Positions 1-64,000 of a stretch of 64,000 bases of DNA are shown piece by piece. Every line of letters begins with the position of its first letter. Within the stretch, counting starts at the first letter, position 1. A program made the translations under genes and the position numbers. The stretch lies in NCBI RefSeq assembly GCF_025972045.1, contig NZ_JAPDHX010000003.1, positions 496,001 through 560,000 of the forward strand, given 5' to 3'. The stretch is from Micropruina sonneratiae. GTDB lineage: Bacteria > Actinomycetota > Actinomycetes > Propionibacteriales > Propionibacteriaceae. The notes beneath the pieces were generated by a model that worked only from the letters and a program-made list of their open reading frames with translations, had not been told where the DNA came from and ran no database searches.

Positions 1-70
1 GGCCGGCCTCGGCGTAGCGTTCGTCACGGTCCTCCAGCAGTGCCTTCAGGTCGGTCAGCAGCGGATCCAT
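1..70 (-). CDS. N-terminal end of an unidentified protein, cut by the window edge
   Basis: Only the first 23 codons are visible, starting at an ATG whose complement lies at 68-70. A strong ribosome binding site, GGAAGAGG, precedes it on the minus strand, which supports this start. The visible peptide begins MDPLLTDLKALLED and is acidic and probably helical. That is too little to name a family. The gene runs off the left end of the window. Confidence 0.5.
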   Translation of the reverse strand, partial: MDPLLTDLKALLEDRDERYAEAG

Positions 71-374
71 GGTGATCACCTCTTCCTTCGTGGTGACACC
101 AATCTCGTCGGCTGAGGTAGCCGCGGACATCGGCCGTGTGCGGTACCTGCGCGGCCGGGTACCTTAGCTCGGCGCGTCCGGCCGGCGGCACCTCTGAGGT
201 AGTGGCTGCAGATCGGGCCCCTTTTGCCGCCGTCAGGGGGTAGCCGATGTCGAGATCGGTGCCGGGTGCGCGGCTGCCTGCCGGGTGGTGGGTCGTGACC
301 CACCATCGACGGGTGTTTCGCTCCAGCGGGAGCCGATGTCGCGATCGGCGGCGGGCCGGGCCGCAGCCGACCCG
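71..374. other. Intergenic gap with no supported gene
   Basis: This gap separates the left-edge gene from the MBL hydrolase. The first part should hold the promoter of the left-edge gene. The only clear structure is the dispersed repeat at 244-348, listed separately. Long open frames cross the gap on both strands, but they lack ribosome binding sites and family resemblance and are typical of high-GC shadow frames. Confidence 0.5.
244..348. repeat. Dispersed structured repeat, copy A
   Basis: Two near-identical 16-bp boxes, CCGATGTCGAGATCGG (244-259) and CCGATGTCGCGATCGG (333-348), start exactly 89 bp apart. Each box is partly palindromic (CCGAT...ATCGG). Between them is a strong hairpin, TGGTGGGTC-GT-GACCCACCA. 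A second copy at 49825-49929 has the same box spacing and a different but equivalent central hairpin. Both copies are intergenic. It may be a non-autonomous repeat or a structured RNA element. Confidence 0.6.
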
Positions 375-1211
375 CTAGAGCAGGCGCAGCCGGCGTCCGG
401 GCAGCTTGCCCTCGGCAGCGAGCTGGGCGTAGACGATCGGGAGGACGGCGGTGATCGTGTCGTCGTCGAACTGCCACTCGCCGGCGGCGAGCGCGTCGGC
501 CGCGGCGACCCCCTGGCTGACCAGGTACTCGGCCTGGCCGTACACCGACGAGATCTCCGCGCGCTGGGTGAACGCGAAGACCCGGTCGAAGGGTTCGCCG
601 TGCCCGGGCACCAGCAGGGTGTGCTCGTTGACCAGCCCGAGGACGCCGTCCAGCGCCGCCGGCCACTCCTTCAGGAAGCAGTCCGGACCCATCGCCGGGG
701 GCGCGCCCTGCTCGAGCAGGTCGCCGGTGAAGATCACCTCCGCCTCGGGCACGATGACCACCAGGTCACCGGCGGTGTGGCCGCGGCCGAAGTGCACGAT
801 CTCGGCATGGCGTCCGCCCAGGTCGACCATCCGGGCCAGGGACAGCGGACGGTTCGGCGGCTTCAGCTCCGTGGTCGCGAAACCGAGTTCGGCGGCCTCC
901 TGCTCGACGTGGTCGGCGGCCAGCGCGTCGATCAGGCTCTCGTGGCCGTAGGTCGGCAGGTCGTCGAAGGCGGCCAGCCCGTAGTAGTGGTCGAAGTGTG
1001 CGTGGGTCACCACGACCGCCACCAGGGGGACGCCGGCCACGTCCTCGGCGGCCTCGCGCAGTCGCGCACCCTGCGACGGCGACGAACCGGTGTCGATCAG
1101 CAGCGCACCGCCGTCGCCGGCGACCAGGCCGATAGTGACCGAGGCAGGGGACGCCACCGCGCGCCAGATGCCGGGTCGGAGCTGCTCGAAGGCCGTCTCG
1201 GAGAACTGCAC
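375..1211 (-). CDS. MBL-fold metal-dependent hydrolase
   Basis: A 278-residue protein of the metallo-beta-lactamase superfamily. The metal site is visible as THAHFDH at residues 69-75 (H70, H72, D74, H75), with further ligands in FGRGHTAGD, FTGD and VPGHGE. Substrate cannot be read from the sequence; glyoxalase II-like, lactonase or quorum-quenching roles are all possible. There is no signal peptide, so it is probably cytosolic. The GTG start is chosen because TAGGCT lies exactly 6 bases upstream (complement of 1218-1223) and no ribosome binding site is present, the leaderless pattern seen elsewhere in this window. It lies just downstream of a phosphotransferase pseudogene on the same strand. 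Confidence 0.85.
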   Translation of the reverse strand: MQFSETAFEQLRPGIWRAVASPASVTIGLVAGDGGALLIDTGSSPSQGARLREAAEDVAGVPLVAVVVTHAHFDHYYGLAAFDDLPTYGHESLIDALAADHVEQEAAELGFATTELKPPNRPLSLARMVDLGGRHAEIVHFGRGHTAGDLVVIVPEAEVIFTGDLLEQGAPPAMGPDCFLKEWPAALDGVLGLVNEHTLLVPGHGEPFDRVFAFTQRAEISSVYGQAEYLVSQGVAAADALAAGEWQFDDDTITAVLPIVYAQLAAEGKLPGRRLRLL

Positions 1212-1263
1212 CGGTTCAGCCTACGTGGACCGCCGCGGCCCCCGCCGGGGGTGGGGAGGCGGG

Positions 1264-1871
1264 TCAGTGTGCCTCGACCAGGTCGAGCATCGCCAGCGAC
1301 CACTCGTGCGCGACGTCCAGGCTTTGCGCGAAGGACGGGTTCACCCCGGCCATGCCGGTGTACCACAGGTCGAACCCGACCTGACGGGCGGCGATGAGGT
1401 CGTCCAGCCGGGTCACGTCGATCGGCCGGACGCCGCGGTAGCCGGCCAGCAGGGCACGTTCGAAGTCGGGGTAGTCGTCGCGGTCGCGCAACTCCCACAG
1501 TGCGACCGCGACGTCGTCCAGCCGATGCCCGGTGCCGCAGTCGTCGCAATCGATCAGCTTCACCTCGCCGCCGCCGAACACGGCGTTGCCCAGGCCCGCA
1601 CCGGCTCCGGCACGTGCACCGGTGTCTCGGCGCGCAGGGCGTCCAGCCAGGCCAGTTCGGACGCGACCGGTGCGACCGGATCGACGTCGCCTCCGTGGCG
1701 CTGCGGCCGGTGCACCCGCACGAGCAGGCGTCCGGTCGGCGAGTCATGCCGGAAGGTGGTGTTCTCGCCGTGGGAGACGAAGGTGAGCCGTCCCGCGGGC
1801 AGGGAGTAGGACGCCAGCGCGGCCTCGGCCACCCGGCGGAGCCTGCCGACCTGAGCGCGCGTGGACACCAT
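1264..1871 (-). pseudogene. Phosphotransferase (APH-like kinase) pseudogene with internal deletion
   Basis: Two pieces of one protein-kinase-like phosphotransferase lie in different frames. The N-terminal piece (from the ATG at 1871 down to about 1590) carries the N-lobe start with SHGENTTFR and LLVRVHRP. The C-terminal piece (about 1600 to 1264) begins in the metal-binding strand, GGGEVKLIDCDDCGTGH, and runs to a natural-looking end. Roughly 100 residues between them are missing, including the expected catalytic HxDxxxxN loop, and the frame changes at the junction near 1590-1610. This is a real loss of function and not a simple base-calling error. No intact close relative lies beside it; another APH-like gene is at 33690. 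Confidence 0.8.
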
Positions 1872-1918
1872 GGCGCCCACTGTGCGGCACCGACCGAGCA
1901 GACACCATGCGGAAGATT

Positions 1919-1951
1919 GCCCCCACCCCCGCGAGCCGGGGCGGGTGGGGG
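1919..1951. terminator. GC-rich hairpin between convergent-end regions
   Basis: GCCCCCACCC and GGGTGGGGGC form a strong stem with a short loop just past the stop of the DUF1304 gene on the minus strand. There is no clear T-tract. It probably ends the DUF1304 transcript, or insulates it from the pseudogene downstream. Confidence 0.5.
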
Positions 1952-1954
1952 CGG

Positions 1955-2335
1955 TCAGGCCAGGCTCGACAGGCCGAGGAACGCCAGCCCCAGCAGCGGG
2001 GCGAGCCCCTGGAACAGGGCCGCCCGGGCCTTGGAGCGGTCGCTGGCGACCAGCACCAGCGCCGCCGCCAGCATCGAGCCGGGGCTCACGATGATCAGCG
2101 TCGAGGAGACCACCGGCCAGAACCACAGAGCCACCCCGGCGAACGCCCCGACGGCGAGGAACAGGTTGTAGAAGCCCTGGTTGAACGCCAATTGCTTGGT
2201 GCTCGCGGCCAGTTCGGGACTGGTGCCGAACACCTTGCGGGTGTCGGGGTGCTCCCAGCGCAGCGACTCGAGGAAGAAGATGCCGACGGGGATGACTCCG
2301 GCGACCGCGGCCAGCAGCAACGCGATGAGTCGCAT
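1955..2335 (-). CDS. DUF1304 family small membrane protein
   Basis: A 126-residue protein with four hydrophobic segments (about residues 3-22, 55-75, 78-100 and 108-125), matching the size and layout of the DUF1304 family. Between the first two segments is the polar stretch WEHPDTRKVFGTSPE, characteristic of this family, followed by NQGFYNLFLA. The molecular role is unknown. The start ATG has a good ribosome binding site (GGAAGGAG). It is monocistronic and divergent from hrcA. Confidence 0.85.
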   Translation of the reverse strand: MRLIALLLAAVAGVIPVGIFFLESLRWEHPDTRKVFGTSPELAASTKQLAFNQGFYNLFLAVGAFAGVALWFWPVVSSTLIIVSPGSMLAAALVLVASDRSKARAALFQGLAPLLGLAFLGLSSLA

Positions 2336-2434
2336 GAGGCTCCTTCCGTCGAACTGCGGTCACTGTAGCCCCAGGCGCACCCCAACACCGGTTGGCGAAG
2401 GGCGGCGGCCGGCGCCGGGCCGCACGGCGGGTCA

Positions 2435-2487
2435 CTCGACGCCGGACGAGGTTCGTCTAGACTGGCACTCGATCACCGAGAGTGCCA
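2435..2487 (+). promoter_or_regulatory. hrcA-dnaJ promoter with CIRCE operator
   Basis: The perfect 8-bp inverted repeat TGGCACTC (2463-2470) and GAGTGCCA (2480-2487), with exactly 9 bases between, matches the CIRCE operator (consensus TTAGCACTC-N9-GAGTGCTAA) bound by HrcA. A plausible housekeeping promoter overlaps it: CTCGAC at 2435-2440, 17 bases, then TAGACT at 2458-2463. The operator would cover the transcription start, so HrcA should repress its own operon until heat stress. Confidence 0.85.
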
Positions 2488-2508
2488 ATGCGGCGGGAGG
2501 AGGGCCCG

Positions 2509-3525
2509 ATGCTGGACGATCGCAAGCTCGCCATCCTGCGGGCCATCGTCACCGACTACGTGTCGTCGCAGGAGCCGGTCGGTTCCCGCGCGCTGGTCGA
2601 CCGGCACAACCTGGGCGTCTCGCCCGCCACCGTCCGCAACGACATGGCCGTGCTCGAGGACGAGGGTTACATCACCCAGCCGCACACCAGCGCCGGCCGC
2701 ATCCCCACCGACAAGGGCTATCGCCTGTTCGTCGACCGGCTGGCCGCCGTGAAGCCGCTGTCGGTGGCCGAGCGCCGTGCCATCCAGACGTTCATGGCCG
2801 GCGCCCTCGACGTGGACGACGTGGTGCGCCGCACCGTTCGGTTACTGGCCCAGATCACCCAGCAGGTCGCGATCGTGCAGTACCCGGTGCTCTCCAGCGC
2901 CACTGTGCGGCTGATCGAACTGCTGGTGCTGACGCCGGGCCGCGGCCTGGTGATCCTGGTCAATTCCACCGGCCGGGTCGACCAGCGGCCCGTCGATCTG
3001 CTGGGGGCCACCGACGAACAGGTGGCCGACCTGCGCGGCCGGCTCAACGCTGCCGTCGTCGGACTCACCCCGTCGGCGGCGGTCGAGCGCCTCAGCACCC
3101 TGCTCGACGACCTTCCCCCCGAACTGCACCCGGTCGCCTCGATGGTGACCGCCACCGTGATGGAACTGACCACCGCCGACCCGGCCACCCGGGTGGTGGT
3201 GGGCGGCGTCCCCAACCTGACGCGCTTCGGCGACCAGTTCGAGACCACCGTGAAACCGGTTCTCGAGGCTCTGGAGGAACAAGTGGTGCTGCTGCGGTTG
3301 TTGGGTGAGGCGGGTGGCACCGGTGACGTGACCGTCCGGATCGGACACGAGAACCCGTACGAGCCGCTGCAGTCGACCTCCGTGGTGGCCAGCGCGTACG
3401 GTCATGCGGACGATCTCTGGGCGAGCATGGGGATCGTCGGCCCCACCAGAATGGATTACCCGAGCACCATGGCCTCGGTGCGGGCGGTCGCCCGCTACGT
3501 CGGCCGCTTCCTGGCAGAAGGATGA
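2509..3525 (+). CDS. hrcA: Heat-inducible transcription repressor HrcA
   Basis: A 338-residue protein with the family's usual length and order: an N-terminal winged helix (residues 1-75, with [16 protein letters not shown] and the wing [14 protein letters not shown]), then a GAF-like dimerisation domain. HrcA represses class I heat-shock genes by binding CIRCE and is reset by GroEL. The start at MLDDRKLA is preferred over an upstream in-frame ATG (2482) because GGGAGGAGG lies 5-6 bases before it and the upstream one falls inside the CIRCE site. It is followed after one base by dnaJ, with which it forms an operon. Confidence 0.97.
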
Positions 3526-3526
3526 C

Positions 3527-4699
3527 GTGACCAAGGACTACTACGACGTGCTGGGCGTGCCCCGCGACGCCTCAGCCGAACAGATCAAGAAGGCCTACCG
3601 CAAGCTGGCCATGAAGTACCACCCCGATGTCGCCGACACCGCGGACGCCGCCGAGAAGTTCAAGGAGATCGGCGAGGCCTACGAGGTGCTGCACGACAGC
3701 AACAAGCGCGCCATGTACGACCGCGGGGTCGACCCGATGGCCGCCGGTGGTTTCGGCGGCGCGCAGGGCTTCGGCTTCCCGGGCGGATCGGCCGGCTTCG
3801 ACTTCACCAACCTGGTGGACGCCATGTTCGGCCAGGGCGCGACCCGCGGCCCGCGCTCCCGCGTGCGCCGCGGCCAGGACGCCCTGGTCCGGATGTCGTT
3901 GACGCTGCCGGAGGCGGCGTTCGGGATCACCAAGCCGCTGCGGGTCGAGACGGCGGTGCTGTGCAGCACCTGCAACGGCACCGGCGCCCGCGCCGGGTCC
4001 GAGCCGGTGACCTGTAGCACCTGCCACGGCCAGGGCGACGTCACCCAGATCCAGCGATCGTTCCTGGGCGACATCCGCACCACACAGCCGTGCCCGGTCT
4101 GCCGCGGCTACGGCACCGTCATCCCCAACCCGTGCGGGGAGTGCTCCGGTGAGGGCCGGGTGCGTTCCTCGCGCACCATCAACGTCAAGATCCCGGCCGG
4201 GGTGAACGCCGGCAACCGCATCCATCTGGAGTCGCAGGGCGAGGTCGGCCCCGGCGGCGGCCCGGCCGGTGACCTGTACGTCGAACTGGGCGTCGAACCG
4301 CACGACACGTTCACCCGCAAGGGCGACGACCTCGAGATGGTGGTGAAGCTGCCGATGACGGCGGCCGCCCTGGGCACCGAGGTGACCCTGCCGACGCTCG
4401 AGGCCGAACGCGACGATCTGGACGCCGACCTGGGCACCGTGCGGCTGTCGGTGCCGAGCGGCACCCAGTCCGGCACCCGCATCGCGATCGCCGGCCGCGG
4501 CGTCCCGAGGCTGCGCGGCGCCGGCCGGGGCGACCTGGGGGTGACGCTGCTGGTGCAGACGCCCGGCCGGTTGGACGACCACCAGCGCGAGTTGCTGCGG
4601 CAACTCGCCGAGGCGCGGGGCGAAGGGCAGGAAGAGGTCGCCGTCGAGCGGCATCACAAGGGTGTTTTCGGCTGGCTGAAGGACGCGTTCACACAATGA
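3527..4699 (+). CDS. dnaJ: Chaperone protein DnaJ (type I)
   Basis: A 390-residue co-chaperone that stimulates DnaK ATPase and delivers unfolded clients. Order: J domain (residues 1-70, HPD at 32-34), Gly/Phe-rich linker (about 78-105), a zinc domain with four CxxCxGxG motifs starting near residues 146, 163, 189 and 203, then C-terminal client-binding domains. The GTG start at 3527 gives the canonical [10 protein letters not shown] beginning directly after the hrcA stop. Linkage to hrcA marks it as the hrcA-linked paralogue common in actinobacteria; a dnaK-linked copy probably lies elsewhere. Its stop overlaps the rsmE start (ATGA). Confidence 0.97.
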
Positions 4700-5427
4700 C
4701 AGAGGCACTGTTCCTGGCGGACCTGGATTCTCCGGCGGTCGGCGACGAGGTGGCGGTCACCGGCGACGAGGGCCGGCACGCGGCCATCGTGAGACGCATC
4801 CGCAAGGGCGAGACGGTGCTGGTGAGCGACGGCATCGGCACCGCGGTGCGCGGACCGGTGCTGTCCTCCGACGTCAACGGCCTGGTGGTCGAAGTCGCCG
4901 AGGTGCTGGCCGACCCCGGACGCCCGGTGCGGTTCACCGTCGTCCAGGCGCTGGCCAAGGGCGATCGCGGCGAGCTGGGCCTCGAGCAGCTGACCGAGCT
5001 CGGCGTCGACGAGATCGTGCCGTGGCAGGCGTCCCGGTCGATCGTGAAATGGTCGCCCGACAAGGTGGAACGTCAACTGACCCGGTGGCGCAACATCGTC
5101 CGCGAGGCCACCAAGCAGTCGCGCCGGTTCCGGGTCCCGCGGGTCAGCCCGCCGTTGACCACCGCCGAGCTGGCGCTGCGGATCGCCGAGCCGGCCCTCA
5201 CGCTGGTGCTGCACGAGGCCGCCGAGGAGTTCATCGGCACGGCCGCCCTGCCGGCCGAGGGCGAGGTGATGGTGATCGTCGGCCCCGAGGGCGGGCTCAC
5301 CGAGGCCGAGCTGGACGCCTTCGCCGAGGCGGGTGGGCGTCCCACCCTGATCGCGGACGCCGTGCTACGCACCTCGACCGCCGGGGTCGCCGCGCTGGCG
5401 CAGCTGCAGGCCCTCACTCGTGCCTGA
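4696..5427 (+). CDS. rsmE: 16S rRNA (uracil(1498)-N(3))-methyltransferase RsmE
   Basis: A 243-residue SPOUT-class methyltransferase that uses SAM to methylate U1498 of 16S rRNA. The N-terminal PUA-like domain contains [16 protein letters not shown]; the C-terminal trefoil-knot domain has the SAM-binding motifs [11 protein letters not shown] and [11 protein letters not shown]. The start overlaps the dnaJ stop by 4 bases, so translation is coupled. This hrcA-dnaJ-rsmE order is standard in actinobacteria. Confidence 0.95.
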
Positions 5428-6658
5428 GCCGGGCGCCGGCTTCTCGTTCACCCCCGGCGCGGTCCTGCCGGGCGGCAAGGGCCGCACCGGCCTCATCGAC
5501 ACTCCGCACGGCCCGATCCGGACCCCGGCGTTCGTCGCGGTCGGCACAAAGGCGACGGTCAAGGCGGTGCTGCCCGAGTCGGTCGCCGCCCTCGGGGCGC
5601 AGGCCGTTCTCGCCAACGCGTACCACCTGTTCCTGCAGCCCGGCTCCGACATCGTGGACGCCGCCGGCGGGCTGGGCGCGTTCATGAACTGGCCCGGCCC
5701 GACCTTCACCGACTCGGGCGGCTTCCAGGTGATGAGCCTGGGCGTCGGCTTCAAGAAGGTGCTGGCGATGGACACCGTCGGGGTCACCGACGACGACGTG
5801 ATCGCCGCGGGCAAGACCCGGCTGGCCCACGTGGACGACGACGGGGTCACCTTCACCAGCCACCTCAACGGCGACCGGCACCGGTTCACCCCCGAGATCA
5901 GCATGCGCATCCAGCACGAACTGGGTGCCGACATCATGTTCGCCTTCGACGAGCTGACCACGCTGATGAACACTCGCGGCTACCAGGAGCAGTCGGTGCG
6001 GCGCACCCACGAGTGGGCGATCCGCTGCCTGCGGGCGCACGGCGAGCTGACCGAGCAGCGGGTGGGCAAGCACTACCAGGCGCTGTTCGCCGTCGTGCAG
6101 GGGGCGCAGTACGAGGACCTGCGGCGCGCCGCGGCGTCCGGGCTGGCGGGGTTGGCCGTGGAGGGTCGCAGCTTCGACGGGTTCGGCATCGGCGGCGCGC
6201 TGGAGAAGGAGAACCTGGGCACGATCGTCGGCTGGGTGACCGACGAACTGCCGTTCGACAAGCCACGACACCTGCTCGGAATCTCCGAGCCGGACGACTT
6301 CTTCGCCGCCATCGAGGCCGGCGCCGACACCTTCGACTGCGTAATGCCGTCGCGGGTGGCACGCAACGCGGCGGTCTACACCCGGCACGGCCGCTACAAC
6401 ATCAACACCTCCGCGCACCGGCGGGCATTCGGCCCGATCGAGGATGGCTGCGACTGCTACACCTGCGCGCACTACACCCGGGCCTACCTGCATCACCTGT
6501 TCAAGGCCAAGGAGATGCTGGCCTCGACCCTGGCGACGATCCACAACGAGCGGTTCACCGTCCGGCTCGTCGACGACATCAGGGCCAGCATCGAGACCGG
6601 TGACTTCGCCGAGTTCCGTGCCGAGTTCCTCGGTGGCTTCTACGCCCGGCGGGGCTGA
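5420..6658 (+). CDS. tgt: tRNA-guanine transglycosylase (queuine tRNA-ribosyltransferase)
   Basis: A 412-residue TIM-barrel enzyme that swaps guanine-34 of GUN-anticodon tRNAs for a queuosine precursor. The active-site motif FTDSGGFQVMS is near residue 98 and the nucleophile region FDCVMPSR near residue 306. The zinc site CDCYTC (about 344-349) plus a downstream His (RAYLHHL) is intact. GTG start, overlapping the rsmE stop by 8 bases, so it ends the heat-shock operon. No queuosine biosynthesis genes are nearby; it may rely on preQ1 or queuine made or salvaged elsewhere. Confidence 0.95.
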   Translation: MPEPGAGFSFTPGAVLPGGKGRTGLIDTPHGPIRTPAFVAVGTKATVKAVLPESVAALGAQAVLANAYHLFLQPGSDIVDAAGGLGAFMNWPGPTFTDSGGFQVMSLGVGFKKVLAMDTVGVTDDDVIAAGKTRLAHVDDDGVTFTSHLNGDRHRFTPEISMRIQHELGADIMFAFDELTTLMNTRGYQEQSVRRTHEWAIRCLRAHGELTEQRVGKHYQALFAVVQGAQYEDLRRAAASGLAGLAVEGRSFDGFGIGGALEKENLGTIVGWVTDELPFDKPRHLLGISEPDDFFAAIEAGADTFDCVMPSRVARNAAVYTRHGRYNINTSAHRRAFGPIEDGCDCYTCAHYTRAYLHHLFKAKEMLASTLATIHNERFTVRLVDDIRASIETGDFAEFRAEFLGGFYARRG

Positions 6659-6753
6659 CCGGTCGGCCGGAAGGTCCGAGCGCCCACTGTCGCCAGACTC
6701 AGGAACACCGCGGCCACGCCGAACAGCAGCCCGCACGGCACACTGAGACCCAC

Positions 6754-7231
6754 GTGAGGGGGACCCGGGTGGTGGCCGACCTGTACTCGCGGCGTCGGTC
6801 GGTGCTGCTCGGCTGCGTCGTGGTGGGCGTCGCGCTGATGCTCCAGGGCGGCTGGCCGTCCTTCTGGCCGACGCTGGCCACCCAGGTGATCTGGGGCATC
6901 GGCTACACCTTCGTCTCGGGCGCCATCCAGGCCTGGATCACCGACGAGATCGGTGAGGACGCCGTGCAGCCGGTGTTCACTGGGCGCACCTGGCCGCGGG
7001 GTGCGCACCGGCGTCCGGGTGGCGAGGCGACGCGGGGTGGTGCGGTCGTTCCTGCTGGTGGCGCTGTTGACGGGGCTGTCGTCCGAGGCGGTCGACCGGC
7101 TGTGGACGGCGCACGTGCTGGAGCAGTTCACCCTGCCGACCGTGTTCGGGCTGAGTGGTGCGGCGGTCGTCCTGCTGCGGTTGCGGCGCCGGGACGCGGA
7201 GCCGGGCGTCAGGCCGGCCGGCGGTCGGTGA
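6754..7231 (+). pseudogene. MFS transporter remnant
   Basis: The first part reads as the MFS loop motif VVADLYSRRRSVLLG followed by two or three membrane helices and ends in WITDEIGED near 6960. The reading frame then changes and a further helical piece (SFLLVALLTGLSSEAVDRLW, then FTLPTVFGLSG) continues to about 7231. Helices before and after are missing, so at least two deletions or frame changes separate this from an intact transporter of about 400 residues. No start signal is visible. Confidence 0.65.
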
Positions 7232-8010
7232 CGCAGTAGAGCAGCCCGGCGCGGTCCCGCAGCACGGTCCACTGCGGGTGCTCGACCACCTGCACGGCCC
7301 CCAGGCCGAGGTGCCGGGCAACCTCGGCGGGACGGTCGTCGGTGGCCAGATCGAGATGGATGCGGGCGGGGCCGCGCGCCTCGCCGAGCCGGTGCAGCAG
7401 CACCCGCATCGGCAGTTCCGGACGTCGGTCGATGGCGCTGAACTCGGCGCCGTCCAGGGCGGTGACGGGGGCGCCCAACAGTGCCGACCAGAACACCGCC
7501 TCGGCGCCGTGCACGTCACGGGGCAGGTCGAGGGCGCCGCGACCCTGGTCCACCCCGATCCGCAGGCGCTCGTCGGCCTGGTCCGCGACCCGGCGCGACC
7601 TGGTCGACCCGGCTGGCCTGTCCCTGCGGCCAGCGCATCGGCGGTGGCACCCGGGCGCTGCGGTGCGAGACCAGGCAGAACACCAGGCCGGCCGGGGACG
7701 CCATCACCCGGTAGCCCAGGCCCGGGACGGCCGCCGCGGTGGCCCCGAGCCCGATCGCGCGCTCGGCGGCGGCGTCCGGCTCGGGGACGTGGACGTCGAG
7801 GTGGATGCGGCCGACCGCGTCGCCGACCCGCTGCACGCGCAGGTAGTCGTCTCCTACACCAGGCACCAGGGTGCCGAACTCGCCGTGCTCCCCCCGCAGC
7901 GGCGAGCGAGGGTAGCCCGTCACCGAGGCCCAGAAGGCGACCGCCGGGTCGAACGATGCCTCCGGCAGGTCGAGGAAGGCGCTCAACCAGAACGGTCGGG
8001 TGTCGGTCAT
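7209..8010 (-). pseudogene. Two-domain VOC (glyoxalase-like) protein split by a frameshift
   Basis: Reading from the ATG at 8010, the first VOC domain (about 130 residues: AVAFWASVTG, GRIHLDVHVP, SPAGLVFCLV) ends in RWPQGQASRVDQV, the usual linker to a second domain. The second domain (EAVFWSALLGAPV, RIHLDLAT, RDRAGLLYCVT) lies in another frame from about 7590 to 7209. Rejoined, the protein would be about 265 residues, the normal length for two-domain proteins of this family. A single indel around 7560-7605 explains it; a sequencing error is possible. TAGCGT lies 6 bases before the ATG, the leaderless pattern. Confidence 0.75.
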
Positions 8011-8134
8011 GCGCGAACGCTAGTGGGGACCTGCCGGCCCGCGCTGATCATCCGTCGCGGCGAATGGCCCGGGACGCCCGGCGAAAGCCCGACCAGACCG
8101 TCACCTCGGGTCGCCTCGACCCCAGAAGAACAGA

Positions 8135-8176
8135 GCGCTGGATCGGGTGCCCCTTCGCGGGGACCCGATCCAGCGC
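8135..8176. terminator. Strong hairpin after the beta-helix lipoprotein gene
   Basis: GCGCTGGATCGGGT(G)CCCC pairs with GGGGACCCGATCCAGCGC around a TTCG loop, giving an 18-bp stem with one bulged base. It lies 18 bases past the stop of the minus-strand lipoprotein gene and also faces the end of the VOC pseudogene region. It probably works as its terminator. Confidence 0.75.
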
Positions 8177-8193
8177 CCTGGCTGTCGCTGCGG

Positions 8194-9690
8194 TCAGGGA
8201 CGCGTGCCGCCGCCCCCGCCCGGGCCACTGCCACCGGGACCGCCGCCCATACCGCCCGAGTCGGCCTGCGAGGTGTCGGTGGTGCCGGCCGAGGTGCCGT
8301 TGACGTAGACGGTGTAGGTCTCACCCTCCTGCACGTCGGCGGTGGATACCATCAGCGAGCCGATCTGCCGGGTCGGTGTGTAGGAGGCGATCGTGGTGCC
8401 CGCGGAGTCCTTGACCTCGACGGTGGCGCCGGCCTCTGCGGTCACTGTGAACTTCAGCGACTTCTGGGCCGAGCTGGTGTCGGGGGCCTCCGCCATGCCG
8501 CTGGAGCCTCCGGCCAGCAGGGTGCCGCCGGTGATGGTGAAGGTGCCGTTGGAATCCAGCGCGCCGTTGTTGTCCGCGGTTGGCCCGTAGACGGTCACGG
8601 TGCCGCCGCTCATCACGACGTCGCCGTTGGAGTCGATCCCGTCGCCGTCAGAGGTGATGGTGAGTTCGCCGCCCGAGATGTCGACCACGGTGCCCTCCTG
8701 CGACTCCATGTCGCCGGCGGTCGAGGCCGAGTCGTCGGCGTTCAGCCCGTCGTCGCTCGCGACGACGGTAACCGTGCCGCCGCTGATGCCGACGGTCTTC
8801 GCCTCCAACCCTTCGACCGACTCGGCGACGTTGAGGGTGCCGCCACTGACCAGCGCGGCCGTCCAGGCGTCGATCCCGTCGTCGCCGGAGTGCAGCGTCA
8901 CGGTGCCGTCGGTGATCGACACGTAGCCGAGGCTGGCGTCCTCCTCGTTGTCGGACTTCAGCGAGTCGCCGGTGCTGGTCACCTCGATCGTGCCGCCGTT
9001 GACGACCAGGTAGTCCTTGCCGCGGATGCCGTCGTCCGCCGCGGTGACGTTGATCGTGCCCGAGTCGATGACCAGGCCGTCCTTGCTGGTGATGGCGTCG
9101 TTGTAGTTGCCGGTCACGTTCAGGGTGCCGTCGCCGAAGATGGTCAGGTCGGGGTCGCTCCACAGCGTCGCGTTCGGGTCGTCGTCCCCGGTCGCGGCGT
9201 AGCTGGAGCCGTCGACGAGGGTGTTGGTGGTGCCGTCCTCGAGCACGATCAGGGCCAGATCGGCCTTGTCGATGACCAGCGCCGAGCCGTCGCTGTTGGT
9301 GATCGAGGCGCCGTCGAGGATCAGCCAGACGTTGCCGGCGTCCTCCGTGTCGACGACGACCTGGCCGTCGGCCAGGGTGCCCGAGAGACGGTAGGCGCCG
9401 GCGGCGGTGATGGTGATCACGCCGTCGGAGACGGTGACCCCGTCGGTCGCGCTCGGATCGGACAGGTCGATCGTCACCTCGGCGGAGGTGTCCCAGGTGT
9501 GATCGGCCTCGTCGTCGTGGCTGGCGGTCAGCGCCAGGGTGCCCGACGAGCCGGTCGTCGTCGTGGCACTGCTCGAACTGGACGCCGTGCTGCCGGCCAC
9601 GACGGCACCGGTGCAGCCCGCGACGCCGAGGGTGACGACGGCCAGACCGCCGGCGAGCCAGGTCTTGAGGTTGGTCAGGTGGTTCTTCAT
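8194..9690 (-). CDS. Secreted beta-helix lipoprotein, carbohydrate-binding (DUF4353) family
   Basis: A 498-residue exported protein. The signal peptide ends in a lipobox, LGVAGC, with lipidated Cys26, then a Ser/Thr-rich spacer. Residues about 50-430 form short repeated strands with GTxxVTxxDDG, SGGTVTV and DGIDSNGD patterns, typical of a right-handed parallel beta-helix with Asp-rich turns that may bind calcium. Relatives (Cthe_2159 type) bind acidic plant polysaccharide. The tail is Gly-rich (GGMGGGPGG). It lies 29 bases downstream of the DUF4956 gene, a common partner, so the two form an operon. The usual third member, a VTC-domain protein, is not present nearby. Confidence 0.85.
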   Translation of the reverse strand: MKNHLTNLKTWLAGGLAVVTLGVAGCTGAVVAGSTASSSSSATTTTGSSGTLALTASHDDEADHTWDTSAEVTIDLSDPSATDGVTVSDGVITITAAGAYRLSGTLADGQVVVDTEDAGNVWLILDGASITNSDGSALVIDKADLALIVLEDGTTNTLVDGSSYAATGDDDPNATLWSDPDLTIFGDGTLNVTGNYNDAITSKDGLVIDSGTINVTAADDGIRGKDYLVVNGGTIEVTSTGDSLKSDNEEDASLGYVSITDGTVTLHSGDDGIDAWTAALVSGGTLNVAESVEGLEAKTVGISGGTVTVVASDDGLNADDSASTAGDMESQEGTVVDISGGELTITSDGDGIDSNGDVVMSGGTVTVYGPTADNNGALDSNGTFTITGGTLLAGGSSGMAEAPDTSSAQKSLKFTVTAEAGATVEVKDSAGTTIASYTPTRQIGSLMVSTADVQEGETYTVYVNGTSAGTTDTSQADSGGMGGGPGGSGPGGGGGTRP

Positions 9691-9719
9691 GGTGGGTTTC
9701 TCCGTTGTCGGGGTGGTGG

Positions 9720-10313
9720 TCAGTCGATCAGGGCTTCGTCGGCGGTGGCGGTGTCGCGGGCCAGCGGGGCGGGGTTGCGTACCCGGTAGCGGACGTCGAC
9801 CACGGTCGTGTCGCGGACCTGATCGACGCGCTGGACGGTGAACTGCTTGATATCGGCGCCGAGCAACGCGGCCAGCTCGGTCTGCAGTTCCTTCTCGTCG
9901 GTGATCGCCCGGTCGAGGGTGAGCACCTGGTGCCGATAGCCGCCGAACAGGGCCGGATGGTCGGCCAGGAACATCGCTGCGACCAACAGGCCGATCAGGG
10001 CCTGGCCGAGCCAGCTCGGGTCGAAGGTGAGGCCGGCCAGCAGCCCCATCGCGAGGGAGACGAAGTAGTACGCCACCTCGGAGTGGCTCAGCTCGGAGGA
10101 CCGCAGCCGGATGATCGACAGCACGCCGAACAGGCCCAGGCCGAGTCCGAGTCCGACCGACGCCCCGGCCAGCGCCCCGGCGACCGCGAGTACCGCCACG
10201 TTCAGGCCGATCATCGCGACCATCACCTCGCGGCGCCGGTACCGGTGGAAGTAGACGCCGAACGCCAACACGATGATGGCGACCAGGTCGATGCCGAGGC
10301 TGAGCAGATTCAT
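9720..10313 (-). CDS. DUF4956 family membrane protein
   Basis: A 197-residue protein with an N-terminal membrane part (four or five helices within residues 3-150, including the motif FGVLSIIRLRSSELSHSEVAYYF that marks DUF4956) and a soluble C-terminal domain of about 60 residues. In other bacteria the family sits next to VTC-domain polymerases and beta-helix or CotH surface proteins; function is unproven. The ATG has ribosome binding site AAGGGA. It is first gene of the operon with the lipoprotein at 8194. Confidence 0.85.
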   Translation of the reverse strand: MNLLSLGIDLVAIIVLAFGVYFHRYRRREVMVAMIGLNVAVLAVAGALAGASVGLGLGLGLFGVLSIIRLRSSELSHSEVAYYFVSLAMGLLAGLTFDPSWLGQALIGLLVAAMFLADHPALFGGYRHQVLTLDRAITDEKELQTELAALLGADIKQFTVQRVDQVRDTTVVDVRYRVRNPAPLARDTATADEALID

Positions 10314-10628
10314 GTCATTCCCTTTGGTTTCAGCTTGGTGATGCTTGAACGCTACGGAGCCGAACCGGCAGTGTGCTTTGGGGTTGCTGTGCCATTTCTG
10401 TGAGGGTGCGCGGTGTGTCCCGGCGCGTCGTCCGGTCCGCTGCGCGAGGGACGGGGTGCTGGGCTAGGCGTCCGTGGCTGGTCGTCCGGCCGTTCCGCGG
10501 TGCGCGGCCGAGCGCCGGTGCATTCGGACGCGGTGGTGGCTCGCCGGGTCGATACGGACGCCGGGGTCCGCCGGCAGGAGCGCTCGGACCCCTCGTGGCT
10601 GCCCGCACGAGCCGTTCGGGCATCCCGC

Positions 10629-10728
10629 GTTCTCAGCAACGCCCACTGCTCTCGACAACCCCCACTGTTCTCGTGTTGTGACACGAAAGCAGTCCCCGTA
10701 GCCGAGAGCAGTCGGCGTTGCTGAGAAC
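10629..10728. repeat. 100-bp near-perfect palindrome
   Basis: The outer arms are GTTCTCAGCAACGCC (10629-10643) and GGCGTTGCTGAGAAC (10714-10728). They continue inward with ACTGCTCTCG and CGAGAGCAGT, and again near the centre with TCGTGT-TGTG-ACACGA. Only about a dozen opposed positions fail to pair. It could fold as one long hairpin in RNA or a cruciform in DNA. No open reading frame or flanking duplication identifies it as an insertion sequence. Confidence 0.8.
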
Positions 10729-10836
10729 GGCCGGCTCCGGGTGGGTTGGACCAGGGAGAACCGTCCCCACGGTCTGTCGGCGTTGCTGAGAACGGCCGAC
10801 CGGGTGGGGAGACCGCGAGAACCGTGCCCGCGGTCC
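10711..10836. repeat. Degenerate 65-bp tandem repeat overlapping the palindrome
   Basis: The 23-mer beginning GTCGGCGTTGCTGAGAACGG occurs at 10711-10733 and again at 10776-10798, a period of 65 bp. After each copy comes a related block ending in GAGAACCGTCCCCACGGTC or GAGAACCGTGCCCGCGGTC. The GAGAACCGTCCCC...GGTC unit resembles the terminator stem after hsp20 at 54888, so this may be a repeat family used as a terminator or attenuator. Confidence 0.65.
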
Positions 10837-10927
10837 ACCCGTTGCCGTGCGGACAAGGGGGGTTGGTAGTCTGACAGCCCAATCCCGCCGGACGTCCCGG
10901 CGGGCCGGGACGACCCGGGAGGAGCCC

Positions 10928-11713
10928 ATGCCGAACGTCCGCATCGGCACGTCCACGGATGTGGGACACCACCGTTCGCTCAACGAGGACTCGACGCTGG
11001 CCGGGCGGCGGGTCTGGGTGGTCGCCGACGGCATGGGCGGCCACGCCGCCGGAGATGTCGCCAGCCGACTGGCGGTGGAGTCGCTGGGCGAGTTGGACGC
11101 CGGCGACGACCTCAAACCGGCCCAGGTCGGCGCGGCCATCGGACGGGCCAATGCGGCCATCGTCGACTACGGAGTCGAGCACGCCGAGGCCCGGGGGATG
11201 GGCACCACCGTCACCGGGCTGGCCGAGGTGAGCGTCGGCGGCGTCCGGCACTGGGCGGTGTTCAACGTGGGGGATTCGCGGGTCTACCGCTACGCCGGTG
11301 GCACGTTGCAGCGCGCCACGGTCGATCACTCCGAGGTCGAGGAGTTGCTGGCCGAAGGGCTGATCGACGAAGAGCAGGCCCGCACCCATCCGGCCCGGCA
11401 CATCATCACCCGCTCGGTCGGCATGCGGCCGCCGCCCTCGGCCGATGTGTGGGTGTTGCCGCAGACCCCCGGCGAGCGCTTCCTGCTGTGCTCCGACGGG
11501 TTGAGTTCCGAACTGGACGACGACCGGATCGCCGAGGTGCTCGCCGCCCACACCGACCCGCAGCAGGCCGCCGACGCCCTGGTGGCCGCGGTGCTCGACG
11601 GTGAGGCGCGGGACAATGTGACGGTGCTGGTGGTCGACGTGATGGGCGCCGAGGACGATGACGGCGACGAGATCACCGTGCCCCGGACAGTGCTGGAGGC
11701 GGAGCCCCGATGA
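10928..11713 (+). CDS. PP2C-family protein phosphatase
   Basis: A 261-residue Mn/Mg-dependent Ser/Thr phosphatase. Its metal-binding motifs are all present in order: NEDS, VADGMGGHAAGD, GTTVTGL, NVGDSRVYR, CSDGLSSELDD and RDNVTVLVVD. It lacks a membrane anchor, unlike PstP, so is probably cytosolic. The ATG follows GGGAGGAG. It starts the long same-strand cluster running to 26375; its stop overlaps the FHA gene start (ATGA). It should reverse phosphorylation by the kinase at 13167. Confidence 0.93.
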   Translation: MPNVRIGTSTDVGHHRSLNEDSTLAGRRVWVVADGMGGHAAGDVASRLAVESLGELDAGDDLKPAQVGAAIGRANAAIVDYGVEHAEARGMGTTVTGLAEVSVGGVRHWAVFNVGDSRVYRYAGGTLQRATVDHSEVEELLAEGLIDEEQARTHPARHIITRSVGMRPPPSADVWVLPQTPGERFLLCSDGLSSELDDDRIAEVLAAHTDPQQAADALVAAVLDGEARDNVTVLVVDVMGAEDDDGDEITVPRTVLEAEPR

Positions 11714-13143
11714 ATCCTCATGCGTACTCCTACACCCCCGGGAGCGTCGTGGCGATCTGCGGCGGCCGGGTCACGGCCCTGGTCGACCTGCCGGCCGATG
11801 CGGGACTGGTGGCCGGCCTGCACGAACTCGCCGGCGACGCCGCGGCCGGGCTGGACGACGTGCTGGAACTGCTGGTCAGCCCCGGCCTGCGGGCCGTGGA
11901 GAGCTTCGCGCTGGCCGAGTTCACCGACGAGGGCCTGCGCACGGTGGTGCGCGGGCGGTTCCGGGCCAGGGCCCGCGCGCAGACCATCGAGGGCCGCGGC
12001 TTGTGGACGGACCGGATCGTACAGGCGGACGCGTTCATCCTGCTCGACCCGGACGCCGCGGACGGGCCCAGCCTGCCGCTGGCCGCCGGGGCCGTGGTGC
12101 TGGCCGGGCAGGTGCACCGCAGGTCCGGGAACGCCGTACCCAGGCTCGCCGCCCCGGTATCGTCCCCAGCGCGTCCAGACCCCGAGCCCGAGCCTCGGGG
12201 CGACCAGCCGGCGCCGCCCGGCGCGACCCACGTCCCGGCTCCGGCCGCCGCGCCGCTCACGGCGACCGACGCCCCGGCTCCGGCCGCCGCGCCGCTCACG
12301 GCCGCACCCAACCCGGCCCTGCCGACGGCACAGGACGCCGAACCGTTCGCCCCCGGCGGCGCAGCCGCGACGGCCGAGGGCCCCGCCGACCAGGGCGATT
12401 CGGGCCAGGGCGGCACCGGGCACACGCTGCCGACGCCGTTCACCAGCCCGTTCGACGCGCTGCCGGCGCCCCCGCCGTCTGCGGGCGAGCAGCCGACCTT
12501 CATCGACTCGCTGCCATGGACGTCGCCGCCGCCCGGCGAGCAGCCGTCGGTCCCGCACCCTGCCGCCCCGCCGGCGTCCGCCACCGCCTCTTCCGCCGCG
12601 CCCACCCAGGCCCTTCCCGCAGCGCCGGGCGGGGAGGCGTCCGAGCGGACGATCAGCCGCGATCAGTTGCCCGGCGAGGCCACCCAGACGGTCGTGGCCG
12701 CCCGCTGCCCGGACGGGCACCTGAGCCCCGCCTACGCCGGCACGTGCCGGGTCTGCGGCAAGCCACTGCCGCCGCAGCAGCCGGTGGAGATCCCGCGTCC
12801 GCCGCTGGGCGTGCTGACGCTCTCCAACGGCGACACCGTGGTGCTCGACCGTGGCTGCATCCTGGGCCGCAACCCGCGCATCCCGCCAGGCACCAGCGGC
12901 GAGCAGCCGAACCTGGTCAAGCTGATCGACCCGGACAAGGACATCTCCGGCCAGCATCTCGAGGTGCGGCTGGAGTACTGGCACGTGGCGGTGAAGGACC
13001 TCGGCTCGACCAACGGCACCCAGGTGGTGCTGCCCGGCGAGAACCCGGTCACGCTCAGGCCCAACGACCCGATGATGATCGAACCCGGCACCCGGGTGAT
13101 CCTGGCCGGGGTGTTCAGCTTCACCTTCGAGGTCACCCCCTGA
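11710..13143 (+). CDS. FHA-domain protein with zinc ribbon and Pro/Ala-rich linker
   Basis: A 477-residue protein in three parts. Residues 1-155 form an alpha/beta N-terminal domain with no family I recognise. Residues about 156-330 are a Pro/Ala-rich disordered linker containing a duplicated APAPAAAPLTA unit. Residues about 335-477 hold a zinc ribbon (CPDGHLSP...CRVCGKPL) and an FHA domain with GRNPRIP, SGQHLEV and GSTNGTQV. FHA domains bind phosphothreonine, so this is a likely substrate or adaptor for the adjacent kinase. It is coupled to the phosphatase gene by a 4-base overlap. Confidence 0.88.
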   Translation: MNPHAYSYTPGSVVAICGGRVTALVDLPADAGLVAGLHELAGDAAAGLDDVLELLVSPGLRAVESFALAEFTDEGLRTVVRGRFRARARAQTIEGRGLWTDRIVQADAFILLDPDAADGPSLPLAAGAVVLAGQVHRRSGNAVPRLAAPVSSPARPDPEPEPRGDQPAPPGATHVPAPAAAPLTATDAPAPAAAPLTAAPNPALPTAQDAEPFAPGGAAATAEGPADQGDSGQGGTGHTLPTPFTSPFDALPAPPPSAGEQPTFIDSLPWTSPPPGEQPSVPHPAAPPASATASSAAPTQALPAAPGGEASERTISRDQLPGEATQTVVAARCPDGHLSPAYAGTCRVCGKPLPPQQPVEIPRPPLGVLTLSNGDTVVLDRGCILGRNPRIPPGTSGEQPNLVKLIDPDKDISGQHLEVRLEYWHVAVKDLGSTNGTQVVLPGENPVTLRPNDPMMIEPGTRVILAGVFSFTFEVTP

Positions 13144-13166
13144 TGGAGCACTGAACAGACACCGTC

Positions 13167-14666
13167 GTGACCGAGCTGCCCGCCCCCGCCATTCCCGGTC
13201 TGAGCTTCATCCGTAGGCTCGGCGCCGGTGGCTACGCCGACGTCTACCTGTACGAGCAGGCCCTGCCGGCGCGCCGGGTCGCGGTGAAGGTGCTGCGCGA
13301 CACCGGCCTGAGCCGTGGCGTCGCGCAGCGGTTCCGCACCGAGGCCAACGCGATGGCGCAACTGGAGCACCCGCACATCGTGCCCGTCTACGCCACCGGC
13401 AGCACCGCCGACGGCAGGCCCTACCTGGTGATGATGTACTACCCGCGCGCCAGCCTCGCCGAGCGGGTGCGGGCCGACCGGCTGTCGGTGCCCGAGGCGC
13501 TGCGGATCGGCATTCAGCTGGCCTCGGCGGTCGAGACCGCGCACCGGGCCGGACTGCTGCACCGCGACATCAAGCCGGCCAACGTGCTGACCAGCCAGTA
13601 CGGCACCCCCGGGCTCACCGACTTCGGCATTGCGGCCGAGGCGAGCCAGGACGACGACGGCGACACCGGGGTCTCGGTGCCGTGGTCGCCGCCCGAAGTG
13701 CTGTACGTGACCGCGCCGGCGTCCGCACGTTCGGACGTGTACTCGCTGGCGGCCACCCTGTGGCACCTGCTGGTCGGCCGCTCGCCGTTCGAGCTGCCGG
13801 GACGCGACAACTCGCACTACGCGTTGATGAAGCGCATCCGCGACTCGCCGGTCCCCGACACCGGACGCCCCGACGTCCCGGCGTCCCTGGAGCGGCTGCT
13901 GAAGGCGGGCATGGCGAAGGATCCGGCCCTGCGACCGGCCTCCGCGATGGATTTCGCGCGGTCGTTGCAGGTGGTCGAGCAGGAGCTGCGGCTGCCACGC
14001 ACCGACATCGTGGTGGCCGAGGACGTCGCGGCGCCCAGTGCCGCGGGCAGTGCGGGTGACGAGACCAGGATGCAGGGTCCGCAGCTGCTGGCGGCGCAGA
14101 CGCCGGCCGGCGACACCCCGGCCACGGAGGACCTGCGCACCCGGCGGCGCACCCCCGCCGTGCGCGGCGTCAATGCGCCCGAGGACGCGACCGTGCACCG
14201 TCCCGGCACGGCCCTGGAACATCCCGAGCTCGAGGAGCGTCCCGAGCCACGGGTGCCGCGCCGGGGCGTGCTGATGATCGCCGGCGCGGTCGTGGCGGCG
14301 CTCGCCGCGGTCGGCGTCTGGGTGGCGGTGGGCGGCGTCCGGCCCGAGGCGCGGCCGACGCCGAGCTCGGTGCACTCCGAGCCGCCTCCCGACCCGGGCA
14401 GCACGGTGCCGCCACCGGGCACGCCGGCCATCCTCGGCGAGAGGGACGGCACGACGGTCACGTTCCGCTGGTCCTACGCCAACCCGTTGCCCGACGACAC
14501 GTTCTTCTACAAGCTGGCCGAGTCGGCGACGGCCCGTCCGCTCGCCGAGCCCAGGCTGCGGCTGACCGGCCGGCCGACCGACGAGCGGGTGTGCGTGTGG
14601 GTGCGGGTGAAGCGGGCCAGCGGCCAGGACACCACCCGGGACTTCGAGAAGGGATGCGTGGCATGA
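13167..14666 (+). CDS. Transmembrane Ser/Thr protein kinase (PknB-like)
   Basis: A 499-residue kinase. The cytoplasmic kinase domain spans about residues 8-270: glycine loop GAGGYADVYLYEQ, Lys41 in VAVKVL, catalytic loop HRDIKPANVL (H132, D134) and DFG at 152. The usual APE is SPPE. A disordered juxtamembrane segment (270-365) precedes one membrane helix (about 368-391). The outer domain (about 415-499) is beta-rich and fibronectin III-like with WSYANPLPDDTFFYK, in place of the PASTA repeats of PknB. GTG start, 23 bases after the FHA gene. Its stop overlaps the next FHA gene (ATGA). Confidence 0.93.
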   Translation: MTELPAPAIPGLSFIRRLGAGGYADVYLYEQALPARRVAVKVLRDTGLSRGVAQRFRTEANAMAQLEHPHIVPVYATGSTADGRPYLVMMYYPRASLAERVRADRLSVPEALRIGIQLASAVETAHRAGLLHRDIKPANVLTSQYGTPGLTDFGIAAEASQDDDGDTGVSVPWSPPEVLYVTAPASARSDVYSLAATLWHLLVGRSPFELPGRDNSHYALMKRIRDSPVPDTGRPDVPASLERLLKAGMAKDPALRPASAMDFARSLQVVEQELRLPRTDIVVAEDVAAPSAAGSAGDETRMQGPQLLAAQTPAGDTPATEDLRTRRRTPAVRGVNAPEDATVHRPGTALEHPELEERPEPRVPRRGVLMIAGAVVAALAAVGVWVAVGGVRPEARPTPSSVHSEPPPDPGSTVPPPGTPAILGERDGTTVTFRWSYANPLPDDTFFYKLAESATARPLAEPRLRLTGRPTDERVCVWVRVKRASGQDTTRDFEKGCVA

Positions 14667-15346
14667 GCACCGTGACGCTGGATTTCCTCGGCGAGTTGTA
14701 CCAGCGTGAACCCGGCGGTCAGTTGACCGTCGGCCGCGAAGCCGACGTGGTGGTCGACGACGAGAACGCCTTCCTGCACCGGGTGTTCCTGCTGGTGTCG
14801 CAACGCCAGGGGTTGTGGTGGCTGACCAACGTCGGGTCGCAACTGACCGCGACCGTTTCGGACGGCAACGGCGGGTTGCAGGCCTGGCTCGCGCCGGGTG
14901 GAGCGTTGCCCCTGGTGTTCGCCCACACCGTGGTGTGGTTCACCGCCGGCTCGACCACCTACGAGTTCGACCTCTACCTGGACGACTCCAGCTACGAGCC
15001 GGTCGAGGCGGTGCCCGCCTCCGACGGCACGGTGACGATCGGCCGCGTCCAGCTCACCCCGGACCAGAAGCTGCTGATCGTGGCGTTGTGCGAGAACGTA
15101 CTGCGTCGCGGCGACCGCGGCGCGGGGCACGTGCCGCAATCGGGGGCGGCGGCCCAGCGCCTGGGCTGGACCGTCACCAAGTTCAACCGCAAGCTCGACA
15201 ACGTGTGCGAGAAGCTGTCCGACCTCGGCGTCCGGGGGCTGCGCGGCGGCCCGACGAAGCTGGCGTCCAGCCGCAAGGCGCGGCTCGTCGAGTACGCGAT
15301 GGCGGCCCGGATCGTGACCGTGGAGGATCTCGACCTGCTGCCCTGA
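14663..15346 (+). CDS. Atypical FHA-like protein with C-terminal helix-turn-helix
   Basis: A 227-residue protein. The N-terminal half resembles an FHA fold (LTVGREADVVVDDEN), but the canonical SxxH position reads FLHR and there is no STNGT motif, so phosphothreonine binding is doubtful. The C-terminal half (about residues 120-227) looks like a helix-turn-helix (LTPDQKLLIVALCENVL, AAQRLGWTVTKFNRKLDNVCEKL). It may be an output DNA-binding or protein-binding partner of the kinase. The start at 14663 overlaps the kinase stop; an in-frame ATG at 14654 is also possible. Confidence 0.8.
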   Translation: MSTVTLDFLGELYQREPGGQLTVGREADVVVDDENAFLHRVFLLVSQRQGLWWLTNVGSQLTATVSDGNGGLQAWLAPGGALPLVFAHTVVWFTAGSTTYEFDLYLDDSSYEPVEAVPASDGTVTIGRVQLTPDQKLLIVALCENVLRRGDRGAGHVPQSGAAAQRLGWTVTKFNRKLDNVCEKLSDLGVRGLRGGPTKLASSRKARLVEYAMAARIVTVEDLDLLP

Positions 15347-15511
15347 GGTGGTCCGCGGGACGGTTCTCCGGTCCGGCGGGGGAGTGCTGCCCATGCCCCG
15401 GTTTCGGAGGTGACTCAGCGCTCGGTTAGTCTCGACGCGGAAGTTCGTCATCGCCGAGCACCGCCCTGCGGGCTCGGCCGTGTTGTTCGAGGGACTGGTC
15501 GAGGCATGCGC

Positions 15512-18500
15512 ATGGAGACGATCACCCGGCTCGTGCCGGGCCTGATCGCGACCCTGGTGCTCGGTGTCGTGGCCGGCCTGGCGGTCGTCTCCGTCGGCTA
15601 TCCCGAGAACCGGCTCGACCTGCACGACTCGGGAATCTGGGTCACCAACGATGCCGAACAGTCCTTCGGCCGGATCAACAAGTCGGCGATCGGGCTGGAC
15701 GCCTTCCTCGACCTGCCCGGGGCGGCCGGAGCCGCCGAGCTCGACGTGCTGCAGGACGGCGGCGCCGCCGTCGAGTACGACGCCGCCGGCGGGTCGCTGG
15801 TGCCGATCGACTCCTCGGCCGTCACCAACTCCGCCGATCAGGCGATCAACCTCAAGCCCGGCAGCCTCGTCGACCTGCGCGGCGGCACCATCGCGGCCCT
15901 CGACCCCGCCACCGGCAAGATCTGGGCGGGCCGCTACGACCCGGCGCAACGCACCGCCGACATCCGCGGCCTCGACCCGGCGCTGCCGGCGATCGCCGAG
16001 CTCGGCGAGCCGCCGGCCGGGCTCACCGGCCAGACGGCGGCGCTGGCGGTCGGCGACGACGGCACCGTCCACGCCGTCGGCGTCAACGGCACCACGGTCA
16101 CCATCGCCGCCGACGGCGACGGGTTCGCCGCGCCGACGCTGGGCAGGCTGGGCACCACCGTCCGCTCCGTGCAGGTCGCCGCCGTCGGCGTCCGCACGGT
16201 CGTCTACGACGACACCCTCGGGCTGGTGATCCTGCCCGACGCCAGCACCAAGCAGGTCACCGCCGCCGCCGGCGGACGCCTGCAGCTCAGCGGCCCGGAC
16301 GCCCCCGGCGTCCTGCTGGCGCTGCCCGAGGGGCTGCTGCGGATCGGCCTCGACGACGGCATCAGCACGCAGATCGCCCAGGGCATCGGTTCGGCGCCGG
16401 CCGCCCCCGTCCGGCTGGCCGGCTGCGACTTCGGCGCCTGGGCCGGGACGCCCACCACCGTCGTGCGCGCCTGTGCCGAGGGCACTGCGGACACCATGGC
16501 GGTCACCTCGCGCGCGCAGCCGCTGGTGCGTCCGGTGTTCCGGATCAACCGGGGTTCGCTGGTGCTCAACGACGCCGCCGACGGCCGGGTGTTCGACCTC
16601 GACCAGCAGCTGCGGCTGGACAACTGGGACAAGATCAAGCCCAAGACCGACCAGAACCCCAACGATCCGGAGAACTCCGACAAGCCCGCGCTCAAGGACG
16701 CCCAGCCGCGGGCCAACGACGACCGCTTCGGCGCCCGCGCCGGCCGCACCCAGCTCGTCCACCCGCTCGACAACGACACCGACTCGATCAGCAGCATCCT
16801 GATGATCAGCGCGGTGAGCGGCGCCCCGGACGGCTACACCGTCGAGGTGACCCCCGACGGCCAGGCGGTCAAGGTGACGACCCCGGCCGACGCCAAGGAC
16901 TTCAGTTTCCACTACACCGCCGGCAACGGCTACCACGACGACGAGGCGACGGTCACCATCGACGTCAAGGGCGCCGATGTCAACGGCGAGCCGTATCTGC
17001 GCGACGGCGCGACGAAACCCAGCTACAGCGTCCCGTCGTTCGGCACGCTCACCATCGCCCCGCTCGGTGACTGGCGCGACCCCGAATCCGATCCGGTGCT
17101 GCTCGTGGACGCCACCGGCGACGGTGAGACCGTGCCCACCACCCCCGACGGCCGGCTGGAGTACACCGCACCCGGCCAGCAGGCCGACGTCCGCAAGAGG
17201 CTCAGCTACCGGGTCACCGACGTGCCCGGCAACGAGGTCGGCCAGAGCGTCTCGGTCACCGTGTTGGGCGACAAGGCGCTGACCGGCGGCCGGCCGGTCG
17301 CCAACCCCGACACCGCCCGCGGCCAGGTCGGCAAGCCGATCGTGATCCGTCCGCTGGCCAACGACCTGCCTGGCTCCGACCCGCGCACCCCCGACGCCAA
17401 GCTCGAGCTCGGCGGCGACGTGGCCGCCAAGGCCAACCTGAAGGTCAGCACCGACCAGCGCTCCGGGCTCGTCACGGTGACCGCGACCCGGCCCGGGCCG
17501 TACTTCCTCGACTACGTCGCGGCCTACGGCTCGGCCCGCGTCGACCGTAGCCAGATCCGCATCGACGTGGCCAAGGACGCCGCCGGCTTCGTCCCGCAGA
17601 CCATGCCCGACTCGGCGTCGATCCGGGGCGTCAACCCGGTTCGGGTCGACGTGCTGGCCAACGACGCCGATCCGCAGGGCGGCCTGCTCACCGTGCAGTC
17701 GACCCGGACCGACGCCGACGTCGACGTGTCGGTGATCGGCGGCCGCTGGCTGATGATCACCCCCCGCTCGAGCCGGATCACCCCCAACCCGTTCACCGTG
17801 CATTACACGGTCAGCAACGGTTTCCAGAGCGCCGAGGGTGACGTCATCGTCGCCCAACTGGACGCCGTGGGCTCCGACACGCCGCTGACCCGTAAGGACC
17901 GGGTGGTCGTCCGCGACGGCGACACGGTGCTGGTCAACGCGCTCAGCAACGACACCAGCCCGGCCGGGTCGCGGCTGTCACTGGTCACCAACGTCGGCAG
18001 CGACACCGTCGGCCGCCTGCCGCTGTACGACGCTGGCGGCGGCTCCGAGTCCGCGGCGGACGTCGGCGAGGCCTGGGTGAGCGACAACCAGGTCCGCTAC
18101 GTCGCCCCCACCGGCCTGACCGACGCCCGCCAGGTGACCATCGAGTACTACGCGCAGACGCCCACCGGCGAACGCACCAAGGGCGAGATCGGCGTCACCG
18201 TCAAACCGCAGCCCGAGAACGCCGACGACAACCACGCCCCGCGGCCCGGCGACATCGAGGCTCGCGCGGCGGCCGGCCAACGCATCACCGTCTCGTTGCC
18301 GACCGCGTCATCGGATCCCGACGGCGATTCGGTGACCGTTGCCGGGATCGGCTCCGCGCCGACGCTGGGCCGGGTGGTCGGCTCGAGCCCGACCTCGGTC
18401 ACCTACGAGGCGTACCCCGACGGTGACAACGTCGGCACCGACACCTTCTCGATCATGGTCACCGACCGGTACGGCAAGCAGGCGCCCGCCATCGTCCGGG

Positions 18501-21500
18501 TGGGCGTCACCCCGCCCGGCGCCCCGCAGCCGGCCGTGGCGATCCCCGACGACGTGACAGCGGCTCCCGGCGCCGTGATCCGGGTGGACGCCCGCGCCAA
18601 CGATCTGATCGCCCGTGGCGACAGCGTGGGCATCGCCCCGATGGAGCCGCTCAACGACCAACTGCCGGCGGGGGTGAAGGTCACCGCCGACGGCTTCATC
18701 ACCGCCCAGTCGCCCGACAACGGCCAGCCGCTGCTGCTGCAGTACGCGCTGCGCGGCAACGGCGGCACCGGGCCCGCCGCCGGCATCACGATCACCCCGC
18801 AGCAGGGCTACGAGAATCCGCCGGTGGTGTTCGACGAGGTGGCGGTCATCGACGGCGCCGTCGCCCGGGTCGACGTGCTGAAACGGGCGTGGGATCCCGA
18901 CGGCCGCGACGAGCTGCTCACCGCGCGGGTGCTGCGCACCGACCCGGCCATCACCGTCGACGGCGGCACGGTCACCGTGCCGGTCACCGGTGCCCCGCAG
19001 GTCATCCCGTTCGTGGTCGCCGACCAGCGCGGCGCCGAGAGTGCGGCGCTGATCTTCGTGCCGCCGGCCGGGGGTGGCGCGCCGGCGCTGCGACCGGGTG
19101 CCCTGATCGAGGTCGACCAGGACTCCACCGTCACGGTCGCGGTCGGCGACCACGTGATGTCGCCGCGCGACCTGCCGGTCAGGCTCACCACCGCCGACAC
19201 GCTGACGGCCTCACCCGCCGACAAGGTCGCCATCGAGACCGTCGACGACACCAGGTTCACCGTCACCGCCGCCGAGGGCTACGTCGGCCCCGCCGCGGTC
19301 ACGGTGCAGGTGATGGACGGCGAGTCGGCCACCGACGAGGGCGTCCTCACCTCGTACGTGACCATCCCGGTGCAGGTCGGGCCCGACACCCCGGTGCTGC
19401 GGTGCCCGGACGACCCGATCACGCTGCCGGCCGGCGGCGACACCCGCACCCTCGACATCACCACGCTGTGCAACGTGTGGACGGCCGACGCCGGGGGTGC
19501 CGACAGGCTCAGCTACACCGCCGAGTGGGCCGACGACGCTCCCGGTGGCGTCGAGGTGAAGGACGGACGCAGTGTCGAGTTGACCGCGTCCGGTGCGGCC
19601 GAGCCCGGCACCCGCGGCCAGTTGGTGATCGGCGTCGCGGGCACGCGGGCAGCGACTCAGACCCTGAACATCCGGGTCGCCAAGGCGCCGCTGCCGAGCC
19701 TGCAGGGCCGCACCTACAGCGACATCAAGCAGGGCACCCCGGTGCGGGTGCCGATCGGGATCAGCTCCCCGCTGGCCGACGCGAAGCCCGGGGTGGTGAA
19801 GGTGACCCAGGTCAGCGGACCCGACACCCCGTTCACCGTCTCGGGGACCACCGTGACGTTCACCCCGCCCGGCGACTCGCACGGGCAGATCGTCTTCGAG
19901 GTGACCGGCACCGACGTGGCCGACCATTCCCGCACCGACCGGCAGGTCACCGCGCGCTTCACCCTGGTCGTCTACGGCGTCCCCGGTGCGCCGTCCGCGC
20001 CACGGCCCGGACCGAAGGTGCAGTCGAAGTCCGAGACGCTCAGCTGGACGGCCCCGGCGGCCAACGGGTCGCCGATCACCGGCTACGAGGTGCGCGACAA
20101 CGGCGGCCGGATCACCCGCTGCGCCGCGACCAGTTGCCGGCTGACCGGGCTCACCAACGGGCAGTGGTACACCTTCCAGGTCCGGGCGCTGAACAAGGCC
20201 GGGCAGGGCGAATGGAGCGACTCCAGCAAGCGGATCCGCCCCGACCAGCCGCCGCCCGCGCCGTCCGGGCTGAAGGTTTCGAACCCGCAGGACCACGCGG
20301 TGACCCTCAGCTGGAAACCGGTGAGGTTCGAGGGCACGGCGGTGAAGGCCTACCACATCCTCGTCGACGGACGCCGGATCAGCGTCTCGGGCTCGGCCAC
20401 CTCGCAGGTGATCCGCGGCCTGGACAACAACACGATCTACTCGATCTCGCTCGCGGCCGAGAACGAGCTGGCGATCGGCCCGACCTCACGTGTCCAGGGC
20501 CAGTCCGCCGGCAAGCCGCTCGGGCTGACGGCGCCCACGTTCGCGCCGGCGACGGCCACCGGGGCGTCGACGGCGGTGCGGGTGGCGTGGAACCTGCCCG
20601 ACAAGAACGGCCCCAGCGACCTCACCTTCTCGCTGGTCCGCGACGGCGCCAAGAAGATCTGCAGCAACACCTCCGCCACCGCCTGCACCGACGACAAGGT
20701 GACCTACGACGGCGCCACCCACAGCTACGTGGTGACCGCCCGCAACGGGGCCGGCAAGACCGCCACGTCGAAGGCGTCCTGGAAGGCGATCGGCGTTCCC
20801 GAGCGGCCGTCGGCCCCGAGGGCCACCCCCACCGGCAGCGACCGGACCATCAAGGTGACCGGCACCGCACCCGACTCGCGCGGCAAGCAGTCCACGCTGC
20901 GCATCCTGGCCAACGGCTCGGCGGTCGCGAGCTTCCAGGTGTCCGCCCGGGGCCAGGCGTTCGACCGCAACGTCACCGTCCCGGCCGACGGTGCCGCGTA
21001 CACGTTCACCCTGCAGGTGTGCAACGAGGAGCGCTGCGGTGCGGCCTCCGCCGGGGCCGGCGCCACCGCCTACGGACCGCTGAGGAACCTTGTCCTCTCC
21101 AAGGGGTCGGTGGACGGGCACACCGTCAGCTTCCGGGTCAGCGTCAACCCCAACGGCAAGGCCGCCTCGGTCAGCGTCGACGGCGCCGGCAAGGGCAGCA
21201 CCGACAAGCGCGACGGCACCTGGAGCGCCAGCTACAGCTACGACCTGGGCGGGTACCAGCGCACCCGCACCTTCACGGTCACCGTCAGCGACGGCACACG
21301 GCGGGTGTCGAAGAACATCACCCTCACCTCGGCCGATCCGCCCGACCCGAAGGTGACCCTGATCTGGGGGCCGTACAACACCAACAGCCCCGCCGGCTGC
21401 GACTTCAGCAACCACTGCCGGTACGTGGGGGCCAGGATCAGCAACGCCCAGGGCACCCTGAGCTGCACCGTCCGGGACAGCTACGGCAGCGCCTTCCGCA

Positions 21501-21628
21501 CCCACTGGAATCAGGGCAACGGCGAGGAGATCACCCAGGCGTACTGGGGCATCCATCCCGACAGCGCCTGGATCGAGGTCGACTGCGACGGCTACAAGGA
21601 CCGCTGGCACGGCAGCAGGCCGGCATGA
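15512..21628 (+). CDS. Giant membrane-anchored surface protein with Ig-like and FN3 repeats
   Basis: A protein of 2,038 residues. One N-terminal membrane helix (about residues 9-30) anchors it, the bulk lying outside. Residues about 35-380 read like a beta-propeller. From about 405 to 1300 are repeated cadherin/Big-type Ig modules with signatures [25 protein letters not shown] and [13 protein letters not shown]. From about 1490 are fibronectin III modules (PSAPRPGP..., [10 protein letters not shown]...), and a Cys-containing C-terminal domain ends the protein. GAGG at 15501-15504 favours the ATG at 15512 over the one at 15506. It is the likely effector of the surrounding kinase/MoxR cluster. 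Confidence 0.9.
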
Positions 21629-21659
21629 CGAACCCCCGGTCGACGACAGAGAGGCAGCG

Positions 21660-22628
21660 ATGAGCATCACCGACGAGCAGGCGAAGTGGTTCAACCAGAC
21701 CTTCGAGCAGCTGGTGGCCAACGTCGAACTCGCCATCCGCGGCAAGGGCGACATCATCCGGCTGGCGCTGACCTGCATGCTCAGCGAGGGGCACCTGCTG
21801 CTGGAGGACAACCCCGGCACCGGGAAGACCCAGCTCGCCAAGGCGATCGCCAACACCGTGCAGGGCAGCCACAGCCGCATCCAGTTCACTCCCGACCTGC
21901 TGCCCTCCGACGTCATCGGCGTGACCGTCTACGACCAGGCCAAGCAGACCTTCGAGTTCCACAAGGGGCCGATCTTCGCCACCGTGGTGCTGGCCGACGA
22001 GATCAACCGGGCCTCGCCGAAGACCCAGTCGGCGCTGCTGGAGGTGATGGAGGAGTCCAAGGTGACCGTCGACGGCGTCCGGCACACCGTAGGGCGGCCG
22101 TTCATGGTGATCGCCACCCAGAACCCGATCGAACAGGCCGGCACCTACCGGCTGCCCGAGGCCCAGCTGGACCGCTTCCTGATGAAGAGTTCGATCGGCT
22201 ACCCCGACCACGACGTGGCCGTCGAGTTGATGACGCAGGCCGCCAACCGGGACCGCTCGGCGCAGGTGCATCCGGTGATCGCCGCGCACGCGGTGGCGCA
22301 GATGTCGAACTTCGCCAACGAGGTGCACGTCGAGCCGGCCATCCTCGGCTACATCAGCCGGCTGGCCGAGCAGTCCCGCGGCCACGGGCGGGTGAAGCTC
22401 GGGTTGTCGATGCGCGGCTGCCTGGCCTACGTGCGGGCCGCGAAGACGTGGGCCATCGCGCAGGGCCGCGCCTTCGTCATCCCCGACGACATCAAGGACC
22501 TGGCGGTGCCGGTGATGAGCCACCGGCTGATCCTGAACGCCGAGGCGCAGTTCTCGGGCGTGACAGCCGAGCAGGTCATCGACGACCTGGTCGCTCAGGT
22601 CGAGGCACCCGCGGACCGGGTGAGCTGA
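21660..22628 (+). CDS. MoxR-type AAA+ ATPase
   Basis: A 322-residue ATPase with Walker [12 protein letters not shown] (about residue 50-60), Walker [11 protein letters not shown] (about 110), sensor motif [22 protein letters not shown] and a C-terminal lid. MoxR proteins act as chaperone-like remodelers and are almost always next to DUF58 proteins, as here. Relatives support maturation of cell-surface or metal-dependent complexes. It begins 31 bases after the giant surface protein with AGAGAGG upstream, so it is co-transcribed and could help assemble that protein or the DUF58/transglutaminase-fold pair. Confidence 0.93.
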
Positions 22629-22638
22629 GCTCCCTGCC

Positions 22639-24069
22639 ATGACCGACCAGACCCGCCCCCGACCCAAGCCGCCGCAGCCCGGCGGCCGGTCGGGCCTGCG
22701 TCGGCCAAGCCCGGCCGGGCCGGGGGCGGTCCCGCCGTCGCCGGTCGTGCCGGACCCGGCCCGAACGGACGCGGCCGGTGCCGGCCGGCTCACCCGACGG
22801 ATGCAGGGCTGGTGGAGCGCAGCAACCGCCCACCTCGGCCGGCTCAGCGACAGGACCGAGCCGTACCGGGCCGCGGCGCGGCCCGTGCTGGACGCCGCGG
22901 GCGGGGTGCTCGCCGCGGTGACCGGCTTCGGCTGGACGACGCTGGGCTTGGCCGCCCTCGCCTGGCTGTCCGCCGCGCTGTGGGGGTGGCGCGAGGCGGC
23001 CCTGCTCGCGGCCGCCCTGCTGGTCGCCTTCGGCATCGCCTGCCTGTTCACCATCGGCCGGATGCACCTGTCGGTCGAGTTGGACGCCGACCCGTTGCGG
23101 GTCACCGTCGGCGAGTCGTCCGCCGCCCGGGTCCGGGTCACCAACCTGGCGAGGACGCCGGCGCTGCCGATCGGCCTGGAGTTCCCGGTCGGGGATGCGC
23201 TGGGCCGGTTCACGCTGCCCGGGCTTGGCGGCGGCGCCACGCACGAGGAGGTGGTGATCATCCCCACCCAGCGCCGCGGCGTGATCGAGCTGGGGCCGGT
23301 GGTCACCCAGCGCGGCGACCCGTTCGGCCTGGTCCGCCGCGAGGTCACCTGGACCGAACGGCTGGAATTGTTCGTGCATCCTCGCCGGGTGCCGCTGGAA
23401 CCGCTGGGCGCCGGCCTGCTGCGCGACCTGGAGGGGCACACCACCACCGACACGTCGATGAGCGACCTGGCCTTCCACACGCTGCGCGAGTACGCGCCCG
23501 GTGACGACCGGCGCTACATCCACTGGCGCTCGTCGGCGAAGGTGAGCGCGGCGTCCGGTCAGGGCAGCTTCCTGGTGAAGCAGTTCCTGGACACCCGCCG
23601 TTCGCACGTGGCCGTGGTGGTGGACGCCGACGGGGCGGCCTACGCCTCCGACGCCGAGTTCGAGCTGGCCGTCTCGGTGGGGGCGTCGGTGGCCGTCCGG
23701 GCGCTGGCCGACGAGATGGATCTGACCATCGTGGTGGGCGAGCACGCCGCCGCGAAGCCGCACCCGGCGCTGGCGTTGGACACCTTCTCCCGGGCCGGTT
23801 TCGGGCCTGGCGGCCTCGCCGGCTCGACCGGACGCCTGGTGCAGCTCGCCCCAGACGCCAGCGTGGCCATCCTGGTGTCCGGTTCGCGGGCCGGCTTCGC
23901 CGACTTCGCCCGCGCCCGTGCCCACCTGGCTCCCGAGGTGCACACCTTCGCCGTCACCGTCGACCGTGGCTCCACGATGGCGCTGCGGCAGGCGTCCGGC
24001 ATGGCGATGCTGACCGTCAGCACCCTGTCCGACCTGCCGCGGGTGCTGCAGGGGGTGCAGGTGCAGTGA
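22639..24069 (+). CDS. DUF58 domain membrane protein
   Basis: A 476-residue protein. A Pro/Arg-rich N-terminus leads to two membrane helices (about residues 93-140), then a beta-rich domain and the DUF58 core with the diagnostic [10 protein letters not shown] near residue 292. The C-terminal part is von Willebrand factor A-like ([18 protein letters not shown]). DUF58 proteins are the standard partner of MoxR ATPases; biochemical role unproven. It lies 10 bases after the MoxR gene and overlaps the next gene by 4 bases (GTGA). Confidence 0.92.
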
Positions 24070-26375
24070 GGGTCATCCACGCCCAGGCGAGCGCCGGCAC
24101 CACCGGCCGCACCCTGACCGCGCAGCTGAAGCTGCTGCGTCCCAGCACCGCCGATCTGGTCGATGCCGCGTTCCTGGCGGCCGCCTGCCTGCTTGCCCTG
24201 GCCGGTTTCGTCACCGGTTTCGACGGCCCCCGCTTCCTGCTGGTGGCGGCGGTCGGCGTCGCGGTCGGCATCGGCGCCGGGCACGTCGCCGTCACCTACC
24301 GCTGGTCGTGGGCGGCCGCCGCGCTGATGGCCGGCGTGGCCTACTTCCTGCTCGGTGGTCCGCTGGCGGTCGGCGCCGAGACGCTGGCCGGCTTCCGGCC
24401 CACGGCGTCCTCGCTCACCACGCTGGCTGTGCTGCTGGTGACCGGTTGGATGGAGTTCCTCACCACGCTGCCGCCGGTGGACGGCGCCGGCGACTACCTG
24501 GCGTTGCCGCTGGTGCTGGCCCTGCTGGCCGGCGCGATCGGACATTGCGTGGCGCGCCGCACCCGCATCCCATGGCCGGCGCTGGTGGTGCCGTTGCTGC
24601 TGTTCGGCCTGGTCACCGCCCTGGGCACCCTGGACGCCCCGCTGCAGGTGGTGCAGGGGCTCGGGCTGGGGGCGGTGTGTGTCGGCTGGCTGGCGGTGCG
24701 GTTCCCGCGCCGGCGCCGGGTGCTCGGCTCGGGGCGTCCGGGGCGCACCCAGCTCGTGCTCGGGGCGGGCATGCTCGCGGCCGCGTTGCTCGGCGGCGCC
24801 GCGGTGGCACCGGTGCTACCCGGCGTGGCGGCCGAACGCACCGTGCTGCGCACCGAACTGGAACCGCCCATCGACGTGCGCGCGTACCCGTCGCCGCTGG
24901 TCGGCTTCCGCACCTTCTCCGGCCGGGACCTCAAGCTGTACTGGGACACCCCGCTGCTGCAGGTGGACGGCGTCCAGCCCGGCACCCTGCTGCGCCTGGC
25001 CGTGCTCGACCGTTGGTCGAGCGCCACGTGGAGCGGCCTGGGCGAGGGCGGCGTCGACGGCAGCGGCTTCGACCGGCTCGGGGCGCGGGTGCCGAACCCG
25101 CCGCTGACCGGGGTCACGACCACCAGCGTGCGGGTGCTGGACGGCTACGCGGGCAACCAGTCGCTGAACGCCTGGGTGCCGTCGCTGGGCCGCGTCGCCG
25201 CGGTGGGGTTCGAGGGGGAGACCGCGCAGCGGCACCGCGACAACTACCGGTTCAACCTGGCCACCGACCAGGCCTTCGTGCCCGACCGGTTGCAGGCCGG
25301 CGACGTGCTGCTGATCGACTCGGCACCGCTGACCGGTTACGCGTCGGTCGCCGGCTATCCGGCGCCGGGCGACGGCGAGCGGCAGGACGACGCGTCCTCG
25401 GCCTTCCTGGCCTCGACGACGCAGCGGCTGGCCGCCGGCGATGCCGAGCAGTGGGCGCAGCTGGCGTTCATCGCCAAGGCGCTGCAGCAGGGGGCGTGGA
25501 GCGACGGCACCCGTGCGGGCGAGGAGCAGTACCTGCCCGGTCACGGCCAGTACCGGCTCAACCAGTTCGTCACCGCGCCGCAGTTCGTCGGCAGCGACGA
25601 GCAGTACGCGGCCACCTTCGCGTTGATGGCCAGCCGGCTCGGCTACCCGGCCCGGGTGGTGTTCGGCGCCGAGGTGCCCGCCGGGGGCGAGGTGCGCGGC
25701 AAGAACGTCCAGGCGTGGGTGGAGTTGTCGGTGGACGGCCTGGGCTGGGTCACCGTGCCGGCCTCGGTGTTCACCCCCGACCGCAGCAAGAAGCCCGAAC
25801 AGAACCAGCAGCAGAACAACGACCAGGAATCGGTGCAGAACGTTCCGCCGCCGAACCCGGTCCCACCGCCCGGAACCTACGACGAGATGAACGACACCGA
25901 CCCGGCCTCGGCGCGCGCCGAACTGCCCCCGGGCGAGGAGTTCTGGCGGGCGCTGTGGGCGGTGCTGCGCTGGGTCGGTCCGCCGCTGGCGCTGCTCGCG
26001 CTGCTCGCCGGCAGCGTCCTGGCGCTGAAGGCGGTGCGCAGTCACGGACGGCGGACGCGCGGTGCGGCGTCCACCCGCATCGCGGGCGGCTTCGACGAGG
26101 TGCTGGACGCCGCCCGCGACGTCGGGCGTGAAGTACCCCCGAGGCTGACGCGGCTCGAGGCGTCCGCAGCGGTGGGGCGCGACGACGTCGACCGGCTGGC
26201 CCGCGAGGCGAACGCCGCCGTCTTCGGCGCGGGCGAGATCGGAGCCGAACGGGTCGACGGTTATTGGCGGGAGGTCTTGGCGGCCCGCACCGCGATGATC
26301 AGGGAGCTGCCCTGGTGGCGGCGCGCCCTGGCCAGGTTGAGCCTGGCGTCGCTGGTGACGCGGCGCCGTGGCTAG
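24066..26375 (+). CDS. Membrane protein with a probably inactive transglutaminase-like domain
   Basis: A 769-residue protein: several N-terminal membrane helices (about residues 30-255), a large outer region, a transglutaminase-like core (about 495-575), one further helix (about 640-662) and a cytoplasmic tail resembling DUF4129. The core keeps the fold signature (EQYAATFALMASRLGYPARVV and QAWVEL...GWVTVPA), but where active enzymes have Cys (DCEQ) this has Asp511 (SDEQ), where they have His (HAW) it has Gln549 (QAW), and the third acidic position is not evident. It probably binds peptides or cell wall and does not catalyse. GTG start overlaps the DUF58 stop. Confidence 0.9.
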   Translation: MRVIHAQASAGTTGRTLTAQLKLLRPSTADLVDAAFLAAACLLALAGFVTGFDGPRFLLVAAVGVAVGIGAGHVAVTYRWSWAAAALMAGVAYFLLGGPLAVGAETLAGFRPTASSLTTLAVLLVTGWMEFLTTLPPVDGAGDYLALPLVLALLAGAIGHCVARRTRIPWPALVVPLLLFGLVTALGTLDAPLQVVQGLGLGAVCVGWLAVRFPRRRRVLGSGRPGRTQLVLGAGMLAAALLGGAAVAPVLPGVAAERTVLRTELEPPIDVRAYPSPLVGFRTFSGRDLKLYWDTPLLQVDGVQPGTLLRLAVLDRWSSATWSGLGEGGVDGSGFDRLGARVPNPPLTGVTTTSVRVLDGYAGNQSLNAWVPSLGRVAAVGFEGETAQRHRDNYRFNLATDQAFVPDRLQAGDVLLIDSAPLTGYASVAGYPAPGDGERQDDASSAFLASTTQRLAAGDAEQWAQLAFIAKALQQGAWSDGTRAGEEQYLPGHGQYRLNQFVTAPQFVGSDEQYAATFALMASRLGYPARVVFGAEVPAGGEVRGKNVQAWVELSVDGLGWVTVPASVFTPDRSKKPEQNQQQNNDQESVQNVPPPNPVPPPGTYDEMNDTDPASARAELPPGEEFWRALWAVLRWVGPPLALLALLAGSVLALKAVRSHGRRTRGAASTRIAGGFDEVLDAARDVGREVPPRLTRLEASAAVGRDDVDRLAREANAAVFGAGEIGAERVDGYWREVLAARTAMIRELPWWRRALARLSLASLVTRRRG

Positions 26376-26433
26376 GCCACAATCGACCTGACACTGCCGG
26401 GATCAGAGCCGATTCCTGATCGAGAGGTGTGCC

Positions 26434-27195
26434 ATGCGCCCATGGAGGCTATCGACGCTGGTCCTCGCCCTGCTGCTCACCGCCTGCGCAGCGCCGCAGC
26501 AGGCCACGCCGACGGGCCAGGGGCCCGAGCTGGAGGGCACGTCGTGGGTGGTGACGCACATCGACGGCGCCCCCACCCTCGCCTCGACACAGCCCACGAT
26601 GACCTTCACCGACGGGACGGTCGCGGGACTTGCCAGCTGCAACCGGTACGTGGCCGACTTCACCCAGTCGGGCGGCAGCATCGACCTCGGCGAGGTCGCC
26701 GTCACCGCGATGGCCTGCGCCGACGAGGCGGTGAACGCGCAGGAGGCGGCGTTCACCGGTGCGCTGGGCCGCGTCAGCCAGGTGCGGGGGACGATCGAGG
26801 CCGCCGAACTGGTCGACTCCGGCGGCACCGCGGTGCTGAGCCTCGAGCGCGCCGCCGAGAAGGAACCCAAGCCGCTGGTCGGCACCAACTGGCGGCTGTC
26901 GGGCCTGATCGACGGCGAGAGCGTGTCGTCGCCGGTGGCCGGCACCACGGTCACCCTGACCTTCACCTCCGACGCCGTCAGTGGCAAGGCGTGCAACAAC
27001 TTCCGCGGCCCGGTGAGTGTCGACGAGCCTTCGCTCACCATCGGCCCGTTGGCGTCCACCCGGATGGCCTGCGCCGACAAGGACGAAGGTGATCAGGAGA
27101 CGAAGGTTCTCGCGCTGCTCGGCGCGGTCACCCGCTACGCCATCGACGGCGACACCCTCACCCTGACGGCCACCGACTCCACGGGGCTGACTTGA
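26434..27195 (+). CDS. Lipoprotein with two META (HslJ-like) domains
   Basis: A 253-residue lipoprotein. A short signal peptide ends in lipobox LLTAC (Cys18). Two META domains follow (about residues 35-135 and 145-250), each with the diagnostic order GTxW, then a CN motif (SCNRYVADF; ACNNFRGPV) and MACAD. META domains occur in HslJ-type envelope proteins linked to stress or novobiocin resistance in enterics; the function here is not known. GAGAGGTG precedes the ATG. It is 58 bases past the transglutaminase-fold gene and may be the last gene of that cluster or separate. Confidence 0.9.
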   Translation: MRPWRLSTLVLALLLTACAAPQQATPTGQGPELEGTSWVVTHIDGAPTLASTQPTMTFTDGTVAGLASCNRYVADFTQSGGSIDLGEVAVTAMACADEAVNAQEAAFTGALGRVSQVRGTIEAAELVDSGGTAVLSLERAAEKEPKPLVGTNWRLSGLIDGESVSSPVAGTTVTLTFTSDAVSGKACNNFRGPVSVDEPSLTIGPLASTRMACADKDEGDQETKVLALLGAVTRYAIDGDTLTLTATDSTGLT

Positions 27196-27274
27196 CCGCC
27201 GGCTGACCGCGGCCTTGTGTCGCATGGGGAGTGCTCCCCGTGACTGCTGCGTGGGTAGCGGCCAGACTAGGGTC

Positions 27275-27661
27275 ATGACCTCTCTGAGCTGTCCGGTCTG
27301 CGGGCTGGAGCAGACCTTGGAGGCCCCGGATTGCGCGCGGTGCGGCGCGCCGATGGATGGCTCGGGTCTGGACATCCTGCAGCAGACGATGACGATGACC
27401 ACCGACGAGACCCCCACCGCCCTGTTCGAAGCGGGCGAGGTGGACGAGCGCACCACGCTGCGCGCCACCGTGCCGGATGCCGACGCCTCCGGGAGCGCGG
27501 GGCAGGGCGCCGCGTCCGAGTCCGCGTCCGCCGGCGACCGGGCCACCGGCTCGGCTTGCGCCGCCTTCCGGCCCGGCTGGACGACCCCGGCCCCGCCCCC
27601 CGTGCCGACCGGGAGCGGATGGCAGGCGTTGTGGCATCGGCTCACCGGCAAGAAGGACTGA
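27275..27661 (+). CDS. Small zinc-ribbon protein
   Basis: A 128-residue protein with an N-terminal zinc ribbon (CPVCGLEQTLEAPDCARCGAP) followed by a low-complexity Ala/Ser/Pro-rich region and a short C-terminal amphipathic segment (WQALWHRLTG). No enzyme domain is recognisable. The start follows CAGACT by exactly 6 bases with no ribosome binding site, so the mRNA is probably leaderless. A longer frame upstream lacks start signals. Confidence 0.7.
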   Translation: MTSLSCPVCGLEQTLEAPDCARCGAPMDGSGLDILQQTMTMTTDETPTALFEAGEVDERTTLRATVPDADASGSAGQGAASESASAGDRATGSACAAFRPGWTTPAPPPVPTGSGWQALWHRLTGKKD

Positions 27662-27779
27662 CCCGCCGGTGTCCGGTCGGTGATTCTCAGCACCTCGATC
27701 GGCGGTGTCCAGTGTGTGCACTCGCTGTGTTCCTCATCAGCGCCTCCCGGCGCCATGCAGGAGATGGCAGGCTAGGTCC

Positions 27780-28217
27780 ATGACCGACTTCGACCCGACG
27801 ATGCCCGATGAATCCGAGCAGCTCGACCAGCTCCAGTCAGACGACTCGTTGATCGACCGCGGAGTGGACGACGTCCTCGACGAGGGGTACGTCGCACCGG
27901 AGAAGTGGTCGGCGGCGCAGACGTTCGGCAACACCGCTGCCGAGATGCGACACGGCGAGACCCTCGACCAGCGCATGGCGCAGGAGGAACCCGAGGGGGC
28001 GGCCGAGAAGCCGAAATGGACCGACGAATCGGACGGACCCCGCGAGGTCGGTTCGAAGCGCGCCGGCCGGCTCGTGGACGCCGAGGGCGGCTACGACGCC
28101 ACCGACGTCGAACCGGAGAGCATCGGCAGGGACGTCGGCTTCGCTGGCGGAGCAGCCAGCGCCGAAGAGGCCGCGATGCACATCATCGACGACTACGAGG
28201 ACGATGACGACGACTGA
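27780..28217 (+). CDS. DUF5709 family protein
   Basis: A 145-residue very acidic soluble protein with the family core LIDRGVDDVLDEGYVAPEKW followed by ETLDQRMAQEEPE. It is common in actinobacteria, has no known function, and ends in an Asp/Glu run. CAGGCT lies 6 bases before the ATG with no ribosome binding site, the leaderless pattern, and the sequence around the start closely resembles that of the gene at 27275. It overlaps the next gene by 14 bases. Confidence 0.85.
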   Translation: MTDFDPTMPDESEQLDQLQSDDSLIDRGVDDVLDEGYVAPEKWSAAQTFGNTAAEMRHGETLDQRMAQEEPEGAAEKPKWTDESDGPREVGSKRAGRLVDAEGGYDATDVEPESIGRDVGFAGGAASAEEAAMHIIDDYEDDDDD

Positions 28218-29184
28218 GCAGGTGCTGTACCCGCCGCTCGAGCCGTACCTGACCGGCCGCCTCGAGGTCGGCGACGGGCACAGCCTGTACTGGGAAGAGT
28301 GTGGAAACCCGCGCGGCAAGCCGGTGGTGTTCCTGCACGGCGGCCCCGGCGGGGGCTGCTCCCCGCACTACCGTCGCTACTTCGACCCGGCGGCGTACCG
28401 AGTGATCCTGTTCGATCAGCGCGGGTGCGGCCGCAGCACGCCGCACGCCAGCGAGCCCGGCGCCGACCTGGGCAGCAACACCACCTGGCACCTGGTCGCC
28501 GACATCGAGCGGCTGCGCGTCAACCGTGGGGTCGAGCGCTGGCAGGTGTTCGGCGGCTCGTGGGGCTCCACGCTGGCGCTGGCCTACGCCGAAGCCCATC
28601 CGCAGGCGGTCACCGAACTGGTGCTGCGCGGCATCTTCACGCTGCGGCGCTCGGAGCTCGACTGGTACTACAACGGCGGCGCCGGCACCATCGCCCCGCA
28701 ATGGTGGGAGTCGTTCGAGGCCCCGCTGCGGCGGCACTTCGGTGAGCTGCGGCCGGGGTTCGACCGGATGGCGGCCTACCACGGCCTGTTGTTCGACCCC
28801 GATCCTGAGGTGCACGGGCCTGCCGGCGTCGCCTGGACGACCTGGGAGGCGGCGACGTCCACCCTCGAGTTCTCCCAGGCGCTGGTCGACGAGTTCGCCG
28901 ACCCGGCCTTCGCCCTCGCCTTTGCGCGGATCGAGAACCACTACTTCGTGCACGCCGGCTGGCTGCGTGAGGGCCAACTGATCGATGAGGTGGCGGCGCT
29001 GCGCACCATTCCCGCTGTCATCGTGCAGGGCAACTACGACCTGCCCTGCCCGGCCCGCACCGCCTGGGATCTGCACCGTGCCTGGCCCGAGGCGGACTTC
29101 CGGCTCGTGCAGGCGGGGCATTCGATCAGCGAACCGGCGATCGCCGCCGAACTGGTCGCGGCGACGGACGCCTTCGCCCGCTGA
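28204..29184 (+). CDS. pip: Prolyl aminopeptidase
   Basis: A 326-residue alpha/beta hydrolase that removes N-terminal proline from peptides (peptidase family S33). The oxyanion motif LHGGPGGGCSP, the nucleophile elbow GGSWGS, the acid in QGNYDLPCPA and the His in AGHS are all present. Length fits the family. The ATG lies inside the end of the DUF5709 gene in another frame, so expression is probably coupled. Confidence 0.93.
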   Translation: MTTTEQVLYPPLEPYLTGRLEVGDGHSLYWEECGNPRGKPVVFLHGGPGGGCSPHYRRYFDPAAYRVILFDQRGCGRSTPHASEPGADLGSNTTWHLVADIERLRVNRGVERWQVFGGSWGSTLALAYAEAHPQAVTELVLRGIFTLRRSELDWYYNGGAGTIAPQWWESFEAPLRRHFGELRPGFDRMAAYHGLLFDPDPEVHGPAGVAWTTWEAATSTLEFSQALVDEFADPAFALAFARIENHYFVHAGWLREGQLIDEVAALRTIPAVIVQGNYDLPCPARTAWDLHRAWPEADFRLVQAGHSISEPAIAAELVAATDAFAR

Positions 29185-29304
29185 GCCGGCGGCGGCTCCG
29201 TCCGTGCGGGCGGGTGGACCCGAACGGGTGATTCCTGGCCGGATGCTGCCGCGATCGGACGCCACCGGCTAGCCTTTCCCACCAACCCATCAAAGGAGAT
29301 TCCG

Positions 29305-29520
29305 ATGAGCAACGACCCCAACGCCGGCGGCGACATCTCCTCCGGCTTCGGCGAATCGAAGGTGACCGGCCCGGTCTCGGACGAGAAGGCCGAACAGATG
29401 AAGAAGGGTGGCGACGGGCCGCCCGCCGGCACCTCCGGCACGTCCGAGGGTGACCCCGGGAGCTACTCCGAGCAGGACGTGGCCACCAACGAGCAGGACC
29501 TCAGCCGCGACGACTCCTGA
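29305..29520 (+). CDS. Small hydrophilic protein of unknown function
   Basis: A 71-residue protein rich in Gly, Ser, Asp and Glu, with no hydrophobic segment and probably disordered. The ATG has a good ribosome binding site, AAAGGAG, which is the main support for it. I recognise no family. The composition recalls stress-associated actinobacterial small proteins. Confidence 0.65.
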   Translation: MSNDPNAGGDISSGFGESKVTGPVSDEKAEQMKKGGDGPPAGTSGTSEGDPGSYSEQDVATNEQDLSRDDS

Positions 29521-29645
29521 TTGCCGGCGCACGCCGCCGGGGGCGTTGACGATCCGTCTCCGGCCGAGCGGTCAGGACCTCGAGGTCGGACCTGACCGCC
29601 CGATCGGGGGTCGTGCCGCCGCCCGGCCGGCCGGGGGGTCGGGTC

Positions 29646-29898
29646 TCAGGACAACCGCAGCCCCCACTGGAACGGCACCGTGGTGGTGCCGCTCTTGGAC
29701 TCGGCGACCTTGTAGTTGCTCCACCGCTCGTACTTGGTGCCGACCTTGTAGTAGCCGTGGAAGAGCTGGCAGGTTCGCGACTCGCCCGGCGCGAGCTTGA
29801 AGCTGAACGCCAGCGCGGCTGCCTCGGTGACGGGCAGCGATGGTCGAAGCGAGCAGACCGACCCCGATCAGGGCAGCCTTCAGCGCCACAGTGGTCAT
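29646..29898 (-). pseudogene. Small secreted protein broken by a frameshift
   Basis: From the ATG at 29898 (GGAGG 8 bases upstream) a signal peptide MTTVALKAALIGVGLLAST is read. Just after it the frame breaks. In a second frame a coherent mature protein follows (LAFSFKLAPGESRTCQLFHG, then YYKVGTKYERWSNYK) and stops at 29646. One indel near 29830-29840 separates the two. The joined protein would be about 84 residues. It could be a real pseudogene or a base-calling error in a GC-rich stretch. Confidence 0.6.
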
Positions 29899-30184
29899 GG
29901 AGGAGTCCTCCGTTGACTCGCGAATGCCGGTCGTCGTCCGGCCGGTCACGAAGGGGGCGTACCAGAAAGCCGAACGCAGCAAGCGGAGTCCAGGGACGCA
30001 CTCCGACGGCTGACAAGAGGCGACTGACAAGGTGTTGAGCAGACTCTCCGGCATCGCGCGGACGGCACGCCGCGTCCGGTCCCTCCCACTGGCGGCACTG
30101 GGGGAGGGATCGGGTGGTCCGGGCTGACCGCTACGCTGACCGGGGCCCTTGACCTGGGCCGGGTGCGGACACGAAAGCGGGGCC

Positions 30185-31444
30185 ATGGCTGAGCCGTTCG
30201 GCAGCGACGACGGCGCGCCCGGAGCACCCGGCGGTCTGCGCCAGTCGAGGGTCGCCGTCGCGGTGTTGTTCGTGCTGGCCGGCGCGGTGATGGGCGGCTG
30301 GGCGGGCCGGATCCCGTCGGTTCGGGCCCAGTTGGGTGTCTCCGACGGCGAGTGGGGCCTGATCGTGCTCGCCTCGCCGCTGGGCGTCCTGGTCTCCCTG
30401 CTGGTGCTGTCCAGGGTGATCACCCGGACCGGGGCCCGCCGTCCGTGCCTGATCGGTGCCGGCGCGATGCTTGGGTTGATGCCGCTGGCTGCGTTGGCCT
30501 CCTCGCCGCCGGTGTTGATCGGTTGCCTGTTCGCGATCGGCGTGGCGACCGGCCTGCTGTTCGGCCCGATGAACGCGCTCGCCGTCGAGGTCGAGCGCGG
30601 CTATGGCCGCAGCATCCTGTCGTCGTTCCACTTCTGGTTCAGCGGCGGCCAGTTCATCGGCGGCATGCTGGGCGTGCTGGCCGGCCTGCTGGAGTTGTCG
30701 CCCTCGGTGCAACTGGCGGCGTCCAACCTGATGCTGGCGGCGCTGTTCCTGGCCACGGCGCGATTCCTGCCCGACACCCGGCGGGCGGCCGACGACGCCC
30801 CCGAGGTGCACGAACCGCTCACCTCGCTGCCCGATCCGGAACGGACGCCGCGGCGCACCCGGTCGTGGACGCCGCAGCTGGTGGTGCTGGCCGCGATCAG
30901 CTTCCTGACCTCCATCAACGAGGGCGGGGCGGTGCAGTGGAGCGCCCAGTACACGGTGTCCCTGGGCGGCGGCGTGGCGATGGGGTCGCTGACACTGGTC
31001 TGCTACTCGCTGGCGATCGCCTCCATCCGGGTGTTCGGAGACCGGCTGGTCGGACGCCTGGGCCGGCGACGCTTCCTGCAACTGTCGGCGGGGCTGTCGG
31101 TGGTGGGGCTCGGCACCGGCCTGCTGATCGGCACCGTGCCGGCAGCCATGGTCGGATTCGCCTGCCTGGGTGTCGGGTCGGGCTGCATCGTGCCCACGGT
31201 GATGACGTTGGCCGGCAACCAGCCGACCGTGCCGTCCGCCAAGGCGGTGGCGCTGATCAGCCTGGGGGAGTGGCCGGCCTTCCTGCTCGGTCCGCCGGTG
31301 ATCGGCGGCCTGGCCGAGCTGTTCGGGCTGCGCGGCGGATTGGTCGTGATCGTGCTGGGCGCGGCCGCGATCGTGGTGCTGGCGGGGTTCGTGCGCGAGC
31401 GGACGACGCCCTCAGGGCATCGCCACGACCCGGTCGGCGCGTGA
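30185..31444 (+). CDS. MFS transporter
   Basis: A 419-residue major facilitator superfamily protein with twelve predicted helices, arranged as two halves joined by a polar loop near residues 205-235. Features include WAGRIPSVRAQLG after helix 1 and GDRLVGRLGRRR in the second half. Similar proteins resemble the fucose/YbjJ-like group, but the substrate is not readable. The ATG at 30185 is the best start although its ribosome binding site is weak. Its 3' end overlaps the convergent kinase gene by 33 bases. Confidence 0.88.
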   Translation: MAEPFGSDDGAPGAPGGLRQSRVAVAVLFVLAGAVMGGWAGRIPSVRAQLGVSDGEWGLIVLASPLGVLVSLLVLSRVITRTGARRPCLIGAGAMLGLMPLAALASSPPVLIGCLFAIGVATGLLFGPMNALAVEVERGYGRSILSSFHFWFSGGQFIGGMLGVLAGLLELSPSVQLAASNLMLAALFLATARFLPDTRRAADDAPEVHEPLTSLPDPERTPRRTRSWTPQLVVLAAISFLTSINEGGAVQWSAQYTVSLGGGVAMGSLTLVCYSLAIASIRVFGDRLVGRLGRRRFLQLSAGLSVVGLGTGLLIGTVPAAMVGFACLGVGSGCIVPTVMTLAGNQPTVPSAKAVALISLGEWPAFLLGPPVIGGLAELFGLRGGLVVIVLGAAAIVVLAGFVRERTTPSGHRHDPVGA

Positions 31445-32023
31445 CCGGGCGGCTCGCACCAACTCGGCGTTGACCTCGTCGACGGTGTGCGCCCAGTGTT
31501 GGGCGTGTTCGAGGGTGTCGCCGTGCCCCAGCCGGCGATGCACCAGCCGGCGGCGCCGCTCGGCGTCGTCGAGGTCGAGGTACCACACCTCGTCCAGCAG
31601 CGGACGTACGGCGTCCCAACCGCCCTCGTCATGCAGCAGATAGTTGCCCTCGGTGACCACCAGCGGGACGCCGGGTTCGACCGGCACCGCCGACCCGATC
31701 GATTCCTCCAGGTCCCGGTCGAACCGGGGTGCGTACAGCGGTGCGGTCTGCCGCCGCAGCCGACCCAGCAGGGCGACGTAGCCGTCGACGTCGAAGGTGT
31801 CCGGGGCGCCCTTCCGGTCGCGGCGTCCCAGGCGCAGCAGTTCGGCGTTGGCGAGATGGAAGCCGTCCATGCCGACCACCACCATGGCGGGGCCCAGGCG
31901 GTCGGCCAGCACCGCGGACAGTGTCGACTTGCCCACCCCGGGCGGTCCGACCAGCCCCAGCAGCGTCCGGTCACCCCGCCCGGCCAATGCGGCCGCGACC
32001 TCCACGGCCTCGGTGAGCAGCAT
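31412..32023 (-). CDS. Nucleoside/nucleotide kinase family protein (uridine kinase-like)
   Basis: A 203-residue P-loop kinase with Walker A LVGPPGVGKST (about residues 23-33), the substrate-loop motif VGMDGFHLANAELL and RRDRKGAPDTFDVDGY, and lid motif RRRRLVHRRLGHG. These are typical of the uridine kinase/pantothenate kinase-like group; the substrate may be a nucleoside or a small sugar-like molecule. CATGCT lies 6 bases before the chosen ATG and there is no ribosome binding site. Confidence 0.85.
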   Translation of the reverse strand: MLLTEAVEVAAALAGRGDRTLLGLVGPPGVGKSTLSAVLADRLGPAMVVVGMDGFHLANAELLRLGRRDRKGAPDTFDVDGYVALLGRLRRQTAPLYAPRFDRDLEESIGSAVPVEPGVPLVVTEGNYLLHDEGGWDAVRPLLDEVWYLDLDDAERRRRLVHRRLGHGDTLEHAQHWAHTVDEVNAELVRAARSRADRVVAMP

Positions 32024-32084
32024 GCGCCCAGCATGGCGAAACCGTCCGCGGCCCGCCACCCGTCCGGGATGACGGTGCGCCGCT

Positions 32085-32110
32085 CGTCATCCCGGCGAAA
32101 GCCGGGATCC
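32085..32110. repeat. REP-like palindromic repeat
   Basis: CGTCATCCCGGCGAAAGCCGGGATCC contains the palindrome ATCCCGGC...GCCGGGAT. The same element, with variable loop bases, occurs at 54196-54313 and 63224-63346. Here it stands upstream of phoH and downstream of nothing on its own strand. Confidence 0.7.
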
Positions 32111-32214
32111 CCGAACGGCCCACGGCCCCGGCGCGCCTGGCCCGGACAGGTGGGCGGAGCCGGCTGTCGGCGCCGAGGGCTAGGATTCCATTCGTTCGAA
32201 TCCAGAGGAGGAAC

Positions 32215-33234
32215 ATGCGAGAAGCCGACCACGAACAGTCCGGTCCCACCGGGGTGCGCCGGATCACCGTTCCCGCGTCGGTCGACATGGTCAACGTGCT
32301 GGGTCCTCGGGACGAGTTCCTGCGCATCCTCGAACGCGAGCTGTCCGCCGACGTGCACGTGCGCGGCAACGAGATCACCTTCACCGGCGACCCGGGCGAC
32401 GTGACGGTCGCCTCCGAGGTGCTGACAGAGCTGATCACCATCGTCCGCACCGGCCAGGGGCTCACCGCGGACGCCGTCGAGCGGGTGGTCGGCATGACCG
32501 CCCTGCAGGCCGAGACGCTGCGCCCGGCCGAGGTGCTCACCCAGAACATCCTGTCCAGTCGTGGCCGCACCATCCGTCCGAAGACGCTGAACCAGAAGCG
32601 CTACGTGGACGCCATCGACGCCCACACCGTGGTCTTCGGCATCGGCCCGGCCGGCACCGGCAAGACGTACCTGGCGATGGCCAAGGCGGTCCAGGCGCTG
32701 CAGTCCAAGGAGGTCAACCGGATCATCCTGACCCGACCCGCGATCGAGGCGGGCGAGCGGCTCGGGTTCCTGCCCGGCACGCTGACCGACAAGATCGACC
32801 CGTACCTGAGACCGCTCTACGACGCCCTGCACGACATGGTCGATCCCGACTCGGTGCCGCGGCTGCTGACCGCCGGCACCATCGAGGTGGCGCCGCTGGC
32901 CTACATGCGTGGCCGCTCGCTCAACGACGCGTTCATCATCCTCGACGAGGCGCAGAACACCTCCATGGAGCAGATGAAGATGTTCCTCACCAGGCTCGGC
33001 TTCGGCTCGAAGATCGTGGTCACCGGCGATGTCACCCAGGTCGACCTGCCCACCGGCACCCGCTCGGGCCTGCGCATGGTCGAGGGCATTCTCGACGGCG
33101 TCGACGACATCGCCTTCTGCCGACTCAACAACCATGACGTGGTGCGGCACAAGCTGGTAGGCAGGATCGTCGCCGCCTATGACCGTTTCGAGTCGTCCCA
33201 GGGCGGCGACGACCGCACGAAGGAGCGCCGGTGA
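32215..33234 (+). CDS. phoH: PhoH-like ATPase
   Basis: A 339-residue P-loop NTPase. An N-terminal KH-like region (about residues 15-110) precedes the PhoH core with Walker [11 protein letters not shown] (about 143-151) and Walker [10 protein letters not shown] (about 240). The family is linked to RNA metabolism and phosphate or stress response. A strong ribosome binding site (AGAGGAGGAA) precedes the ATG, and TAGGAT at 32181-32186 may be its -10 box. It overlaps ybeY by 4 bases, as in most bacteria, and resumes the backbone left at rsmE. Confidence 0.95.
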
Positions 33235-33686
33235 CCGTCGAGATCAACAACGAGTCCGGTGCCGAGATCGACGAGCAGCGGCTGGTGGCCCTGGCGCTGT
33301 TCGCGCTGGACGCCCTGCGCATCCACCCGCAGGCCGAGCTGTCGATCCTGCTGGTCGACACCGACACGATGGCCGCCTACCACGAGAAGTACATGGACGA
33401 GCCGGGCCCGACCGACGTGCTCAGCTTCCCGATGGACGAGTTGCGCCCGCCCAAGGACGGCGAGGAGCCGCCACTGGGCATGCTCGGCGACATCGTGCTG
33501 TGCCCCGAGGTGACGGCGGCCCAGGCCGCGGATTCCAACCGGACGCCCGACCAGGAGGCCGACTACCTGCTGATCCACGGGCTGTTGCACCTGCTGGGCT
33601 ACGACCACGCCGAGCCTGCGGAGAAGAAGGAGATGTTCGGCCTCAACGACCGCATCATCGCGGCCTGGCAGGCCTCGCGCGGCTGA
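33231..33686 (+). CDS. ybeY: Endoribonuclease YbeY
   Basis: A 151-residue metal-dependent RNase used in 16S rRNA 3' maturation and ribosome quality control. The zinc motif HGLLHLLGYDH is at about residues 116-126, and the substrate loop PTDVLSFPMDE is present. The GTG start overlaps the phoH stop. In other actinobacteria corC and era follow directly; here four genes on the plus and minus strands and more intervene. Confidence 0.96.
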   Translation: MTVEINNESGAEIDEQRLVALALFALDALRIHPQAELSILLVDTDTMAAYHEKYMDEPGPTDVLSFPMDELRPPKDGEEPPLGMLGDIVLCPEVTAAQAADSNRTPDQEADYLLIHGLLHLLGYDHAEPAEKKEMFGLNDRIIAAWQASRG

Positions 33687-33689
33687 TCG

Positions 33690-34646
33690 ATGGCTGACCG
33701 TCACCGGCCCACCTTCACCGACCTGCCGGCGCAGGTCCGCGGCTGGGCCGAGGAGGTTCTGGGCTCGCCCGTGGCCGGCACAGGGCCGGCGACCGGCGGC
33801 TATTCACCCGGGGTCACCGATTCGCTGTTCTGCGCCGACGGCCGCAGCGCCTTCCTGAAGGCGTCGCATCCGTCGCTGAACCCGGACAGTCCCGGCCTGC
33901 TGCGCTCGGAGTTGCGGGCGTTGCGGGCCATGCCGGCGGGGTTGCCGATCGCCGCCTTGCTGGACGCGTTCGACGAGGGGGCCGACGGGTGGGTGGCCGT
34001 CCTGCTCGAGCGGGTTCCCGGCGTCCAGGCACCGCTGCCGTGGACCGACACCACGATCGAAGCGGCCCTGGCCAGCCTGGCTGAGTTGGCCGGCGCACTC
34101 ACCCCGGCACCGGTGGGCGGGTTCGGCGGTGCCGGCGACGCGTTGGCCCCGCTGATGACGTTGTGGTCCGAGCTGGCCGGGGTCGACGACCTCGACCCGT
34201 GGTGCGCGGCCAGGCTGCCGGCCCTGGACGCGGCGGGATGCCGGGCGCTGGCCACGGTCGACGGCGACACCCTGCTGCATCTGGACCTGCGTGCCGACAA
34301 CCTCATGCTGCGCGAGGACGGACGGCTGATCATCGTCGACTGGGCGTGGGCGGCGCGGGGTGCGGCCTGGGTCGATCCGGCGTTGCTGGCCATCGAGTTC
34401 ATCTCCAGTGCCGCGCCCGAGGTGGACGCCGACGCCTGGATCGAGCACGTCGCGGGCACGTACCGGGTCGCCACGGACTCGATCGTCGACCTGCTGGCTG
34501 GGATCCTGGGCTTCTTCGAGCGCACCGGACGTTTGCCCGACCCGCCCGGACTGCCCACGCTGCGCGACTTCCAGCGCTTCCAGGCGGCTGCGCTGCGCCG
34601 CTGGCTGCGGCGCTCGCCGCACGCCCGGCGGTCGATTCGCGGGTGA
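33690..34646 (+). CDS. APH-family phosphotransferase
   Basis: A 318-residue kinase-like protein (aminoglycoside/choline phosphotransferase superfamily). The catalytic loop is HLDLRADNLML, with Asp and Asn intact, and the metal motif is IVDWAWAARG. The N-lobe has GGYSPGVTDSLF and LKASHP. The substrate is not known and antibiotic resistance should not be assumed. It starts 3 bases after the ybeY stop without its own clear ribosome binding site, so it is probably translationally coupled to ybeY. Confidence 0.88.
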   Translation: MADRHRPTFTDLPAQVRGWAEEVLGSPVAGTGPATGGYSPGVTDSLFCADGRSAFLKASHPSLNPDSPGLLRSELRALRAMPAGLPIAALLDAFDEGADGWVAVLLERVPGVQAPLPWTDTTIEAALASLAELAGALTPAPVGGFGGAGDALAPLMTLWSELAGVDDLDPWCAARLPALDAAGCRALATVDGDTLLHLDLRADNLMLREDGRLIIVDWAWAARGAAWVDPALLAIEFISSAAPEVDADAWIEHVAGTYRVATDSIVDLLAGILGFFERTGRLPDPPGLPTLRDFQRFQAAALRRWLRRSPHARRSIRG

Positions 34647-34672
34647 CCGCCGCCCCGGTACAGTGACCCGGG

Positions 34673-35992
34673 ATGTCTACCCCGAACCAGATCGGACTCG
34701 ATCCGATCAGTGCGGCAGGCCTTGCCGCCGCCGGCCTCGAGGGCCGCTTGGTGACCGCTTCGAGCGCGGAGTTCGACGAGTTCGCCGCCGCCGTCGACCG
34801 TGGCTTTCTCGGTGAGCGGCCCTCAGCTGAGCGGGTGGCCGGACGCCGGGCGAGGTTCGGCGACAACCACGCGGTCGCCGTCTACGACCCGGCCTCGAGC
34901 AGCCCCTGGTTGCCCATCGGCACCCTTATCGCCTGGCCCATGGAGGTGACGGTCGATGCCGGCTCGTTCCTGCCGATGTGGGCGATCAGCGCCGTCACCG
35001 TCTCGGCGACGCACCGTCGTCACGGGATCGCCCGCCACTTGCTCGAGGGCGAGTTGCGCCAGGCGTCGGCCGCCGGCCTGCCGCTCGCCGGGCTGACGGT
35101 CTCGGAGGCCACCATCTACGGACGGTTCGGCTTCGGCGTCGCCACGCACGCCGCCAACCTGACGATCAACGCCCGCCGGGCGGGCTGGGCCGCTTGGCGG
35201 CCCGAGCTGGGCCAGGGGTCCGGGCACGTCGACCCGATCGAGCCCGAGACCCTCGCCGCCGACCTGGCCACGCTCAACGAGACGACCCGCGGGCGGCGTC
35301 CGGGCGACGTGGCCGGCTGGCCCGCGCTGTGGCAGGAACTGTCCGGGACGTCGCCGGGGAAGCCCGATCCGCGGGTGCGCGGCGTGCGGTACGTCGACGC
35401 GCAGGGGGCGGTCCGTGGCGCGCTCGCCTACCTGCTCGAGCCGGACGCCGCAGATTTCAGCAACCACAGGCTGCGGGTGAACGCGCTGCTGGCCGACACC
35501 TCCCAGGCCTATGCGGCGCTGTGGCTGTTCGCCCTCGAGCACGACCTGGTGGGGACGGTGTCCGCGTCGTTGCGCGGCCTCGACGAGCCGCTGCGCTGGA
35601 TGATCGCCGACCAGCGGGCGCTGACGGTCACCGAACGCGACCATCACTGGCTGCGCATCCTCGACGTCCCCGCCTGCCTGAGCGCCCGGCGCTACCGGTG
35701 CGCCGGGACGGCGGTGCTCGAGGTGGAGGATCCGCTCGGCTTCGCCGCCGGTGCCTGGCGGCTCACCGTGGACGCCGACGGCGCGGCCACGGTCGAACGC
35801 GTCCAGCACCCCGGCTCCGGCGGGGAACGGGTGCGGCTCACGGTGGCCGCGCTCGGTTCGTTGCTGCTCGGCGGCGTCCGGGCCTCCACCCTGCGGGCGG
35901 CCGGACAGCTCGACGGCAGCGCGGCGGCGGCGTCCTGGCTGGATGTGGCCTTCCTGCCCGTCGCAGCCCCGGTGCTCAGCTACTGGTACTGA
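34673..35992 (+). CDS. Eis-like GNAT family N-acetyltransferase
   Basis: A 439-residue protein of the enhanced-intracellular-survival type. An N-terminal GNAT domain contains the acetyl-CoA loop VTVSATHRRHGIARHLL and SEATIYGRFGFG; a second divergent GNAT domain and an SCP2-like C-terminal domain follow. The chain ends in an aromatic residue (YWY), as in Eis, where the C-terminal carboxylate takes part in catalysis. Eis enzymes acetylate amines, including aminoglycosides; the natural substrate here is unknown. TACAGT 8 bases before the ATG suggests a leaderless or very short-leader mRNA. Confidence 0.9.
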   Translation: MSTPNQIGLDPISAAGLAAAGLEGRLVTASSAEFDEFAAAVDRGFLGERPSAERVAGRRARFGDNHAVAVYDPASSSPWLPIGTLIAWPMEVTVDAGSFLPMWAISAVTVSATHRRHGIARHLLEGELRQASAAGLPLAGLTVSEATIYGRFGFGVATHAANLTINARRAGWAAWRPELGQGSGHVDPIEPETLAADLATLNETTRGRRPGDVAGWPALWQELSGTSPGKPDPRVRGVRYVDAQGAVRGALAYLLEPDAADFSNHRLRVNALLADTSQAYAALWLFALEHDLVGTVSASLRGLDEPLRWMIADQRALTVTERDHHWLRILDVPACLSARRYRCAGTAVLEVEDPLGFAAGAWRLTVDADGAATVERVQHPGSGGERVRLTVAALGSLLLGGVRASTLRAAGQLDGSAAAASWLDVAFLPVAAPVLSYWY

Positions 35993-36009
35993 CCCGCCCG
36001 GGCTCCGGC

Positions 36010-37365
36010 TCAGCTCCAGTTCGTGGGCCCGGCCGACCCGGCCCGGTACGAGTCGAGCGGCACCCGGCCCTGCTGCCAGGCGTCCAGCACCGGCGACAGG
36101 ATCCGCCACAGCTCCTCGGCGACGTCGTTGCGCACCGACAGCAGCGGGTCGCCGTCCATGATGTGCGCCAGGATCTCGCCGTAGGGACGCAGCGGGCTGT
36201 CGCCCAGGTCGGCGCTGAGCACCGTCTCCTCGAGCACGAACTTGTCGTCGGCGCCGTTGGTGTTCAGTCGCACCGCCAGTCTCTCGTCGGCCATGCCGAT
36301 CACCACCACGTTCGGCTCGCCGGAGTTACTGAACCCCTCGGGCTCGAAGGCCTCCTTGAACACCACGGTGATGGCCCGCACCTCATCGCCCAGCGCCTTT
36401 CCGCTGCGCAGGGTGATCGGGACGCCGCGCCAGCGCCGGCTGTTGATCTCGACGGTGACCTCGGCCAGGGTCTCGGTGTTGCGGGCCGGGTCCACGCCAG
36501 GCTCGTCCACGTAGTTGGGCACCTTCTCGTCGCCGACCTGCCCGGCCTCGTAGCGGGCGCGGCGCGACGAGCCGACCGGGTCGTCCGACCACAGCTGGGT
36601 GGCGCGCAGGACGTGCACCTGCAGGTCGCGCAACTCGTCGGCGTCGATCCGGTTGGGCGCCTCCATGCACAACAGCGCCATCACCAGCAGCAGATGGCTC
36701 TGGATCATGTCCTTGAGCGCGCCGGAGTGGTCGTAGTACCCGGCGCGGCCCTCCAGTGCGAGGGTTTCGTCGGAGACGATCGTGATCCGCTCGATGTTGT
36801 TGTGGTTCCACACCGGTTCGAAGAAGCGGTTGGTGAACCGTAGCCCCAGCAGGTTGAGGATCGTCGACTTGCCGAGGAAGTGGTCGACCCGGAACACCCG
36901 GTCCTCGGGCACCAGCCGGGCCAGCAGCTGGTTGAACCGGTGCGCGCTGTCGGGGTCGGAGCCGAACGGCTTCTCGATCGCCAGCCGCAGGTCGTCGGGC
37001 AGGTCGAGCCGGCCCAGCGCCTCGCAGGTCTTCATCGAGATCGCCGGCGGCAGGGCGAAGTAGAGCACCACCGGTCCGGTCAGCGGGTCGAGCAGCTTCT
37101 TCAGCTCGTCGGGGTCGGTCGAGTCGATCGTCACGTAGGTGCTGCCCGTCGCCACCGCGTCGGCCACCTTGGGCCCGCAGTCGTGCAGGGCCTCGCTGAC
37201 CCGTTGTCGCCACTCGTCGGCCCCGAGTTTCTCGGAGGCTGCGCCGATCAGGTTGACCCGTCGGTCGGGCTGCGCCTTGAGCAGGGTGCCCAGCCCGGGC
37301 AGCAGCAGCCGATGGGTGAGATCACCCGAAGCACCCAGAATCACCAGGTTCACCGTGTCGGACAC
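36010..37365 (-). CDS. zwf: Glucose-6-phosphate dehydrogenase
   Basis: A 451-residue enzyme making 6-phosphogluconolactone and NAD(P)H. The nucleotide-binding motif LVILGASGDLTHRLLLPGL is at the N-terminus, the substrate motif RVDHFLGKS at about residue 155-165, and EKPFGSD is present. GTG start with AAGGAG 6 bases upstream. The usual partners (opcA, pgl, tal, tkt) are absent, so this is a stand-alone copy, possibly a second isoform with different coenzyme preference. It converges on the Eis-like gene with a gap of only 17 bases. Confidence 0.95.
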   Translation of the reverse strand: MSDTVNLVILGASGDLTHRLLLPGLGTLLKAQPDRRVNLIGAASEKLGADEWRQRVSEALHDCGPKVADAVATGSTYVTIDSTDPDELKKLLDPLTGPVVLYFALPPAISMKTCEALGRLDLPDDLRLAIEKPFGSDPDSAHRFNQLLARLVPEDRVFRVDHFLGKSTILNLLGLRFTNRFFEPVWNHNNIERITIVSDETLALEGRAGYYDHSGALKDMIQSHLLLVMALLCMEAPNRIDADELRDLQVHVLRATQLWSDDPVGSSRRARYEAGQVGDEKVPNYVDEPGVDPARNTETLAEVTVEINSRRWRGVPITLRSGKALGDEVRAITVVFKEAFEPEGFSNSGEPNVVVIGMADERLAVRLNTNGADDKFVLEETVLSADLGDSPLRPYGEILAHIMDGDPLLSVRNDVAEELWRILSPVLDAWQQGRVPLDSYRAGSAGPTNWS

Positions 37366-37442
37366 GCAGTCTCCTTGTTCGTCGGATCGGCGCCCACGCT
37401 ACTCGGAGCCGGCAGCGGTGCTGCGCGAGGGTCGCGCGCGCG

Positions 37443-38351
37443 TCACGGCGCGACGGGTTCCACCTCTTTCGGGGCCGCCGCCGGCGTCCGGCGCCGCAGG
37501 CTCGCCCAGAACACGCCGCCGATCACCAGGACGCCGCCGAGCAGCTCGACGGGCTGCGGGATCTCGCCCAGTACCAGCCAGGCGGTGGTCAGTCCGGTCA
37601 CCGGCACCAGCATCGAGAACGGCGCCACCCGTCCGGCCGGGTGCCTGCTCATCAGCCAGACCCACACGCCCGAGCCGAGGATCGTTCCGATCAGCACCGT
37701 GTAGGCCAGCCCGGCCCAGGCGCCCGCGGCGTCGGGGCTCAGCGAGGTGGCCAGCGCCGCGGTGATCCGCTGCGGCCCCTCGACGGCCAGCGACAGGGCC
37801 AACATCGGCAGCGGCGGGATGACCGACATCCACAGCGTCAGGTGCAACGGGTTGGGGGCCGCGGCCTTGCGTGCGGCCAGGTTGCCCAGCGCCCAGCCGA
37901 GGCCGCCCAGCACCACCAGCAGGAACGGCCATACCGAGCCGATCGACCCATGGGCGGCGCCGACCAGCACGAGCCCTCCGACGGCGACGCCGACGCCGGC
38001 CGCGGCGCGGCGCCCGATCCTCTCGCCCAGCAGCAGTGCGCCGAGCAGCACCGTGAACGGTGCGGACGACTGCAGCACCAGTGAGGCGAGTCCGGTGGGG
38101 AAGCCGGCCGCCATGCCAAGATAGAGGCCGATGAACTGCAGGGTGCCGAAGCCGAGGCCGTAGCCGATCAGCCAGCGCGCCGGCACCTGCGGTCGGGGCA
38201 CCAGCAGCAGCGTCGGGACGGCCATCACCGCGAAACGCAGGAAGACCAGGAACAGTGGCGGGAACTGCTCCAGGGAGGCATGGATGGCGAGGAAGTTGAC
38301 GCCCCAGACCACGGCGACGCCGACGGCGAGCAGGACATGACGGATCGGCAC
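37443..38351 (-). CDS. EamA/DMT superfamily exporter
   Basis: A 302-residue membrane protein with ten helices in two EamA repeats (WGVNFLAIHASL in the first; AGLAYTVLIGTILGSGVW and GGVLVIGGVFWASL in the second). Family members export amino acids or metabolites (YdcZ/RhaT/O-acetylserine type). The GTG start has GGGAGAG upstream; a longer frame runs further 5' but would cross into the divergent LysR gene. The divergent LysR regulator at 38424 probably controls it. Confidence 0.88.
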   Translation of the reverse strand: MPIRHVLLAVGVAVVWGVNFLAIHASLEQFPPLFLVFLRFAVMAVPTLLLVPRPQVPARWLIGYGLGFGTLQFIGLYLGMAAGFPTGLASLVLQSSAPFTVLLGALLLGERIGRRAAAGVGVAVGGLVLVGAAHGSIGSVWPFLLVVLGGLGWALGNLAARKAAAPNPLHLTLWMSVIPPLPMLALSLAVEGPQRITAALATSLSPDAAGAWAGLAYTVLIGTILGSGVWVWLMSRHPAGRVAPFSMLVPVTGLTTAWLVLGEIPQPVELLGGVLVIGGVFWASLRRRTPAAAPKEVEPVAP

Positions 38352-38397
38352 GGAGCCAACTCTCCCGAATCGGACTGTGAAGGACAAGCGAGACTTT

Positions 38398-38425
38398 ATG
38401 AAGGAACTATGTAGGCTACCTTCAT
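38398..38425. promoter_or_regulatory. Operator-like inverted repeat between EamA and LysR genes
   Basis: ATGAAGG (38398-38404) and CCTTCAT (38419-38425) form a 7-bp inverted repeat with a 14-base spacer, with inner TA...TA symmetry. It overlaps the probable -10 box TAGGCT (38412-38417) and the start codon of the lysR-type gene. This is the expected place for LysR autoregulation and for control of the divergent exporter. Confidence 0.55.
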
Positions 38426-39329
38426 GGAAGTCCGGCATCTCCTGCTGCTTCGCGAGATCGCCGTGCGTGGCACCCTGGCCGCTGTCGCCGAGGCCACGCA
38501 CCGGACGCCGAGCGCCGTCTCGCAGCAACTGCGCACGGCGGAACGGGAACTGGGCGTGAAGCTGGTCGAACCCGTCTCCCGTGGGCTGCGGCTGACCGCG
38601 GAGGGCCAGTTGCTCGCCGACCGGGCCGACCGGGTGGCGACCGTCCTCGCCGAGGTCGGGGCCGAGCTCGAGTCGAGGCTGGGCGAACCGGGCGGCCAGG
38701 TGTCGATCGGCACCCTACCCAGTGCGGGGGAGGCCCTGCTGCCGGGGCTGGTCCGGCGCCTGAAGGGGACCGCGATCGATGTCGACGTGCAGGATTTCGA
38801 CCTCTCCGAGGCCGGCTTCGCCGCCAAGACGCTCGACCACGACCTGGTGATCGCGCACAGTGCGGCCGGCGACGTACCCGCCGGAGCCGAAGGCCTGGTC
38901 TGCCGGGTGCTGGCCCACGAGCCCCTTGACGTCGCGCTCCCGGTCGGTCACCGGTTGGCCTCGCGGGCCGAGTTGACGGCGTCCGACCTGGTGGGAACGC
39001 GCTGGATCGCGGTGCCAGCGGGCTTTCCCTTCGACTCGGTACTGCTCGCGATCGAGGCGGCCACCGGGCAGCCGCTGCAGCGCAGGCTGCGGCTGATCGA
39101 CAATCGGCTGGTCGAGGCGCTGGTGGCGGCCGGCGAGGGGCTGGCGCTGCTGCCACGGTTCACCACCCGGCCGCACCCCGGCACCGTGCTGCGGCCGCTG
39201 GTCGGCGTTCATGCGCGCAGGGCGCTGGTGGCCCTGGCGCGACCCGACCACTACGCCCGCCGGGCCGTGCGGAGCGTGGTGGATCTGCTGGCCGACGCGG
39301 GCGCCGAACTCGAGAAGCTATTTCATTAG
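38424..39329 (+). CDS. LysR-family transcriptional regulator
   Basis: A 301-residue regulator. The N-terminal winged helix (residues 1-60: LLLLREIAVRGTLAAVAEAT, RTPSAVSQQLRTAERELG) is followed by a periplasmic-binding-like effector domain. It is transcribed away from the EamA exporter with 72 bases between and probably senses that exporter's substrate. TAGGCT lies exactly 6 bases before the ATG and there is no ribosome binding site, so it is probably leaderless. Confidence 0.92.
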   Translation: MEVRHLLLLREIAVRGTLAAVAEATHRTPSAVSQQLRTAERELGVKLVEPVSRGLRLTAEGQLLADRADRVATVLAEVGAELESRLGEPGGQVSIGTLPSAGEALLPGLVRRLKGTAIDVDVQDFDLSEAGFAAKTLDHDLVIAHSAAGDVPAGAEGLVCRVLAHEPLDVALPVGHRLASRAELTASDLVGTRWIAVPAGFPFDSVLLAIEAATGQPLQRRLRLIDNRLVEALVAAGEGLALLPRFTTRPHPGTVLRPLVGVHARRALVALARPDHYARRAVRSVVDLLADAGAELEKLFH

Positions 39330-39334
39330 GCGCA

Positions 39335-39416
39335 GATATACCGAACTTCGACGTCGGACGGCATCGAAACGTTTACATCGGCGATTTCGGCCATCGAGGT
39401 CGAAAATCGGTATATC
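39335..39416. repeat. AT-richer 82-bp inverted repeat between convergent genes
   Basis: Two 18-base arms, GATATACCGAACTTCGAC (39335-39352) and GTCGAAAATCGGTATATC (39399-39416), pair at 16 of 18 positions around a 46-base centre. Base composition is visibly less GC-rich than its surroundings. It starts 6 bases after the lysR stop and precedes the end of the convergent MFS gene. It may be a bidirectional terminator or the remains of a small mobile element. Confidence 0.65.
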
Positions 39417-39455
39417 GACGCCCGCTGAAATGTCCCTTGACGCGGTGGGTCGCAA

Positions 39456-40715
39456 TCAGGCCGGGTCGGAGGCGCAGGTACCGCACAGCGCGGGCTCGGC
39501 CTCGTCGGCGGACGTGCGGTGACGCCGCTCGAGGGCGAAGCCGACCATGGCCAGCGCCAGACCGACCGCCGCCATGGCGGCGCCCACCCACGGCGGGGCG
39601 CTGTAGCCGAAGCCCGCGGCGATCACGGCGCCGCCGAGGAAGGCGCCGAGACTGTTGCCCATGTTCAGCGCCGAGTGGTTGAGCGCGGCGGCGATCGACT
39701 GGTTGTCCTCGGCGACGTCCATCAGCCTGGTCTGGATCGACGGCGCCAGGATCGATCCGCAGAACCCGAGCGCGAACAACAGCGTCGCCAGCGCATGGAG
39801 CCACTGCGCGGCCAGTCCGATCAGCACCAGGACCACGGCGGTACCGATGAAGGCTCCGAGCAGCGTGCGCCGCAGGTCGCGGTCGGCGAGGCGTCCACCG
39901 ACCAGGTTGCCGGCCGTCATTCCGATGCCGCTGATCACCAGGACGATGGGCACCGCCCACTCGGGGCCGTGGGCCAGTTCGGTCACCATCGGTGCGACGT
40001 AGCTGTTCACGGCGAAGAAGCCGCCGAAGCCGACGGCGCCGACGGCCAGGGTGAGCCACACCTGGCCGATCCGGAAGACCTGCAGCTCGGCGCGCAGCGT
40101 GCGCTCGGGCTCGCCGGCGTGCTTCGGCACGAAGGCGGCGACGCACACCGTGGCCAGCGCGAAGACGGCGGCGACGGCGACGAAGGTGGCGCGCCAGCCG
40201 AGTTGCTGGCCGAGGAAGGTGCCCACCGGCACCCCGACGACGTTGGCAACGGTCAGGCCGGTGAGGACGAAGGCGACGCCCTGGGCCCGCTTGCCGGGTC
40301 CGAGGACGTCGGCCGCGACGAGGGCGCCGATACCGAAGTAGGCGCCGTGCGGCAAGCCGGCCAGCAGCCGCGAGGCGGCGACCAGCTCGAAGCTGGGCAG
40401 CACGAAGGTGAGGGCGTTGAACAGCGTCAGGGCCAGCGCCAGGGCCACCATCACCACGTGTCGCGGGAATCGGGCCACCGAGCCGGCGATGGTCGGCGCG
40501 CCGATCACCACGCCCAGGGCGTACAGCGAGATCAGGACGCCGGCGTGGGCGATGGTGTTGTCCGGATCGGCCGCCCACGCGCTCGGCAGCAGGTCGCGCG
40601 CCAGGTTGGGCAGCAGGCCCATCACCACGAACTCCGTCAGGCCGATGCCGAAGCTGCCGATCGCCAGCGACAGTAGCGCCAGGGCAGGCGTGCGACGGGT
40701 GGAGGTGTGCGGCAT
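39456..40715 (-). CDS. MFS drug/metabolite exporter (DHA1, Cmx/AraJ-like)
   Basis: A 419-residue transporter with twelve predicted helices. It starts with the group's signature AIGSFGIGLTEFVVMGLLPNLA and contains GLPHGAYFGIGALVAADVLG and GGRLADRDLRRTLLG. Related proteins export chloramphenicol, arabinose or other small molecules; the substrate is not readable. TAGTAT 6 bases before the ATG is a probable leaderless -10 box, overlapped by the palindrome at 40726-40740. The C-terminus ends in a Cys-containing tail (CGTCASDPA). Confidence 0.9.
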   Translation of the reverse strand: MPHTSTRRTPALALLSLAIGSFGIGLTEFVVMGLLPNLARDLLPSAWAADPDNTIAHAGVLISLYALGVVIGAPTIAGSVARFPRHVVMVALALALTLFNALTFVLPSFELVAASRLLAGLPHGAYFGIGALVAADVLGPGKRAQGVAFVLTGLTVANVVGVPVGTFLGQQLGWRATFVAVAAVFALATVCVAAFVPKHAGEPERTLRAELQVFRIGQVWLTLAVGAVGFGGFFAVNSYVAPMVTELAHGPEWAVPIVLVISGIGMTAGNLVGGRLADRDLRRTLLGAFIGTAVVLVLIGLAAQWLHALATLLFALGFCGSILAPSIQTRLMDVAEDNQSIAAALNHSALNMGNSLGAFLGGAVIAAGFGYSAPPWVGAAMAAVGLALAMVGFALERRHRTSADEAEPALCGTCASDPA

Positions 40716-40725
40716 CGCCCCATAC

Positions 40726-40740
40726 TAGTCATGGTGACTA
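40726..40740. promoter_or_regulatory. Operator-like palindrome at the MFS exporter promoter
   Basis: TAGTCA-TGG-TGACTA is a perfect 6-bp inverted repeat. It overlaps the probable -10 box of the exporter (complement of 40722-40727). A repressor bound here would block transcription. No regulator gene is adjacent. Confidence 0.5.
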
Positions 40741-41073
40741 TTGAAAGTACAACTATCAGTTGACTCCAAACCGACCGGTGATGGTCGGCCGCCTTTCTGA
40801 GAAGCGGACCCCGAACGACCGCTCCGACGCTGCGCGCGGCGGGAGGCCGACGTTGCGGGGCCACTTTTCAGAACCGGGCCGATCGCGGCTTGCGACCCGG
40901 CGGTCATCAGGACCGGCCCGGTATGACGTGGGTGCGTCCGTGGCGTGAGCCCGGGGACGGGATGACTCCAGCCGGGTGCTGTGCCGTAGACTGACGGCTC
41001 GATTCCCCGCCGTGAAACGAGTGATGAAACCCTGTTAACCGACCTGGAATGGTTCGAACTGGCCGTTGCCGCC
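40741..41073. other. Intergenic gap upstream of corC
   Basis: No gene is supported in these 333 bases. A probable corC promoter has its -10 box TAGACT at 40987-40992. Downstream of it the corC reading frame is open from at least CTG 41032, so the last 40 bases may be coding (see corC entry). The CTTTCTGAGAAGCGG and CTTTTCAGAACC stretches suggest weak local symmetry but no convincing repeat. Confidence 0.5.
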
Positions 41074-42378
41074 GTGGGCGTGGTGCTGGCCGCTTTGTTG
41101 GTAACGGCCGAGGCTGCCCTGCAGTCGTTCTCGAAGAGCCGCGCCCAGCGCCTGCTCGAACAGGGCAAGGGCGGCGCGAAGGCGCTGGTGCGCATCACCG
41201 AGGACCCGGCGCCGACCCTGAACACCCTGCTGTTCGGCCGCATCCTGGCCGAGATCGTCGCCATCGTGCTGGTCGCCCTGTTCGTCTTCGGGCGCTTCGA
41301 ACAGACCTGGGAACGGGTGCTGTACTCGGTCGGCATCATGGTGCTGGTCTCGTTCATCCTGCTGGGGGTCGCGCCGCGCACGCTAGGCCGGCAGAAGGCG
41401 GACGCCGTGGCGCTGGCCGCCGCCCGGCCGGTGTCGTTGCTGACCACCGTGCTGGGACCGATTCCGCAGGTGATGATCCTGATCGGCAACGCGCTCACCC
41501 CGGGTCGAGGCTTCGCCGACGGCCCGTTCTCCTCCGAAGCCGAGTTGCGCGAACTGGTCGACATCGCCGAGGCGTCCGACGTGATCGAAGCGGGCGAGCG
41601 CAGGATGATCCATTCGGTGTTCGACCTCGGCGACACGATCGTCAAGGAAGTCATGGTGCCGCGCACGCAGATGGTCTACATCGAGCGCACCAAGACCGTT
41701 CGGCAAGGTGTTTCGCTGGCGCTCCGGTCGGGCTTCAGCCGCATTCCGGTGATCGGCGAGGACGTCGACGACGTGTGCGGCATCCTCTACCTCAAGGACG
41801 CCATGCGCCGGATGTACGACAACCCGCGGGCCCAGGCGACCGAGACCGTCGAGTCGCTGATGCGGCCGCCGACGTTCTGCCCCGACTCCAAGCCGGTTGA
41901 CGAACTGCTGCGCGAGATGCAGCTCAACCGCTCGCACGTGGTGATCGTCGTCGACGAGTTCGGCGGCACCGCCGGGCTGGCCACCATCGAGGACATCCTG
42001 GAGGAGATCGTCGGCGAGATCGTCGACGAGTACGACCAGGAGGTGCCGCCGTCGGTCGAGATCGGGCCCAACCGGTTCCGGGTGTCGGCGCGGCTCAGCG
42101 TCGACGACCTGGGCGAACTGTTCGGCAAGAAGGTCGACGACGACGACGTCGACACCGTCCTGGGCCTGATGGGCAAGGAGCTCAACAAGGTGCCGATCCC
42201 GGGCTCGGTGATCGAGTGGGAGGGCATCCAGCTCGTCGCCGAGCGGGGCATCGGACGGCGCAACAGCATCCTCACGGTGCTCGCCTCGCTGGTGGAGGAG
42301 CCGACCGACGACCCGGCCGACGAGGGTGTGGACGCTGCCGCGCAGCTGGCGTCGGAGTCGGCGGAGCGGGCCAGCTGA
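41074..42378 (+). CDS. CNNM/CorC-type membrane protein with CBS domains
   Basis: At least 434 residues. Domain order: CNNM (DUF21) membrane domain with three or four helices (to about residue 150), a CBS pair (about 190-310, MVPRTQMVYIERT, GFSRIPVIGE) and the CorC_HlyC domain (about 330-410, GPNRFRVSARLSVDDLGELFG). The family is tied to Mg/Co or other ion efflux. The first helix is cut short from GTG 41074. Upstream the frame stays open and reads LTDLEWFELAVAA, completing the helix, but offers only CTG 41032 as start, so a non-canonical start is likely. It overlaps era by one base. Confidence 0.88.
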   Translation: MGVVLAALLVTAEAALQSFSKSRAQRLLEQGKGGAKALVRITEDPAPTLNTLLFGRILAEIVAIVLVALFVFGRFEQTWERVLYSVGIMVLVSFILLGVAPRTLGRQKADAVALAAARPVSLLTTVLGPIPQVMILIGNALTPGRGFADGPFSSEAELRELVDIAEASDVIEAGERRMIHSVFDLGDTIVKEVMVPRTQMVYIERTKTVRQGVSLALRSGFSRIPVIGEDVDDVCGILYLKDAMRRMYDNPRAQATETVESLMRPPTFCPDSKPVDELLREMQLNRSHVVIVVDEFGGTAGLATIEDILEEIVGEIVDEYDQEVPPSVEIGPNRFRVSARLSVDDLGELFGKKVDDDDVDTVLGLMGKELNKVPIPGSVIEWEGIQLVAERGIGRRNSILTVLASLVEEPTDDPADEGVDAAAQLASESAERAS

Positions 42379-43292
42379 TGCATCGCTCCGGTTTCGCCTG
42401 CTTCGTCGGGCGCCCCAACGCGGGCAAGTCGACGCTGACCAACGCCATCGTCGGGCAGAAGGTGGCGATCGCGTCCTCACGGCCGCAGACCACCCGGCAC
42501 GCCGTCCGCGGCATCGTCACCCGGCCGGACGCGCAACTGGTCATCATCGACACCCCCGGCCTGCACCGCCCCCGCACCCTGCTCGGCGAACGCCTCAACG
42601 ACCTCGTCCACGCGACCTGGTCGGAGGTGGACGTCATCGGCGTATGCCTGCCCGCCGACCAGCGGGTCGGCCCCGGTGACGAGTATCTGGTCGGCGAGAT
42701 CGCCAAGCTGCCGAAGCGGCCGACCCTGGTGGCGCTGGCCACCAAGTCCGACCTGGTCAAGCCGCAGCGGATGGCGGAACACCTGCTGCGGATCGCCACC
42801 CTCGAGGAGAAGCTGGGCGTGCGCTGGGCCGAGATCGTGCCGGTCTCGGCGGTCACCGACGACCAGGTCGACCTGGTCACCGACGTGCTGATCGCGCAGC
42901 TGCCCGAGGGTCCCGCGTTCTACCCTGACGGCGAGGTGACCGACGAGCCGACCGAGACGCTGGTCGCCGAACTGATCCGCGAGGCGGCGCTGGAGAAGAT
43001 GCACGAGGAACTGCCGCACTCGATCACCGTCACCGTCGACGAGATGGGATTGCGCGAGGGACGTCCCGACAACAAGCCGCTGCTCGACGTCTACGCCTCG
43101 CTGGTGGTCGAGCGCGACTCGCAGAAGGGGATCGTGATCGGCCACAAGGGCTCGGTGCTGCGCGAGATCGGCACCGCGGCCCGCGCCCAGCTCACCGCCC
43201 TGCTCGGGACGCCGGTGCACCTCGACCTGAAGGTGAAGGTGCTCAAGGACTGGCAGCGCAACGCCAAGCATCTCAACCGTTTGGGCTTCTGA
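42378..43292 (+). CDS. era: GTPase Era
   Basis: A 304-residue GTPase that assists 30S assembly and binds the 16S rRNA 3' end. G1 GRPNAGKST (about residues 10-18), G3 DTPG (about 58), G4 TKSD (about 125; the usual Asn is Thr) and the C-terminal KH domain with IVIGHKGSVLREIG are present. ATG overlaps the corC stop (TGATG). ybeY-corC-era is the standard order, interrupted here by the 33690-40715 block. Confidence 0.96.
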   Translation: MHRSGFACFVGRPNAGKSTLTNAIVGQKVAIASSRPQTTRHAVRGIVTRPDAQLVIIDTPGLHRPRTLLGERLNDLVHATWSEVDVIGVCLPADQRVGPGDEYLVGEIAKLPKRPTLVALATKSDLVKPQRMAEHLLRIATLEEKLGVRWAEIVPVSAVTDDQVDLVTDVLIAQLPEGPAFYPDGEVTDEPTETLVAELIREAALEKMHEELPHSITVTVDEMGLREGRPDNKPLLDVYASLVVERDSQKGIVIGHKGSVLREIGTAARAQLTALLGTPVHLDLKVKVLKDWQRNAKHLNRLGF

Positions 43293-43310
43293 CCCGTTCG
43301 GTGCGGGTCA
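43290..43310. terminator. Hairpin spanning the era stop codon
   Basis: TGACCCG and CGGGTCA pair around a 7-base loop. The left arm begins in the era stop codon and the right arm ends in the stop of the convergent amidase remnant. A plausible shared terminator, without a T-tract. Confidence 0.4.
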
Positions 43311-43665
43311 GGCCAGCGCGCTCGCCAGCTCGATCAACGCCAGATCGGAGCCCCGCGGGCCGACCAGGCACACCCCCACAGGACCGCCCGGCAGGTGCAG
43401 CGCGGGGACGCCGACCGCGGGGCGTCCGGTGATCCCGGCGATGCAGGTCAGCCGGAAGGTGGCCTGCCGGTGGGCGTCCACGCCGGCCGGCGACGCCCAC
43501 AGCCGTGGTGCCGGACCCGACGCCGAGGGCAGCACCAGAACCTGCTCGCCGAGGGCCTTCGTCGAACTCGGCGCCCAGCCGGGTCGGCGGGTCGACGGCC
43601 GCCGCGTCCGCCACCGCGTCGATCTCGGCGGCCAGCCGGAAGCATCCTCGCCAACATCGTCGGCA
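43308..43665 (-). pseudogene. Amidase C-terminal remnant
   Basis: The reading frame ending at 43308 contains the C-terminal part of an amidase-signature enzyme: EQVLVLPSASGPAP, then TFRLTCIAGITGRPAVGVP, then VCLVGPRGSDLALIELA. Immediately upstream the matching helical region (RLAAEIDAVADAAAVDP) lies in a different frame, and the catalytic Ser-Ser-Lys part is gone. So it is both truncated and frameshifted. Confidence 0.65.
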
Positions 43666-43712
43666 ACCCGGTCTCCTGACGCCCGCCCCCTGCACATCAC
43701 CGCCGAACCCAC

Positions 43713-43742
43713 GTGGCGCTCGCGCCACTGCGCGAGCGCCAC
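43713..43742. terminator. Perfect 13-bp hairpin downstream of htrA
   Basis: GTGGCGCTCGCGC (43713-43725) pairs perfectly with GCGCGAGCGCCAC (43730-43742) around CACT. It lies 44 bases past the stop of the minus-strand htrA-like gene and should terminate it. Confidence 0.75.
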
Positions 43743-43785
43743 ATGGTCAGGCGAGCATCCACGGCTCGCGGGCTCGTTGGGCGAG

Positions 43786-45111
43786 TCAGCTGGAGGTGCC
43801 GAGGGTGACCTCGGCGGTGCCGGCCTGCCCGTCGCGGGTGTAGCCGACGGTGACCTTGTCGCCGGGGGCGTGATAGCGGATCGCGGCGATCAGGCCGTCG
43901 GCGCTGGTGACGTTCACGCCGTCCACCGAGGTGACCACGTCACCCGACCGGAGACCGGCCTGGTCGGCGGCGCCACCGCTCACCACCGTGGACAGGTCCA
44001 CGCCGTCGGAGGTGGTCGCGGTCGAGGAGTCGTCGGACCGCAACTGGACGCCCAGGGTCGCGTCCGGGGCGGTTCCGTCGGCGATCAGGTCGTTGGCGAC
44101 CCGGACGGCCACGTCCGCCGGGATGGCGAAGCCCAGGCCGATGCTGCCCGACTCCTCCGACTCGCTGGAAGACAGGGTGGCGCCGGCCGCGTCGATGCCG
44201 ATCACCTGGCCGTTGAGGTTCACCAGCGGCCCGCCCGAGTTGCCTGGGTTGATCGCCGCGTCGGTCTGTACCGCCCGGTAGACGGCGTTCCCGGTCGTTC
44301 CCGAACGCACGGGCCGCGCGGTCGCCGAGACGATGCCGCTGGTGACCGTCTCGCTCAGGCCGAGCGGGGCGCCGACGGCGACCACGCTCTGTCCGACCAC
44401 GACCGACGACGATTCGGCGAACGTCGCCGGCTTCAACTCGGACGCCTTGGCGTCGCTGACCTTGATGACGGCCAGGTCCTGGGTGGTGGAGGTGCCGACG
44501 ACACTGGCTTCGGCGGTGCTGCCGTCCTCGAAGGTGACGGTGATGCTCGCCGAGGCCTGGTTGCCGCCACGGGTCGGGTTGGTGCCCGAGCTGGTGCCGT
44601 CGACCGACGACACGACGTGCTCGTTGGTCAGGATGTGTCCCGAGGTGTCCAGGATGACGCCGCTGCCGATGCTCTCGCCCTGGCTGCTCATGACGGTGAT
44701 GGTCACCACCGACGGCGAGATCGTCTGGGCGGCGGCCGTGACGGTGCCGTCCAGCGTGCTGGGCTGGGCGACCGGCACCGCGCTGACGGCCGGGGTCGCC
44801 GAACCGTACTGGGCGCCGATCAGCGCGTACCCGCCGATGCCCGCCCCGGCGCCCACGACGGCGGCCAGTGCGGTGGAGGCGAGGAACATGGCCGCCCGCG
44901 ACCGTTTCGGGGCGGCGTGCGGGGCGGTGAGGGTGGCCGTGGGGGAGGGCGCACCGAACGTGTTGCCGGGTGCGTGCCCGCCGGTGGCGGGTTGCTGCGG
45001 TCCGGTGCCGGTGGCCTGCTGCGCGAGCTGCTGCCCTGCGCCACCGGACTGCTGCGGGTTCCACGTCCACTCGTCCGGACGCGGGTTCTGGGGGTTCTGC
45101 CAGCTGCTCAT
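43786..45111 (-). CDS. HtrA-like serine protease with PDZ domain
   Basis: A 441-residue trypsin-like envelope protease. A Gln/Pro-rich cytoplasmic N-terminus (1-70) precedes one membrane helix (about 72-99). The protease domain carries the triad His165 (TNEHVV), Asp212 (QDLAVIK) and Ser292 (NPGNSGGP). A PDZ domain spans about 345-438 (ADQAGLRSGDVVTSVDGVNV). It degrades or refolds damaged exported proteins. The start at 45111 follows CAGGCT by 7 bases, probably leaderless. It is divergent from the FUSC gene. Confidence 0.93.
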   Translation of the reverse strand: MSSWQNPQNPRPDEWTWNPQQSGGAGQQLAQQATGTGPQQPATGGHAPGNTFGAPSPTATLTAPHAAPKRSRAAMFLASTALAAVVGAGAGIGGYALIGAQYGSATPAVSAVPVAQPSTLDGTVTAAAQTISPSVVTITVMSSQGESIGSGVILDTSGHILTNEHVVSSVDGTSSGTNPTRGGNQASASITVTFEDGSTAEASVVGTSTTQDLAVIKVSDAKASELKPATFAESSSVVVGQSVVAVGAPLGLSETVTSGIVSATARPVRSGTTGNAVYRAVQTDAAINPGNSGGPLVNLNGQVIGIDAAGATLSSSESEESGSIGLGFAIPADVAVRVANDLIADGTAPDATLGVQLRSDDSSTATTSDGVDLSTVVSGGAADQAGLRSGDVVTSVDGVNVTSADGLIAAIRYHAPGDKVTVGYTRDGQAGTAEVTLGTSS

Positions 45112-45232
45112 GGCCTTGAGCCTGTTCCGGCACTCTGTGCACATCCTGTGCGGCGTCCATGGCATCTGTGTGGAACGGGACCGCGGCCCCCGGGGCGGTC
45201 GGCCCCGGTCGTGCGGCGATAAGCTCGGCGGC

Positions 45233-46510
45233 GTGAGCGAGTCCGACCCCGGGAACGCGCCGCACCGACGTGCGGCGTCCCTGGCGGCGAACGTTGGCTC
45301 GATCGCCGAGGACGCCTGGAGCCGGCTCGACTTCCGCCGCCGGCTGCTGCTCACCGGCCTGTACCTGCGGCAGGGATTGCGCCGGATGCGCGGGTCGCTG
45401 GTGCCGGTCCTGATCGCCTCCGTGGCGGCCTTCGCGGCGTTCACCTTCTCGCACAATGTGCTAGGACACCCCACCCCGTTCTTCGCCCCGGTCGCCGCCT
45501 GGATCTGTCTCGGCTTCACCTACAACCGGGTCCCCCGCAAGGTGGTCGAGATCGGCGCCGGCGCCACCATCGGGGTCGGGCTCGGCGAGGTGATCCTCTA
45601 CACGCTGGGGGCCGGTGGTTGGCAGCTCGCCCTCGGGCTGCTGATCGCCGGGCTGATCGCGCGGGTGCTCGACCGCGGCGACCTGTTCACGATCCAGTCC
45701 GGGGTGAACGCCATGGTGGTGATCGGCATGGGCACCATGCTCAGCCAGATGACCGGCGCGGGGCCCTCGCGACTGCTGGACGCCGTGGTCGGCGCCGTGA
45801 TCGCCCTGTTGTTCACCGTGTTGTTGCCCGGCGACGTGCTGAACCGCCCGCAGCGCTACGTCAGCAACCTGCTCACCGAGCTTTCCACGGCGTTCACCAT
45901 GCTCGGCCAGGCGCTGCGCGAGGCCAACCGTGAGCGGCTGCGGGACGCCTACGCCCAACTGCGCGGCGTCGAGCGCATCCTCGCCGACGCCGAGACGGTG
46001 TGGAAGTCGTCGGCCAACGTGGTGCGGTTGAACCCGACGCTGCGCCGGCACCGCCCGCAGATCGACGAGCTGGGACGCCAGCTCGAGCTGACCACCCGCG
46101 CCCTGCATACCGTCGAACAGGTGGCCCGGCAGAGCCGTGGTGTCGTCGACGAACTCGGCCCTGAGCCGCAGGTCGCCACCCTGATGGACGACTGCGCGGC
46201 CACGCTGCACGCCCTCGCCGGCACGGTGCGGCACTGGCAGCCGCCGTTCCGGGCCCGCGCCTCGGCCAAGGACGTCGCGGCCGACTGCGCCCCGGACCGG
46301 GTGCACGAGGACAACTGGAGGGTGGGTGCACTGCTGTCGGTAATGCGGTCGGTGGCCATCGACCTGTTGCAGCTGACCGGGCTGTCCCGGGCGCAGGCGA
46401 GGCTGTACCTGCCGGGCACGGGAACCGAGCTGCGCACCTACGACGACGTGGTGGCCGGCGACGAGGCGTCCGCGGTGTGGGGGAGCGACAACCTCACGGT
46501 GCAGGGCTGA
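45233..46510 (+). CDS. FUSC / aromatic acid exporter family membrane protein
   Basis: A 425-residue protein with five or six membrane helices in residues about 45-205 (LVPVLIASVAAFAAFTFS, FFAPVAAWICLGFTYNRVP, NAMVVIGMGTMLSQM), followed by a long helical cytoplasmic domain. The ArAE/FUSC families export aromatic acids or related compounds. GTG start with TAAGCT 7 bases upstream and no ribosome binding site, probably leaderless. It is divergent from htrA with 121 bases between. Confidence 0.85.
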   Translation: MSESDPGNAPHRRAASLAANVGSIAEDAWSRLDFRRRLLLTGLYLRQGLRRMRGSLVPVLIASVAAFAAFTFSHNVLGHPTPFFAPVAAWICLGFTYNRVPRKVVEIGAGATIGVGLGEVILYTLGAGGWQLALGLLIAGLIARVLDRGDLFTIQSGVNAMVVIGMGTMLSQMTGAGPSRLLDAVVGAVIALLFTVLLPGDVLNRPQRYVSNLLTELSTAFTMLGQALREANRERLRDAYAQLRGVERILADAETVWKSSANVVRLNPTLRRHRPQIDELGRQLELTTRALHTVEQVARQSRGVVDELGPEPQVATLMDDCAATLHALAGTVRHWQPPFRARASAKDVAADCAPDRVHEDNWRVGALLSVMRSVAIDLLQLTGLSRAQARLYLPGTGTELRTYDDVVAGDEASAVWGSDNLTVQG

Positions 46511-46573
46511 GGGCGCCCGGTCCGGCCCGATCGGCCGGCGACGATCCAGCTGCCGCGGGAACCCCCGGCCGGC

Positions 46574-47209
46574 TCAGGCGATGGCCCTTGAGGCGGCCGT
46601 CACCAGCCAGTCGCGGTAGCGCTGCTCACTCCAGCCGGACTGGTCGACGAGCTGCTGGTACCCCTCCGGGGAGAGCAGGAAGGACAGCTCCGCGGCGACG
46701 GAGCCCGCGTCCACCCCCGGGCCGGTGAGGCCCCGCCGCACGAGTTCCGAGACGAGCGCGCGGTAGTCGGCGTGCCGGTTGTCGAGCATCCGCTGCAGGG
46801 CTGCGGCCACCACGGTGTCCGCCTGGGCCGCCGCCAGGAGCTGGGTCCACAGCCGCCGGCCCCGGGCATTGGCGTCGACGATCGCGTCCACGACCGCGGG
46901 CAGCAGTGCCTGGTCGGGAAGCTCGAGGACGCCGTGGCCGGCCGCGCTGTCGGCCAGCGAACCCTGCCCCTCCTCGAGCGCGAACAGCACCTCGAACGAG
47001 GCGATCAGCAGTTCGGCCTTCGACCCGGCACCCTTCACGGTCTCGGCGGACACCCGCGCCCGCCGGGCGATCGCCGCGATGGTCGTGGCCTGGTACCCGT
47101 CGGAGCTGAACAGCTCCGCGCACGCCCGCAGGATGCGTGCCCTGGTGCGGCGCGCCTGCTCGGCGCGCAGGTCGGAGTGGTACTGCCGCGAAACACCATC
47201 GTCCGACAT
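46574..47209 (-). CDS. TetR-family transcriptional regulator
   Basis: A 211-residue repressor with an N-terminal helix-turn-helix (RTRARILRACAELFSSDGYQ, TTIAAIARRARVSAETVKG) and an all-helical ligand domain. It is divergent from the glycosyltransferase at 47272 with only 62 bases between, which hold inverted repeats, so it probably controls that gene and itself. Confidence 0.92.
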   Translation of the reverse strand: MSDDGVSRQYHSDLRAEQARRTRARILRACAELFSSDGYQATTIAAIARRARVSAETVKGAGSKAELLIASFEVLFALEEGQGSLADSAAGHGVLELPDQALLPAVVDAIVDANARGRRLWTQLLAAAQADTVVAAALQRMLDNRHADYRALVSELVRRGLTGPGVDAGSVAAELSFLLSPEGYQQLVDQSGWSEQRYRDWLVTAASRAIA

Positions 47210-47255
47210 ATTGAGTTTCCTATCAAGTTAGTCAATACTTCAGTGGGCAACTCAA
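47209..47255. promoter_or_regulatory. Operator region between TetR and glycosyltransferase genes
   Basis: This short AT-rich stretch holds two nested inverted repeats: TTGAGTT (47211-47217) with AACTCAA (47249-47255), and TATTGA (47209-47214) with TCAATA (47232-47237). Both straddle the region where the two divergent promoters must lie, as expected for a TetR operator. Confidence 0.55.
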
Positions 47256-47271
47256 TCATAGGGGGAATCGC

Positions 47272-48558
47272 ATGAACTCGTACCTGATCTGCTGCACACC
47301 GGCCCACGGCCACGTGCTGCCGCTGCTGACCGTCGGCCGGCACCTCGCCGGCCAGGGCCACCGCGTCCGCTTCCTGACCGGCGCCGCCTACCGCGACCGG
47401 GTCGAGGCCGCTGGCCTGACCTTCGTCCCGCTGCCCGCCGAGGCCGACGTCGACCTCGACCACGCCGGCGACCTTCCCGAGCGGGCCGGCCTCAAGGGTC
47501 CGGCGGCGATCCGGTTCGACCTGCGGCACCTGTTCATCGCACCGGGTCGCGCCCAGTTCGCCGCGCTTCGTGACCAGCTCGCGCTCGAACGGGCCGACGC
47601 GGTGCTCACCGAAGGGCTGTTCCTGGGCGCGGCGCTGCTCAACCAGCTGCCGCGCGAGCAGCGCCCGCCGGTGGTGGTGCTCGGCATCTTCCCGCTCGGT
47701 GCCGCCAGCCGCGACACCGCACCCTTCGGCCTCGGCGTCCCGCCCCTGCCGGGGGCGATGGGCCGGCTGCGCAACCGGCTGCTCACGCTGCTCAGCGAGA
47801 AGGTGGTGTTCGGGCCGGTGATCGCCGAGGTGGACGCCGTGGCCCGCGAACTCACAGGCTCGCCCATGACGGGCTCGTTCTTCGACTGGCCCTCGCACAG
47901 CGACGCCGAAATCCAGTTCACCGTGCCGTCGTTCGAGTACCCGCGGTCGGATCTACCCGCGGTGGTGCACTTCGCCGGGCCGCTGCCGCTGGCGGCGTCC
48001 GGCGTCGCGCTGCCCGAGTGGTGGGACGAACTGGACGGATCGCGCCCGGTCGTGCACGTCACCCAGGGCACGGTCGCCAACGCCGACCCGGGCCTGCTGA
48101 TCCGGCCGACGCTGCAGGGGTTGGCCGATCGTGACGTACTGGTCGTGATCTCCACCGGCGGACGGGACGTCGCGGCCCTCGGCGAGCTGCCCGGCAACGC
48201 GCGGGCGGCGTCCTACCTGCCCTACGACAAGCTGTTCGACAAGCTCGACGTGCTCGTCTCCAACGGTGGCTACGGCACCGTGCAGTACGCGCTGGCCCAC
48301 GGCGTCCCGCTGGTGGTGGCCGGGCAGACCGAGGACAAGATCGAGGTCACCGCCCGGGTCGGCTGGTCGGGTGCGGGCATCAACCTGCGCACGAACGCGG
48401 CCGAGGCGAGCGCGATCGCCCGTGCCGTCGACCGGGTGCTGAGCGATCCCGGCTACCGGGCCCGGGCAGAGCGGATCGGCCAGGACATCGCCGGCAGCGA
48501 CGCCCTGCTGACGCTGACCCGGGTGCTGCGATCGGTGGAGCTGCTGCCCTCGGCCTGA
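47272..48558 (+). CDS. GT1-family glycosyltransferase (MGT/UGT-like)
   Basis: A 428-residue GT-B enzyme that transfers a sugar from a nucleotide donor to a small acceptor, often a macrolide or other natural product. The N-terminal acceptor domain has CCTPAHGHVLPLL; the donor site near residues 325-350 reads SNGGYGTVQYALAHGVPLVV, with Asn where the family usually has His (HGG). GGGGGA precedes the ATG. Control by the divergent TetR suggests induction by its acceptor, so a detoxification role is plausible. Confidence 0.88.
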   Translation: MNSYLICCTPAHGHVLPLLTVGRHLAGQGHRVRFLTGAAYRDRVEAAGLTFVPLPAEADVDLDHAGDLPERAGLKGPAAIRFDLRHLFIAPGRAQFAALRDQLALERADAVLTEGLFLGAALLNQLPREQRPPVVVLGIFPLGAASRDTAPFGLGVPPLPGAMGRLRNRLLTLLSEKVVFGPVIAEVDAVARELTGSPMTGSFFDWPSHSDAEIQFTVPSFEYPRSDLPAVVHFAGPLPLAASGVALPEWWDELDGSRPVVHVTQGTVANADPGLLIRPTLQGLADRDVLVVISTGGRDVAALGELPGNARAASYLPYDKLFDKLDVLVSNGGYGTVQYALAHGVPLVVAGQTEDKIEVTARVGWSGAGINLRTNAAEASAIARAVDRVLSDPGYRARAERIGQDIAGSDALLTLTRVLRSVELLPSA

Positions 48559-48575
48559 GCGGCGCCGACCGCTCA
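48556..48575. terminator. Shared hairpin between convergent genes
   Basis: TGAGCGG and CCGCTCA form a 7-bp stem with a 6-base loop, spanning the stop codons of the glycosyltransferase and the convergent winged-helix gene. It may act in both directions; no T-tract. Confidence 0.4.
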
Positions 48576-49763
48576 CGGCAGCGCTGTGCCCTGCATCAGC
48601 CGCGACTTGTACACGTTGCCGATCACCACGCCGTCGAGGAAGCCCGTCAACCGGTCGGCCTCGCGGTGCAGCAGGTCGGCGTGCGCCGGGGGCAGCGGCA
48701 CGCCGGGCAGCACCCGGACGCGGCCGTCGTCGTCCTGCACCCAGCAGCCGACGATGCGCCCGTTGACCCATGCGGTGGTTCCGGCGTTGCCGTTGCTGTC
48801 GAACAGCAGCGGCGCCAAGGCCGGCGGCAGGTAGAAGTCGCGCTGCCGCCACCCCATGGTGGTGGGGTCGAGCACCGGCAGCAGCGCCGCCCAGTCGCCC
48901 TCGGGCGGGTCGTCGGCGGCATCGTCGCCGGGCAGCACCCAGCCGGTGCCCCCGGAATCCAGGGTCACCCGGGCCGCCCCGACCGCCTCGAGGGCCGAGC
49001 GCACCGTGGTCTTGGTCGCACCGAGCCACCAGACCAGGTCGGCCTCGGTGCCCGGCCCGAACGACCGCAGCCAGCGCCGGACCAGTTCGGCGTAGCCTTC
49101 GGCACCGGCCAGCGCCGGCGGCGGGTCGTCCAGCCAGTCGGCCATCAGCGTCCAGGTGGGACGCGACAGCCGCCAGTGCCCGGCGTTTCGCCCCCGGACG
49201 ATGCTGTGCTCGGCGCCCAGCACGGTCAGCAACCGCGGCGCGAACGGCACGTCGGGCAGGTTCCAGCGCGTCCCGCCCTCGATCCGGCGGGTGCGGCCGG
49301 CGAGTTCGGGCAGCTGGTCACGCAGCTCGCGGGCACCCAGGGACACCCCGCCGGCCAGCCGGCCCAGCACGGCGCGACGCCCGCGCTCGATCCAGGCGGC
49401 ACCGTCGTCGGTGACCCCATGGCGCAGCAGGTCGGCGGTGAGCCGGCGCAACTCCTGCTCGGCGACCCGCGCCGACGCGCTGCCCCACACGGCCGGCAAC
49501 AGTTCGGCCGGGAAGGCGAACAGGGTGCGGCGCATCGCCAGTTGCTTGACGAGAGTGCGGTCGTCGTACAGCGCCACGTCGACGAGCGGCACCGCCGGGT
49601 CCCGCATCCGCGCGGCCACGGCCAGGTGCACGGTGGCCGCCTCGGTGGCGTGCAACGCCACCACCGCGCGGGCGGCCGCCTCGGGCGAGTCCTGCCGGTG
49701 ATCGGGGTGCAGGGCGTGCCGCCGCGCCAGTCGCGCCCGCCGCGCCGGATCGGGGAATCGCAT
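48573..49763 (-). CDS. Winged-helix DNA-binding protein (HTH_42 / AlkZ-like)
   Basis: A 396-residue protein of the family that includes the interstrand-crosslink DNA glycosylases AlkZ and YcaQ. Characteristic stretches are VALHATEAATVHLAVAAR near the start, DLVWWLGATKTTVRSAL in a winged-helix repeat, and LPVLDPTTMGWRQRDFYL with WVNGRIVGCW near the end. DNA repair of alkylation or crosslinks is the likely role, but glycosylase activity is not assured. CAGGAT lies 6 bases before the ATG, probably leaderless. Confidence 0.85.
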   Translation of the reverse strand: MRFPDPARRARLARRHALHPDHRQDSPEAAARAVVALHATEAATVHLAVAARMRDPAVPLVDVALYDDRTLVKQLAMRRTLFAFPAELLPAVWGSASARVAEQELRRLTADLLRHGVTDDGAAWIERGRRAVLGRLAGGVSLGARELRDQLPELAGRTRRIEGGTRWNLPDVPFAPRLLTVLGAEHSIVRGRNAGHWRLSRPTWTLMADWLDDPPPALAGAEGYAELVRRWLRSFGPGTEADLVWWLGATKTTVRSALEAVGAARVTLDSGGTGWVLPGDDAADDPPEGDWAALLPVLDPTTMGWRQRDFYLPPALAPLLFDSNGNAGTTAWVNGRIVGCWVQDDDGRVRVLPGVPLPPAHADLLHREADRLTGFLDGVVIGNVYKSRLMQGTALP

Positions 49764-49824
49764 GGCCTCATCCTGCCCGCCGCCACCGACACGCCCGAGG
49801 CGTGCAGCGCTCAGCGCGGGCCGA

Positions 49825-49929
49825 CCGGTGTCGAGATCGGTGACCGCTGGGCGGTTGTGACCGTGGCTGGAGTGTTACAACCCTCCATCGGCCGGGTTCT
49901 CCTCTATCGGACGCCGATGTCGAGATCGG
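49825..49929. repeat. Dispersed structured repeat, copy B
   Basis: Boxes CCGGTGTCGAGATCGG (49825-49840) and CCGATGTCGAGATCGG (49914-49929) start 89 bp apart, exactly as in copy A at 244-348. The centre contains GGAGTGTT-ACA-ACCCTCC, a hairpin in the same place as the stronger one of copy A but with different bases. Conservation of boxes, spacing and pairing, but not of the central sequence, suggests selection on structure. Confidence 0.6.
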
Positions 49930-50003
49930 CCAGGGACGCGCGGGGACGACGATCCCGACTCGCCACGCGAGACGGAACGTGGCGCATCGGCGGGCAGTGT
50001 GAG

Positions 50004-50100
50004 TATCGTGTGCGCCATGGCATGGGTCAGCCTCATCCTTGGCTGCCGCAGCGAGGCCTCGATCTAGTTCAGGCCCCCTCGTTGCGGAGACTTCGCACGC
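50004..50100 (+). promoter_or_regulatory. Possible leuA attenuator leader
   Basis: TATCGT (50004-50009) could be a -10 box 7 bases before a short open frame (50017-50067). Its end overlaps one arm of a hairpin, CCGCAGCGAGG (50046-50056) with CCTCGTTGCGG (50077-50087), 11 bp with one G-U pair. The right arm can alternatively pair in TGCG-GAGACTT-CGCA (50083-50097). Such mutually exclusive stems are typical of attenuators, and leucine attenuators before leuA are known to be predicted in actinobacteria. No poly-T run is seen, so the mechanism may act on translation. Confidence 0.4.
50017..50067 (+). CDS. Possible leaderless leuA leader peptide
   Basis: A 16-residue open frame, MAWVSLILGCRSEASI, with a Val-Ser-Leu-Ile-Leu cluster and a CTT leucine codon, rare in such GC-rich DNA. 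It begins 7 bases after a -10-like TATCGT and ends within the hairpin described for the leader. Only two Leu codons are present, so support is modest. Confidence 0.35.
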   Translation: MAWVSLILGCRSEASI

Positions 50101-50106
50101 GCCTGA

Positions 50107-51894
<1,788 letters not shown>

Positions 51895-51917
51895 CCATGC
51901 CGTCGGGGTGGCCCCAT

Positions 51918-51956
51918 GGACGCCCGGGGGTCGCGGTGACGCGGCCCCCGGCGTCC
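51918..51956 (+). terminator. Terminator after leuA
   Basis: GGACGCCCGGGGGTCGCG pairs with CGCGGCCCCCGGCGTCC around GTGA, nearly perfectly (one bulge, one G-U). It is followed shortly by TATCCGTTTT. It lies 24 bases past the leuA stop. Confidence 0.75.
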
Positions 51957-52064
51957 GAACTATCCGTTTTGCCCGACCAGGTCTGGTTTGATAGTCCTTA
52001 ATGGCGACGGTCCGCGGTCAAGAAGCGGGCGGTGGGCCGTCCAACCATCACCGAAGGGGACGAA

Positions 52065-54162
<2,098 letters not shown>

Positions 54163-54195
54163 GCCGGCCCCCCGCTCCACGTCCTCCCGGCCACT

Positions 54196-54313
54196 CGTCA
54201 TCCCGGCGTACGCCGGGGTCTCTCCGGACGCCTTGCAACGAGGTCCCGGGGCAAGCCCGAGATGACGGTCGGCCTTGCACCCCCGCGTCATCCCGGCGTA
54301 CGCCGGGACCTCC
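54196..54313. repeat. REP-like palindromes, two heads and one tail
   Basis: CGTCATCCCGGCGTACGCCGGG occurs at 54196-54217 and 54286-54307 in the same orientation, 90 bp apart, with the matching tail CCCGGGGCAAGCCCGAGATGACG between (54245-54267). Head and tail ends are complementary (GTCATCCCGG / CCGAGATGAC), so they can form a long stem. Same family as 32085 and 63224. Confidence 0.75.
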
Positions 54314-54331
54314 CCGGAAACACCTCGTGCG

Positions 54332-54366
54332 CAGGGTTGAGCGAAGTTCGCTCAACCCTGGAATAC
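54332..54366 (+). promoter_or_regulatory. HAIR-like operator and promoter of hsp20
   Basis: CAGGGTTGAGCGAA (54332-54345), one base, TTCGCTCAACCCTG (54347-54360): a perfect 14-bp inverted repeat. Its core, TTGAGC-N7-GCTCAA, matches the HspR operator HAIR (CTTGAGT-N7-ACTCAAG) in spacing and central bases. A possible promoter overlaps it: TTGAGC (54337-54342), 18 bases, GAATAC (54361-54366). HspR would repress hsp20 until heat shock. A terminator role for argG is an alternative. Confidence 0.65.
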
Positions 54367-54433
54367 CGGGCGGTCGGCGCTCGTTGCACTGGTCAACAGA
54401 CCTGGTCCCAACGACCCAAGAAGGAGATTGACC

Positions 54434-54871
54434 ATGGCACGCACGCTTGATCCGATCCGTGAGCTCGACCGCTGGTTCGCCGGCACGGCCCGCATTCCCG
54501 CCAGCGCCGCGATGGCGATGGACCTGTACAAGGCCGGTGACAACTTCGTCGCCCGCCTCGACCTGCCGGGTGTCGACCCGGCCTCCATCGACGTCGACGT
54601 CGACGAGCGCACCCTGACCGTCCGGGCCGAGCGCCTGGCCGACAAGGTCGAGGGCGAGCAGCGCTGGCTCACCCGGGAGCGCCCGGTGGGTACCTTCGCT
54701 CGCCAGCTCACCCTGGGCTACGGCGTGGCGCTCGACCGCATCGCGGCCGACTACCGCGATGGCGTCCTGACCCTGACCATTCCGGTCGCCGAGGAGGCCA
54801 AGCCGCGCAAGATCACGGTCGCGCATTCCGGTGACAGCAACGAGATCGAGGGCTCCGTCGAGGAGAACTGA
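54434..54871 (+). CDS. Small heat-shock protein, Hsp20/alpha-crystallin family
   Basis: A 145-residue chaperone that holds unfolding proteins in a soluble state. The alpha-crystallin domain spans about residues 40-130 (ARLDLPGVDPASIDVDVDE, TFARQLTLG, DGVLTLTIPVAEEAKPRKI). ATG with AAGGAG 8 bases upstream. A HAIR-like operator lies about 75 bases upstream and a strong terminator just downstream, so it is a single-gene heat-shock unit. Confidence 0.93.
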   Translation: MARTLDPIRELDRWFAGTARIPASAAMAMDLYKAGDNFVARLDLPGVDPASIDVDVDERTLTVRAERLADKVEGEQRWLTRERPVGTFARQLTLGYGVALDRIAADYRDGVLTLTIPVAEEAKPRKITVAHSGDSNEIEGSVEEN

Positions 54872-54887
54872 CCTCGGCAGCACCGCG

Positions 54888-54934
54888 AGAACCGTCCCCC
54901 CGGTCCGGAAACGGACCGGGGGGACGGTTCTTTT
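54888..54934 (+). terminator. Rho-independent terminator after hsp20
   Basis: A perfect 20-bp stem starting AGAACCGTCCCCCCGG (54888) and ending at 54931, GAAA tetraloop, followed by TTTT. The best canonical terminator in the window. It lies between convergent hsp20 and uppS and can serve both. Confidence 0.95.
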
Positions 54935-54943
54935 CCGCTCCAC

Positions 54944-55726
54944 CTACTGCAGCTCGTTGGGCACCGCGCCGCCGTAGCGGCGGTCACGGTCGGCGTACAG
55001 CTCGATCGCGCGCCACAGATCGCGCCGGTCGAAGTCGGGCCACAGCCGGTCGAGGAAGACCATCTCGGCGTAGGCCGACTGCCACACCAGGAAGTTGGAC
55101 GTCCGCTGCTCGCCCGACGAGCGGACGAACAGGTCCACGTCGGGGATCTCGGGTTCGTCGAGGAACTTCCGGAACGACTTCTCGGTCAGGTGGTCGGGGT
55201 CGAGACGTCCGGCCTGGGCGGCCTTCGCGATCGCGCGGGCGGCGTCCACGATCTCGGCGCGGCCGCCGTAGTTGACGCAGAACTGCAGGGTCAGGGTGGT
55301 GTTGTGCCTGCTCTGCTCCTCGGCCTCCTCGAGTTCGCGGATCACCGAGCGCCACAGCCTCGGGCGCCGCCCCGCCCACCGGATCCGAACCCCCAGGTCG
55401 TCCAGCTGGTCGCGCCGACGATGGATGACGTCGCGGTTGAACCCCATCAGCCAGCGCACCTCGTCGGGCGAGCGGCGCCAGTTCTCGGTCGAGAACGCGT
55501 ACGCCGACAAGTACTTGAGGCCGACCTCGATGGCGCCCTCGATCACGTCGAACAGCGAATCCTCACCACGGGCGTGTCCCTGGGTGCGGGGCAGGTTGCG
55601 GGCCTTGGCCCAGCGCCCGTTGCCGTCCATCACGATCGCGACGTGCTCGGGCATCGCCTTGGGGGGGATAGCCGGCGGGCGGGCGCCGCTGGGGTGCGGG
55701 ATCGGCGAACGGGGCTGCTTCGGCAC
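54944..55726 (-). CDS. uppS: Polyprenyl diphosphate synthase (cis, UppS family)
   Basis: A 260-residue cis-prenyltransferase that makes the C50-C55 lipid carrier for peptidoglycan and glycans. The signature [13 protein letters not shown] is at about residues 28-40, with [13 protein letters not shown], and the C-terminal [19 protein letters not shown] and AYAEMVF. GTG start; TAGTCT lies 6 bases upstream with no ribosome binding site (leaderless). uppS usually follows recO directly; here they are 2 kb apart and on the same strand. Confidence 0.95.
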
Positions 55727-55820
55727 GACCGCAGACTACTCGGGTGTGCCGGACGGCCCGCCGCACCCACGGCCCCCGGGCCCGCCGACCCGGCCGCGCA
55801 GAGTGCGACAGGATGGCGTC

Positions 55821-56681
55821 ATGCAGGTGTGGCTTGACGTGACAGCCGGGGTGGCCGGAGACATGCTGATGGGGGCTCTGGTGGACGCCGGTGCCGACCT
55901 GTCAGCGGTGCAGCGAGCCATCCGTGCCGTGGCCGGCGACGACGTGGCCACCTATCGCGAGGCGGTGGTTCGCGCGGGACTGCCGGCCACCCAGCTGCAC
56001 GTCGACATCATCACCCGCGGGGCCGGACGCCAGACCTGGCCGCAACTACGGGACGTTGTCACGCGCGCGGACCTGCATCCGGACACCACGGCCAACGCCC
56101 TGCGCACGCTGGAGAGGCTGATGTCGGCCTACTCGGTGGCCCACGACGTCCCGCCCGATGAGGTTGCGCTGCACGAGGTTGCCGCCCTCGACGTGCTGGC
56201 CGACGTGGTGGGCGACTGCGAAGCGATGCGGACGCTGGGCGTGACCCGGGTGACGGCGTCCCCGCTGGCGCTCGGCTCGGGGAGGATCCGCACCTCGCGC
56301 GGCGACCTCCCGGTGCCCATGCCGGTGGTGGCGCTGTTGGCCGACGGCTGGCCGGTGCGCAATCCGCCCGAGCCGGCGCCGCGACCCGAACCTCCGACCG
56401 ACCCCGAACCAGCGGGGGATCGGCAGCGGGTGCCGGTCGATCGTTACATGCCGCTGGGCAGCGTGGAGGGCGGGGACGGCCGCTTCACCGAGGGTCCGGC
56501 CCCCGTCGTCGGACGCCACGGGCTCGGCGAGTTGGCCACCCCCACCGGTACCGCCCTGCTTCGCAGCTTCGCGACCAGTTGCCTGCCCGACCCCCCGTTC
56601 CAGGTGCGTCGCATCGGCGTCGGGGCGGGCGGCCGCGACGTGCCGGAGCGGCCCAACGTCGTGAGGGTGTCGACCTCCTGA
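55821..56681 (+). CDS. LarC-like nickel-pincer cofactor protein, N-terminal (LarC1) part only
   Basis: A 286-residue protein matching the LarC1 half (DUF111): WLDVTAGVAGDMLMGALVDAGADL, DEVALHEVAALDVLADVVG, and the C-terminal FQVRRIGVGAGGRD...RPNVVRV. In LarC1/LarC2 systems the second half, which binds CTP and inserts nickel, is added by a programmed frameshift. Nothing resembling LarC2 follows in any frame, and larB, larE and larA are not in the window. CAGGAT lies 6 bases before the ATG (leaderless). It may be a domain protein with its own role or a truncated relic. Confidence 0.8.
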   Translation: MQVWLDVTAGVAGDMLMGALVDAGADLSAVQRAIRAVAGDDVATYREAVVRAGLPATQLHVDIITRGAGRQTWPQLRDVVTRADLHPDTTANALRTLERLMSAYSVAHDVPPDEVALHEVAALDVLADVVGDCEAMRTLGVTRVTASPLALGSGRIRTSRGDLPVPMPVVALLADGWPVRNPPEPAPRPEPPTDPEPAGDRQRVPVDRYMPLGSVEGGDGRFTEGPAPVVGRHGLGELATPTGTALLRSFATSCLPDPPFQVRRIGVGAGGRDVPERPNVVRVSTS

Positions 56682-56828
56682 CCCTGGACATCCGGTTCTA
56701 GTTCAACTGTGAAGCAAGCAGGTACACACGCCGCGCCCCCGTCGTGGTTCCCTCAGCGGTCTGGGCGGCGCCCGACACGCAGGAGTGACATGGTGCCGAT
56801 CGACAACGTACGAACGTGACGTCGAAGC

Positions 56829-57215
56829 GTGCTGCAGCGAGGGCTCGGGCTGCTGGTGGCCCCCATGGTCGGCGTGTCGGCTGCGACTGTGGATCGGCTC
56901 GCCCGACGCCGCGAACGTCAATCACGGGACCTCGTGGGAGTGCCCGGCGAGGACGTCGGCACGCTGAAGGACGCCGGCCAGGTGTCCGCCCTGACTGGAG
57001 GCCTTGGCTGGACCCAGCACAGCGCCGGGGCGCCGGGCCAGGCCGAGGCCGGTGACCGGATGGGGGCATCGCTGGCCGAGGGACTGGTCGGCGTCCCGGG
57101 CGAGAACGACGGCAGGGGAATGGTGATCAGCGGGCTTGGCGGCACCGGCCCGGTGACGGGTTTCGCCGCGCTCGAGCCGCACGCCGGTGACCAGTTCGGG
57201 GCGGCCGTCGGCTGA
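56829..57215 (+). pseudogene. FG-GAP repeat protein remnant
   Basis: The open frame contains two recognisable FG-GAP/integrin-like repeat units: LVGVPGEDVGTLKDAGQVS followed by GWTQHSAGAPGQAEAGDRMGASLA, and LVGVPGENDGRGMV followed by AGDQFGAAVG. Signal peptide, start signals and the remaining repeats are missing. The rest of the 589-base gap (56682-57270) shows nothing else. Such proteins are secreted and often large, so this is a small surviving piece. Confidence 0.6.
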
Positions 57216-57270
57216 CCCGGAGCGTTGTCCCCGCCGATATCCTCGACGCCAAAGACCGGGAGGAGGATCA

Positions 57271-57933
57271 GTGGAGATCAGCGTCCAGGGGACCCATGAG
57301 GAGACGGTGCCCCCCGAGATCGGCCGACTGCATGTCGCGGCGTCCACCGAGGGGGGCGACAAGGCGCAGGTGCTTCGCCAGGCGACCGAGGTGGTCCAGT
57401 TGCTCAGCACCGAGTTCAAGCGCCTGCAGGAGTCCGACGCGGTGACCGCGGTGGTGGTCCGGCCGATCGGGACGTCGTCGTGGCGTCCGATCAACAAGGG
57501 ACGCCAGCAGGCGCCGATCTACCGCGCCTCGGCGGCCATGCATGCCGACTTCACCGATTTCGTGGCGCTGGCCGACCTGGCCGCCCAGTTCGGCGCGACG
57601 GAGGGGCTCGAGCTGCGCCGGGTGGAGTGGCGGCTCACAGAGGACACCCGACGCGAGGTCGAGAACACCTGCCTCACTCGCGCCGTCGAGCAGGCCAAGG
57701 ACCGTGCCTTGGCGATGGCGAGCGCGGCGGGGGAGTCGCAGGTCGAGTTCGTGCAACTGGCCGACCCGGGCATGCTCGGCGAGCGGCCCACGGAGAGCTT
57801 CGCCGCCCCCGCGCCCCGGATGGCGATGATGCGCGGTGCCGGCGGCGAGGACGCACTGTCCGGCATCGACATCCAGCCCGAGGACCTGACCGTCGGCGGG
57901 GTGGTCCAGGCACGTTTCCGCACCGTCGGCTGA
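57271..57933 (+). CDS. SIMPL domain (DUF541) protein
   Basis: A 220-residue protein with the SIMPL/DUF541 layout: ISVQGTHEETVPPEIGRLHVAAST at the N-terminus, YRASAAMHADFTDFVALADL in the middle, then VEQAKDRALAMASAAG. No signal peptide is visible, while many relatives are exported. Function is unclear; some relatives are linked to oxidative stress. GTG start with GGAGGAGG 5-8 bases upstream is convincing. Confidence 0.88.
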   Translation: MEISVQGTHEETVPPEIGRLHVAASTEGGDKAQVLRQATEVVQLLSTEFKRLQESDAVTAVVVRPIGTSSWRPINKGRQQAPIYRASAAMHADFTDFVALADLAAQFGATEGLELRRVEWRLTEDTRREVENTCLTRAVEQAKDRALAMASAAGESQVEFVQLADPGMLGERPTESFAAPAPRMAMMRGAGGEDALSGIDIQPEDLTVGGVVQARFRTVG

Positions 57934-57978
57934 GGAAACGGTGGCCGGCCCGGACGCATGGCTACGCCCGACCAGGGC

Positions 57979-58719
57979 TCACCGGTCGACGTGCACCAGC
58001 GAACGCAGACCCCGCTCGAGGTGCCAGCTTGCGAATGCGCTGACCAGGCCGGACGCCGTGCGCTGGGTCCGCTCGTCGACGTCGCGGGTCGCCGGCCAGT
58101 CACCGGTGAGCAGCGCCGACAGGTAGCCGATCACCTGCGGCGACGGCAGGGCGGACGCCGGGGGCCGGCAACGCCGGCAGACCATGCCGCCCGATTGCGG
58201 GTTGAACGCCTCGTGCGGGCCCGCCAGCCCGCAGCGGGCACAGTCGCGCAGGCTCGGCGCCCAACCCGCGACGGCGACTGCCCGCAGCAGGTAGGAGTCC
58301 ATGATCATCGTCGCCGGCCGCGCTCCGTCGGTGGTCCCGGCGGTGAGCGCGTTGAGCGCGCCGACCAGCAGCAGGTACTGCTGCAGCGACGGGTCACCCT
58401 CCTCGGCCACCAGGCGGTCGGCGGTCTCCAGGATCACCTGGCCACTGGTGTAGGCGGGGTAGTCACCGCCCAGGGGTTCGGGGTAGGAGTGCAGGGTGAC
58501 GGCCTGGGTGACGACATCCAGGGTGCGCCCGGTCGCGAACTGGGCGTCGATGTGGCTGAACGGTTCGAGGCGCCCGCCGAACTTCGAGGTGGTGCGCCGA
58601 ACCCCCTTGGCCACCGCCCGGATCTTGCCGTGGCGGCGCGACAGCAGCGTGATGATGCGGTCGGCCTCACCCAGCTTGTGGGTGCGCAGCACGACCGCCT
58701 CGTCACGATAGGTGGGCAC
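57979..58719 (-). CDS. recO: DNA repair protein RecO
   Basis: A 246-residue recombination mediator that loads RecA at gaps with RecR. An N-terminal OB fold (YRDEAVVLRTHKLGEADRIITLLSR) is followed by a helical domain with a four-Cys zinc site (CARCGLAGP...VCRRC). GTG start; GACAAT 6 bases upstream fits the leaderless pattern. Between recO and glyS here is one small gene. Confidence 0.94.
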   Translation of the reverse strand: MPTYRDEAVVLRTHKLGEADRIITLLSRRHGKIRAVAKGVRRTTSKFGGRLEPFSHIDAQFATGRTLDVVTQAVTLHSYPEPLGGDYPAYTSGQVILETADRLVAEEGDPSLQQYLLLVGALNALTAGTTDGARPATMIMDSYLLRAVAVAGWAPSLRDCARCGLAGPHEAFNPQSGGMVCRRCRPPASALPSPQVIGYLSALLTGDWPATRDVDERTQRTASGLVSAFASWHLERGLRSLVHVDR

Positions 58720-58788
58720 CCGACCATTGTCGCCCCATCGCTTCCCACGACGCGTCAACGAGGCGGCGCGCCTCACTAGGCTCTCCGC

Positions 58789-59097
58789 ATGCTCGCCATC
58801 AACCGCTTCCGGGTGCCCGTCGACGCCGAGGGTGACTTTCTGGCCAGGGCGCACGAGGCGGTGGCGTTCCTGGCCGGCTGTGCGGGCAACGCCGGGGCCG
58901 AACTGGTCCGCAACCTCGACGAGCCCGACCTGTGGTGCCTGGTCACCCGCTGGGCGGGCGTCGGCGCCTACCGGCGCAGCTTCAACGGGTTCCAGGCCAA
59001 GGTCATCCTGGTGCCGCTGCTCTCGGAGGCCATCGACGAGCCCGGCGCCTACGACGACCCGGACGCCGTGGGCGAGAACCTGCCACGGACCCGGTAA
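58789..59097 (+). CDS. Antibiotic-biosynthesis-monooxygenase-like (ABM) protein
   Basis: A 102-residue ferredoxin-like protein with the ABM layout (LAINRFRVPVDAEGDFLARA, FLAGCAGNAGAELVRNLD, CLVTRWAGVGAYRRSF). Small heme oxygenase-like and quinol monooxygenases belong here, but the activity cannot be read. TAGGCT lies 6 bases before the ATG with no ribosome binding site (leaderless). It is divergent from recO. Confidence 0.75.
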   Translation: MLAINRFRVPVDAEGDFLARAHEAVAFLAGCAGNAGAELVRNLDEPDLWCLVTRWAGVGAYRRSFNGFQAKVILVPLLSEAIDEPGAYDDPDAVGENLPRTR

Positions 59098-59148
59098 CGT
59101 TGTCCCTTGCGTGCCAGCCGGGCACGCATCGACTCACAAGGAGTTTTC

Positions 59149-60528
59149 GTGGCCAGTCGGCTCGACAACGTGATCAGCCTCTGCAAGCGCCGGGGATTCG
59201 TCTACCCGTGCGGTGAGATCTACGGCGGGACCCGCGCCGCCTGGGACTACGGCCCCTACGGCGTGGAGCTGAAGGAGAACATCAAGCGGCAGTGGTGGAA
59301 GGCGGTCGTGCAGGGCCGCGACGACGTGGTCGGCATCGACTCCTCGATCATCCTGCCCCGCCAGGTGTGGGTGGCCTCCGGTCACGTCGGGGTGTTCTCC
59401 GACCCGCTCACCGAGTGCCTGAGCTGCCACAAGCGGTTCCGCGCCGACCAGCTCGAGGAGAACTTCGAGCACAAGAAGGGCCGCGCGCCGTCGGGACTCG
59501 AGGAGATCAACTGCCCCGAGTGCGGCACCCTGGGCCGGTTCACCGAGCCGCGCGACTTCAACATGATGCTGAAGACCTACCTGGGCGTCATCGAGGACGA
59601 GTCCGGGCTGCACTACCTGCGCCCCGAGACCGCGCAGGGCATCTTCATCAACTTCAAGAACGTCGAGAACTCGGCCCGGGTGAAGGTGCCGTTCGGCATC
59701 GGACAGGTGGGCAAGAGCTTCCGTAACGAGATCACCCCGGGCAACTTCATCTTCCGCACCCGCGAGTTCGAGCAGATGGAGATGGAGTTCTTCGTCGAGC
59801 CGGGCACCGACGAGGAGTGGCACCAGCACTGGATCGATGCGCGTACAGACTGGTACACCGAGCTGGGCATCGACGCGGCCAACCTGCGGCACTTCGAGCA
59901 CCCGAAGGAGAAGCTGTCGCACTACTCGAAGCGGACCGTCGACATCGAGTACAACTTCGGCTTCGCCGGCGGCGACGGCTGGGGTGAGCTGGAGGGCATC
60001 GCCAACCGGACCGACTTCGACCTGAGCACCCACTCCGAGCATTCGGGCACCGACCTGTCCTACTTCGACCAGGCAAAGGGCGAGCGCTACATCCCCTACG
60101 TGATCGAGCCGGCCGCCGGCTTGACCCGGTCGCTGATGGCGTTCATGGTCGAGGCGTACACCGAGGACACCGCACCCAACACCAAGGGCGGCGTCGACAC
60201 CCGGGTGGTGCTCAAGCTCGACCCGCGGCTGTCCCCGGTGAAGGTGGCGGTGCTGCCGCTGTCGCGCAACGAGCGGCTCTCGCCGGTGGCCCGCGACCTG
60301 GCCGCGAACCTGCGCCGGAACTGGAACGTCGAGTTCGACGACGCCCAGGCGATCGGACGCCGCTACCGCCGCCAGGACGAGATCGGCACCCCGTACTGCG
60401 TCACGGTCGACTTCGACACCCTGGACGATCAGGCCGTCACGGTGCGCGAACGCGACTCGATGACCCAGGAGCGGGTGTCGCTCGACCAGGTCCAGGGGTA
60501 CCTGGCGCAGCGGCTGATCGGCTGCTGA
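59149..60528 (+). CDS. glyS: Glycine-tRNA ligase (alpha2 type)
   Basis: A 459-residue class II synthetase charging tRNA-Gly. Class II motifs are visible: [21 protein letters not shown], zinc-like CLSCHKRF...NCPECGTLG, motif 2 [25 protein letters not shown] and motif 3 [13 protein letters not shown]; the C-terminal anticodon domain starts near residue 360. GTG start with AAGGAG at 59138-59143. It closes the conserved backbone of the window. Confidence 0.96.
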
Positions 60529-60540
60529 ACCTCGGCCGGT

Positions 60541-60565
60541 GCGGCCCGTCGCCCGGGCGGGCCGC
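60541..60565. terminator. Hairpin after glyS
   Basis: GCGGCCCG (60541-60548) and CGGGCCGC (60558-60565) form a perfect 8-bp GC stem between the convergent glyS and the gene ending at 60568. No T-tract. Confidence 0.5.
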
Positions 60566-60567
60566 GC

Positions 60568-61059
60568 TCAGCCCCGGTGGAACATGCTGCGCAGGCGTCC
60601 GAGCAGGGTCTGCTGCTCCATCGCCTCCTCGAACCCCTCGGCGACGGCGGCGAAGCTGCTCGCCAACTCTGCGTGGTGGTCGAGAAAGCGTCCGCCGGTG
60701 ATCTCGTCGAGCCCGACCAGCCCCGTGGTCTCCTCGATCGACAGGGTCACCCTCACCAGCGTGTCGAAGGCGCCCGAGTCGGCGTTGGTCGACCAGAACG
60801 GCAGGGACGCCTGGTAGTCGTCGTGCTGCCAGCTGACCAGCAGGCCGGAGGGCCGGTGCGCCACCTGTCGCGCGAACGGCGTCGCGTCGAGGACGTACTC
60901 GTCGGCCGGCAGCACCTCCAGCAGCGCCGGTTGGACCCGGTCCCACAGCCCCACCTCCTCGGCGGCCAGCTCGTCCGGGTCCTGGTCCTGGTCGCCCTGG
61001 CCGGGATCGTCGGGCAGCGTGCTCGTGCCGGCCGGTAGGAAGTGCACCGCGAAGCTCAT
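60568..61059 (-). CDS. Conserved-looking soluble protein of unknown function
   Basis: A 163-residue acidic protein with no membrane segment. A Gln/Asp-rich loop (residues 15-32) is followed by mixed alpha/beta sequence including WSTNADSGAFDTLVRVTLSI and a C-terminal helix ending LLGRLRSMFHRG. I recognise no family. TAGGCT 6 bases before the ATG supports the start (leaderless). It is divergent from the RHH gene and shares its operator region. Confidence 0.75.
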   Translation of the reverse strand: MSFAVHFLPAGTSTLPDDPGQGDQDQDPDELAAEEVGLWDRVQPALLEVLPADEYVLDATPFARQVAHRPSGLLVSWQHDDYQASLPFWSTNADSGAFDTLVRVTLSIEETTGLVGLDEITGGRFLDHHAELASSFAAVAEGFEEAMEQQTLLGRLRSMFHRG

Positions 61060-61090
61060 GGACGCAGCCTAGCCATGCCCCGAGCGAACC

Positions 61091-61163
61091 TGACGTCACT
61101 GCGGAGGCACTATGACGTCATTGTACTTGTGCATGACGTCATAGTGGTGCCATGATGGCGTCA
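61091..61163. promoter_or_regulatory. Array of four phased TGACGTCA operators
   Basis: TGACGTCA occurs at 61091-61098, 61113-61120 and 61134-61141, and TGGCGTCA at 61156-61163. Start-to-start distances are 22, 21 and 22 bp, two turns of B-DNA, so all sites face the same side. The two central sites extend to ATGACGTCAT. The last overlaps the start codon of the ribbon-helix-helix gene. This is the expected layout for cooperative, autoregulatory RHH binding and could also repress the divergent gene at 61059. Confidence 0.75.
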
Positions 61164-61633
61164 TGGACCTCAATCCGTATCTGGCGGCCGTAGCCGCCGA
61201 CCTCGACAAGGCGACGGCCCTTGCCGACGACGCCACCCGCTCCACCACGGCCCGGGTCGCAGTCGCCGTCGAGCCCGCCCTGCGACTGGCCATGACGCAG
61301 CTGTTGGCGGACGCCGCGGCGCAACTCACCAGCGACCTGTCCGGCGCGGTCGTGACCGTCCGGATGGACGGACGCGAGCCCGTCCTGCACGTGCAGGAGC
61401 AGCCCATCGCGGACCTGCCCCCGACACTGGTCGAGCCCGCGTCCGCCGACGACGACGGCACCGCCCGCGTCACCGTCCGGCTGCCCGAGCAGCTCAAGCG
61501 GCAGGCCGAGAATCTGGCCCAGCGGGCAGACCAGTCGCTCAACACCTGGATCGTGCAGGCCGTCCGCCGCGCCGTCCAGCCCACCCGTACCGACCATCAC
61601 GCGACCTCCCGCCGGATCACCGGCTGGGCCTGA
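61163..61633 (+). CDS. Ribbon-helix-helix regulator-like protein
   Basis: A 156-residue protein. The N-terminal two thirds form a helical domain of unknown type. The C-terminal part (about residues 98-142) has an Arc/CopG-type ribbon-helix-helix: ARVTVRLPEQLKRQAENLAQ, then SLNTWIVQAVRRAV. It likely binds the phased operators at its own promoter. CATGAT 6 bases before the ATG fits the leaderless pattern. It lies 9 bases before the DUF4097 gene and is co-transcribed; the pair could resemble an antitoxin-like regulator with a partner, but no toxin is recognisable. Confidence 0.8.
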   Translation: MDLNPYLAAVAADLDKATALADDATRSTTARVAVAVEPALRLAMTQLLADAAAQLTSDLSGAVVTVRMDGREPVLHVQEQPIADLPPTLVEPASADDDGTARVTVRLPEQLKRQAENLAQRADQSLNTWIVQAVRRAVQPTRTDHHATSRRITGWA

Positions 61634-61642
61634 GGAGAGACC

Positions 61643-62575
61643 ATGAACACCACCACCAGCACCAGCCAGACCTGGGAGTTCGCCGTCGACGAGCTGCCCA
61701 GGCTGTTCCTGCAGGCCCACCAGGGCGACATCCACCTCCGGCACTCCGGCGGACCCGGCCAGGTCGAGGTCACGGTGAGCACCGACGTGGCCGTGGACTT
61801 CCAGGGCGTCGAGACCCGCACCGACGGTCGCGACGTCCGCGTCGTGATCCCTGCGCTGCTCAATCCGGAGGGACGCGGCTTCGCGCTCCAGTTGGGCAGC
61901 CTCAGCATCGGGGCGGGCAACACCGTTCGCAGCCGGATCGACGTGCTGGTGCCCCCCGACGCCGACCTCGAACTGCAGGTGGGCGGCGGCAACGTCACCG
62001 TGGAGGGCCGCAGCGGAACGCTTCGCGTGCGCACCGGCGGCGGCGACGTCCGCTTCGACGAGGCCGGCACCGTGCAGGTTCGCACCGGGGGCGGCGACGT
62101 CAGCGCGGTCCGGGCTGTGGAGGGGCGTCTGGACACCGGCGGCGGCGACATCAGGCTCAAGTCACTGGGGGAGGGCAGCATCAGCACCGGAGGCGGCGAC
62201 GTATCGGTGCGGACCTTCGGTCCGGGCCGGATCAGTACCGGCGGCGGCGACATCAGGGTGCAGTCGACCGAGGGGGACGTGACGCTGCACACCGGCGGCG
62301 GCGACGTGAACCTGGACGGCTGCCGCGGGCGCTCGGAGGTCACGACCGGCGCCGGCGACGTCCGGATCGGGGTGTTGGCCGGCCAGCTCAACGTGCGTAC
62401 CGGAGCGGGCGACATCTCGATCACCGTTCCTCCCGAGGTGCCCGTGTGGCAGGACCTGAGCAGCCCGCTCGGCGAGGTCGTCAGCCGCATCGCCGGCCGG
62501 GGCGAACCGGTCGAGGGTCAGGAGCACGTCGAGGTGGTGGCCCGCACCGGGACCGGCGACATCACGCTCGCGTGA
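61643..62575 (+). CDS. DUF4097 family beta-strand-repeat protein
   Basis: A 310-residue protein. After an N-terminal beta domain, residues about 115-270 hold a run of short repeats of 15-21 residues built on TGGGDV/I (six copies, then TGAGD twice and TGTGD once near the end), probably one turn each of a beta-solenoid. There is no signal peptide or membrane helix, so it is probably cytosolic. AGGAGAG precedes the ATG. Actinobacterial members are often next to small regulators, as here. Function unknown. Confidence 0.88.
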   Translation: MNTTTSTSQTWEFAVDELPRLFLQAHQGDIHLRHSGGPGQVEVTVSTDVAVDFQGVETRTDGRDVRVVIPALLNPEGRGFALQLGSLSIGAGNTVRSRIDVLVPPDADLELQVGGGNVTVEGRSGTLRVRTGGGDVRFDEAGTVQVRTGGGDVSAVRAVEGRLDTGGGDIRLKSLGEGSISTGGGDVSVRTFGPGRISTGGGDIRVQSTEGDVTLHTGGGDVNLDGCRGRSEVTTGAGDVRIGVLAGQLNVRTGAGDISITVPPEVPVWQDLSSPLGEVVSRIAGRGEPVEGQEHVEVVARTGTGDITLA

Positions 62576-62591
62576 GCCTCGGCCGCCCGGG

Positions 62592-63167
62592 TCACGCCAG
62601 CGGCACGAACGCGAAGCGATGCTCGGCGTCGGGGGTGCGGTGCAGGCCGGCGGCGTCCCGCTCGACGGTCCACATCACCCCGGCGGCCGGCAGCACCATC
62701 CGGCCGCCGACGGCCAGCTGAGCCTCCAGTTCGGCGGGGATCGCGCCGGCGTCCGCTGAGACCAGAATGCGGTCGAAGGGGGCACGCTCGGGCAGGCCTA
62801 GCGTGCCGGGGGCGGCCGGCACGATTTCGGCCCAGGGCAGGGCGAAGGCGTCGAGGTTGCGGGTGCCCAGGTCGACGAGTTGGCGCACCACCTCGACGCC
62901 GGCGACCGATCCGGACGGACCGGTCAGCTCGGCCAGCAGCGCCGTCGTCCAGCCCGAGCCGCTGCCGACGTCGAGCACGCGGGCGCCGGGCGGCACGGCC
63001 AGTAGTTCGAGCATGAACCGGACCGTCCAGGGTTGCGAGTTGGTGGCGCCGTGGCCGATCGGCAGCGGCGCGTCCACGTCGGCCCGGGAACGCACCGACG
63101 GCGGCAGGAAGGCGGCCCGGCCGATGCTGCGCATCGCCCGAGCGACCCGTCGATCCCGCCCGTTCAT
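62592..63167 (-). CDS. Protein-L-isoaspartate O-methyltransferase-like protein
   Basis: A 191-residue SAM-dependent methyltransferase. The PCMT signatures are visible: LPIGHGATNSQPWTVRFMLELL, the SAM loop VLDVGSGSGWTTALLAEL, and FDRILVSADAGAIPAELEAQL. PCMT repairs isoaspartyl residues; this protein is somewhat short, so a variant role is possible. The ATG at 63167 has GGTGAGG upstream; a longer frame reaches into the REP repeat and is not preferred. Confidence 0.85.
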   Translation of the reverse strand: MNGRDRRVARAMRSIGRAAFLPPSVRSRADVDAPLPIGHGATNSQPWTVRFMLELLAVPPGARVLDVGSGSGWTTALLAELTGPSGSVAGVEVVRQLVDLGTRNLDAFALPWAEIVPAAPGTLGLPERAPFDRILVSADAGAIPAELEAQLAVGGRMVLPAAGVMWTVERDAAGLHRTPDAEHRFAFVPLA

Positions 63168-63223
63168 CGCCTCACCATCACCCCGACCCCCGCCCCGGCG
63201 CAAGACCACGACACCCGCCTCCC

Positions 63224-63346
63224 GTAATCCCGGCTCGTCCTTCGTCATCCCGGCTCGTCCTTCGTCATCCCGGCTCGTCCTTCGTCATCCCGGCGAACGC
63301 CGGGATCTCACACCGGCACCGGAGATCCCCGGGCAAGCCCGGGATG
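63224..63346. repeat. REP-like element with 20-bp tandem expansion
   Basis: The unit TTCGTCATCCCGGCTCGTCC is repeated with a 20-bp period about three times (the first copy partial), then runs into a complete head palindrome CGTCATCCCGGCGAACGCCGGG and, after about 25 bases, the tail CCCCGGGCAAGCCCGGGATGACG. Same family as 32085 and 54196. The expansion looks like recent slippage and may vary between strains. Confidence 0.75.
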
Positions 63347-63425
63347 ACGTCCGCAACGGCGTCCGAGCGGGTCACCCCGCGAGACCGTCGACCACACCTC
63401 GGCCCGCGGGTGATTGGCTGGTCCG

Positions 63426-64000
63426 ATGCGGCAACGACTACGGGGTTTCCTGGCCGACACGCGGCCCTTGCAGGCGCCCGCTTTCCGGCGGCTGTGGATC
63501 GCCAACATCGTCACCGTCGTCGGCGCCCAGTTGACCGTGGTGGCTGTCCCGGCGCAGATCTACGCACTCACCAACTCCTCGGCGATGGTCGGCCTGACGG
63601 GGGTGTTCGGCCTGGTGCCCTTGCTGGTGTTCGGATTGTGGGGCGGCGCGCTGGCGGACCACTTCGACCGCCGCAGCCTGCTGCTGCTGACCACCGCCGG
63701 GCTGATCGCAACCAGCGCCATGTTCTGGGCGCTGGCCCATTTCGACGTGGGCAACGTGTGGTTGCTGCTGGTCGTGTACGCCGTCCAGCAGGCCTGCTTC
63801 GCCGTCAACCAGCCGACCCGAACGGCCGTGCTGCCCGCGTTGTTGCCGATCGACCAACTGCCCGCCGCGAGTTCGCTGAACATGACGGTGATGAGCGCCG
63901 GGGCGATCGCCGGGCCCCTGGTGGGCGGTGCGCTGATCCCGGTGTTCGGTTTCCCGGTGCTGTACCTGATCGACACGGTGTGTCTGCTGGCGACGCTGTG
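63426..64000 (+). CDS. MFS transporter, cut by the window end
   Basis: The first 191 residues are visible, starting MRQRLRGFLADTRPL, then AFRRLWIANIVTVVGAQLTV as helix 1 and motif A GGALADHFDRRSLLLL. The pattern fits the DHA3/EntS-like MFS group, some of which export siderophores. At least five helices are seen before the cut. TTGGCT lies 6 bases before the ATG with no ribosome binding site (leaderless). Confidence 0.88.
   Translation, partial: MRQRLRGFLADTRPLQAPAFRRLWIANIVTVVGAQLTVVAVPAQIYALTNSSAMVGLTGVFGLVPLLVFGLWGGALADHFDRRSLLLLTTAGLIATSAMFWALAHFDVGNVWLLLVVYAVQQACFAVNQPTRTAVLPALLPIDQLPAASSLNMTVMSAGAIAGPLVGGALIPVFGFPVLYLIDTVCLLATL

Follow-up and report, generated by a model that had tools for sequence, protein, structure and literature searches.

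The closest described relatives of the locus considered here are the ribbon-helix-helix (RHH; MetJ/Arc) autorepressors such as MetJ and AmrZ, with which it shares an RHH domain and short near-palindromes present in multiple copies. The metbox of MetJ, AGACGTCT, has a GACGTC core in common with the boxes of the window (by which is meant the whole 64,000-nucleotide stretch of Micropruina sonneratiae DNA that was analysed), and the tandem MetJ boxes lie 8 bp apart. Unlike MetJ and AmrZ, the RHH protein of the window carries its RHH domain at the C-terminus, after an N-terminal region of about 90 residues, the boxes follow an 11-bp period, the predicted operator is fused with a presumed -10 element and the start codon, and the operon partner is a Toastrack (DUF4097) protein. 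A further likeness is to the HicB antitoxins (PF05534), as the RHH segment matches their profile; however, that profile matches the RHH part only, the partner is a Toastrack protein, and no HicA toxin gene is adjacent, the neighbours being the DUF4097 gene, a divergent protein without a Pfam match and a frame on the other strand at 62592-63248. The extended PSP/Lia operons provide the likeness on the partner's side, since they too contain a Toastrack protein and an ABC ATPase match lies just downstream of the present gene pair, on the same strand, in 28/141 loci, a lower bound in that most flanking sequences extend no further than about 2 kb. An actinobacterial Toastrack operon with an ABC ATPase and a permease has been reported to carry an RHH factor in place of a GntR factor (PMC11237479, 2024), so that the association of RHH and Toastrack genes is already in print, and RHH autorepressors are a known kind of regulator. 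That operon includes ABC genes, whereas the operon of the window consists of the RHH and DUF4097 genes only, and the available text of that source describes neither an operator nor a promoter architecture and states no rule of specificity; likewise, no operator for this RHH gene family was found in the open-licence literature searched. In keeping with the RHH class, the protein of the window has an RHH domain with a predicted base-reading strand, and repeated short palindromes occur at its own inferred promoter. The RHH gene is widespread, and from the alignment of its loci an operator can be defined, a promoter modelled and a one-residue rule of specificity stated that is open to falsification.

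The operon and its box array in the window

The RHH regulator P0001 (156 aa; 61163-61633, plus strand) consists of a C-terminal RHH domain, approximately residues 100-139, and an N-terminal region without an assigned function. It matches PF05534 (HicB) above the cut-off (2.2e-5) over residues 104-134 only, PF01402 below the cut-off, and NF041551 above the cut-off of that family. Sequence searches against solved structures returned only weak RHH matches for P0001, the best being VapB26 (0.0078), mixed with designed or unrelated proteins. In the structure model (mean pLDDT 57) helices are formed by residues 109-121 and 126-138, the beta-strand is not modelled, and the N-terminal region appears with low confidence as two helices and a hairpin. 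The predicted DNA-reading strand, R102-V-T104-V-R106, is encoded at 61466-61480 (plus strand), and its assignment draws on the invariance of R102 and R106 and on the covariation of residue 104 with the boxes. Nine bp after the end of the RHH gene starts the second gene of the operon, which encodes the DUF4097 (Toastrack) protein P0002 (310 aa; 61643-62575, plus strand; PF13349, 5.1e-13). The RHH gene is present in a single copy in this genome, and the frames flanking the pair (60568-61059 and 62592-63248) both lie on the other strand; the former, P0003 (163 aa, minus strand), is divergent from the pair and has no Pfam match up to E 1. Neither the RHH nor the DUF4097 protein had a PADLOC match up to E 0.01. 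A profile scan of three proteins detected no PspA, PspC, LiaF or two-component genes in the two-gene operon; given this coverage, PSP genes may lie elsewhere in the genome.

Upstream of the RHH gene, exact copies of TGACGTCA lie at 61091-61098, 61113-61120 and 61134-61141, and a copy with one mismatch, TGGCGTCA, at 61156-61163, so that the boxes follow one another at 22, 21 and 22 bp and the final base of the last box doubles as the A of the RHH start codon at 61163. The initial annotation, which had described four near-identical palindromes with this phasing, the last overlapping the start codon of the RHH gene, was thus accurate in its positions, yet incomplete: by the family consensus a fifth box, TGGTGCCA, at 61145-61152, had been overlooked between the boxes at 61134 and 61156, and with it these three form an 11-bp ladder. 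They are referred to below as core box 1 (TGACGTCA, 61134-61141, at -29 from the ATG), core box 2 (TGGTGCCA, 61145-61152, at -18), which fits TGRYGYCA at an occupancy peak of the relatives (-18/-19) and has its form repeated in many of them, and core box 3 (TGGCGTCA, 61156-61163, at -7); none has an assigned strand, and core boxes 1 and 3 are identified by their match together with conservation. Two distal boxes, likewise unstranded and exact copies of TGACGTCA, are those at -50 (61113-61120), where relatives have an occupancy peak at -50 to -52, and at -72 (61091-61098), for which a box matching all eight letters of TGRYRYCA is found somewhere between -78 and -45 in 92/143 loci. Read against the family consensus, the 22/21/22 spacing is an 11-bp ladder minus some rungs, the match having been lost at 61102-61109 and in the slot near 61123.

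The word itself is not what sets the locus apart. Matches to TGACGTCA with one mismatch are not enriched across the window (23, against a shuffle mean of 30.7), and the signal is therefore one of clustering. Genome-wide (3.516 Mb) there are 34 exact TGACGTCA sites, compared with 15 for a reversed-pattern control, and three of the 34 fall inside 51 bp here, where approximately 6e-6 such triples would be expected on a uniform-scatter estimate, in agreement with the earlier judgement that so regular an arrangement would hardly arise by chance. The composite pattern TGACGTCAT-N12-14-TGACGTCA matches the genome at this locus only (three overlapping matches), and TGRYGYCA-N3-TGRYGYCA gives two overlapping matches, both at this locus, with none for the control.

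Conservation of the array among relatives

Homologues of the RHH gene were found in 105/196 genomes of an order-level sample and in 102/296 of a class-level sample, together 195 different gene-bearing genomes, with 12 shared between the samples. From these, 144 loci were collected and the gene start was located in 143, the window included: 134 come from 132 of the 195 genomes and comprise automatic best-match loci together with 80 regions picked by score and family before their upstream sequence was seen, and nine are further loci. Dropped before counting were L001 and L002, duplicates of the window's locus, and L012, a partial match in which no gene start was found. The loci are related, and the counts below are thus not counts of independent events. 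In 131/143 loci the RHH gene is followed by a homologous DUF4097 match, which begins 462-1183 bp from the RHH start; the 12 loci without such a match, in which a divergent DUF4097 copy may have been missed, all have at least two core boxes.

At least two of the three core boxes, near -29, -18 and -7 from the ATG, are present in 143/143 RHH loci and all three in 108/143, a box being scored where seven of the eight letters of TGRYRYCA agree at the best of two or three neighbouring offsets per place; the same test at random positions in the same loci found two or more boxes in 8/6551. With the stricter TGRYGYCA and a spacing of 10-12 bp, at least two boxes occur in 112/142 upstream regions versus 20/3828 control windows, and at least three in phase in 37/142 versus 5/3828 control windows of the same loci (L056, with less than 110 bp upstream, was left out of this spacing test only). 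Many of the control hits in this test are supplied by a conserved stretch some 680-820 bp upstream in the f2 group, which was attributed, on a translation made by eye, to coding constraint. Among 14200 Markov-resampled upstream regions, the fraction with at least two phased boxes was 0.00014 and with at least three, 0. Distances between boxes peak at 11 (141 pairs), 22 (50), 32-33 (40) and 43 bp (22), and box positions in relatives at about -51, -29, -18 and -7.

The conserved unit in the aligned upstream regions is 11 bp, not 22. The 11-bp distance peak and the spacing in relatives rule out 22 bp, the unit proposed in the initial annotation, and the closest relatives, L003 and L004, lack the 22/21/22 arrangement. 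The comparison of relatives for conserved spacing that it had called for accordingly gave a divided answer, in that the boxes are kept at 11 bp and 22/21/22 is the form that this takes in the window's genome. Relatives that keep the gene pair without the boxes, which it had named as the observation that would speak against its reading, did not occur among the 143 loci examined. Cooperative binding along one DNA face, which it had predicted from the regular phasing, is compatible with the spacing, as an 11-bp period would set neighbouring dimers on nearly one face.

An order-wide scan with a degenerate three-box pattern matched 51/196 genomes, namely 50 of the 105 gene-bearing genomes and 1 of the 91 others (Fisher p 7e-16, uncorrected for kinship); the one match in a genome without the RHH gene, G086, was set aside as probably due to chance. 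Coordinates compared by eye place the match at the gene start in 48 of the 50 matching gene-bearing genomes, the two exceptions being G038, where it lies just upstream of the gene start, and G053, where it lies elsewhere. The remaining 55/105 gene-bearing genomes gave no three-box match, which indicates that single bases and spacings drift. A second phased box pair occurs between -300 and -105 in 9/142 loci. In L119, L129, L130, L137, L143 and others a second cluster of TGGTGCCA, TGGCGCCA and TGGCATCA, partly with 10-bp phase, lies approximately 150 to 230 bp upstream of the ATG.

Residue 104 and the bases of the boxes

The outer residues of the R-x-T-x-R strand, R102 and R106, are invariant in 143/143 loci, and the residue between them varies with the boxes. 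Among the 156 residues of the window's protein, the best predictor of the base at box position 3/6 is residue 104 (eta2 0.646; next column 0.487): boxes are mostly A:T at this position with T104 (n=82 loci, mean G fraction 0.18, range 0-0.50), mixed with S104 (n=38, mean 0.33, range 0-0.67, which touches the N range) and mostly G:C with N104 (n=23, mean 0.825, range 0.67-1.0). The window itself, with T104, has three A and three G at positions 3/6 of its core boxes, a fraction of 0.50 at the top of the T range, and is thus not a clean example of the rule. In two genomes that carry both a T and an N paralog (L016/L089 and L087/L088), the T copy has mostly A:T boxes and the N copy mostly G:C. GC bias as the cause of the difference between T and N was ruled out, the correlation with locus GC being negligible (Spearman 0.06). 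On a tree built without column 104, N needs five changes, two of them forced by supported branches. These branches provide two independent pairs, both of which agreed with the rule in nearly all of 200 pairings; two such pairs are too few for a sign test, so that the tree-corrected test is underpowered, and in it the difference between T and S was not significant. AmrZ gives a weak sequence match to P0001 (E 0.72) in which residue 102 aligns with position 21 of the AmrZ chain; on the assumption of a three-residue N-terminal tag, residues 102, 104 and 106 might fall on Lys18, Val20 and Arg22, which are described as the sequence-reading residues of AmrZ (PMC3325190).

Overlap with a probable promoter, a proposed model of autorepression and possible wider targets

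The core boxes coincide with what appears to be a promoter. In the window the promoter-like elements are TTGTGC, a spacer of 18 bp, CATGAT, six bases and the ATG. The probable -35, TTGTGC (61127-61132, plus strand), is suggested by the presence of TTG within -40 to -30 in 140/143 loci (TTGAC is found within -40 to -28 in 83/143). The probable -10, CATGAT (61151-61156, plus strand), is put together from the last bases of core box 2, the intervening linker and the initial T of core box 3, and is suggested by conserved letters: 103/103 loci of the commoner register have A at -11 and T at -7, so that their core boxes read CAnnnT where a -10 would be expected, 17-18 bp downstream of the TTG, and in the other 40 loci the pattern is shifted upstream by one base. 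As these letters are also box letters, their conservation is not independent proof of a -10 element, and a consensus scan for a sigma-70 promoter or terminator at the locus found none. A Shine-Dalgarno pentamer (AGGAG, GGAGG, GAGGA or AAGGA) occurs between -20 and -4 in 0/143 loci, which suggests that the operon mRNA is probably leaderless, with transcription starting at about the ATG.

Taken together, these data allow the construction of a model in which the RHH protein very probably represses its own two-gene operon, the probably leaderless promoter being itself the operator. According to this model, an RHH dimer would read an 8-bp near-palindrome of the TGRYGYCA family by placing the strand R102-V-T104-V-R106 in its major groove and, with neighbouring boxes 11 bp apart, the dimers would be aligned on nearly one face of the DNA. 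A -35-like TTG stands immediately upstream of core box 1, the 17-18 bp spacer would be occupied by core boxes 1 and 2, the presumed -10 CATGAT would be the junction of core boxes 2 and 3, and core box 3 runs into the ATG that is probably also the transcription start, such that bound repressor would cover the spacer, the -10 and the start simultaneously. The distal boxes at -50 and -72 may extend the filament or raise the local concentration of repressor. Once repression is lifted, the RHH and Toastrack proteins would be made together. That the boxes are the predicted operators of the RHH-DUF4097 operon, as the initial annotation had proposed, is supported by the retention of core boxes at every locus and by the covariation of the box sequence with the RHH beta-strand.

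Several other explanations may be weighed against autorepression. It is very unlikely that the boxes serve another regulator encoded elsewhere, with the RHH gene merely its target: such a regulator could explain why two genomes that have the RHH gene also contain arrays elsewhere, but it would not account for the finding that residue 104 of this very protein predicts the box base best, also between paralogs of the same genome, nor for the presence of the gene in 50 of the 51 genomes with an array and the restriction of the array in the window's genome to the gene's own start. An activating or DNA-organising role of the array in place of repression is highly improbable, as the boxes with the strongest conservation lie over the spacer, the presumed -10 and the start codon, where bound protein would block polymerase, although distal boxes do lie upstream of the -35 and some RHH proteins activate, AmrZ and Helicobacter pylori NikR among those described (PMC3325190). 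Chance or sequence bias as the source of the regular palindromes, to which the missing enrichment of one-mismatch matches in the window might be thought to point, can practically be discounted in view of the clustering, the controls and the conservation in all 143 loci.

Autoregulation of the antitoxin type is also unlikely. Here a HicB-like RHH antitoxin would act with DUF4097 as toxin or co-repressor and show conditional cooperativity over a multi-box operator, an arrangement suggested by the PF05534 match of the RHH part and by the position of the regulator as the first of two genes; operators with several boxes are frequent at toxin-antitoxin loci. HicB proteins are defined by a partial RNase H-like N-terminal domain; the N-terminal region of P0001 is modelled, with low confidence, as two helices and a hairpin. 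However, the searches for PADLOC matches were negative up to E 0.01, and the partner, with no HicA-like gene in its place, is the DUF4097/Toastrack protein found in 131/143 loci. In addition, the 12 loci without a detected DUF4097 match have all kept two or more core boxes, albeit with a divergent copy possibly missed.

Beyond autorepression of the two-gene operon, a broader reading is offered tentatively, as possible rather than probable. It proposes a class-wide actinobacterial module in which an 11-bp operator ladder would be the promoter, with boxes spelling the -10 and a leaderless start, in which a code at position 104 (T for A:T, S for both, N for G:C) would let paralogs coexist without cross-talk, and which would act as a membrane-stress switch over Toastrack proteins and, in some genomes, over ABC exporters as well. 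The Toastrack partner may have such a membrane-stress role by analogy with the LiaG/PSP systems. A search with the array pattern can list further targets and may thereby provide an opening on the function of this partner.

The divergent gene at 61059 was ruled out as a conserved target. A P0003 homologue was found upstream in 2/143 loci, one being the window and the other L004. It is the RHH gene that the array accompanies across loci rather than the divergent one, and the possible control of the latter raised in the initial annotation does not stand as a conserved feature. An effect on it may exist in this genome alone, where the first box of the array (61091) is 31 bases from its start codon.

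Arrays of the RHH type were also observed next to other genes. In the relative G160 (L149:1537-1565, minus strand), a second array with TTGACA abuts, in the same register, the ATG of an ABC transporter gene, P0004 (PF00005, 8.2e-17, in a 479-residue part of the frame). In the relative G053 (L150:1557-1586, minus strand), an array with TTGACT begins 83 bp before a 79-aa frame that has a Shine-Dalgarno-like AAGGAG. Further downstream in the window, a tandem repeat at 63223-63294 (3.6 copies of a 20-bp unit, 98% matches) sits between frames that resemble, by eye, a methyltransferase and a transporter.
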